Source: Candidatus Aminicenantota bacterium (GTDB lineage Bacteria > Acidobacteriota > Aminicenantia > JAMOAD01). Taken from it: a stretch of 33,022 nucleotides of DNA. Numbering within the stretch: the first letter of the stretch is position 1; every line of letters begins with the position of its first letter. The notes beneath the pieces were generated by a model. The model was not told where the DNA came from and made no database searches. It saw nothing but the letters and a program-made list of their open reading frames with translations. The DNA is taken from the NCBI GenBank assembly GCA_027031485.1, contig JALVQI010000141.1, positions 1-33,022 of the forward strand. The letters are read 5' to 3'. Of the stretch, positions 1-33,022 are shown piece after piece. A program made the position numbers and the translations under genes.

Positions 1-2
1 TT

Positions 3-707
3 ACATACAATCATATTCATCATATTGGCTGGGATTTATTAAGCGATCTGTCCGGCATATATACTCTGGGGCCTTCGGAAGGAACCGTTATAAGCAACAA
101 TGTTGTCCATGATATCCATGCTTATTCGTATGGAGGATGGGGCTTATACACGGATGAAGGCAGTACCGGTATTTTAATGGAAAACAATCTGGTTTACAAT
201 ACAAAAACCGGAGGATTTCATCAACATTACGGTAAAAACAATACAATCAGGAACAATATTTTTGCATATTCCAAACTTTATCAATTACAATGTACAAGAG
301 TGGAAAATCATCGATCCTTTAATTTTACCAACAATATTATTGTTTTTGATGAAGGTGTTGTTTTATACGGCCCATGGCATAAGATTGATATATTTATGGA
401 CTATAATATCTATTGGAATACAGCCGGAAAAACATATGATTTTGACGGTAATTCTTTTGAAGAATGGCAACAAACAGGACATGATTTAAACAGCTTTATT
501 ATAAATCCGAATTTCACCGATGCCCCTGATTTAGACTTTACATTTAAAAACCATAAGAGTATTCAAAAAATAAACTTTAAACCCTTTGACTATTCAAAAG
601 CGGGAGTCTACGGAGATAAAGAATGGATAAAAAAAGCCTCATTGCCTGAATACATTATTACTGAGTTTAAAAAAGCTGTAGAGAAAAACATGAAAAAACA
701 ACATTGA
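3..707 (+). CDS. Right-handed parallel beta-helix protein, 3' end (partial)
   Basis: The ORF track starts at the ATG at 177, but the same frame is open back to base 3, so this is the C-terminal part of a gene that begins before the window. The translation has repeated Asn-rich rungs such as ISNNVVHDI, MENNLVYNT and IRNNIFAYS, the pattern of right-handed parallel beta-helix proteins (PF13229-like, pectate-lyase fold). These are usually secreted polysaccharide-active or carbohydrate-binding proteins. The C-terminal 70 residues lose the rung pattern and end in a lysine-rich tail without a sorting domain. The substrate cannot be named from this fragment. Base use is less AT-biased than the accessory genes that follow, so this gene may mark the edge of the native chromosome. 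Confidence 0.8.
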   Translation, partial: TYNHIHHIGWDLLSDLSGIYTLGPSEGTVISNNVVHDIHAYSYGGWGLYTDEGSTGILMENNLVYNTKTGGFHQHYGKNNTIRNNIFAYSKLYQLQCTRVENHRSFNFTNNIIVFDEGVVLYGPWHKIDIFMDYNIYWNTAGKTYDFDGNSFEEWQQTGHDLNSFIINPNFTDAPDLDFTFKNHKSIQKINFKPFDYSKAGVYGDKEWIKKASLPEYIITEFKKAVEKNMKKQH

Positions 708-1067
708 CCATATTGCGGACACCTTTGAGAAAGAATCGGTAGTATATATTGCCGCCGGACAGAACCTTTTGGCGGTATTCCGGTTTTAGCTGAGGATAGA
801 TGAACAAAATTGCAAAAAACCCCGGGAAAAGTTTACAATTTTTTCATGCCAAACATTTGGAGCAAAACCCTATTGATCAACTTGCTCGCCATGATAAAAG
901 CATTTCGCATTTTATATTTATATAGTTTCTCCCAAAAAATCATTTGACAGGCAATAATTTTTGTGTTAAAAAATGTTATTGGTTAAAAAAAAGGGTTTGT
1001 TAAATGGTGGTTGGAATGAATTGTAATTTTACTTGTAGTGGCGGTAGCATTTTTTGGAGGAGATGAT
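708..1067. other. Non-coding gap, nothing recognised
   Basis: No convincing gene on either strand. A TTGACA box near 953 could belong to a promoter for the small gene at 1068, but its -10 partner is weak. Short open stretches here look like decayed sequence and match no family I know. Confidence 0.4.
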
Positions 1068-1214
1068 ATGTATAATTATAAGAGTAAAAAAATAAAGATT
1101 AACAAGCAACATAGGCTAGTTACTTATAATGAGCATCAATTACTATTTCCATTCATTAGGACAGTTAATTTTATGCTAAGTGATATATTATGGAAAATTT
1201 TATTTTATATTTAA
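1068..1214 (+). CDS. 48-residue microprotein, first gene of the TIGR04255 operon
   Basis: This ORF is too short for the ORF track. The ATG at 1068 sits six bases after a strong GGAGG ribosome-binding site (TTTTTGGAGGAGATGAT), and the frame runs 48 codons to TAA at 1212. The N-terminal half is basic (YKSKKIKINKQHR). The C-terminal half is hydrophobic and aromatic (FMLSDILWKILFYI) and could be a short amphipathic or membrane-inserting helix. The TIGR04255 gene starts 9 bases after its stop, so the two are probably co-transcribed. I recognise no family. It could be a leader peptide that only couples translation, or a genuine small partner protein. Confidence 0.5.
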   Translation: MYNYKSKKIKINKQHRLVTYNEHQLLFPFIRTVNFMLSDILWKILFYI

Positions 1215-1223
1215 GGAAAATAT

Positions 1224-1988
1224 ATGAACTCTTCTACCATTGAATATAGCACTATTCGTTATAAAAGAAATTTTCTTAAAGAAGTAATTGCACGTATTGA
1301 TTTTTTGAATCCCATTCCTTTGCTTGCAAACAAAATTCCTAAAAGTATTACGGACTTAATAAAAAAGAATTTTCCAATTGCAGAACCAAGAAAGGCAATA
1401 GCCCAAGAATTACAAATATCGCCAAAAAGTTTTTCTCATAAAAGAGAAGAATTTCAGGAATGGAAATTTTATAGTAAAGATAAGGATAAAACTTTAACTA
1501 TTAATCAAAATTCAATTTTTGTGAGTTATAAAAAGTATAAAACATATAAAGAGATAAAAGATGAATATCTTTCAGTTATTAATATATTCGCAAAAATTTT
1601 TAATGATATTCAAGTAAGAAGAGCAGGATTAAGATATATAAATGAAATTGTTTTGGAAGGGGATCCCTTTGAGTGGCAAGAATATTTAAATAAAAAAATA
1701 TTATGCTTACTAAGTTATTATCAAAAAAAAGAAGAATTATCAAGAATATTCCACGTTTTGGAATTCAATTTTAATATTTTTAATCTTAGATTTCAGTTTG
1801 GCTTATTCAATCCTGATTTCCCAGCACCAATAAAACAGAAAAACTTTATTTTAGATATGGATGCTTATAATGAAGGGATATTAGATATATCTGAGATATC
1901 AAAAATCATAGATAATTTCCATCAAAAAATTCAAGAAATGTTTGAAAATACAATTACGAACAAATTTAGAAAGATTCTCAATGGATAA
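1224..1988 (+). CDS. TIGR04255 family protein
   Basis: 254 aa. The N-terminal Y-x-x-N-F-L-x-E-V-I-A-R-I-D-F segment and the central RRAGLRYINEIV segment (about residues 132-143) are the signature of the sporadically distributed TIGR04255 family, whose biochemical role is not established. Members are often found in accessory or defence-rich neighbourhoods. The C-terminal third is helical (SEISKIIDNFHQKIQEMFE). The stop codon overlaps the next ATG by 8 bases, so translation is coupled to the 57-aa gene and then to the LTQDCD gene. No signal peptide or membrane segment is seen, so it is likely cytoplasmic. I am confident of the family and do not know its function. Confidence 0.75.
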   Translation: MNSSTIEYSTIRYKRNFLKEVIARIDFLNPIPLLANKIPKSITDLIKKNFPIAEPRKAIAQELQISPKSFSHKREEFQEWKFYSKDKDKTLTINQNSIFVSYKKYKTYKEIKDEYLSVINIFAKIFNDIQVRRAGLRYINEIVLEGDPFEWQEYLNKKILCLLSYYQKKEELSRIFHVLEFNFNIFNLRFQFGLFNPDFPAPIKQKNFILDMDAYNEGILDISEISKIIDNFHQKIQEMFENTITNKFRKILNG

Positions 1989-2154
1989 AGAAAGTGTCTT
2001 TAGTAAAGAATACCGTCCAAAAGGTTCAACACAATCTTTTAAGATTGAAAAAACAAAAAAACATGAATCAATAGAACCAGAAATTGAAATTAAAAAGTAT
2101 GGGATTAATAAACCAGTAAGACAAATAATTCGAGCAAAAGTTATTAATGATTAA
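1981..2154 (+). CDS. 57-residue basic protein between TIGR04255 and LTQDCD genes
   Basis: The track begins this frame at a TTG (1942), deep inside the upstream gene. The ATG at 1981, which overlaps the upstream stop (ATGGATAA), is the better start. The product is short, highly charged and without hydrophobic stretches (SFKIEKTKKHESIEPEIEIKK), so it is probably disordered or an adaptor between its neighbours. Its stop overlaps the start of the next gene by 8 bases (ATGATTAA). Such double overlaps suggest a fixed-stoichiometry module. No family is recognised. Confidence 0.55.
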   Translation: MDKESVFSKEYRPKGSTQSFKIEKTKKHESIEPEIEIKKYGINKPVRQIIRAKVIND

Positions 2155-2704
2155 AGTAAAAGTACAAAAAAAAACTAGAATCTATCAAGGTGATATTTTT
2201 AGGAAAGTGGAATATATAGAATATGTTTCTGAGAAATCTGGGATAATTGAAGTTTCTAAAATAATTTTTCCTTTGGTTATTGTGTTGACCCAAGATTGCG
2301 ACCTTCAACAAGATTATAAATTCAGATGGTCTAGGTTAAGAAATAGTACCACTCATGATAAACTTTTGCTTTCTGTTTTGGTTGCACCTTTATACAATAT
2401 AGAACATGTCTATTTAGGAGAACATTTATCTGAGTTGGGTTTTAAGATGGAACCTATCAATAAAAATAAAACTCCAGGTAAATATCTAAGGAACAATGAA
2501 AGACCTCGATATCATTATATTGAATTTCCTCCTGAAATACCTATAGTTCCATCTGTTATTGATTTTAAACATTATTTTTCTGTTAATATTAATTTTTTAA
2601 GGGAAATAAAAAATACAAATTTTGTTTGCCGTGTTTCTGAACTATACCGTGAAAATATATCACTGCGATTTTCTAATTATTTATCAAGAATTGGTCTGCC
2701 ATGA
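2147..2704 (+). CDS. Unnamed family protein with an LTQDCDL motif
   Basis: 185 aa. The clearest mark is VIVLTQDCDLQQD (about residues 45-57), a strand followed by a conserved T-Q-D-C-D loop. I recognise this pattern from uncharacterised bacterial proteins but cannot name a domain. Later blocks include RPRYHYIEFPP (about 119-129) and a C-terminal RVSELYRENISLRFSNYLSRIGLP that looks like a helical end. There is no signal peptide or membrane segment. It is the last gene of a four-gene overlapping operon with TIGR04255. Asp/Cys in the motif could bind metal or be catalytic, but that is inference. Confidence 0.55.
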   Translation: MIKVKVQKKTRIYQGDIFRKVEYIEYVSEKSGIIEVSKIIFPLVIVLTQDCDLQQDYKFRWSRLRNSTTHDKLLLSVLVAPLYNIEHVYLGEHLSELGFKMEPINKNKTPGKYLRNNERPRYHYIEFPPEIPIVPSVIDFKHYFSVNINFLREIKNTNFVCRVSELYRENISLRFSNYLSRIGLP

Positions 2705-3152
2705 AAATAACTTTACCCAACTCCGGACTACACGCGGACACAAATATATAAATTATAAATGATGATTCTGCGAAAGCAGATTTATTAAAATGTCTCACGT
2801 AAGTTAAGACTATTCGTTGGTGGGGGAAAATGTTAAAACTCAAAAATCTAACTAAAATACAGCCTATGTGCTGTTGAAACATCAGCTACTAAACCCTTGA
2901 GAAGAATAAAGAAAGCATAACAAATCACTTTACGTAGAAATATTTTTATTCCACTTCTCTGCTTTAGACAATAAATACGCGAAGGATAAGAACAATTTAA
3001 CAAACATTTTTTTTAAAATTGACATTAGTAGTGAAATAAATAGAGTAAACATTTGAGAAGTAGCTGTTAAAGGTTTATAATTAATAATCAAAGATGAGAG
3101 AATGTTGTATAAGAAAGAGATTAATATTTAATATTAAGGAAGGAGGTATTTT
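2705..3152. other. Non-coding gap upstream of the HD gene
   Basis: No gene is supported. A TTGACA box at about 3021 lacks a good -10 partner at standard spacing. The only solid signal is the strong AAGGAGG ribosome-binding site just before the ATG at 3153. Confidence 0.4.
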
Positions 3153-5303
3153 ATGTCTCAAAAGGTTGTTTATGATATTATTCATGGAAATATTGAAATA
3201 TCCAAACTTGAATCTATTTTATTAAAAGATCCTATAATTAATAGATTACACCAAATACTTCAAAATTCTACAGCATATACAGTATATCCAAATTTAAAAT
3301 ATACAAGATTTGAACATTGTTTAGGGACAATGGACTATGCAGGAAAAATCTTCCAATATGGGCTAGTAAATTCCTTATCTTCTAAAGAGTTTTTGGAAGA
3401 AAAAAAGGATATTATAATTAAAATAATTCAAACAGAGGAAGAAGATTTATTTACCGATTTTAGGGAAATGGCTAAATACAGTGAAACCATAAGAAAAATT
3501 TTTTCCTTAAAAGAGAATGACTCCTTCTCAATAGTACTTAGCAAAGAGGATTTTCTTACTTATTTAGATGATTTAATTGGAGTAGGTTTTCACAACAGAA
3601 ATCTATTTTCAAGTAATTATAAAGATAAGATTACTAATAAATATTATCAATACGAAATTATCAATAAATTATTAAATCAATCCGTCAGGATTTTTGGGCT
3701 TCTTCATGATATCGGTCATCTTCCATTAAGTCATTTATTTGAATTTGCTATTGACAGTTTTTATGACTATTTATCAAAAATAGAGAATAAGGAAGGTATT
3801 TATAATGAATATTTTAATAATATAAAGGAAATTTCTGACAAATCTGATGAGAAGAATAAAGACCAGATCCATGAATTAATTGGGAAAAAAATTACCCGAT
3901 ATATTTTATATAATTTAAATTTAAAGATCCACGAAGATAAATCACTTGAGATAAAACAAAAAGCAATTTTTCTTTTTATAGTACAAATCATAGATTTCAT
4001 CTTAAAAGAAATTGAAAAAGGAAAAGAAAGCAGATTGTATTCTATTTATTCAATTGTTTCAGGAACTATTGATGCAGATAGACTCGATTTTGTACAAAGA
4101 GATGGCTTATTATCCGGAGTAGCTAAATGTTCAAGTAATGTAAATCGATTAATTAGAATGTTTTGTCTTGGGAAGAATCCATTACCAGAAAAAAATGATA
4201 AATTTTTGTTTATGCCATCAATACAATCACTAAATGATGTGGAAGAATTACTAAACAATAGATTGAAAATTTATAAATTTGTAATAAATCATCATGCTGT
4301 AAAAAGATCAGATTTCCTTTTTCAAAAATTAATTGAACTAAAATTAAAAAAAGAAATAGAAGAATTAAACAAAACAAATCATAGATCACTTTTGAAATTA
4401 AACAGATTAATTAATACAATTGATATTGCAAGGGATTTATTAAAAATAAATAATATTACAAGGGGTCTTTCCTCCATAAATGTTAGAAAATACATACAGC
4501 TTACTGACTATTGGTTGTTAAGTATATTAAACAAAGAATATATTGAAGTTATTTTGAATGATGAACCTGAGAATGATAATCTCTACGATAGTTTATTAAA
4601 GGAGATATATGAAAGTAAGCGTGAATTCAAAAGTCTCTGGAAACGAAGCTATGAATATCAAAATTTTTTATTAATTTTGGGTCGAAAATTTATTGAGAGT
4701 AAAAAACTAACTGAATATCAGTTCAAAAAAGATAGAGGGCTTGAACGTTTTGAAAAAGAAATAGACTTATTATATAATAAGTCTATGAAAATAATAGAAA
4801 AATTTAAAGAAAATGAAAATAAAATTAAAGATTATGAAAAAAAATTTTGGAAAAATATTGATCAAAAGGAACGAGGACAGTGGCGAGAAAAATTAAAGAT
4901 AGAAATAGAAGACAATATTAATTACAAGAATTCTTTTATAGAATTAGGGAATAGTTTGATTTCATATATGAATGTGTTTGACGAAGCTCTTTGGGTAAAA
5001 GAGATTTCTAATGAAATTTCCAAAGAAACCTCTTCGGAAATTCTTATATCTCCAGCTAAAATAAAAAAAGGGATAGAAAATTTATATTTAATTGATAATA
5101 AAAATGGGAAAAAGGTATTCTTTTATAAACAAGTCTCCTGTCAAGAAGAAACAATCAAGAAAGAAATTAAATTATATACTAAATTTTTTGTTTTTTATTC
5201 TAATTCTAATAAAAAAGGGAAAATCAAAAATCTGCTTGTAGAGAAAATATGTGAATTTTTTACTACAAATTATTTAAAAAGGAGGAGAAACGATAATGTG
5301 TAA
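3153..5303 (+). CDS. HD-domain phosphohydrolase, dNTPase/SAMHD1-like
   Basis: 716 aa. The N-terminus VYDIIHGNIEISKLESILLKDPIINRLHQI is the usual opening of dGTPase/SAMHD1-like HD proteins. Metal ligands are visible: H55 in TRFEHCLGT, H185-D186 in GLLHDIGHLPLSH, and the downstream Asp in TIDADRLDFVQRD (about 306-315). The family hydrolyses dNTPs or nucleotide second messengers, and several members act in phage defence by draining dNTPs. Residues about 520-640 are lysine/glutamate-rich and probably a coiled coil, giving a C-terminal extension longer than a minimal HD enzyme. It overlaps the next gene by 8 bases, so the 91-aa protein is its likely partner. The HD fold is firm. Substrate and defence role are inference. 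Confidence 0.8.
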   Translation: MSQKVVYDIIHGNIEISKLESILLKDPIINRLHQILQNSTAYTVYPNLKYTRFEHCLGTMDYAGKIFQYGLVNSLSSKEFLEEKKDIIIKIIQTEEEDLFTDFREMAKYSETIRKIFSLKENDSFSIVLSKEDFLTYLDDLIGVGFHNRNLFSSNYKDKITNKYYQYEIINKLLNQSVRIFGLLHDIGHLPLSHLFEFAIDSFYDYLSKIENKEGIYNEYFNNIKEISDKSDEKNKDQIHELIGKKITRYILYNLNLKIHEDKSLEIKQKAIFLFIVQIIDFILKEIEKGKESRLYSIYSIVSGTIDADRLDFVQRDGLLSGVAKCSSNVNRLIRMFCLGKNPLPEKNDKFLFMPSIQSLNDVEELLNNRLKIYKFVINHHAVKRSDFLFQKLIELKLKKEIEELNKTNHRSLLKLNRLINTIDIARDLLKINNITRGLSSINVRKYIQLTDYWLLSILNKEYIEVILNDEPENDNLYDSLLKEIYESKREFKSLWKRSYEYQNFLLILGRKFIESKKLTEYQFKKDRGLERFEKEIDLLYNKSMKIIEKFKENENKIKDYEKKFWKNIDQKERGQWREKLKIEIEDNINYKNSFIELGNSLISYMNVFDEALWVKEISNEISKETSSEILISPAKIKKGIENLYLIDNKNGKKVFFYKQVSCQEETIKKEIKLYTKFFVFYSNSNKKGKIKNLLVEKICEFFTTNYLKRRRNDNV

Positions 5304-5571
5304 ACAATTTAGTTATGCAAAAAAAATAGTTGAATCTTATATTAAGAAGAAAGAGCCTTTTACATTTAACCAAATTAAGAACAAAATTATTGAGAAAGAT
5401 GGTGTATTGCGAATTTCACCTGGAGTTACTGTTAGCGATTTTCTGTCAAATTTAGAAGAACGAAGAATAATTTATTATGATTCTTTTTTAAAACAATATA
5501 ATTTTTACGAAAATCTAAAAAATCTTGATACAAGAACAAAAAAAATTATTAAAAAAATATATATTTGTTGA
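5296..5571 (+). CDS. 91-residue putative winged-helix partner of the HD protein
   Basis: The ATG at 5296 lies inside the end of the HD gene and has its own GGAGGAG ribosome-binding site. The sequence resembles a small winged-helix domain: helices in AKKIVESYI and FNQIKNKII, then SDFLSNLEERRIIYYDSFLKQYNFY as helix plus beta-wing. It may regulate or bridge the HD enzyme. The frame stops at KKIYIC, but the +1 frame continues immediately with FVENERNRKKQEIK-type charged sequence and then another open stretch, so the C-terminus may have been cut by a frameshift. No family name can be given. Confidence 0.5.
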   Translation: MCKQFSYAKKIVESYIKKKEPFTFNQIKNKIIEKDGVLRISPGVTVSDFLSNLEERRIIYYDSFLKQYNFYENLKNLDTRTKKIIKKIYIC

Positions 5572-6327
5572 AAATGAAAGAAATAGAAAAAAACAGGAAA
5601 TAAAAATCATGTTTTTGTTGAAAAACGAAGAAAAGAAAGAAATATTATTATTAGAACAAAGCGTTTAAAATTAATTATAATAATACTAAATAATAATAAT
5701 AATAATACTAAATAATAATACATAATACTAAAAAAATTTTAAAATAATCTCATTATGAGAAATGTTTGAATAGATGTGTTTTTAATAGATATTAAAATAA
5801 GCTTATAAGTAGTTATTATTGCCAACAAATGCTATACATAACAGAGAAAGGAATATTGGTATTGAACTTTGAACCAACAAAATAAGATCATTTGTAAATT
5901 TAAAAAAGTGTCTTCCAATATTTCATACCTATACAATTAGACTTAATTTAAAAAATACGATTATTAACAACTCAATAACAACTAGGGATTAACAATTTCT
6001 ACTTTAGAATAATAAAGCATATAATTATGTAATTAAAAACAATTTTATTGAAAAATTTCTGTTTTCCCCCTTAAACCAAAAGAGGGGAATTCATCATTTC
6101 CTCTTAGCTGTAAATTTTCGTATAAGAACTTTGTAAAACTTGTTTGAGTGGAGATTTTCATTATGTTAAAAATTGTATTAGTAGCAAAAGAGCCAACCTA
6201 AGGTTTCAAAATGTGTTACCGAAAAGAATTAATTAATGATTAAAAAATATTATAATAATTTGTTGTTTAACCTAAAGTGATGTTAATTTGTTTAATAGAT
6301 TTGTTTTTTAAGGGTGTAATTTTTTAA
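5572..6327. other. Long AT-rich non-coding gap
   Basis: About 750 bases with no supported gene. It begins with lysine-rich readable frames that may be a frameshifted tail of the preceding gene, then an AT microsatellite-like tract (listed separately), then featureless AT-rich DNA. No attC site, tRNA or mobile element end was found. Confidence 0.4.
5678..5732. repeat. Imperfect TAA/TAATACTAAA tandem tract
   Basis: The phrase AATACTAAATAATAAT is repeated with AAT triplets between copies, making a low-complexity tandem tract. It probably arose by slippage. There are no spacers of the kind seen in CRISPR. Confidence 0.6.
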
Positions 6328-7338
6328 ATGAAATTAAAAGAAAAAGGACATCGTGTTTCAAGTGTAAAAAAGTTTGATTTACTTGGTAATGATGAAATAG
6401 GCTTATCAAAAGCTTTAGCATACACTCTTGCCCATAACAGAAATTCATTATTTGAATTACTACATTATTTAGGAATCAAGAAAAAAAATACATTAAAAAA
6501 TTTTGAAAGAATAATTATTGAAATAGAAAAGGAGCGAACGGAAGGAAGGACCGATATAGAAATAAAAATGGAAAATAAATTTCATATAATTATAGAAAGT
6601 AAAGTTAAAAAGAACAAAGTTACTAAACAAAGAACTCAATATTTAAATTCGTTTGACGATAAGGTAAGGAAAAAAGTAATGTGCTTTATTACTAAAGTAA
6701 GAAATACTAATAAAGAAATTCAAAAAGGAATCGATATAATAAATCTCGATTGGTTCGAATTAATAGAATTATTTAATACAAATAAGTTGACAAAAAGTAA
6801 TGTAGTAAAAGAATTTTTAGAATTTACTACAAGGAGTTATAAAATGAATGAGCTAAGAGAAATTTTAATTCAAGATCTTAGTGACGAAAATGAAATCAAA
6901 CGATTTAAGGAATTTCATGTTTACAGGAGAGATATAACATTTGGAAGCCCATTATATTTTGCTCCATATTTTACACGAAGAGCAAAACAAAAAGAAGGGG
7001 TAGGTATTGCATATTTATCAAAAGTTTTAGGCGTTTTAACTTTAAAGCCCAAAGATATTATATACTTTGAATCAGATTTGTTAAGATTTGCGAATAAAGA
7101 TCAAAGTATAGTGGACACATGGAAAGATGGAGTATTGTTGACTGATGAAAAAACAGAGAATTTTTACACATTTTACTTTTTAGGAGAACCACTAAAACTA
7201 AATAAGAACTTGCTCAAAGATGGAACGAAGAAAAAAGGTAGAGGAAAAAATTGGATCGCAGCAATGATACCCAAAAACAGAAGTGTAACTTTCGAGGAGT
7301 TTGTAAAAAGAATAAATATGGCATATAAAAAGAATTGA
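6328..7338 (+). CDS. PD-(D/E)XK nuclease family protein
   Basis: 336 aa. The catalytic core reads GRTDIEIKMENKFHIIIESKV: D76 on the first core strand and E90-x-K92 on the next, with an N-terminal helix NDEIGLSKALAYTLA carrying a conserved Glu. This is the PD-(D/E)XK layout of the PDDEXK_4-like nucleases found in many restriction and defence loci. The C-terminal half (about 180-336) has strand-rich segments (DITFGSPLYFAPYFTRR, DIIYFESDLLRFAN) that could be a target-sensing domain. It stands alone, with long gaps on both sides. The ribosome-binding site is weak (AAGGGTG about 12 bases upstream). Nuclease fold is likely. The substrate is unknown. Confidence 0.75.
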   Translation: MKLKEKGHRVSSVKKFDLLGNDEIGLSKALAYTLAHNRNSLFELLHYLGIKKKNTLKNFERIIIEIEKERTEGRTDIEIKMENKFHIIIESKVKKNKVTKQRTQYLNSFDDKVRKKVMCFITKVRNTNKEIQKGIDIINLDWFELIELFNTNKLTKSNVVKEFLEFTTRSYKMNELREILIQDLSDENEIKRFKEFHVYRRDITFGSPLYFAPYFTRRAKQKEGVGIAYLSKVLGVLTLKPKDIIYFESDLLRFANKDQSIVDTWKDGVLLTDEKTENFYTFYFLGEPLKLNKNLLKDGTKKKGRGKNWIAAMIPKNRSVTFEEFVKRINMAYKKN

Positions 7339-7923
7339 TAACAATATTTGTAACTCTCTATAAGTAATTTGAATGCTTATATATCTAGTTTGAACATAAC
7401 TTTAAAAATACAATATTTTTATTTGTAATATATTTTAACCTTTACTTTTTTAATAAAAGAACAAAAAGGGGATATTTTCATTTATTCTTGACTGTTGTAC
7501 TTATAATCCTTTCTCAATTACCCTTTATCAATCAAAAACCCCCAATCCAAATTCCCCAAAACCTCATTTTTTTTATCAACAACCTTCCCCAAATCCGCAG
7601 AGCAGATGTTTAAAGAGATATTATCCTCAAATTTCCAGCTTTGTTCCTGATTACGTAAATCTTTGGGGAAATATCAGAAAGCAAATATTTATGCTCTTTT
7701 GATTTTCAGTTTTATTATTTGTTTTTGTAGAAATTTTGAGGGTTTGAAACTCTTGTTATTTATGTAAATACAAACTTCTCCGTCGTCTACTATTTCAGTA
7801 TAGAGATGGGGGAGTTTCTAAACTCCTAAATGAAATAAAGGATTTGAGTAAAGTGAAATGAATATAGATACCCACTTGTTGTACAAGTGCAATAGCATCG
7901 AAGCGAAGAATTATGGGCCTCCA
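7339..7923. other. Gap with decayed sequence
   Basis: No intact gene. It holds one readable minus-strand remnant (listed separately) and a small palindrome near 7877-7890 (ACTTGT...ACAAGT). Otherwise AT-rich and featureless. Confidence 0.4.
7518..7660 (-). pseudogene. Unidentified C-terminal gene remnant
   Basis: On the minus strand a clean frame reads PKDLRNQEQSWKFEDNIS, then ICSADLGKVVDKKNEVLGNL, then DWGFLIDKG and a stop at 7518. An in-frame stop lies just upstream and no start or ribosome-binding site precedes it. The amino-acid composition looks like real protein, not random AT-rich translation. I do not recognise the family. It may belong to the same lost restriction locus as the next remnant. 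Confidence 0.35.
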
Positions 7924-8300
7924 CTATATCTTTTTTTTTAATTTTGTTAATCCCAGTTTTTCTTTAAATACTTCAATGAATTGGCTTTTTCTCCCTTAAT
8001 TTTAGAACAGGAAACCAATTAGCTTGTATCTTTTTCTCCAAATAATCTCGGCGGCTCAATCTTAATCTTGTATTTTTGTTCAATTTCTTCTAAAAAATCC
8101 TTTTTCATTGATCTGTTTTAATTAGAGGTTCTCCTTTTGCTTCTATGAAAAGATGGTATTGTTAAATATCATTGGAATTTTCTTTCTTTAAAAAACAACA
8201 CAAAATCAGCCTCCATAGCTTTCCGATCCCATATATATGTGTTATAAAAAGATGCTCCTGATTTTGGTTTGATTTCTACCCTTTTTCTCCTTCTTTTCTA
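7924..8300 (-). pseudogene. Decayed C-terminus of a type III restriction (Res)-like enzyme
   Basis: Read on the minus strand across several frameshifts: VEIKPKSGASFYNTYIWDRK, then AMEADFVLFFKERK; next frame HLFIEAKGEPLIKTDQ; then KKDFLEEIEQKYKIKIEPPR with LFGEKD; then YKLIGFLF; and finally QFIEVFKEKLGLTKLKKKI with a stop at 7924. The DFVLFF and IEAKG elements match the PD-(D/E)XK core (D...E-x-K) of the C-terminal nuclease domain of type III Res/DEAD-box restriction subunits, in the right order. At least three frameshifts and the missing helicase part show it is dead. Its upstream edge lies against the attC site at 8308. Confidence 0.6.
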
Positions 8301-8307
8301 TTTTTTT

Positions 8308-8380
8308 GTCTAACGTGACAGCTTAGGGGAGCCTTTGTAGCGTCAGCGGAATAGCGGATAGGTGGAGCGCTTTGTTGGGC
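8308..8380 (-). other. attC recombination site A
   Basis: 73 bp. On the minus strand it begins with the R'' box GCCCAAC, which overlaps the TAG stop of the 342-aa gene, and ends with the R' box GTTAGAC. Both fit the RYYYAAC/GTTRRRY consensus exactly. The interior is GC-rich and imperfectly self-complementary, in contrast to the AT-rich surroundings. Confidence 0.7.
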
Positions 8381-9408
8381 TATTTATCAGTTTTAAATGC
8401 GTCTTTATACGATTGTATTCTATCAAGTTCTTGTTGAACTCTTATTCCAAGATACCCTCTTTTAGGCCAGTCAAGCCAAGATAGCTCCAAGTTAAAATTA
8501 AAAAGCCTGTGTAACCCTTGATATAAAGCCTTTGGAACCTCGTTATCCCTTTTGTGATTCTGAAAAACTACATGGTCTGTACGGGTATCAGTCACAACAA
8601 AATCAATCAAAGAATTTGACCAGAACCGACCATCATATTCCATTTTGTATAACTTAGACGGTAAGCCAATCATTGAAAGCTGATCAAAAATATATGTGCC
8701 TTTTTTTGCATAAAAAGTATTCCAAAAAGCACCAGATGTTATCTCCTCTTGAAAAGCGCTTATCGGAAGAAATTGTTCCATCCCAAGATCTAGAATCCAA
8801 AGCATTGGATCTTTAAGATCTACCCATAATATATTGATAGAGTTTTTCTCAAATTGGTGCTCCTTCTGTTTTATTGCAGCCAGTTTTGACACTGCCTCGC
8901 CTTGAACAGTATCTATATTCCTTTCTGGCCACCCAAAGGGAAAAATCTCATATACTTTACCTTTGACTTTATCAGTACCAAACGATTCGTGTTCTAAGGT
9001 ATGTCTTTTTGTTCTATGCTGAGGGGTATTAACTTCTATTCTGATTGTATTTCCATCTATATCGATCGAAAAATCACTTCCTTTTTTTCCAGATTTTATA
9101 CGAGAACCCCAAACCCATATAAGCTCACCATAAGCCCTTATCTCTCCCAATGCTGCAGATACATTTGATACATCCTCATCCTCTAAAATTATTTTTGCTT
9201 TTTCTCTTAGCCATGATTCATTTTCATCTTTTACTAATTTAACGCATTTGTCCGTTCTCATAGCAACATCCTTGGTTCTGTCGTTCTCCCCAAGAATAAG
9301 TGAGATTAGAGGATGAGTCTTATCGATAGAATACTTTAGCCCATTTGCGTAAGGCCAAAATATTTCTCTCAAGTTAGGATAGTTTTTAAATTTTTCTTTG
9401 AGGCTCAT
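8380..9408 (-). CDS. Cassette gene: putative PD-(D/E)XK-like protein
   Basis: 342 aa. A plausible degenerate nuclease core is GSDFSIDIDGNTIRIEVNTP: D112 on one strand and E125-V-N127 on the next, with Asn where Lys is usual, preceded by a Glu-bearing helix (ALGEIRAYGELIW). The rest is mixed alpha/beta and rich in Trp, ending ELDRIQSYKDAFKTDK. No signal peptide or membrane segment. The gene is bounded by attC sites on both sides. Its ATG lies 15 bases after an R' box and its stop overlaps the next R'' box, so it is a complete cassette. Less AT-rich than neighbours, suggesting foreign origin. I do not recognise a named family. Confidence 0.7.
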   Translation of the reverse strand: MSLKEKFKNYPNLREIFWPYANGLKYSIDKTHPLISLILGENDRTKDVAMRTDKCVKLVKDENESWLREKAKIILEDEDVSNVSAALGEIRAYGELIWVWGSRIKSGKKGSDFSIDIDGNTIRIEVNTPQHRTKRHTLEHESFGTDKVKGKVYEIFPFGWPERNIDTVQGEAVSKLAAIKQKEHQFEKNSINILWVDLKDPMLWILDLGMEQFLPISAFQEEITSGAFWNTFYAKKGTYIFDQLSMIGLPSKLYKMEYDGRFWSNSLIDFVVTDTRTDHVVFQNHKRDNEVPKALYQGLHRLFNFNLELSWLDWPKRGYLGIRVQQELDRIQSYKDAFKTDK

Positions 9409-9423
9409 TTAATAATCCTTTTA

Positions 9424-9496
9424 GCCCAACGACCAAGCTCACCTGCACCCTCGCAGGCGTAGCCGAGAAGGCGTCAGGTGCAGCAGATTGTTATGT
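9424..9496 (-). other. attC recombination site B
   Basis: 73 bp. On the minus strand the R'' box is ACATAAC (one mismatch to RYYYAAC) and overlaps the TAA stop of the methylase gene. The R' box is GTTGGGC, a perfect GTTRRRY. The L arms pair as GCTGCACCTG against GCTCACCTG, leaving one unpaired base, the extrahelical-base arrangement that sets attC strand choice. Confidence 0.75.
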
Positions 9497-10378
9497 GGAA
9501 AATTGTAAATATTTTTTTATCTCTTTCGTATTAGTTGGATTAGAAATATTTGGTACTGATAAATTATTATTAAATATAATAATTTCTTTGCCCATTGAAG
9601 CGCCACCTGCAAAATAATTTAGTGAATAAATATTTTTCTTAAAATTATTATATAAATTTTTTATTAGTGAAACATTATCATATGATATGATCCAATATTG
9701 ATTTTTTAATTTTTTTAATAGAGTAGCAATACTCTTATGGTCTTCATAATTATAGAAGTTTAAATATAGGTTTTTGCCTTTCTCATAATATGGAGGATCT
9801 AAATAAAATAGTGTCTTTCGCGGAAGGTCTTTATATAGTCTTCTAATTATTATTAAAGCATCTTCATTGTATAAGTGAATTCTATTTTTGTAATTTGCTA
9901 TCAATTGTATTCTATTTATCAATTCTTTCTTATTGAATCTTGCGTCCATTTTCCATTTACCATTTTGGTTTTTACCACCTATTAATCCAGCGTTTAATAT
10001 ACCTGACCTATTTGTACGATTAAGATAGAAAGTAGAAAATCCAACTTCTAATATTGAATATTCATATGATTTTAAATATATATTCTTTTGTTTTCGCCAT
10101 TCATCTACACTTATATCTGTGTCAAAAACTTTTTTACATAATTCCTCAGTAAAATTCAACACAGAATACCAAAAACAGTAAATATTAAAATCTAAATCGT
10201 TAATATGAATATCAGAAACATATTCGTTTATAAGTAAATCCAATGCAATTGATGCGCCACCTGCATATGGTTCAACATAATTTCCATCAATCAAGAGGTT
10301 CTCTTGTAAAATAAGTTTAATAAAATTTGATAATTTACCTTTTCCACCAGGATATCTCAATGGAGAATAATATCTCAT
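9491..10378 (-). CDS. Dam-like (D12 class) DNA adenine methyltransferase
   Basis: 295 aa from the ATG at 10378. The track start is a TTG inside the upstream gene, so I reject it. Motifs of the D12/Dam family are clear: RYPGGKGKL near residues 8-16, AdoMet-binding EPYAGGAS (36-43), NRTNRSGI (120-127) and catalytic DPPYY (194-198). It transfers a methyl group to adenine N6 in a specific DNA site, probably as a modification enzyme. It begins 2 bases after the stop of the ParB-like gene, so the two are co-translated within one cassette. The stop lies in attC site B. No cognate endonuclease is certain, but the next cassette encodes a nuclease-like protein. Confidence 0.85.
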   Translation of the reverse strand: MRYYSPLRYPGGKGKLSNFIKLILQENLLIDGNYVEPYAGGASIALDLLINEYVSDIHINDLDFNIYCFWYSVLNFTEELCKKVFDTDISVDEWRKQKNIYLKSYEYSILEVGFSTFYLNRTNRSGILNAGLIGGKNQNGKWKMDARFNKKELINRIQLIANYKNRIHLYNEDALIIIRRLYKDLPRKTLFYLDPPYYEKGKNLYLNFYNYEDHKSIATLLKKLKNQYWIISYDNVSLIKNLYNNFKKNIYSLNYFAGGASMGKEIIIFNNNLSVPNISNPTNTKEIKKYLQFST

Positions 10379-10380
10379 AT

Positions 10381-11724
10381 TTACATTAAATCCCAAATTT
10401 TTTGAATGAAAGGTTCAATATTATCCCAGGTAATTTTTAAATCATTTTCCATAGGATTATAATTTTTATTATGAACATAAGCATTAAAGGTATTAATTGA
10501 AAATATGGAATTGGGACTTGCGACCATTGTGTTAATAGGTTTTAATTGATGCTTCGTTAAGTGACCGTTTTTTCCCAAGTATTCTGAAACTGCTTGGACC
10601 TTTTTAATCAATTTTGCATTGATATTAACATTTATATTTTTATTTTCTATAAATGAATCCAAACTTAATTCAATAAAAACTCTAAATGTAATCGCGGCAG
10701 CATTAATGTATTCTCTTAAATCAAGATCTTTTAATTCTCTATAAATTTTATTTATACGAATTTGATTAATATGTATGATACAACTCTTTGGAATAATCGT
10801 ATTTCTGGTTGTTGATAAATGCTTACTTTTTTTCTTCTCTTTTTCTTCAGGCTTTATAGTGGTAGGGGGCGAAGAAGTTATTATTTCCCATTTCGACGTT
10901 TTCTTCGTTTTATCAGGTAACTCTGAATCTTTAAACGTTTCAATATAATTTGCTCTATCATCTTTGTAATAAATATTTTTTACAGTAAAATCATCTTTTA
11001 GTAAATCTTTTATTATTTTGGTAAGAGGTTTAATAATCTCTTTAGGTGGTAAATGGGAAATAATCCTACCATCTTTTATTTCAATTCCAATAACTTCTCT
11101 TATATCTGGATCAGTAATAAGACGTTGAAGACTAGATATTGGAACCTGTCCTAATTTTTGTCTTATATCATCATTAAAAAATTCACTCTTATTAAGAAAA
11201 TCTATGATTTGTAAGGAATATTTTGATTTGCCTTCAAATCTTTCTTCAAATCGAGCTTTTTGCTGTGCATCCCAACTTACTATGCCAATACCTTCATTTT
11301 CACCAGTATGTTTTAATTTTATCCATCTTAAAGCATCTTTTTCATCACTAAAAATAACACAATTTAATTTCGTTATAGGATTAGATTTAAACTGTCCTGA
11401 CAATTTTCGAAATTTGTTTAAAATACTTTTTTTGCTTTCAGGAATTAAATCCGGGTTATTAAGTAATTTTAGAACAGTCACTCTTCTGTTCCCTTCTAAA
11501 ACATTGTATTTTCCATCGTTTTTAGGATGATGTGTCACAATAATTAAATCAGAAGGGTTAACACCATTATCAATAATATCTTGAGCTAATTTTACAAGTT
11601 TTTCTTTTTGATTATCTATCATTAAAGATATAGCTTCTCTTTGAGTTCCTACCATTTCAAAACGCGGATTTTCAGTATTTACCATTAATAGAGTAACATC
11701 TAATAGACGAATTTCATATTTCAT
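10381..11724 (-). CDS. ParB-like nuclease-domain protein
   Basis: 447 aa from the ATG at 11724, preceded by AAGGTGG. The track start is a GTG three codons earlier. The N-terminus has the ParB/Srx-like fold pattern: NTENPRF (16-22), a helix EKLVKLAQDIIDNG, then VLEGNRR (75-81), the counterpart of the G-E-x-R-R box. The C-terminal part is unrelated to chromosomal ParB: a helical middle, a charged linker (KPEEKEKKKSKH) and a domain with ITFRVFIELSLDSFIE. Such proteins occur beside methylases in accessory loci and may steer DNA binding or cleavage. An extended -10 (TGGTATAAT) lies just upstream, so it heads the cassette operon. The family of the C-terminus is unknown. Confidence 0.7.
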   Translation of the reverse strand: MKYEIRLLDVTLLMVNTENPRFEMVGTQREAISLMIDNQKEKLVKLAQDIIDNGVNPSDLIIVTHHPKNDGKYNVLEGNRRVTVLKLLNNPDLIPESKKSILNKFRKLSGQFKSNPITKLNCVIFSDEKDALRWIKLKHTGENEGIGIVSWDAQQKARFEERFEGKSKYSLQIIDFLNKSEFFNDDIRQKLGQVPISSLQRLITDPDIREVIGIEIKDGRIISHLPPKEIIKPLTKIIKDLLKDDFTVKNIYYKDDRANYIETFKDSELPDKTKKTSKWEIITSSPPTTIKPEEKEKKKSKHLSTTRNTIIPKSCIIHINQIRINKIYRELKDLDLREYINAAAITFRVFIELSLDSFIENKNINVNINAKLIKKVQAVSEYLGKNGHLTKHQLKPINTMVASPNSIFSINTFNAYVHNKNYNPMENDLKITWDNIEPFIQKIWDLM

Positions 11725-11910
11725 ATCAACCACCTTTATTATACCACATAATATAAGATCAAGTGTAATAATGAAAAAAGCAAAGGTTGCTCTCCGGGAC
11801 TACCTAATCTATGTTGCACATTAATTTTTAATTATTTGTTATTAATTGTTTTACTCATAATTTCTCCTTATTTTGTTTTCTTGTATATGTTGCTATTTTG
11901 GCAACAAATA
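11725..11910. other. Spacer between intI remnant and first cassette (possible attI zone)
   Basis: This is where an attI site would lie. On the minus strand a TTATGTGG string sits just upstream of the cassette promoter and resembles the GTTATGTG junctions in the second array, but with A in place of the leading G. A ribosome-binding site plus an 8-codon ORF (MSKTINNK) and a TGTTGC/GCAACA palindrome are also present. None of these proves an attI. Confidence 0.25.
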
Positions 11911-12180
11911 CTAAAAATCAACGGGACCAAATCCACTTTTTAAATCTTTCTCATGTACTATTTTTACCTTTTTCAAATGTTCCTTTAAAGAATGAACAAT
12001 TTTCTTAGGTAACATAGTAGTACTCTCTTTTTCTCCCATTTCAATAGAATGCTTTTTGTTATGAAAAAATATAAATCTTTTACCCCAATTAATGTAAGAT
12101 CCTTCAGTCTTTAAACTATAATGTTTAACTCGAATAACTTATCTTATTCGGTCTAAAAGTTTTGGTGTATTCTCTCTCAT
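11911..12180 (-). pseudogene. intI: Broken integron integrase (IntI) remnant
   Basis: One frame of 90 codons on the minus strand. It opens MRENTPKLLDRIR, hits an in-frame TAA, then continues VIRVKHYSLKTEGSYINW and GKRFIFFHNKKHSIEMGE, which matches the N-terminal core-binding domain of integron integrases (LL-x-x-V-R-x-x-I-R-x-x-H-Y-S-x-R-T-E). It then jumps directly to TTMLPKKIVHSLKEHL and KKVKIVHEKDLKSGFG, the segment after the first catalytic Arg box in IntI. So about 120 residues, including that Arg, are deleted, and the HxxR...Y end is missing too. It cannot be active. It points the same way as the cassettes. Confidence 0.78.
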
Positions 12181-12640
12181 ATCATCAAAAATCTTTTGCT
12201 ATTAATTAACCTCTGAAACCAAGACACAATAAATTTTTTACGAAATATCACCTCCTTACAATGAATTTTCCATCAGACATGCTACCGCCCTTTGTTTAAA
12301 ACAGCAAAAAATCAGAATATTTTTAATCATTAACCTTACTTTGCAGCAAATTAAAACCCTTAATCAAGGTTTTTTTGCTGTTATTATAAATATAAAATAG
12401 GAAAAAGAGATTGTCAAGTGATTTTGATTTTCCCAGCCCCATCTTTTTAAATTAGTAAAACATTATAAATTCTTTTTTATCACTTTAAATAATTCAAATA
12501 TTACCTTTCTTTTTGAAGTTACAATTTAAAAATGACACATATTGTTAAAATAAATTATGTCACATAATACTATATAAGAGAGAAAGAAAGAAATAAGTTT
12601 TATCTTAAAGTTTATATCAGCTGAAATAAAAGTAAATGGC
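12181..12640. other. Gap upstream of the intI remnant
   Basis: Contains AAGGAGGTGATATTT on the minus strand near 12248-12262, probably the old ribosome-binding site region of intI, and a hairpin at 12344-12380. The remainder to 12640 is AT-rich without recognisable genes. Confidence 0.4.
12344..12380 (+). terminator. Hairpin with T-run, possible terminator
   Basis: CAGCAAA at one end pairs with TTTGCTG at the other. An inner AACCCTT/AAGGTT stem is followed by seven T on the plus strand. It could be a rho-independent terminator or a structured part of the old integron platform. Confidence 0.35.
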
Positions 12641-13297
12641 TTAGAGTTCAACAACAGTTATTTCCTTCTCCTTTATCTCTTTGAAAAATTTTTTAATGCA
12701 GCTCAGATACTTTTCCGAGTTTATGGATTTTCCTTTGAAAAACAGATTCAGAATCTCATAAGCATAGCAATAAAAAGCCTCAGAAAGATCTTCAACTTCC
12801 ACACTATCCTCATAAAGATAAATCAAAATCATATCCTTATCCGTGTTTAAAATATCCAGATCATACTTGCCATTATAAACGGGACCTTCAGGGTAAAATC
12901 TAAAACCTCTTAAATCTCCGAACCAGATTTTAACGGGAGCCTTTTCAATATCTTTGAGAAGATGAAGAAAACTGTTTAACCTCCTGAGGGTTTTTTTCAA
13001 AAATTCCATAAGAACCGTTAAATCCTTGAACAAAAACTCCTTCTTTAATATTCCGCTACCTCTCCAATTAATAATATCAAGAGCCTTATCGGAAATCTCC
13101 TTAGAGCCAAAACTCATCAAAAGCTCATAAACCTTTAAAAACACATCAGAGTCAAGATCTTTCCGCTCTTTTGAAATATTTCTAAACTCTTTCAGGGCTT
13201 CTAACTTCTCATCATCCGAGAGCTTTTTTGCCAACTCCAAACCTTTTAAAAAAGAACCTTCACTTAAAATTTTATTTATCTCATTTAATTTTATCAT
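12641..13297 (-). CDS. Conserved-looking protein of unknown function
   Basis: 218 aa, no family recognised. The N-terminal 120 residues are helical and hydrophilic (EINKILSEGSFLKGLELAKK). A central mixed segment KIWFGDLRGFRFYPEGPVYN gives way to DMILIYLYEDSVEVEDLSEA and a helical, lysine-rich end. No signal peptide or membrane segment, so cytoplasmic. On the minus strand a TATAAT box lies 18 bases before the start, and one copy of the three-copy upstream element begins about 35 bases upstream. That element is shared with two unrelated minus-strand genes nearby, which suggests common regulation. Confidence 0.6.
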   Translation of the reverse strand: MIKLNEINKILSEGSFLKGLELAKKLSDDEKLEALKEFRNISKERKDLDSDVFLKVYELLMSFGSKEISDKALDIINWRGSGILKKEFLFKDLTVLMEFLKKTLRRLNSFLHLLKDIEKAPVKIWFGDLRGFRFYPEGPVYNGKYDLDILNTDKDMILIYLYEDSVEVEDLSEAFYCYAYEILNLFFKGKSINSEKYLSCIKKFFKEIKEKEITVVEL

Positions 13298-13330
13298 CTG
13301 CCCTTTTTTATATTATACCATACGACCCTC

Positions 13331-13390
13331 TCAAAATATCACAAAACCTGTATCAAATAGTGATAGAGGTTAGAGTTTTTTTGAAAAAAA
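13331..13390 (-). repeat. Three-copy upstream element, copy 1
   Basis: About 60 bp, nearly identical to copies at 15960 and 18884. The core (13345-13371) is a 27-bp inverted repeat with arms AACCTGTATCA and TGATAGAGGTT (10 of 11 pair) around a 5-base centre. An A-tract lies on its far side on the minus strand. It sits 48 bp before the ATG of the 218-aa gene. Confidence 0.75.
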
Positions 13391-13518
13391 TAGTGTGAAT
13401 TTTAAAAAAATCAGCTATTATTGCACTGAGCATTCGAAGAAAAAATGTTCATAATTTTAAAAACAGAGTAATAAGATTAAAATTTGTTTGACTGTTGTTT
13501 GACAGATAAAGTAAAATT

Positions 13519-13548
13519 TGTCAAGTAAAATGCGGAAAATACTTGACA
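13519..13548. promoter_or_regulatory. Distal operator of the abiE operon
   Basis: 30-bp inverted repeat bounded by TGTCAAGTA and TACTTGACA. It has the same ends and length as the proximal copy at 13602, 83 bp further downstream. Probably bound by the AbiEi antitoxin. Confidence 0.65.
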
Positions 13549-13601
13549 ATATTTCTTATTAAACAGAAAATTGCCACTCTTGATATGAATGGGATGATTA
13601 A

Positions 13602-13631
13602 TGTCAAGTATTTTGAGCAAAATACTTGACA
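13602..13631. promoter_or_regulatory. Proximal operator of the abiE operon
   Basis: Perfect inverted repeat with 13-bp arms (TGTCAAGTATTTT / AAAATACTTGACA) and a 4-base centre. It covers the -35 box of the promoter below, so a bound repressor would block RNA polymerase. AbiEi proteins are known to repress their own promoter through inverted repeats. Confidence 0.75.
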
Positions 13632-13654
13632 ATATGCAAAAAAAAGATTATATT
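13626..13654 (+). promoter_or_regulatory. Promoter of the abiE operon
   Basis: TTGACA at 13626, 17-bp spacer, TATATT at 13649. The predicted transcription start falls at or next to the ATG at 13661, implying a leaderless mRNA and excluding the upstream start (13601) given by the track. Confidence 0.75.
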
Positions 13655-13660
13655 TTCAGT

Positions 13661-14386
13661 ATGAATGTTGCAAAGAGAATAGAAGAAAAAATTAATAAAA
13701 TTGAAGAAGGTGATATTTTTACATATAAGGATCTTTTAATAAAAAAAGAAGAATATTTTGCTGCTTCAAAAACAATTGAAAGATTAATAAAAAAAGAAAT
13801 AATCAAGCGTATTTCAACAGGTACTTTCTACAAACCAAAGAAAACTATCTTTGGAGAATTAAGACCAAATGAAGAAAAAATAATTACTCCTTATTTATTT
13901 AAAGATGGTAAAAGAATCGCCTATATAACAGGTTTGTTGCTGTACAATAAAATGGGATTGACAACCCAAGTACCCCGAGTTATAAGTATTGCAAGTCGCG
14001 AAAAAAGGATTTATATATCAAGAGGAAACATAAAAGCAAATGCCGTAAAAAGTTATGTGGAAGTTACGGAGGAAAATTTCCAATATCTCCAGATATTGGA
14101 TGCAATAAAAGATTTTAAAAAAATCCCGGATTTGGATTTAAAAAACGGAATAAAAATATTATCTAATATCTTAAAAAAATTATCGAAAGAAAATATTGAA
14201 AAACTTGTAAATTATAGTTTAAGTTATCCCCCGAGGGTAAGGGCGCTACTTGGTGCTATATTAGAAGAGATTGGCAGAAAAGAAAATCTTGAAAAATTAC
14301 AAAATAGCCTGAATCCCTTTTCAGTTTATAAATTGGGGATAACAAAAGAAATATTACCTACCGCTGAAAATTGGAAAATAAAATGA
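13661..14386 (+). CDS. abiEi: AbiEi-type antitoxin / repressor (type IV TA)
   Basis: 241 aa from the ATG at 13661. The track ORF starts at 13601, inside the operator and upstream of the promoter, so its first 20 codons are not transcribed from it. The N-terminus (RIEEKINKIEEGDIFTYKDL, then AASKTIERLIKKEIIKRIST and GTFYKP) is the winged-helix domain of the DUF6088/AbiEi antitoxin group. Next comes a region with RIAYITGLLLYNKMGLTTQV that matches the following AbiEi domain. It should bind the two palindromes upstream to repress the operon and counter the AbiEii toxin without binding it stably. It overlaps the toxin ORF by 4 bases (ATGA). Confidence 0.8.
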   Translation: MNVAKRIEEKINKIEEGDIFTYKDLLIKKEEYFAASKTIERLIKKEIIKRISTGTFYKPKKTIFGELRPNEEKIITPYLFKDGKRIAYITGLLLYNKMGLTTQVPRVISIASREKRIYISRGNIKANAVKSYVEVTEENFQYLQILDAIKDFKKIPDLDLKNGIKILSNILKKLSKENIEKLVNYSLSYPPRVRALLGAILEEIGRKENLEKLQNSLNPFSVYKLGITKEILPTAENWKIK

Positions 14387-15366
14387 ATTTACATAAAAAC
14401 AAGGAAATTTTTAAGGAAGCGATAATTGCAACATCGCAATTAAAAGGCATTGCTGAAATATATATTGAGAAAGATTATTGGTTAACACTAATACTGAAGA
14501 CCGTATTTGAAAGTGAGATTGGTAAAGAGGTTGTTTTTAAAGGTGGAACAGCATTATCAAAATGTAATAGTTTGATAAAAAGATTTTCGGAAGATATTGA
14601 TCTTGTTGTATTGAGAAATCCGAAAGAAACGGGAAATCAACTGAAAAAGAAACTTAAAATAATCTCAAAGTTTGTGGAAAAAATTGTTCCGGAAATTGAG
14701 GTTGAAGGAATAACAAACAAAAAGGGGATGATTAGAAAAACTGTTCATATTTATCCGAAAATATTCAAAGGATTATTCGGACAAATTAAAGATAATTTAA
14801 TTATAGAAGCAACTTGGCTCGGAAGTTTTGAGCCCTTTGAAAAAAGAAAAATTAATTCTATGATTTATGAGATGATGATTGAAACAAATCAGCATAAAAT
14901 TGCTGATGAATACGGACTAAATCCTTTTGAAGTAAATATTTTAAGCCCGAAACGGACAATCTGCGAGAAGATAATAAGTTTAGTCAGATTCTCGTACACA
15001 GAAAACCCAATAGAAGATCTTAATAATAAAATCAGACATATTTATGATATAAATCAAATGTTAAAAGATGAAAACATTAAAATTTTTTTTGAATCGGAAA
15101 AATTTGATAATCTGTTTATAAGAGTAGCAAATGATGATATGTTAAGTTTTAAAAGTAACAATGAATGGTTAAAAAATCATCCCAGCCAAGCTATAATTTT
15201 TAAAGAAAGTAATAGTGTTTGGAATAAAATAAAGACAACTTATTTTTCCACTTTTAGCAAACTGGTTTACGGAGAATTACCAAGCGAGATTGAGATTTTG
15301 GAAACACTGAAAAAAATATCAAAAAGACTATCAAAATTAGATTGGAAAATAAATTACAAAAAATAA
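14383..15366 (+). CDS. abiEii: AbiEii/AbiGii-family nucleotidyltransferase toxin
   Basis: 327 aa from the ATG at 14383 (ATGA overlap with the antitoxin stop). The track start at 14371 is a TTG. The polymerase-beta nucleotidyltransferase signature is clear: VVFKGGTALSK (50-60) followed by RFSEDIDLVV (67-76), where D71 and D73 are the metal ligands. The SPKRTICEKIISLVRFSY segment and the helical C-terminus fit the family. AbiEii toxins modify cellular RNA, with tRNA 3' ends known for some members, and stop growth. The pair gives abortive phage defence and stabilises the region. All visible catalytic residues are intact, so the toxin is probably functional. Confidence 0.85.
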   Translation: MNLHKNKEIFKEAIIATSQLKGIAEIYIEKDYWLTLILKTVFESEIGKEVVFKGGTALSKCNSLIKRFSEDIDLVVLRNPKETGNQLKKKLKIISKFVEKIVPEIEVEGITNKKGMIRKTVHIYPKIFKGLFGQIKDNLIIEATWLGSFEPFEKRKINSMIYEMMIETNQHKIADEYGLNPFEVNILSPKRTICEKIISLVRFSYTENPIEDLNNKIRHIYDINQMLKDENIKIFFESEKFDNLFIRVANDDMLSFKSNNEWLKNHPSQAIIFKESNSVWNKIKTTYFSTFSKLVYGELPSEIEILETLKKISKRLSKLDWKINYKK

Positions 15367-15480
15367 ACAACCTCCTATCCCAAACTAACTATATAAGAAA
15401 TGTCGCAAAATCTACAAGTAATTTTTTCACTCTTTCAGGCTTTATTCTTCCTTTACCCCAATATCATTAGGGCAAGATTA

Positions 15481-15885
15481 TCAGGATGAATACTTATATG
15501 CAATATCCAAAATATCGGTTACAATTTCATTAAGATGTTCAATTTCAGGGTTGAATTTAAAAAGATAATCAACTTCAGGATAATCCCAATCATTAATATT
15601 ATCAACAATTATGAGGAATGAATCACACCTGACTTTTTCATCATCACTTAAATTACTATCTTCGGTGTTACCAGCTTTGACAAAAGATAGAAACTGTTCC
15701 CATACCTTATGGTCAAGGACATTTCTGTCAACTATGGTTGCAAAGTTTGGCACTGCTATGATGTCCTGCCCTTCTCCCTCAAAAACTTCAACATTGTTTT
15801 TTTCAGCCCATTTTTTAATACTCTTTTTAAGGTTTTCATTCTTAGCAAAATAGGCAATTGTAGAGCTGAATTTAAAGCCTTTCAT
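15481..15885 (-). CDS. 134-residue protein of unknown function
   Basis: Strong AGGAGGGATA ribosome-binding site before the ATG at 15885. The sequence alternates strands and helices (KGFKFSSTIAYFAKNE, DIIAVPNFATIVDRNVLD, DSFLIIVDNINDWDYPEVD) and ends in helix HLNEIVTDILDIAYKYSS. It is acidic and soluble with no catalytic motif I recognise. A copy of the shared upstream element lies 75-130 bp before the start. It points against the AbiE operon and is probably its own transcription unit. Confidence 0.6.
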   Translation of the reverse strand: MKGFKFSSTIAYFAKNENLKKSIKKWAEKNNVEVFEGEGQDIIAVPNFATIVDRNVLDHKVWEQFLSFVKAGNTEDSNLSDDEKVRCDSFLIIVDNINDWDYPEVDYLFKFNPEIEHLNEIVTDILDIAYKYSS

Positions 15886-15959
15886 TATCCCTCCTATCTT
15901 TTATTTTTTAATTTCACTAATTATCTTATCCATTTAATCTCCTCAGCTTTTTTATATTC

Positions 15960-16017
15960 TCAAGATATCACATAACCTGTATCAAATAATGATAGAGGTT
16001 TGAGTTTTTTTAAAAAA
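15960..16017 (-). repeat. Three-copy upstream element, copy 2
   Basis: The same 27-bp inverted repeat (15974-16000) with one base different in the centre (AATAA in place of AATAG), preceded by ATATCACATAACC and followed by TGAGTTTTTTT on the plus strand. It is 89 bp before the ATG of the 134-aa gene, further away than the other two copies. Confidence 0.75.
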
Positions 16018-16097
16018 TCACAGAGAATAAAGCGGGTGTTTTTTTAGTTTCAATAAATATTGCCAATATTTTTCGCTCATAAAAGATTAAAAATTAT

Positions 16098-16126
16098 TTG
16101 ACAGGGGATTTTTTTTGTTTTAGTAT
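16098..16126 (+). promoter_or_regulatory. Promoter of the nuclease/beta-CASP pair
   Basis: TTGACA at 16098, 17-bp spacer, TAGTAT at 16121. It gives a leader of about 54 nt ending in the AAAGGAGG ribosome-binding site before the ATG at 16187. Confidence 0.65.
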
Positions 16127-16186
16127 TTATTATCAACAGTAAAAGATGATTAAGGGTTTGGAATAATTAAATAAAAGGAGGATAAA

Positions 16187-16885
16187 ATGAAAAATAAGAA
16201 AAAGGAAATCGTTGAAACTAAAATTCATGAGTATTTATTTGAACTTGTTAAAGAAACATCAAAAGAATTATTGAAAATCTATTTTGATAATCCAGAAAGA
16301 AAAACTCTTTTAAAGTTTCCTAAATACAATAACGGAGAAAAAAGAGTTAGTGAACAAGAATTGAGATTTGCATTGGTTACAATACATCAATTTTTATCTT
16401 CCAATATATACTATTCCATAGAAACTCCTACTAAAGAAACATATGCTTTTAGCAAAGGATCAGACGGACGAAGTGCAGCTTCAGATTTAAGTTTTTACAA
16501 TAAAGAAAAAAAGATTATGAACATTGAGTTAAAGGCTCATAGTCCGAGAGGTTTTGAAATAGACAAAGATATTGAAAAACTTACAAAAGAAAATTGTAAT
16601 GGGGCTTGGATTCATTTATTTAAAAACGAAAATCGTAAGACAGTAAAAAATTTATTTGAAAATTTTAATAAATCATTTAAAGAAAATCCAAAATCTAAGA
16701 AACCCATTTCTTTTCATATTTTAATTTTAAAAACAAAAACATTGCTTTCAAGAATAGGAAAAGAAAATGAAACAGATTATAGTAAACCTAATGAAATTTT
16801 TAGTATAGATTATAATGATTGGCAAGAATACAGAAATAGACCAGGAGAATACAAAAAAGGAGATTGGAAAATAACAATTTTTTAA
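16187..16885 (+). CDS. Putative PD-(D/E)XK endonuclease
   Basis: 232 aa. The core is SEQELRFALVTIHQFL (helix with E58), then SDLSFYNKEKKIMNIELKAH: D100 and E114-L-K116, the classical PD-(D/E)XK trio. A downstream segment GAWIHLFKNENRKTVKNLFE and a strand FHILILKTKT fit the rest of the fold. No signal peptide. It has its own promoter and a strong ribosome-binding site, and the beta-CASP gene starts 3 bases after its stop, so the two form an operon. The core residues look intact. I do not recognise a named subfamily. Pairing with an RNase J-like protein is unusual and suggests a nucleic-acid-degrading system. Confidence 0.7.
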   Translation: MKNKKKEIVETKIHEYLFELVKETSKELLKIYFDNPERKTLLKFPKYNNGEKRVSEQELRFALVTIHQFLSSNIYYSIETPTKETYAFSKGSDGRSAASDLSFYNKEKKIMNIELKAHSPRGFEIDKDIEKLTKENCNGAWIHLFKNENRKTVKNLFENFNKSFKENPKSKKPISFHILILKTKTLLSRIGKENETDYSKPNEIFSIDYNDWQEYRNRPGEYKKGDWKITIF

Positions 16886-16888
16886 CTA

Positions 16889-18193
16889 ATGAAACTATCC
16901 TTTAAAATCCACAGAGGGGCAGATGAGATTGGGGGTTCGTGCGTTGAGGTCTGGACAGAAAACACGAGAATATTGCTTGATTTTGGTATGCCCTTGGTGA
17001 AGAAAAACGGAAATGAATTTGATTTTAGCAAATACAAAAATTTAGATACAAATGAATTAGTTGAAAAAGGGATATTACCAAACATTAAAGGGCTTTATGA
17101 TGATACGGAACAATCAATTTCCGGAGTAATCATCTCCCATGCTCATATTGATCACTATGGATTGACAAACTATATAAATAAAAAGATTAAATTCTATATG
17201 GGGAAAGCCACCTACAAGTTAATTAAAATTAACAATCTCTTCACTTCACAAGAAATAAGTTTAAAGAATGTAGTTTATTTTGAGAAAGAAAAATCATTTA
17301 AAATCGGTAATATTTCAATTACCCCGTATTGGGCTGATCATTCCGCTTTTGATGCATATTCCTTTTTAGTTGAAGCTAATGGCAAGAGTCTTTTTTATTC
17401 GGGTGATTTTCGTTCCCATGGTAGAAAATCAAAAGTTTTTTATCGGTTTACCCATAATGCACCGCAAAATGTTGATTATTTACTTCTTGAAGGAACAACT
17501 ATTAGTAGAGATAATAAGCCATTTAAAACGGAAACCGAAATTGAAAATGAATTGACTAAAATTTTTAAACAAAAGGGAAAGCTTAATTTGATTTATACTT
17601 CGGGGCAAAATATTGACAGAATAATTTCAATCTATAAAGCATGCAAAAGCTCGGGAAAAATATTAGTAGTGGATGTTTATTTAGCAATGATTTTGAAAGC
17701 ATTATCAGAATTTGCAGAAATACCATATCCTTCAAAAGATTTTAAAGACATAAAAGTCTTTTTTTCTTATTATTCCAGCTTAAAATTAAGAAAAAATGAA
17801 AAATTATTGTATCAATTTGCCCATTATAAAATAACAAAAGAAGAGTTATTCAGACAAAAAGATAAAATTGTGATGATTGTCAGACCTTCTATGAAAAAGG
17901 ATTTGGAGAAAATAAGGGGGCTTGAGGGAGGAAACTTTATTTATTCTCTTTGGAAAGGTTATATGCAAAATCCCTATGTAAGGGAGCTTCTGAACTTTTT
18001 AAAAGAAAAAGAATTTAAAATTTACAATATTCACACAAGCGGGCATGCGGATATAAAGACCTTGAAAAAATTAGTTAATGCGATAAAACCAAAACATATT
18101 GTCCCGATTCATACATTTAAAAAGGATGAATACAAAAAAATTTTTCCCATACCTATTTTGGAATTAAAAGACGGAGAAACAGGGGAAATATAG
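16889..18193 (+). CDS. Beta-CASP metallo-beta-lactamase-fold nuclease (RNase J-like)
   Basis: 434 aa. All landmarks are visible: ILLDFGMPL (motif 1), SHAHIDHYG with H84, H86, D88 and H89 (motif 2), ADHSAFDAY (motif 3), SGDFRSHGRK (motif 4), then the beta-CASP motifs LLLEGTT (A), HTSGHAD (B) and PIHTF (C). Such enzymes are zinc-dependent RNA or DNA 5' exo/endonucleases. It is shorter than housekeeping RNase J and lacks its C-terminal domain, so it is probably an accessory enzyme. It has no ribosome-binding site of its own and relies on coupling with the PD-(D/E)XK gene. Cytoplasmic. The fold is very likely. The role with its partner is inferred. Confidence 0.8.
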   Translation: MKLSFKIHRGADEIGGSCVEVWTENTRILLDFGMPLVKKNGNEFDFSKYKNLDTNELVEKGILPNIKGLYDDTEQSISGVIISHAHIDHYGLTNYINKKIKFYMGKATYKLIKINNLFTSQEISLKNVVYFEKEKSFKIGNISITPYWADHSAFDAYSFLVEANGKSLFYSGDFRSHGRKSKVFYRFTHNAPQNVDYLLLEGTTISRDNKPFKTETEIENELTKIFKQKGKLNLIYTSGQNIDRIISIYKACKSSGKILVVDVYLAMILKALSEFAEIPYPSKDFKDIKVFFSYYSSLKLRKNEKLLYQFAHYKITKEELFRQKDKIVMIVRPSMKKDLEKIRGLEGGNFIYSLWKGYMQNPYVRELLNFLKEKEFKIYNIHTSGHADIKTLKKLVNAIKPKHIVPIHTFKKDEYKKIFPIPILELKDGETGEI

Positions 18194-18255
18194 TTTTAAA
18201 TCTCTCGGTTTATTCTAAAATAGAGCACCCTTAAATTTTTTCATTTTTAAGTATT

Positions 18256-18855
18256 TTATTTTTCTGGATTAAAAAACTCTTTGTATTTTACTCTTAAGTA
18301 GGCTTGGAGATATAGAATAATTCCGATATTGTAAAAGGCTTTTTTGCTGCATACATAAGCTGCATAATTTTCCAATTTCTCGTATAATCTTTCAATAAAA
18401 TCTTTTTTAAATCCATTATTAAAAGCTTTTTCCATAAATTCCCTTTTAATACTCTCCAAATTTTTTGTCTTCTTTCCAAGTGATCTTCTCATTGATAGAG
18501 CTTCCTCTTTTGAAAAGCCTCCGAATCTTCTTATAATTTCCTCAATCTGCTCATGATATAAAATCAATCCGTAAGTTCCCTCTAAAATTTCCTTTAAAAT
18601 AGGATGCTCATACTGAACTTTTTTATTAATCCTTTTTCTCTTTATAAACTCTTCACTTATCCCTAAGGATAAAGGCCCGGGTCTTGAAATAGCCAATAAG
18701 TGCACTAAATCATCAAATTCCTCTAATTTCATTTCTCTAACAACTTCTTTTATGATTTCCTTTTCAATCAAAACATCAGTTTCAAAATTCCAGCTATTCA
18801 AAAATCTTAAAACATCTTTTTCATCTAAATTAATTTCAATAATTCTTTCCTTCAT
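18256..18855 (-). CDS. Stand-alone fragment of DNA polymerase III alpha (DnaE)-like protein
   Basis: 199 aa. From residue about 45 the sequence follows DnaE through the fingers region: FDDLVHLLAISRPGPLSLGI, then YEHPILKEILEGTYGLILYH with EQ, RRFGGFSKEEALSMRRSLGK, and LYLQAYLRVKYKEFF. The palm domain with its catalytic Asp residues, the PHP domain, the beta-binding and OB parts are all absent. The normally conserved N-K-S-H-A block is changed to SKKAF. It has a strong GAGGAGG ribosome-binding site, an open frame and the shared upstream element, so it appears to be expressed, not a random remnant. It cannot polymerise DNA. It may be a decoy, inhibitor or recently decaying fragment. Confidence 0.75.
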   Translation of the reverse strand: MKERIIEINLDEKDVLRFLNSWNFETDVLIEKEIIKEVVREMKLEEFDDLVHLLAISRPGPLSLGISEEFIKRKRINKKVQYEHPILKEILEGTYGLILYHEQIEEIIRRFGGFSKEEALSMRRSLGKKTKNLESIKREFMEKAFNNGFKKDFIERLYEKLENYAAYVCSKKAFYNIGIILYLQAYLRVKYKEFFNPEK

Positions 18856-18883
18856 TTTACCTCCTCACCTTTTGTTTACATCT

Positions 18884-18943
18884 TCAAAATATCACAAAAC
18901 CTGTATCAAATAGTGATAGAGGTTTGAGTTTTTTTGAAAAAAA
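18884..18943 (-). repeat. Three-copy upstream element, copy 3
   Basis: Inverted repeat at 18898-18924, identical to copy 1 in the 27-bp core, with a TTTGAGTTTTTTTGAAAAAAA flank (quoted on the plus strand in part: TTTGAGTTTTTTT). It lies 43 bp before the ATG of the DnaE-like gene. Confidence 0.75.
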
Positions 18944-19129
18944 TTTATATATTAAAATAGATAAATGTAAAATTTCGGAGTGTCAGTACTGTTTTTTACA
19001 TAAATTTCAGGAGTTGGTATCCGGATTTCTATATTTTCAATTTTTTTGATACTACTTATACTCCTTTAATTCACCTTTTCTATTCAATATATTTCTTTTT
19101 CAACTCTTATAAATATTAAAAAATTTTAT

Positions 19130-22100
19130 TCACTCTATAATCCTGCCCGGTGTCCAGGGTGCTTTGTATTTTTCAAGAATGGAATTAAGTCTTGGTATAT
19201 CTTTCGTTTTAACTTCTTTTAACTTTTGAATTAAAGGCTCAAGCTCCTCCACTATAATATTGTATGTTTCATACTCACTCTTTGATGGAGCACAGGTTGA
19301 GCTTATCTCTGAATCAATAAGGAAATTTAATCTTGAATAAAGGGGCGGATGGGTCGGAGGAATTTCCTCTCTACTTGCCTTTGGTTTAAATCCTTTAATC
19401 TGAAAGATTATATAATCAAGTTTTTTATAGACTTTCCTTACCTCTGGAAAAATATTTTCCATTCCTCCCGGAACTTCGGATACTGTCTGCTCTATCTGAA
19501 CTACATTTTTCATCAATTCCTGAGCTTCACTCAATGTTCCGATTAACTTTCTTGTAATCTCTGAAACCTTTCTTTGAAATTCATCTTTGGCCTTTTTATC
19601 CTTAGCAGCCAATGGATTTAAATTTAGTGCTTTTACAAAAAATTCCTTGGGCTTTACAAGCTCTGTCACCTTACCGTCAATAACTTTTGAGATTGAAACC
19701 TTATATTTACCCGGCATAACAAGAAAACCGCCTCTTTCCTTTTTATAAGGATTAAACTTTTTACCTTTCACCTTGACGACATCAGTCGAAGGGTATCTTA
19801 AATCCCATACAACCCGGTTTATCCCCTTTTTAGGCTTAACTTTCAAACTTCTGACAATTTTACCTTCACTATTGTAAATATTAAAAAGAAGAAAAGGAGG
19901 AATTTCTTTATTCTCTTCTCTAACCTCTTCCCAAGAAAGTACCCTTATTTTTTTACCCTCTTTAAAGAGCTTCTTTTCAAGAATATGTCTTTTTTGTTTT
20001 TTTGTTTTATACGAATCTTTTAAATAATAGGTAAAAATTGCTCCGAAAGGAGGATTTTGGCCATAGTATTCATTTCCCTGCCCGTATTTGGGTCCTGTTT
20101 CAATATATAAAAGAGCCGGCTTTATATTAAAAAGATGTGCTTCTTTTCTTAAAACTTCCTTTGAAATCTCTCTTAAAGGAGAATAATCATCAAGTATGTA
20201 AAAGCCTCTTCCGAAGGTTGCTATGACAATATCATTTTCTCTCTTTTGAATTGCAATATCTCTTACTGCAATTGTCGGAAGTCCTGATTTTAATTGAATC
20301 CAGTTTTTGCCTCCATTTAAACTAAAGAAAAATCCAAACTCTGTTCCTACAAACAAAATATTTTTGTTTTTAAAATCTTCAGCTATTGTGTGAACAGAAC
20401 CATTTTTAGGAAGATCAGACGAGATTGATTTCCATGTTCTTCCTCTGTCTGTACTCTTTAAAACATATGGTTTGAAATCATCCGATTTGAGATTATTGAA
20501 GGTTGCGTAAACCGTGTCCTTATCAAATGATGAAGCTAAAATATCGCTGACATAGGTATACTTTGGAACTCCCGGGAATTTATCAATTTTTCTCCATGTT
20601 TTTCCACCGTCCTCGGTTACCTGAATCAATCCATCGTCCGTTCCCACATAGAGCAAATTCTCATCAAGAGGGGATTCCTCAAGTGAAACAATTGTTCCGT
20701 AGAGAGATGTTGACACATCCTTTGCCACAGCATCTGTACCCCAATATTTTCCCATGACTTTGAATGAATTTCTGTCAATTTTAGCGGTAAGATCCGGGCT
20801 TATGACTTTCCATGAGTCGCCCATATCATCGCTTCTGAAGACCTTGTTTGCAGCCATATAGAGTCTTGTATGTGAATGATGACTTATGATAAAAGGCGTA
20901 TCCCAATTCCATTTATATGTTTTTTCTCCCTTTTTAGGTTGAGGTTTGATATTTTTCTTCTCTTTTGATTTTCTGTCATATCTGATTATATTTCCATACT
21001 GCCATTCAGAATAAACTATATCGGGATTCACAGGATCAACTCTTGACCAGAACCCATCTCCGAAAACCGTAATAAACCATTCTCCCTTTGTAACACCTTT
21101 TGAGTTTATGTTTCTTGAAGGACCTCCCATGCTTGCATTATCCTGAGTTCCTCCGTAGACATAGTAAAAAGGTTTTGAGTTGTCCACAGTAACTCTGTAG
21201 AACTGAGTTATGGGAAGATTTGCAAAATGTACCCAGTTTTTTGTCCCGTCAAAAGTTTCATATAAGCCCCCGTCAGAACCCACTCTAAGATGTTTTGTAT
21301 CTCTGGGATCAATCCATAAAGCATGGTCATCAACATGCTTACCTTTAAGACCAATGGTTTTCCATGTTTTACCCCCATCTTCTGTATAATGGGTAACTGT
21401 TTCAACCGAGTAAACCTTATCTACATCTTTGGGATCGCAAAAAATCTCATTATAATACTGACCACTTGCGTGATGAGAGCTCATCTTTGTCCATGATTCC
21501 CCTCTGTCAGTTGATCTGAAAAAACCGCCCTGTCCGTCTGCAGCCTCTATTATTGCATAAACATAGTCAGGATTGACCGGAGAAATAGCAAGCCCTATTC
21601 CTCCCATATCAACTTTTGGTAAACCTTTTGTCAATTTTCTCCATGTTTTACCTCCATCCTCTGTCTTATAAATCGCTGTTTCGGGACCTCCGCCGATTTT
21701 GGTAAAAACCCTTCTTCTTCTCTGTTCACTTGATACTATTAAGACATCGGGATTTTTAGGATCCATAACCATTGAATTTACACCTGTATTTTCACTTATA
21801 TACAAAATCCTTTTCCATGTTTTGCCTCCATCAGTTGTCTTATAAAGCCCTCTGTCACCTCCTGGCCCCCAAACCGAGCCTTCGGCTGCCACATAAACAA
21901 TATTTGAATTTTTTGGGTTTACAAGAATCATACCAATCTGTCTTGAATTTTTCAGCCCCATGTTTTTCCATGTTTTGCCTCCGTCCACACTCTTATAAAC
22001 ACCATCTCCGTAACCCAATGCTCTCTGATGATTATTCTCTCCTGTCCCAACCCACACAACATTGTGATTGTTAGGATCTATTGTTACACATCCGATTGAA

Positions 22101-22396
22101 TATGCTCCATAACTATCAAAGACTGGTTTAAAAGTTGTGCCTGCATTTTCGGTCTTCCACACACCTCCCGATGCTGCAGCCACATAAAATTCCGAAGGAT
22201 TATCAGGATTCACAGCTATATCGGCAATCCTGCCCGATGTAAAAGCAGGGCCAATGGATCTGAACTTTAATCCTGAAAATAGTGCGGAATTAATTAATTT
22301 ATTGTTTTTATCCAACTTCTTTTTTGCTGCCTTTGATGAAATCGGAATAAAAACAATAAGTGCAATGATTAAAAACAGAGATAGCTTTTTTTTCAT
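19130..22396 (-). CDS. Large exported BNR/VPS10-type beta-propeller protein
   Basis: 1088 aa from the ATG at 22396, which follows TTGGAGG and begins a signal peptide (KKKLSLFLIIALIVFIPISSKA). The track start lies 21 codons upstream without a ribosome-binding site. The mature protein opens with LKFRSIGPAFTSGRIADIAV and carries at least eight Asp-box/BNR motifs (SVDGGKTW, TTDGGKTW, TEDGGKTW, STDRGESW and others) over about 740 residues, forming one or two beta-propellers of the sortilin/VPS10 type. Residues after about 880 form a beta-sandwich-like part and a helical end. Such proteins are common in Acidobacteriota-type and Bacteroidota genomes, and are often annotated glycosyl hydrolase without proof. 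Probably a periplasmic or surface binding protein. Confidence 0.85.
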   Translation of the reverse strand: MKKKLSLFLIIALIVFIPISSKAAKKKLDKNNKLINSALFSGLKFRSIGPAFTSGRIADIAVNPDNPSEFYVAAASGGVWKTENAGTTFKPVFDSYGAYSIGCVTIDPNNHNVVWVGTGENNHQRALGYGDGVYKSVDGGKTWKNMGLKNSRQIGMILVNPKNSNIVYVAAEGSVWGPGGDRGLYKTTDGGKTWKRILYISENTGVNSMVMDPKNPDVLIVSSEQRRRRVFTKIGGGPETAIYKTEDGGKTWRKLTKGLPKVDMGGIGLAISPVNPDYVYAIIEAADGQGGFFRSTDRGESWTKMSSHHASGQYYNEIFCDPKDVDKVYSVETVTHYTEDGGKTWKTIGLKGKHVDDHALWIDPRDTKHLRVGSDGGLYETFDGTKNWVHFANLPITQFYRVTVDNSKPFYYVYGGTQDNASMGGPSRNINSKGVTKGEWFITVFGDGFWSRVDPVNPDIVYSEWQYGNIIRYDRKSKEKKNIKPQPKKGEKTYKWNWDTPFIISHHSHTRLYMAANKVFRSDDMGDSWKVISPDLTAKIDRNSFKVMGKYWGTDAVAKDVSTSLYGTIVSLEESPLDENLLYVGTDDGLIQVTEDGGKTWRKIDKFPGVPKYTYVSDILASSFDKDTVYATFNNLKSDDFKPYVLKSTDRGRTWKSISSDLPKNGSVHTIAEDFKNKNILFVGTEFGFFFSLNGGKNWIQLKSGLPTIAVRDIAIQKRENDIVIATFGRGFYILDDYSPLREISKEVLRKEAHLFNIKPALLYIETGPKYGQGNEYYGQNPPFGAIFTYYLKDSYKTKKQKRHILEKKLFKEGKKIRVLSWEEVREENKEIPPFLLFNIYNSEGKIVRSLKVKPKKGINRVVWDLRYPSTDVVKVKGKKFNPYKKERGGFLVMPGKYKVSISKVIDGKVTELVKPKEFFVKALNLNPLAAKDKKAKDEFQRKVSEITRKLIGTLSEAQELMKNVVQIEQTVSEVPGGMENIFPEVRKVYKKLDYIIFQIKGFKPKASREEIPPTHPPLYSRLNFLIDSEISSTCAPSKSEYETYNIIVEELEPLIQKLKEVKTKDIPRLNSILEKYKAPWTPGRIIE

Positions 22397-22656
22397 AGAA
22401 ACCTCCAATAAAATAATTATACGTGCCAAAAAGCCTTTTGTTAAACAATAAAGATTCATAAGAAATTATTTTACCGTAAGTTAAAAACTTAATCAAAAAA
22501 ATTACTAAAAGAGGGAGTAAAAAGATAATACGTTTAAAAAAAGAAAAAATTTATCAAAGATTCTGAAAAAAAGCTTATAATAAGCATACGCAATTATCGC
22601 GAACTTTTATGATTCTCACTTCTAAGCTTTTAGAATTGGGTCAAAAAATAGTATGG
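22397..22656. other. Divergent intergenic region
   Basis: Separates the BNR gene from the transporter gene. It holds only promoter-like AT-rich DNA. The transporter promoter is listed next. No small gene was seen. Confidence 0.4.
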
Positions 22657-22685
22657 TTGACTTTTTTCATCTCTAATATTATTAT
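22657..22685 (+). promoter_or_regulatory. Promoter of the transporter gene
   Basis: TTGACT at 22657, 17-bp spacer, TATTAT at 22680, followed by a leader and GAGGAG before the ATG at 22725. Confidence 0.55.
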
Positions 22686-22724
22686 ATATTGCTTTTTAAA
22701 TAGAAAACAGAGAGGAGAAAAAAT

Positions 22725-24200
22725 ATGAAAAAGGCCCTATTGATGTTTTTTCTGTTTATAATCATTTTTTCACTGGCAATGCCTATTTTTGCTGCAAATA
22801 CCCATAAAGACAAGGCTTCCCACGGAGATGAGGAGGAGCTTTTGGGAGAAAAACTTCCGCTATGGTCTGCAATTCCTTTCGCTGGGATTTTGCTTTCGAT
22901 AGCTATTTTCCCCCTTGTAGCACCCCATTTCTGGCATCATCATTTCGGCAAAGTAGCTGCCTTTTGGGCAATTCTTCTTTTCATACCATTTTATATAAAA
23001 TTTCCACATGAAGCTGTTCACGAAACATTGCACATAATAATCCTTGATTATATCCCATTTATAATACTTCTCTGGGCACTCTTCACTGTTGCCGGAGGTA
23101 TTCTCGTAAAAGGTTCCTTAAAAGGAACTCCTGCCGTCAATCTTTTGATGTTAATAATAGGGACCTTTTTATCCTCATGGATCGGAACAACTGGTTCTGC
23201 TATGCTTTTAATCAGGCCTGTGATTCGTGCAAACAAACATCGTAAACATAAAACACATGTGATTGCCTTTTTTATCTTTCTTGTTGCAAATATAGGAGGT
23301 TCTCTGACACCTCTCGGTGATCCTCCGCTATTTTTAGGGTTTTTACATGGAGTTCCATTTTTCTGGACATTTAATATCTTCCCCCACATGGGATTTGTTT
23401 CCCTTATCCTTCTCATAGTATTCTTTATTCTTGATACATATTATTATAAAAAGGAAACAGAAGAAGTTAAAACAATGGGTGATGATGAAGAAAAAGAGCC
23501 GATTAAAATTGTCGGTCTTGTTAATATAATTTTTCTTCTTGGAATAATAGGAGGAGTTTTATTAAGCGGTGTCTGGCATCCTGGAAAAGTAAATGTTCTT
23601 GGAATCCCTGTTGAAATAGAAAACCTGGTAAGAAACGGGATTTTAATTGTCATGGGACTTTTATCCCTCTACTTTACAAAGAAGGAAATCAGAGAGGGTA
23701 ATGAATTTTCCTGGGATCCGATTCTCGAGGTGGCATATCTTTTTGCGGGCATTTTTGTTACCATTATTCCCGCAATTGCAATCCTCAAAGCAGGTGAAAG
23801 AGGTGCTCTTGCTTCATTGATGAGAGCTGTTAAAGATCCTGTTCACTATTTCTGGGCAACGGGAATCTTATCGAGCTTTCTTGACAATGCTCCCACCTAT
23901 CTTACATTTTTTAACTCCGCTTTAGGTAATTTTGTCCTTCCTCATTATACTCCCGCAACAGAAGCTCAAGCAGCCCATTATCTGATTAGCCATAACCCAA
24001 CAGTTCTTGAAGCTATATCCGCCGGGGCTGTTTTTATGGGAGCTAATACATATATCGGGAACGCACCAAACTTCATGGTCAAATCTATCGCAGAAGAGAA
24101 TGATATTGAAATGCCAAGCTTCTTCGGATATATAATAAAGTATTCTTTGCCTTATCTTATCACATCCTTTATCCTTGTTTCTCTGGTATTCTTTTCATAA
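22725..24200 (+). CDS. NhaD/CitMHS-like ion transporter (sodium:proton antiporter family)
   Basis: 491 aa, about a dozen hydrophobic segments. The first (KKALLMFFLFIIIFSLAMPIFA) could be a signal peptide and is followed by a His/Glu-rich loop (THKDKASHGDEEE). Two half-repeats carry the ion-transporter-superfamily hairpin motifs: NIGGSLTPLGDPPLFLGFLH in the first half and SSFLDNAPTYLTFFNSALG with NTYIGNAPNFMVKSIAE in the second. This matches the CitMHS_2/NhaD-like group, usually annotated as Na+/H+ antiporter. It would sit in the inner membrane and handle pH or sodium stress, or an organic anion. The FAH gene follows after 21 bases, so the two may be one operon. Family good, ion not certain. 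Confidence 0.8.
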   Translation: MKKALLMFFLFIIIFSLAMPIFAANTHKDKASHGDEEELLGEKLPLWSAIPFAGILLSIAIFPLVAPHFWHHHFGKVAAFWAILLFIPFYIKFPHEAVHETLHIIILDYIPFIILLWALFTVAGGILVKGSLKGTPAVNLLMLIIGTFLSSWIGTTGSAMLLIRPVIRANKHRKHKTHVIAFFIFLVANIGGSLTPLGDPPLFLGFLHGVPFFWTFNIFPHMGFVSLILLIVFFILDTYYYKKETEEVKTMGDDEEKEPIKIVGLVNIIFLLGIIGGVLLSGVWHPGKVNVLGIPVEIENLVRNGILIVMGLLSLYFTKKEIREGNEFSWDPILEVAYLFAGIFVTIIPAIAILKAGERGALASLMRAVKDPVHYFWATGILSSFLDNAPTYLTFFNSALGNFVLPHYTPATEAQAAHYLISHNPTVLEAISAGAVFMGANTYIGNAPNFMVKSIAEENDIEMPSFFGYIIKYSLPYLITSFILVSLVFFS

Positions 24201-24221
24201 AAAAATCTAAAGGATATAAAA

Positions 24222-24857
24222 ATGAGGAATTTTGTTTTATTTGAGGGACAGAAGGTTTATCCATCCAAAATAGTTTGTGTCGGAAGAAACTATGTAAAAC
24301 ATATCGAAGAATTAAACAATGAAATCCCGGATGATATTGTTCTGTTCATAAAGCCTAACTCTTCAATAGGGACACCAGATTTTGAAAGGTTTGAATACCC
24401 TATCCATTATGAAGGGGAAATTTCATTTTTAATTTCAGGAGAATTAAAAATCGGAGATAAGATAACAAAATCAGTCTTTAAAGGAATTGGTTTCGGATTG
24501 GACTTTACCATGAGAGACTTACAAAAAAGGTTAAAAGAAAAGGGTCTTCCCTGGGAAAAATCAAAGGCTTTTGACGGAGCAGCTTTTTTCAGTGAATTTA
24601 AAAAAATCCCTGAAGATTTTAATTTTGATGATATAAAATTTTCGCTATTGATAAATGGTCAAACAAAGCAGAAATCCTCCTCAAATTTTATGCTTTTCAA
24701 ACCTTTGAAGATTGTTGAAAAAATAATTGATTTTTTCAGCCTTGAAGAGAATGATATTATAATGACAGGTACTCCGGAGGGAGTTGGTATTGTAAACCCC
24801 GGAGATGTACTTGAGTACAGCATAAACAATATTATAAAGGGCAATATTCAATTATAA
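24222..24857 (+). CDS. Fumarylacetoacetate hydrolase (FAH) family protein
   Basis: 211 aa, the size of the short FAH-domain proteins (YcgM/FAHD1 type). Family marks: IVCVGRNYVKHIEEL at the start, LFIKPNSSIG, the metal-binding HYEGEISF (His and two Glu), GFGLDFTMRDLQKRLKEKGL, and TGTPEGVG near the end. Members hydrolyse or decarboxylate acylpyruvates or oxaloacetate, with Mg or Mn in the active site. All three metal ligands are present. It has an AAGGATAT ribosome-binding site and probably shares a transcript with the upstream transporter. The exact substrate cannot be read from sequence. Confidence 0.85.
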   Translation: MRNFVLFEGQKVYPSKIVCVGRNYVKHIEELNNEIPDDIVLFIKPNSSIGTPDFERFEYPIHYEGEISFLISGELKIGDKITKSVFKGIGFGLDFTMRDLQKRLKEKGLPWEKSKAFDGAAFFSEFKKIPEDFNFDDIKFSLLINGQTKQKSSSNFMLFKPLKIVEKIIDFFSLEENDIIMTGTPEGVGIVNPGDVLEYSINNIIKGNIQL

Positions 24858-24976
24858 TAAAACTTTTTGAAAAAACAGGAAATCCTAATAGTTGAGTTAA
24901 TAAAAATTGTTCTAACTTCAAATAATCTTAAGTTAAAAATACTATATTTATCCATCTTATTATTGCAAAATTATTA

Positions 24977-25022
24977 TTGACGCAAAGGGGATATTGACAG
25001 TCATAAAAGCGGAGGATAAAAT
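24977..25022 (+). promoter_or_regulatory. Promoter with upstream TTGACGCAAAGGG box (glycosidase gene)
   Basis: TTGACA at 24994, 17-bp spacer, TAAAAT at 25017. Just upstream, at 24977, is TTGACGCAAAGGGG, which recurs before the FKBP gene at 26929. It may be an activator site. Confidence 0.55.
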
Positions 25023-25051
25023 AAAATAAAGATTATCAGGAGGGATTCTCT

Positions 25052-26533
25052 ATGAAAAAGGTGTTTTTAATTTCTCTGTTAATCATTTTTTCTTTCTCCT
25101 TTCTTTTCTCTTATAAGCCTGTAAATTTATACCCTGATCCTTTCGGTGTGGCCTATGGTGGATTTTATGCCGGCGAGCAGTTTATGAATCTGATAAGGGA
25201 CCTCGGAGTGAATAGAACAAAAGTAACTGTATTCTGGCATAAGCTTGAGCCTGAAGAGGGAAAATACAGATGGGATGTTGTGGATAAATATGTCTCGCAA
25301 TTAAAGCCCGGAGACAATGCGCTTATTGGAATTTTCACCACCGGCTATTGCACTACAAAAGAGTCTTTCAAAGGAAGTCCTCTGAAAAATGAACATTGTA
25401 AAGAGAGATACAGAATTTTTATAAAAAAGCTTGTTAAAAGAACGAAAGGTCTTATAAAATACTGGCAGAGAGATACTGAACCAGCTTCAAACAGATTACA
25501 TTATCCTGCAAAACCTGAGCCCTATGTGGAAACACAAAAAATTTTTTATAAGGCTGTCAAAGAGGTTCAACCTGATGCGATTGTTGTCGGCGTTAACAAT
25601 AATGGTACATTTAAAAACGGAAAGCCTCAACATCCTGAGTTTTTTGATTATGTGATAAAACACTCCAAAAAATATTATGATCTCCTTGATATCAGGCTAT
25701 ACGAGGATATGTATACGATTAGAGATAGGGTTAAATGGTTTAGAGATAGAATGAAAAAATACGGTTATAAAAAGCCAATTATTTCAACAGAATTCGGAGG
25801 ACCGGATCCGAGAGCTTTGATTCCCCATTATGTGGAGCTTATAATAATGCAGAATGAGGGGAAAAAGCATCCTGACAATAATGGAGCTTTCAGAAGAAGG
25901 CCTTCAAGAAGGTTTGGAAGAAGAAAAAGAAATTTTAGGCCTCCGATGGGAAACAGAAGGTTTCAAAGAAAAAGGGTGGATTTTAATAAGGAGGATCTTT
26001 ACTATATGAAAATGTTTCAGAAAAATTGCCCGAAAGAGCTTGAAGACTTAAGGAATAAGATACATTTCAAGGATATGGTTCAGCGTCATCTTATTGTTTT
26101 TTCAAATAATGTCAAAGCTGTATGGCTATGGGATCTATCAGCACCCTCAAAGAGGAGACTTGATCCTATTTTCGGAAAAATGAGATTTATGAACAGAGAT
26201 ACAAAAGAGATTTTGCCTCCTTACTATGCATACAAAAGAATGATAAAACATATTGGAAATCTTTCAAAGGTTCAGAGAATTAAAACTGACAACAAAAAAG
26301 TGTATCTTTTTAAATTGTGGATGAAAGATGGCTCGACTATGTATGTGGTCTGGGAAAGGAGGGATCCAATCAGAGACAGGGAAAAGCCACCGATAGATTT
26401 TAGCTTTAGTCCCGGATTTAAGAAAGTTAAGATTACCGATGTTTTTGAAAAATCTGAAATAAAGGAAACAGATAAAGGTAAATTAGAGTTAAAGATTACA
26501 GATACTCCTTTTTACATAGAAAAGACAATTTAG
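25052..26533 (+). CDS. Exported TIM-barrel glycoside hydrolase (clan GH-A-like)
   Basis: 493 aa with a signal peptide (KKVFLISLLIIFSFSFLFS) and a strong CAGGAGG ribosome-binding site. The barrel begins LIRDLGVNRTKVTVFWHKLE with PEEGKYRWD, typical of GH39/GH42-like enzymes. E143 in QRDTEPAS is the likely acid/base, with DTEP in place of the usual NEP, and E247 in ISTEFGG the likely nucleophile. The C-terminus is a beta-sandwich (KVYLFKLWMKDGSTMYVVWE). An Arg-rich insertion (RRRPSRRFGRRKRNFRP and on, residues about 281-308) interrupts the barrel after the nucleophile, which is odd in an exported enzyme. GH family number and substrate are uncertain. Confidence 0.7.
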   Translation: MKKVFLISLLIIFSFSFLFSYKPVNLYPDPFGVAYGGFYAGEQFMNLIRDLGVNRTKVTVFWHKLEPEEGKYRWDVVDKYVSQLKPGDNALIGIFTTGYCTTKESFKGSPLKNEHCKERYRIFIKKLVKRTKGLIKYWQRDTEPASNRLHYPAKPEPYVETQKIFYKAVKEVQPDAIVVGVNNNGTFKNGKPQHPEFFDYVIKHSKKYYDLLDIRLYEDMYTIRDRVKWFRDRMKKYGYKKPIISTEFGGPDPRALIPHYVELIIMQNEGKKHPDNNGAFRRRPSRRFGRRKRNFRPPMGNRRFQRKRVDFNKEDLYYMKMFQKNCPKELEDLRNKIHFKDMVQRHLIVFSNNVKAVWLWDLSAPSKRRLDPIFGKMRFMNRDTKEILPPYYAYKRMIKHIGNLSKVQRIKTDNKKVYLFKLWMKDGSTMYVVWERRDPIRDREKPPIDFSFSPGFKKVKITDVFEKSEIKETDKGKLELKITDTPFYIEKTI

Positions 26534-26657
26534 CAAGAATATTAGCTTTGAGCCAAAGCGTGAATTGTGAATAGTTAATCGTGAATTGGAGTTAACAGCA
26601 TTTAATTTATTGTTGTTAGTTTTTTTTATATTTCTTTTATCATTAAAAATAATTGAC

Positions 26658-26687
26658 TGTAGGGGCAATTCATGAATTGCCCCTACA
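26658..26687. repeat. Perfect 30-bp palindrome
   Basis: Arms TGTAGGGGCAATTCA and TGAATTGCCCCTACA with no spacer. It resembles the dispersed TGTAGGGGC...GCCCCTACA elements seen in many bacterial genomes, and may also end transcription of the glycosidase gene. Confidence 0.8.
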
Positions 26688-26706
26688 ATGTATTAATACT
26701 CAGTAT

Positions 26707-26840
26707 TTATTTATCCTTTTTATCAAGAACTTCCCTTATCTTTTTAGAAAGTTCTGTAATTTTGTAAGGCTTACTTATAAAGTTTAGCTCTTATCTAAAA
26801 TCCCCTTGTTAGCAATGCGATTGTCTGTAAAGCCTGATTT
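26707..26840 (-). pseudogene. Remnant of a response-regulator receiver domain
   Basis: On the minus strand, frame one reads YKSGFTDNRIANKGILDK and, after a one-base shift, ELNFISKPYKITELSKKIRE with VLDKKDK and a stop at 26707. This is the end of a CheY-like receiver of the type fused to hybrid histidine kinases (SG-[FY]-T-D ... F-I-x-K-P-[YF]). No kinase or upstream part is left. Confidence 0.6.
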
Positions 26841-26928
26841 ATAGATAATCTTTGATAATCTTTTTTTACTGATAATTCAATGAGATATCTCATATAAACA
26901 TAAGAAAATATTTGCGGTAAGATTATTT

Positions 26929-26975
26929 TTGACGCAAAGGGTAACCTTGAATACCCATAAATATTCTGTTATAGT
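26929..26975 (+). promoter_or_regulatory. Promoter with upstream TTGACGCAAAGGG box (FKBP gene)
   Basis: TTGAAT at 26947, 17-bp spacer, TATAGT at 26970. TTGACGCAAAGGG starts at 26929, 18 bp before the -35 box. The glycosidase gene has the same box 17 bp before its -35. Confidence 0.5.
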
Positions 26976-27004
26976 GTTATCTAAAAATTAATAAGGAGTT
27001 TGGA

Positions 27005-27721
27005 ATGAAAAAAAGTCTGGTATTTTTTTTAACTTTAAGTTTTATTCTCATATCGGTCGGATGCAAAAAAGCAACTGAATCAAAAAAAGTTTCAATGGAT
27101 TCAACAGCTGCAAAAAGAGGATATGCTATGGGCTATAATTTTGGAAAGAATATAAAAGATCTTTCCGCTGATATTGACAAAGAAGCCCTTATAAAGGGAA
27201 TAAAAGATGCTCTTGAGGGTAATAAACCAATGCTAAATGACAAAGAGGTTCAGCAAGTATTATCATCCTTTCAAAAAGAGCTTATTCAAAAAGATATGGA
27301 AAAAAGAAAAGCTGCGGGAGATGCTAATTTAGCGGAAGAGAAGAATTTTCTTGAAAAGAATAAAAAAAGACCTGAAGTTAAAACCACCCCAAGCGGACTT
27401 CAGTATGAAGTAATTAAGGAGGGAACAGGTCCCCATCCAAAACCAACCGACACAGTGATTGTTCATTATAGAGGTACTTTTTTAGATGGAAAGGAATTTG
27501 ACAGTTCATACAAGAGAAATCAACCTGCAAAATTCCAGCTAAATAAAGTTATTCCCGGATGGGTGGAAGGACTTCAATTAATGAGAGTCGGGGCAAAGTA
27601 TAAATTCTATATTCCTTCAAAGCTCGCCTATGGAGAGAGAGGAGCCGGTAATGTAATCGGTCCCAACAAACTTCTTGTTTTTGAGGTTGAATTACTTGGT
27701 ATAGAGAATAATAAAAAATAG
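27005..27721 (+). CDS. FKBP-type peptidyl-prolyl isomerase, FkpA/Mip-like lipoprotein
   Basis: 238 aa. The N-terminus KKSLVFFLTLSFILISVGCK is a signal peptide with a plausible lipobox ending at Cys20, so the protein is probably membrane-anchored in the periplasm. Residues about 33-115 are the helical dimerisation domain (RGYAMGYNFGKNIKDLSADI, AGDANLAEEKNFLEKN). The FKBP domain follows with TPSGLQYEVIKEGTG, VHYRGTFLDGKEFDSSY, VIPGWVEGLQLMRVG and IPSKLAYGERGAG, all active-site blocks intact. It should fold exported proteins and may serve the secreted proteins in this region. The AAGGAG ribosome-binding site is good. Probably monocistronic. Confidence 0.9.
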   Translation: MKKSLVFFLTLSFILISVGCKKATESKKVSMDSTAAKRGYAMGYNFGKNIKDLSADIDKEALIKGIKDALEGNKPMLNDKEVQQVLSSFQKELIQKDMEKRKAAGDANLAEEKNFLEKNKKRPEVKTTPSGLQYEVIKEGTGPHPKPTDTVIVHYRGTFLDGKEFDSSYKRNQPAKFQLNKVIPGWVEGLQLMRVGAKYKFYIPSKLAYGERGAGNVIGPNKLLVFEVELLGIENNKK

Positions 27722-27850
27722 TTACATAAAATAGAGTATTCCCCTTTCCAAAAGGGATAAACCTTGTAAAATCGTTTCTTATATCTAATAACATACTTTG
27801 AAGCTCTTGTCTATTTAATGATGCGGGTTTCTTAGATGCTCATTCTTTTG

Positions 27851-27979
27851 GTATAACGGTTTAAATTTGCTATGTTTGGTGTTTTGAAACAATTTATTTT
27901 CAAACTGCCACTATTTAATTTTTACTATCATCCTCAATTTTAGCACTATCTGCCAAATGCAATATATTTGTTGTTAGCG
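27851..27979 (-). other. Possible long attC site F at the array end
   Basis: On the minus strand CGCTAAC overlaps the CPBP stop codon and GTTATAC lies about 120 bp further on. Inner segments CAAATATATTGCATTTGG and CCAAACATAGCAAATTT pair imperfectly. The length (129 bp) is within the known attC range, but the site is AT-rich and much weaker than C, D and E. Confidence 0.35.
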
Positions 27980-28849
27980 GTTCGTTGTTTTATTCCAATA
28001 TGGGTTTATTATATTTCCTTTTCTATGACTTAGAATTAAAAGAATAATTGTTGCAATTAAACAAAAAAGTGTTGCTTGAATTGAACCTTCCGGACCAAAT
28101 TGTCCTCCAGTAAACCACTCTGCTCCTTGTATTTTAGAAGTTATTAATGTTTTTGAAACTGCATTTCCTGATACATTGGCTCCAAAAATTGCAGATTGTG
28201 TAAAATTCCAAGCAAAGTGTATAGCAATTGGAAACCATAAATTTCTTGAATAGATATAAGCCGCAGCAAGTAGTAATCCCGCTTGAATTGCAAGACCAAT
28301 TCCAGTACTTATTGAACTGTTTGGATTTGCAAGGTGCAAGGCTCCAAAAATAAGAGCTGAAATTATTAGTCCTATATAGCTTCCTAATTTTTCTTCTATG
28401 ATTCTAAATATTATACCTCTGAATAAAATTTCTTCAAAAATGGCAGAACTAAAAGCCATAGTCAATGGTGGAATGATGAATAGAATAGGATTTATGGATA
28501 AAACAGAATATCCGCCTTTTAGATAAATTACTAATATTGTCAATGATTGTAAAATTACACCTAAAATAATTCCAGTAGTTAAATTTTTAATGATACCTTT
28601 TTTTGAGAATTCAGTAATTCTTCTTTTTTCATAAAATTTGTAAAGGAAAATATAAAAGACAATAGCTAAAATTGCGGAAATAACTCCAACTATCAAATGG
28701 TTTAATTCTTTTGTCATTGAAATTAATTTTAACAGTTCACTAAGGAAATACTGAGATACTCCATAGATACCTGCTACAACAATAATCCCAATTAATATTT
28801 TTGTCACAGGAAAATGTAAGATTTTCTGTCCGATGCTTTTTACTTTCAT
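27974..28849 (-). CDS. CPBP-family intramembrane metalloprotease (cassette gene)
   Basis: 291 aa from the ATG at 28849, which has GGAG six bases upstream. The track starts four codons earlier without a ribosome-binding site. About eight membrane segments. The CPBP (Abi/CAAX) motifs are complete: EEILFR (139-144), FGALH (168-172) and HFAWN (211-215), which hold the catalytic Glu and the zinc-binding residues. Bacterial members process or guard membrane proteins, bacteriocin immunity being the best-known role. The gene is the last complete cassette of the array: its stop codon TAA falls in a CTAAC box, and attC site C precedes its start. Confidence 0.85.
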   Translation of the reverse strand: MKVKSIGQKILHFPVTKILIGIIVVAGIYGVSQYFLSELLKLISMTKELNHLIVGVISAILAIVFYIFLYKFYEKRRITEFSKKGIIKNLTTGIILGVILQSLTILVIYLKGGYSVLSINPILFIIPPLTMAFSSAIFEEILFRGIIFRIIEEKLGSYIGLIISALIFGALHLANPNSSISTGIGLAIQAGLLLAAAYIYSRNLWFPIAIHFAWNFTQSAIFGANVSGNAVSKTLITSKIQGAEWFTGGQFGPEGSIQATLFCLIATIILLILSHRKGNIINPYWNKTTNR

Positions 28850-28890
28850 ATTATTCTCCATTTATTTATATTTTATATCGTTACAATAAC

Positions 28891-28968
28891 CGCTAACGTG
28901 CTGCGGGTATACGAAGCCACTATAGGTGGTTTGGGTAAGCGGAGCGAAGCGCATAACCGCTGTTATCT
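28891..28968 (-). other. attC-like site C
   Basis: 78 bp. On the minus strand AGATAAC (overlapping the TAA stop of the 184-aa gene) to GTTAGCG. The R boxes keep only the core AAC/GTT and fit the consensus poorly, but the arms pair (GCGGTTATGCG against GCGGGTATACG) and the 3' half matches sites D and E. Confidence 0.6.
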
Positions 28969-29517
28969 GCCGTTTTCATGATTCATCCTTTCTGAAGTTA
29001 AATCTATAGATTTGAGTTTAATCGAGTTGGCTTCTAGCCTTTTAAGCAATGAATAAAAAAGAGTCCAGCATTCTCTTTCTTTGAGTTTATTCTCTATTTC
29101 AATTCTCGCTTTTTGTTCATTACAATATCGAATATTTTTCTCAATTTGGAGATTTTCAACTTCTAATTTTAATTTCTCTTTGTTTAATTTCCAATTACTT
29201 ATTTTTTCGATTGCCTGCACTATTACCCAAATGGCACCAGAAGAAACAGTAACAACACTTAACATTAGTTCAACTGTAAGTGGGGATTCCTTAATTATCT
29301 TTAATGTTCTAATTCTATGTTCACCTTTTAATGGTCGTCCCCGCCTGTACCAAAAATATTGTGAGAACTGATAATCATAATATTCCTTTGCACAAAGTAA
29401 TAAAGAGAAATCATGCAGTAACTCAAAATCATAAAATAATGATGAAATATCTAAAAGATATGGCTTCTTCTCATCCTCAAACTCCAGCCTTATCTTAATG
29501 AAACTATTACATTTCAT
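28963..29517 (-). CDS. Single-span membrane / coiled-coil protein (cassette gene)
   Basis: 184 aa. A soluble N-terminal part (about 1-78) with FEDEKKPYLLDISSLFYDFE and YWYRRGRPLKGE-like segments is followed by one hydrophobic stretch, VELMLSVVTVSSGAIWVIVQ (about 80-100), and then a long charged coiled coil (LNKEKLKLEVENLQIEKNIR and on). The layout suggests a membrane-anchored sensor or effector with a cytoplasmic coiled coil. The ribosome-binding site AAGGAGG is perfect and lies just after the R' box of site D. The stop falls within site C. I recognise no named family. Confidence 0.65.
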   Translation of the reverse strand: MKCNSFIKIRLEFEDEKKPYLLDISSLFYDFELLHDFSLLLCAKEYYDYQFSQYFWYRRGRPLKGEHRIRTLKIIKESPLTVELMLSVVTVSSGAIWVIVQAIEKISNWKLNKEKLKLEVENLQIEKNIRYCNEQKARIEIENKLKERECWTLFYSLLKRLEANSIKLKSIDLTSERMNHENGR

Positions 29518-29540
29518 CTACTCACCTCCTTGAAAATGGC

Positions 29541-29617
29541 ACATAACGTGTTGCGGGTATCTGAAGTGCCGAAGGCGATTTGGGTGAACGAAGCGAACAG
29601 CAAACACGCTGTTAAGT
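29541..29617 (-). other. attC-like site D
   Basis: 77 bp. Minus-strand R'' ACTTAAC (perfect RYYYAAC), R' GTTATGT (one mismatch to GTTRRRY). The arms pair as GTGTTTGC against GTGTTGC, with one extra unpaired T. It begins about 17 bases after the stop of the DUF2726-like gene. Confidence 0.7.
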
Positions 29618-29633
29618 GAAGTTAGCATCTTTT

Positions 29634-30545
29634 TCATATTTCTATTCCATTTAAAGTTGCCGCTTTATAAAAAGCTAAGAGTTCCGCGATATTTTGTACA
29701 ATAATTAACGGTGAAGCTAACATTCCTTCAAAATTTCTTACCCAAGCTTGTTCTGTTACCTTTCCTTTAGGTGTTTCACATGATACCTCACAACCATGCC
29801 ATTTTATATCTTTCCATACTTTTTGCCTCTGCTTTATCCCTTCAATATCAAAAATATTTTTTATTTCTGGTAATTCTGGTATTGATAAATGTTTAGAACT
29901 AAGACCCGATATAATTCCTTTATTAATTAAGACACCTTCTATTTCCGCCGCTTTTTTAGAAATTGGATTCCATGTTAATTCTAATTCTATTTCTGCTAAT
30001 GTTACTAAATCCTGAATATATTCATAACGTTCGTACTCACTCATAGAATTTAAAGTATCTTTTGAATCCTCCAAATATTCATTTATTTTATCTCGAAATT
30101 TCATCTTTGCAATTGTCTCTCCAATAATACCATCGACAACTGCCAAATGAATTTTTTCTAATAGATACGTTTTCTCATCGTATGAAATTATATAAAATGG
30201 GAAGCGATGTTCCATCGCTATCTTCAGTTTCAATTCCAATTTCTTTTTTCTAAGCTGATCTTTCACAATTTGAATGTATTCACCACCCCTATTATAACCA
30301 TGACTCAATCCATCAAATTCAATACACAGAAGCGGTTTGTCCTCTTTGTCACATACAGTGTAATCGATGTTTGTTTTCAATAGGAAATCTCTTTCTTTAT
30401 GATTGATGTTTAATGTTTCAATATCAAAAATTTTGGTAAACGGTAATTGGGGGTATATATTGAAGTTATCTTTCCAGATTGAATTTAAGTGCCCAAAAAG
30501 CTCTCTTTCGTGATACCCATCAAGTACGCATTTTCTTAAGCTCAT
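29634..30545 (-). CDS. DUF2726-like PD-(D/E)XK-type protein (cassette gene)
   Basis: 303 aa. The N-terminal third reads NIDYTVCDKEDKPLLCIEFD, then GLSHG: D61 on one strand and E76-F-D78 on the next, followed by KDQLRKKKLELKLKIAMEHR and FPFYIISYDE. This matches the DUF2726-type restriction-endonuclease-like fold, in which Asp can replace Lys. The C-terminal two thirds are mixed, with WNPISKKAAEIEGVLINKG and a helical end LAFYKAATLNGIEI. No membrane segment. The gene is a complete cassette lying between attC sites E and D. The ribosome-binding site is AGGAAAG. Nuclease activity is plausible but not certain. Confidence 0.65.
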   Translation of the reverse strand: MSLRKCVLDGYHERELFGHLNSIWKDNFNIYPQLPFTKIFDIETLNINHKERDFLLKTNIDYTVCDKEDKPLLCIEFDGLSHGYNRGGEYIQIVKDQLRKKKLELKLKIAMEHRFPFYIISYDEKTYLLEKIHLAVVDGIIGETIAKMKFRDKINEYLEDSKDTLNSMSEYERYEYIQDLVTLAEIELELTWNPISKKAAEIEGVLINKGIISGLSSKHLSIPELPEIKNIFDIEGIKQRQKVWKDIKWHGCEVSCETPKGKVTEQAWVRNFEGMLASPLIIVQNIAELLAFYKAATLNGIEI

Positions 30546-30576
30546 AACTTACTCTTTCCTATGTTATACCAATTTC

Positions 30577-30664
30577 ACATAACGTGTGGCGGGTATCTGA
30601 AGTCCGAGCCGATAGGCGAGGATTTGGGTGTAGTGCAACGAAGCCAGATACCCGTCTGTTGTGC
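30577..30664 (-). other. attC-like site E
   Basis: 88 bp. Minus-strand R'' GCACAAC (one mismatch), R' GTTATGT. The arms contain a perfect 10-bp match, CGGGTATCTG pairing with CAGATACCCG. It begins 7 bases from the TGA stop of the HEPN-motif gene. Confidence 0.7.
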
Positions 30665-30670
30665 GAAGGC

Positions 30671-31945
30671 TCATCGTATCACCTCAGCAGTGTTAATGAT
30701 TATCTCTTCAGCTATAAATCTTAGCAAAGGAATTTCCATTAGCAATTTTCTATCATCCCTAAATGGCATGTATTTGGGTTTACCCCCTTCTTTGCTATGT
30801 ACAATAGAATTTCTTGTTTTGTATATTCTGTCTGCTATTTTTTTAAACACTTTTTCAGCATCAAATATTGAAAAATCAATAGAACTTCCTTGAGAAAATG
30901 GCACTTTATTATCCTTATAGTAATTTATCAATGATTCATCGTATGTTCTTAATTTATCAATAAGATCCTCTAACTTAATATACTTCACTATGGTCAAATA
31001 CAAGGCTTCCTGTTCGTTATATAATACATCTTCATCCTTGTATTTCATTTTTTGACTTATTAACTTAATTAAGTTATCTATATCTTTCTTTCTTTTATAT
31101 GAAAAATCAGGACTTGTTATCTTTGCTCTTATTACATCAATTAACTCTTCATGATATACGTCATAAAAGAAATGTTCAATAATATGATAAAAAGATAAAA
31201 ATTGAAGAGGTATGCTGTCGGTTGATACTGCCATTTGATAATGATATACGAGGTCAGAATTATAAACACGGCGAGGCGGTTCTATCTCCTCTGGTCTAGC
31301 GCGCCTTATCTTGCCAAATCTATATCGAGTAAGTTCATGCAGAAATCTTACCTCGATTATCGCAATATCCAAATTATAACTTAAATTGAAAAGAAATGCT
31401 GTTGCTAACCTAGAAAACTCTCTACTACTTCTAGGTTCTTGTGATTTAATCTTAAGTGTATATACACGAGGCATCGCTATTCTGCTTAAAAATTCAAAGA
31501 ATTCTAATTTTTCTTCGCCTATCTTTTCCCTTAAGATACGTAATGGAAAAAGCCGAAAAAAATCTCTTAAATCTTCAGGTTCCCTCAAGATTCCCAAAAT
31601 AAACAACAAGAATTCATTTGTTAGTGGAGATAATTCATATGTAATACCATTGGCTGTATCTTCTTTTAAAAGGTATTCTTCATCAAAGAAAATTCTAAAA
31701 GAAATCGGCCGAGAGATTTCAAATTTTATCAATGCCTCATATGAATATTCATCATACAAAATTGTCTCATCTTTGATTTTCTTTCTTTTTAAATTTTCTA
31801 TCAAATTTTCTACCGATTTTTTCCCTATTTTCCAATTTTTATCAAACCTTTCAAGAACCAAAACAAATTTATTCTTTTTTTCATAAATAGACAGATAAGG
31901 AAGGTTGCTCAATATTTTTTTAAAATCTTCTATGTTCTCTATCAT
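30671..31945 (-). CDS. HEPN-motif protein, possible RNase effector
   Basis: 424 aa. Near the C-terminus RIYKTRNSIVHSKEG carries R378-x4-H383, the R-x4-6-H motif of HEPN ribonucleases. The preceding helix segment LQFLSFYHIIEHFFYDVYHE and the long helical region (about 250-375) fit a HEPN or ApeA/MauJ-like C-terminal domain. The N-terminal 220 residues are mixed alpha/beta (KNKFVLVLERFDKNWKIGKK) and may sense a trigger. No signal peptide. It starts 2 bases after the stop of the HTH gene, whose end supplies the GGAGGG ribosome-binding site. attC site E follows its stop, so it could be a cassette or the first gene of the array. Confidence 0.65.
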   Translation of the reverse strand: MIENIEDFKKILSNLPYLSIYEKKNKFVLVLERFDKNWKIGKKSVENLIENLKRKKIKDETILYDEYSYEALIKFEISRPISFRIFFDEEYLLKEDTANGITYELSPLTNEFLLFILGILREPEDLRDFFRLFPLRILREKIGEEKLEFFEFLSRIAMPRVYTLKIKSQEPRSSREFSRLATAFLFNLSYNLDIAIIEVRFLHELTRYRFGKIRRARPEEIEPPRRVYNSDLVYHYQMAVSTDSIPLQFLSFYHIIEHFFYDVYHEELIDVIRAKITSPDFSYKRKKDIDNLIKLISQKMKYKDEDVLYNEQEALYLTIVKYIKLEDLIDKLRTYDESLINYYKDNKVPFSQGSSIDFSIFDAEKVFKKIADRIYKTRNSIVHSKEGGKPKYMPFRDDRKLLMEIPLLRFIAEEIIINTAEVIR

Positions 31946-31947
31946 AC

Positions 31948-32262
31948 TTATCCCTCCTTAGAGCTTTCACACAACTCCTTCACATCCGCATTGCGTATAT
32001 TTCCCAAATTAGTAATGATATCCGCAGTATTGCGTATACACATCCCGCTGGATGAAATTATATACCTCTCATAAATCATCTTTACCTTCCTTACCAATTC
32101 CCGATTATAAGGAACTCGTAATATCAATTTTTTATTTCTTCCTACTCCAATTTTCACGGCGGGAATTTTATCGTCCCTTGCCATTTTATAAAGAGTGGAA
32201 TTTCCTTTTTTAAAATACTGTGCGGTCTTATCAAGTGTCATTATAGGAGGATTTTTTTCCAT
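31948..32262 (-). CDS. Excisionase/MerR-type helix-turn-helix protein
   Basis: 104 aa from the ATG at 32262. The track start is the GTG just before it. Residues about 8-55 (MTLDKTAQYFKKGNSTLYKM, DDKIPAVKIG, then a basic strand KKLILRVPYN) are the small winged HTH_17 domain of excisionase-like proteins. The C-terminal half is a short helical tail with two Cys. It is two bases from the HEPN-motif gene and is probably its regulator, or a remnant of mobile-element machinery. A good promoter lies upstream on the same strand. Confidence 0.75.
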   Translation of the reverse strand: MEKNPPIMTLDKTAQYFKKGNSTLYKMARDDKIPAVKIGVGRNKKLILRVPYNRELVRKVKMIYERYIISSSGMCIRNTADIITNLGNIRNADVKELCESSKEG

Positions 32263-32321
32263 CACAGGTTTAATCCCCCTTTAACCCGCCGCAGTTTATC
32301 ATTATTTAACATCATATAAAT

Positions 32322-32349
32322 AATATAGCAAAGAAAAACAAAAAGTCAA
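32322..32349 (-). promoter_or_regulatory. Promoter of the HTH-HEPN operon
   Basis: On the minus strand TTGACT, 16-bp spacer, TATATT. Well placed about 60 bases before the HTH gene. Confidence 0.55.
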
Positions 32350-32483
32350 GTTAATTTTTAGTGTGCGAGTGTAAGTCAGAAGAACGCCTTGAAAGAGTTT
32401 GAAACAGATATCAAAAAGTCTCCCTTCCTTTAATAATTAAATTAAGGAAAAATTAATAAAATTATCCACAAAAAGGACAAAAC

Positions 32484-32512
32484 TTGAACAAATAACCAAG
32501 ATATTATAAAAT
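32484..32512 (+). promoter_or_regulatory. Promoter of the tRNA-His gene
   Basis: TTGAAC at 32484, 17-bp spacer, TAAAAT at 32507. The predicted start is about 5 bases before the mature tRNA. Confidence 0.6.
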
Positions 32513-32523
32513 AGTTAAGATTT

Positions 32524-32599
32524 GGTGAGTGTAGCTCAATGGCAGAGCATCGGACTGTGGATCCGAATGTTGGGGGTTCAAGTCCCCTCACTCACCCCA
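32524..32599 (+). tRNA. tRNA-His (GTG anticodon)
   Basis: Acceptor arms GTGAGTG/CACTCAC, D arm GCTC/GAGC, anticodon arm TCGGA-CTGTGGA-TCCGA with anticodon GTG, T arm GGGG-TTCAAGT-CCCC (GGTTCAAGTCC core). The extra 5' G (G-1) faces C73, the mark of tRNA-His, and the 3' CCA is encoded. It charges histidine. tRNA genes are common landing sites for mobile elements, and accessory genes lie immediately to its left. Confidence 0.95.
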
Positions 32600-32670
32600 T
32601 CTTATAACTAATAATTATCAATCCTTTAAGAAATTCCCCCGATTTTTAGTCCGAGGGTCGTGTGTCAAAT

Positions 32671-32699
32671 TTGTGTCAAATCCCAACCACTGGTATAAT
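32671..32699 (+). promoter_or_regulatory. Promoter of the glycosyltransferase gene
   Basis: TTGTGT at 32671, 17-bp spacer, TATAAT at 32694. The ATG at 32706 coincides with the expected transcription start, implying a leaderless message. Confidence 0.6.
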
Positions 32700-32705
32700 A
32701 GTTTT

Positions 32706-33022
32706 ATGGGAAAGAAGTTAAGCATAATAATGCCTGTTTACAATGAAGAGAAAACAGTGGAGGAAATAGTCAAAAGGGTGCTTTCCGTAAAGCTCAATAT
32801 TGAAAAGGAGCTTATAATAGTTGATGATTGTTCAAAGGATGGGAGCTATAAAAAGATTGAGGAACTCAAGTCAAAATTCAGTGAAATTGTTTTACTTAAA
32901 AATGAAAAGAATATGGGCAAAGGCTATTCCTTAAGAAAGGGAATAGAGAAAGCAAGCGGAGATATTATAATCATTCAGGATGCTGACCTTGAGTATGATC
33001 CCGATGAATACGGAAAGCTTAT
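32706..33022 (+). CDS. Family 2 glycosyltransferase, 5' part (partial)
   Basis: The first 105 residues are present and the gene runs off the window. GKKLSIIMPVYNEEKTVEEI is the opening of the GT-A fold, IIVDDCSKDGS the nucleotide-binding Asp loop, NMGKGYSLRKGIEKASGDII the next helix-strand, and IQDADLEYDP the D-x-D metal site. It resembles dolichyl-phosphate mannose synthase-like enzymes that put a sugar on a lipid carrier at the cytoplasmic membrane face. No ribosome-binding site is present. The -10 box lies 6 bases before the ATG, so the message is probably leaderless. Confidence 0.9.
   Translation, partial: MGKKLSIIMPVYNEEKTVEEIVKRVLSVKLNIEKELIIVDDCSKDGSYKKIEELKSKFSEIVLLKNEKNMGKGYSLRKGIEKASGDIIIIQDADLEYDPDEYGKL

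Follow-up and report, generated by a model that had tools for sequence, protein, structure and literature searches.

A probable chromosomal integron remnant with a PD-Lambda-5 cassette and a nuclease-like gene cassette

Two GC-rich palindromic sites in a 33,022-nucleotide stretch of a Candidatus Aminicenantota genome (contig JALVQI010000141.1, hereafter the window) raise the question of whether they are attC sites bounding a mobile gene cassette, and of what the gene between them might do. A first-pass annotation had read them in this way and had described the enclosed 342-aa product as a putative nuclease of no recognisable family. The comparisons described below put at roughly 85% the probability that the locus (Table 1), as far as its sequence can tell, is what remains of a chromosomal integron with mobile gene cassettes.

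Table 1. Coordinates of the features in the window
Feature	Position	Strand	Basis
Site A, attC of the nuclease-like cassette	8308..8380	-	R''=GCCCAAC, R'=GTTAGAC; stem decayed, 7/14 pairs
342-aa protein, unnamed family, putative PD-(D/E)XK-like nuclease	8380..9408	-	family alignment; D112/E125 core
Nuclease-like gene cassette	8314..9429	-	starts TTGGGC after G of site B R', ends at G of site A R'
Site B, attC of the upstream (PD-Lambda-5) cassette, intact	9424..9496	-	R''=ACATAAC, R'=GTTGGGC; 14/14 consensus pairs
First cassette, two-gene PD-Lambda-5	9430..11751	-	TTATGTGG (11744-11751) to G of site B
PD-Lambda-5 B, Dam-like adenine methyltransferase	9491..10396	-	PDLC04018, E=1.7e-120
PD-Lambda-5 A, ParB-like N-terminus	10381..11733	-	PDLC03998, E=5.9e-165; TIGR00180/TIGR03454 weak
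intI pseudogene	11896..12162	-	TIGR02249 fragments, E=4.8e-8 and 5.4e-5
attC-like elements, second array	28885-28976, 29535-29625, 30571-30672		each after a gene stop

One intact and one degenerate site

Both sites lie where the first-pass annotation had placed them, each 73 bp long on the minus strand (site B at 9496-9424, ACATAAC...GTTGGGC; site A at 8380-8308, GCCCAAC...GTTAGAC), and reading their R boxes against RYYYAAC/GTTRRRY returns the reported fit, exact at site A and with one mismatch at site B. The reported overlap with stop codons also holds: the 342-aa gene ends in a TAG (8380-8382) that has one base in common with R'' of site A, and the upstream gene in a TAA (9491-9493) that falls within R'' of site B. 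The single extrahelical base ascribed to site B has to be corrected, as its L stem has two such positions. The arms of this site form three pairs, an extrahelical base, six pairs, a second extrahelical base and further pairs, which is the pattern of the aadA1 and VIM attC sites; every consensus pair between L'' and L' is made, with the extrahelical bases at standard spacing.

At site A the complementarity of the L'' and L' arms fails, half of the 14 consensus pairs being lost. The arm duplex is estimated at -4.1 kcal/mol, against -12.4 for site B and -17.5 for the intact relative of site A in a second locus, L019, and the fold is not better than that of shuffled sequences (z -0.65). The homologous attC in that locus (L019:8088-8159) pairs fully. 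Since the boxes are kept while pairing, energy and fold are lost relative to this homologue, site A is read here as a degenerate attC that no longer folds properly and, by the pairing test, is not a working site.

Eight class 1 integron attC sites from annotated plasmids served as the reference set, and a scorer combining a position weight matrix with pairing was trained on these eight alone. Among 780 candidates in the window, site B comes out on top with a score of 52.2 and site A follows with 32.5, the third candidate reaching 18.1; the best value in 60 locally shuffled windows is 25.8, so that both sites exceed all 60. A covariance model on the minus strand, which the first-pass annotation had proposed as a check, was built from the same eight sites and two attC sites from L019. 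Over 69 kb it recovers site B clearly (46.2 bits, E=7e-9). Site A is recovered more weakly (18.5 bits, E=0.03). Both have ends exactly as given above, and with filters off in the 5 kb around the sites the two are the top matches, the next reaching 5.7 bits. The score of site A in this model is partly non-independent because L019 carries its homologue; the scorer trained on class 1 sites is the independent test. Across the entire 2.97-Mb genome the sole covariance match is site B (E=3e-7), and site A falls below significance at this scale. Such palindromes are therefore not spread across the genome, and their recurrence at random positions, which had been named as evidence against the attC reading, is not seen. 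An Rfam search returned nothing at site A or site B.

The failure of the arms of site A to pair, together with DNA similarity to L019 that ends at 8339 in local alignment, could also mean that the site is no attC, and that an R' box and a GC-rich stretch lie by chance beside a genuine R''. This is improbable, however, given that site A outscored every shuffled window after training on class 1 sites only, that its 5' half is homologous to, and aligns with, the intact attC at L019:8088-8159, and that its GC-rich stretch terminates at the R' box. Site A might also be a chimera of two attC halves, but the features common to the attC family also allow plain decay. A decayed attC is the preferred reading of site A, which illustrates that an attC remains recognisable from its boxes and from a relative after its stem has decayed.

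A copy of the cassette in a second integron

Scanning 84,980 genomes for the protein family led to L019 (contig WGBG01000120.1), from a Deltaproteobacteria MAG, which encodes a homologue 90% identical to the 342-aa protein. The match comprises the 1.1-kb cassette unit, with 92% DNA identity over window positions 8339-9446, and stops within the flanking attC sites; the rest of the two neighbourhoods has no other DNA match, and the neighbouring genes differ. The order in L019 runs from chromosomal genes (selA-, rlmH- and aroA-like by inspection) to an intact 373-aa integrase gene in the opposite reading direction, a 330-aa RAMA-domain gene, an attC, the 342-aa homologue and a second attC. The copy occupies the second cassette position next to an intact integron integrase, and the same unit is thus found elsewhere, among other neighbours and with the same ends. 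In the window the cassette starts with TTGGGC and ends with GCCCAA(C), its perfect complement.

The claim that two attC sites bound a gene cassette is accordingly borne out. It is regarded as proven because an independent copy with the same ends lies in another integron and an integrase pseudogene lies next door to the window copy. The two loci provide a clean two-genome case of a cassette transferred between bacteria with exact attC boundaries. Comparison of the two 342-aa genes gives a dS of 0.19 and a dN of 0.047, and the ratio of 0.25 indicates that the protein is under purifying selection. The host of the window and that of L019 appear to be distant, to judge from the MAG name and from GC content, which is 0.36 in the 342-aa gene, 0.39 in the L019 cassette region and 0.50 in the chromosomal part of the L019 host.

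The first cassette and the integrase remnant

The cassette that ends in site B encodes both subunits of PD-Lambda-5, a system that defends Escherichia coli (Vassallo 2022, PMC9519451). The A and B subunits are adjacent, as expected of this system, and their genes overlap as a complete two-gene unit. The ends of the cassette, TTATGTGG at 11751-11744 and CCACATAA(C), are exact complements.

About 150 bp upstream of this cassette lies an intI pseudogene that is transcribed toward the cassettes and consists of two in-frame pieces with stops. An N-terminal segment is joined to the intI-specific region with about 110 residues between them missing, the C-terminus is missing and stop codons are present. 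The IntI-specific piece is 54% identical over 37 aa to the IntI of a same-class genome. An intact intI above the TIGR02249 cut-off is found nowhere in the genome, which holds the pseudogene only, and no attI is recognised at the locus, where the first cassette starts at 11744-11751. In a same-class genome (L026; G059:C47:14000-30000), an integron has its intI flanked by attC sites on either side, which lie on opposite strands.

These features suggest a history in which a formerly active IntI captured cassettes at an attI beside intI. The cassettes would travel as circles, in which the start and end of a cassette join into one attC, and IntI would recombine the folded single-stranded attC at G|TT of R'. 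With this cut, each cassette would span TT(RRRY) to its own attC, a boundary visible in the window and in the independent copy in L019. The first surviving cassette would be the PD-Lambda-5 pair ending in site B and the second the 342-aa gene ending in site A. Later the integrase would have become a pseudogene and the stem of site A would have decayed; from these two losses it follows that the array is probably fixed in the present day, its genes persisting for their own function. The locus would then be a case of defence genes kept after the integron machinery died.

Further elements occur in the window. A second cassette-like array (27940-31945, minus strand) contains attC-like elements of another type that is nowhere else in the genome. 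One of its cassettes encodes a CPBP protease and has exactly complementary ends (start TTAGCGG, end CCGCTAA), and another of its genes (30671-31945) partially matches the PADLOC model for DzbB (E=1.5e-13). A short stretch at 7863-7915 resembles part of this element type and is perhaps another attC remnant. Site A is followed by a frameshifted remnant (7339-8307, minus strand) that looks by eye like the C-terminal part of a type III restriction subunit. The window also contains an AbiEi/AbiEii-type toxin-antitoxin pair (13601-15366), three copies of a 70-nt repeat (13319-13388, 15948-16017 and 18872-18941; 81-89% identical to the reference copy) and an isolated fragment of the DNA polymerase III alpha finger domain (18256-18855; PF17657).

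The 342-aa family and its relation to known systems

The 342-aa protein has no match in Pfam, NCBIfam, PADLOC or the PDB sequences, the last also searched with the family profile, and PHROGs gave nothing real. A poxvirus capping match (E=0.1) was discarded as noise. Neither protein nor profile searches found another copy in 396 genomes of the phylum, nor was one found in phages. The absence of a recognisable family therefore holds for named families, but a small unnamed family does exist. Its relatives, at about 23-28% identity, come from Burkholderiaceae, from Betaproteobacteria, Defluviicoccus, Nitrospinales and Bryobacterales MAGs and from two viral contigs.

All eight aligned members share D112, E125, Q169 and K180, and the invariant set also includes E89. 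The family motif, alpha (E89) - (P/S)D112 - E125-V-x, is like that of the PD-(D/E)XK nuclease superfamily, and the invariant residues fit a PD-(D/E)XK-like core that lacks the usual lysine. The PD...(D/E)xK motif itself is incomplete, as the Asp and Glu are invariant while residue 127 is Asn, Phe or Ala in all members and never Lys. The family further differs from the superfamily in lacking a profile match, and comparison by hhalign with three proteins of PD-(D/E)XK type yielded no signal above controls. The label of putative nuclease thus keeps the support of the motif pattern and of the gene neighbours, and loses that of a profile match and of a conserved ExK lysine. The substitutions at residue 127, and the replacement by Pro in the window protein and L019 of a lysine that six relatives have at residue 129, would suit a catalytically dead PD-(D/E)XK-like DNA binder or damage sensor. 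That alternative is considered unlikely: D112, E125, Q169 and K180 are nevertheless retained by every aligned member, and migration of the lysine is known in the PD-(D/E)XK superfamily.

The neighbours of the relatives include a type I HsdS with Upx in L020, a type II methyltransferase in L021, HEC-06/GmrSD in L025, and a DndB-like gene in L018 that is accompanied by an antirestriction gene; no convincing attC lies close to the distant relatives. From such genomic contexts, a defence role for the 342-aa protein is likely. In two loci (L020:2397-7990 and L049:5282-10860) there is an apparent three-gene unit of a 217-226-aa protein, the 342-aa homologue and a protein of about 1260 aa, which matches Upx in L020. 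The Dam-like methyltransferase directly adjoining the 342-aa gene, and the methyltransferase beside the L021 homologue, might indicate that the two cassettes happen to hold the halves of a single type II restriction-modification pair. This is very improbable, as the methyltransferase in the window is recognised as PD-Lambda-5 B and forms a complete two-gene unit with the A gene that it overlaps, the same cassette adjoins the RAMA-domain gene instead in L019, and most relatives have no adjacent methyltransferase. The 342-aa protein would most likely be an effector against phages or plasmids that cuts or binds their DNA on entry, and the chances that it is a defence nuclease are put at about even. 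It is a tentative proposal that the family represents an undescribed single-gene anti-phage or anti-plasmid nuclease with a rearranged PD-(D/E)XK-like site, spread by integrons between distant bacteria. The family, which is small and unnamed and has defence-like gene neighbours, is directly testable in E. coli.

Integrons were reported in 2025 to be libraries of anti-phage cassettes (Darracq, Kieffer, Getz; as summarised in PMC12409362). In the literature consulted, no description of the PD-Lambda-5 pair or of the 342-aa family as cassettes was found. The locus is a further example of defence cassettes in integrons, here decaying: its cassettes also encode anti-phage genes, whereas the host lineage differs. 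Its interest lies in the transfer evidence and the unnamed family, not in a new mechanism. Both PD-Lambda-5 subunits match those of the described system over near-full length, but that system is located in a prophage and the present one on an integron cassette (Vassallo 2022, PMC9519451). Treponema integrons have an atypical order in which intI is transcribed toward the cassettes, and T. phagedenis has lost intI with its attC sites left (PMC3607928). The window resembles these chromosomal integrons in its R and L boxes with extrahelical bases, its single gene orientation and its intI directed toward the cassettes, and resembles T. phagedenis in the loss of intI with attC sites remaining. In contrast to chromosomal integrons including those of Treponema (PMC3607928), two cassettes are left here, the stem of site A is broken and a remnant of intI is still visible.

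Follow-up and report, generated by a model that had tools for sequence, protein, structure and literature searches.

The two-gene locus

In the window, by which we mean the whole stretch of 33,022 nucleotides analysed here (contig JALVQI010000141.1 of a Candidatus Aminicenantota bacterium), two genes follow each other on the forward strand. Gene 1 (16187–16885, +) is an open reading frame (ORF) for a PD-(D/E)XK nuclease-like protein of 232 aa. Gene 2 (16889–18193, +) encodes an RNase J-like beta-CASP metallo-beta-lactamase (MBL) nuclease of 434 aa, which, judged by its length, lacks the RNase J C-terminal extension. Only 3 bp (cta, 16886–16888) separate the stop codon from the start codon. The original prediction, made from the sequence alone, had described a two-gene PD-(D/E)XK and beta-CASP operon with such a gap, and this held with exact coordinates.

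A perfect Shine-Dalgarno sequence, AGGAGG (16176–16181, +), precedes the start codon of gene 1 with a 5-nt spacing, whereas gene 2 has no AGGAGG and no ribosome-binding site of its own. With only the first gene provided with such a strong site, gene 2 probably depends on the translation of gene 1. The predicted translational coupling is consistent with this arrangement and is likely, but it is inferred from sequence alone. A sigma-70-like promoter candidate, TTGACA-N17-TAGTAT (16098–16126, +; 10 of 12 matches), is located approximately 60 bp upstream of gene 1. The promoter that had been assigned to the pair therefore exists as a sequence, but it remains unproven, because promoter-like matches in the region are no commoner than in shuffles (11 versus 13.6).

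The neighbouring AbiE pair, which had also been predicted, was confirmed at 13601–15366 (best PADLOC E-values 2.4e-52 for AbiEi and 2.2e-100 for AbiEii). One unrelated minus-strand ORF of 134 aa (15481–15885, −), without a convincing family match, intervenes between it and the nuclease pair. On the other side, convergent with the pair, lies a free-standing DNA polymerase III alpha 'finger' ORF of 199 aa (18256–18855, −; PF17657, E 9e-33) that shares 35% identity with the complete DnaE encoded by the host on another contig.

The beta-CASP enzyme

The assignment of gene 2 is firm. Its product matches Pfam Lactamase_B_2 (2.7e-14) and RMMBL (2.4e-8), and its best NCBIfam match is RNase J (7.4e-24), with 84 bits against a cut-off of 400. 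We gathered 95 distinct homologues irrespective of their neighbours and followed the catalytic motifs through them. Motif 2, the zinc site HAHIDH (H84, H86, D88, H89; 17138–17155, +), motif 3 (H151; 17339–17341, +), motif 4 (D173; 17405–17407, +) and beta-CASP motif A (E201; 17489–17491, +) are present in 95/95. Motif B (H386; 18044–18046, +) is found in 93/95, the other two being gaps, and motif C (H408; 18110–18112, +) likewise in 93/95. A subfamily signature, QNIDR (Q240–R244; 17606–17620, +), keeps N, D and R in 95/95 and Q in 92/95. Motifs 2 and 4 belonged to the search pattern, so their invariance arises partly by selection; motifs A–C and QNIDR lay outside the pattern.

A histidine in motif C marks the RNA-type beta-CASP enzymes (PMC4770246; PMC3095777). 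It does not exclude a DNA substrate here, because several RNA-type ribonucleases, CPSF73 and archaeal RNase J among them, degrade single-stranded DNA as well (PMC4770246).

A profile was built from 13 members, again picked irrespective of neighbours. In one-genome-per-species data it gave at least 484 matches, of which the best 80 were taken, spanning more than 20 phyla. Relatives occur in 9 of 396 Acidobacteriota genomes, the window's own included, and on 26 plasmid records, of which nine show 29–37% identity along nearly the entire protein; the profile also matches 8 viral contigs. One homologue is a 997-aa protein (L058:4656-7649) with a fused C-terminal AAA ATPase domain. RNase J itself was not found at E ≤ 1e-60 in the window's genome or in the class relatives sampled, and is present at this threshold in 32 of 60 genomes of the phylum.

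The PD-(D/E)XK protein

The product of gene 1 matches no model in Pfam, NCBIfam or PADLOC, and single-sequence searches of genome contigs, plasmids, phages and 60 relatives returned only the protein itself. It seemed an orphan until the beta-CASP gene served as bait. Two relatives were then recognised, both directly upstream (position −1) of other beta-CASP genes, and in them the candidate helix-A glutamate E58 (16358–16360, +) and the catalytic core D100...E114-x-K116 (16484–16534, +) are invariant. The conserved D...(D/E)xK core that defines the PD-(D/E)XK superfamily is thus met by D100, E114 and K116.

Further support comes from a structure model and from profile comparison, both weak. The model shows the alpha-beta-beta-beta-alpha-beta order, but with a poor pLDDT of 50 from only 3 input sequences. 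The profile of this window-type family aligns in register over the core with that of a second partner family, type B, at E 6e-4 and a probability of 29%. A viral scan with the window-type profile gave no match.

The beta-CASP gene recurs beside a PD-(D/E)XK gene

In order to ask whether the pairing is conserved, genes were called around each beta-CASP member, and upstream same-strand neighbours of 180–450 aa were tested for the PD-(D/E)XK core pattern. It was found in 63 of 73 testable neighbours at −1 but in only 34 of 230 at other positions (Fisher p 2e-29). Around 24 housekeeping RNase J genes, by comparison, 0 of 22 neighbours carried it. Several of the misses at −1 are contig-end truncations or failures of the pattern (e.g. 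L033, L041, L042), and some beta-CASP loci have no recognisable partner (e.g. L064, L072, L094, L105). The partner usually lies upstream; in some Proteobacteria and Chloroflexota it lies downstream. Spacing is tight: among 65 upstream partners, 55 have a gap to the beta-CASP gene of between −30 and +20 nt, most commonly −4 nt.

A blind alignment of 84 upstream neighbours points to the same core. Besides the start methionine, only the columns of D100 and E114 are near-invariant (≥90%), whereas an alignment of 145 other neighbours has no near-invariant column.

The association is also reciprocal. A type-A partner, from the largest family, occurs on 7 of 72,556 plasmid records, with a beta-CASP gene adjoining in 7/7 (p 3e-25). 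In the phylum, 6 of 396 genomes hold a type-A or type-B partner, and five of the six are among the 9 beta-CASP genomes (p 9e-9). Partner and beta-CASP gene share one locus in those five Acidobacteriota genomes, and the sixth partner is cut off at a contig end. In the data searched, type-A and type-B partners hardly exist apart from the beta-CASP gene.

These results firmly support a module of a beta-CASP gene and a PD-(D/E)XK gene, of which the window pair is one copy among many. Co-occurrence across genomes, proposed with the original prediction as its check, is conserved over many phyla and reciprocal, which supports that interpretation. The exact pairing held only in part: the conserved unit is a constant beta-CASP enzyme with any of many PD-(D/E)XK families. 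Chance neighbourhood can be all but dismissed. The rarity of the exact window pairing, whose partner family is found at only 3 of the beta-CASP loci, might suggest it, but the enrichment at −1 over both controls and the reciprocal association speak against it.

Partners are exchanged at the gene boundary

BLAST clustering separates at least nine partner families and leaves some singletons. In type A (27 aligned partners), E, D, E and K are invariant; in type B (14 partners), D, E and K are. Profile comparison connects the two types (E 2e-7, probability 94%). Matches of the partners to Pfam are sporadic and fall partly in PD-(D/E)XK families (SduA_C, HSDR_N, DUF234, PDDEXK_9, YhcG_C, EcoRII-C). 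A type-A structure model (pLDDT 74) gave no significant Foldseek match, none falling below E 0.07; the non-significant ones are mostly PD-(D/E)XK chains and include McrC, Card1, HamA, EXO5, Cas4-like and VRR_NUC proteins. Catalytic residues are intact in both proteins of the module, although activity is untested.

On the beta-CASP tree, partner type changes at least 41 times, against a mean of 44.9 for shuffled labels, so the ancestry of a beta-CASP gene says almost nothing about which partner it has. Comparison of sister loci reveals where the change takes place. In six pairs with DNA similarity of 79–90% (L063/L065, L092/L109, L070/L072, L028/L029, L030/L032 and L031/L037), the similarity starts at the beta-CASP start codon or within 3 bases of it. 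In another pair, L055/L099, beta-CASP identity is 93% and similarity resumes upstream of the partner; since the two loci are alike on both sides, only the partner has been replaced. The beta-CASP gene is the constant part, and the partner is swapped exactly at the gene boundary, even between near-identical loci. Of 68 loci compared, 59 have a partner that is AT-richer than its beta-CASP gene (mean −3.6 points); in the window, G+C is 25.2% for the PD-(D/E)XK gene and 30.4% for the beta-CASP gene.

Distribution and mobility

The module is accessory and patchy: it occurs in 9 of the 396 genomes from the phylum and is missing from two congeners of the window's organism. It is carried by conjugative and mobilizable plasmids and by phage-like contigs near terminase, tail or integrase genes; in L109 a large serine integrase lies directly upstream. 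Five loci (L071, L074, L075, L078, L110), four of Omnitrophota type and one a viral contig, also have a terminase large-subunit-like gene no more than three genes away from the pair. Neighbours of the module include AbiE, MADS, WYL, IetA, LmuB, PsyrA and RecD-like genes. Strong defence-gene neighbours thus occur but are not overwhelming, and neighbour content was scored without a matched control.

Relation to described systems

A match to a housekeeping or described system would have refuted the original prediction, and none was found in the sources searched. No Pfam, NCBIfam or PADLOC model describes the module, and the open-access literature searched holds no description of the pair; a description in a subscription journal or a preprint is not excluded. 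Within these sources, no known system consists of a beta-CASP nuclease and an interchangeable PD-(D/E)XK partner.

RNase J (TIGR00649, RNase J1/J2) is the best curated family match of the window beta-CASP protein and its second-best solved relative. The two share the beta-CASP/MBL core, motifs 1–4, motifs A–C with the motif C histidine, and the RMMBL segment. In contrast to RNase J, the window protein misses the family cut-off, ends shortly after motif C and is about 100–150 residues shorter (434 aa versus about 550–560 aa), and its subfamily bears the QNIDR signature. Genes of this subfamily are moreover accessory and paired with PD-(D/E)XK genes, which RNase J is not. A housekeeping RNase J was rejected on the family score and on the lack of PD-(D/E)XK neighbours around true RNase J. 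The closest solved structure by sequence profile is an EF2904-type zinc hydrolase of the same size (PDB 2az4, E 1.8e-34), a homologue of which, unlike the window enzyme, has no PD-(D/E)XK partner and lies in an ABC-transporter operon with a 2',3'-cyclic-nucleotide phosphodiesterase.

Cas14 of type VII CRISPR-Cas is a beta-CASP ribonuclease recruited as an immune executioner, and so offers a precedent for the role we propose below (PMC10910872). Type VII identity was rejected, since no Cas5 or Cas7 is annotated or matched beside the module genes and the family score is 38 bits against a cut-off of 800; the Cas10-like C-terminal domain of Cas14 is also absent from the window enzyme. The trypsin-MBL modules of Hachiman, AVAST, Lamassu and DRT (HamM) likewise join an MBL-fold nuclease repeatedly to exchangeable partners in immunity (PMC12799240). 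HamM, however, resembles the ComEC-type MBL rather than beta-CASP, and its partner is a protease. This identity was rejected because the neighbours here are PD-(D/E)XK proteins and no trypsin-like protease fused to a defence enzyme adjoins.

Shedu (SduA), other PD-(D/E)XK defence nucleases and NucS share their core with the partners. Two of the 84 partners weakly match SduA_C (PF14082), and one type-B profile weakly matches NucS. Neither Shedu nor NucS is known to need a beta-CASP gene, and in the window module the PD-(D/E)XK protein is the variable part. Shedu identity, for which a match to SduA_C would be required, was rejected, as the window partner has no Pfam match at all. Restriction-modification systems resemble the module in placing a variable, frequently exchanged PD-(D/E)XK nuclease beside a constant activity. 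The module has no methyltransferase; none lies beside the window pair, and this identity was rejected for want of a cognate one.

A possible anti-invader role

On balance we favour, with moderate confidence, a mobile anti-invader module of two nucleases, in which the variable one determines the trigger or target and execution falls to the constant beta-CASP enzyme. The defence role that had been predicted remains an inference from mobility, patchiness, partner turnover and genomic context; there are no activity, phage or toxicity data. The module would defend the cell, plasmid or prophage that carries it from other mobile elements. Specificity would be set by the variable PD-(D/E)XK protein, which would recognise and cut the invader or its transcripts. 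Cleavage by PD-(D/E)XK enzymes usually produces 5'-phosphate ends, where 5'-3' beta-CASP exonucleases preferentially enter. The constant enzyme would degrade nucleic acid from such partner-made ends, or cut RNA once activated, with destruction of the invader or halt of the infected cell as the outcome. As the beta-CASP protein ends soon after motif C, apparently without the region that in RNase J serves for dimerisation, it may use its partner instead; we infer that both proteins would act as a complex in which the partner replaces the missing part, though no complex model supports this. Exchange of the partner would shift the target range while the executioner is retained.

Three other readings deserve weighing, each of which we consider unlikely. 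The pair might be an addiction or safeguard module, with the PD-(D/E)XK protein as a toxic nuclease and the beta-CASP enzyme as its antidote or as a clean-up activity for its substrate, product or activator. A variable, AT-rich and tightly coupled first gene would suit this reading, as would the occurrence on plasmids and phage-like contigs, and one constant enzyme tolerating many nucleases fits a clean-up activity. Against it, antitoxins normally co-vary with their toxins, whereas the second gene here is constant; to our knowledge there is no precedent for a zinc nuclease as an antidote; and the beta-CASP gene sometimes stands without a recognisable partner.

Alternatively, the genes could form a host pair for nucleic-acid repair, recombination or RNA processing rather than a conflict system. 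Both enzyme classes serve in repair and RNA decay, and a few loci have DnaE-like genes close by. Such a pair would not be expected to be so sparse within the phylum or missing from congeners, the swapping of partners between near-identical loci is not housekeeping behaviour, and true RNase J has no such neighbour. The terminase-like genes in five loci and the integrase in L109 could instead mark the module as cargo for the phage or plasmid life cycle itself, for example for DNA processing at packaging or for killing competitors in co-infection. Most loci, the window included, have no phage genes beside the pair, and the diversity of partners is unexpected for packaging.

Beyond the anti-invader reading we can put forward a bolder version of it, which we rate as rather less probable than its negation. 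The module would be an unnamed immune system whose universal beta-CASP executioner can take nearly any PD-(D/E)XK nuclease as its targeting subunit and is re-targeted by a gene swap at the beta-CASP start codon. If the module is immune, cassette exchange would be a general route to a new target range. In that case the partners would also comprise at least nine new PD-(D/E)XK families missed by current libraries, and would raise the question of how a single enzyme can cooperate with nucleases that look so unrelated to one another. The sister loci in which partners have been swapped offer natural chimeras.

Additional genes around the module

We notice several further genes near beta-CASP loci. 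In L020 and L021, DnaE-like genes that are truncated and lack the PDxDxD catalytic motif (L020:8902-10263, L021:10600-12672) stand between the beta-CASP gene, which they overlap by 4 bp, and the PD-(D/E)XK gene, forming three-gene operons. Together with the finger ORF of the window, they hint at a possible DnaE-mimic accessory. Four unrelated loci (L005/L022, L017, L097, L114) carry agmatine or peptidyl-arginine deiminase-like genes (PF04371) close to the beta-CASP gene. In Alphaproteobacteria, a small conserved protein with the pattern GIFW...HPRGR...DPHYR/DSHYR adjoins the beta-CASP gene (L011:5546-5938, L012:5477-5989, L013:5597-6001, L015:7262-7633); the two members scanned had no Pfam match. 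On two distant plasmids, the beta-CASP gene has a 4-bp overlap at its 3' end with a metallophosphoesterase gene (L014:7227-7868, L017:7455-8024).
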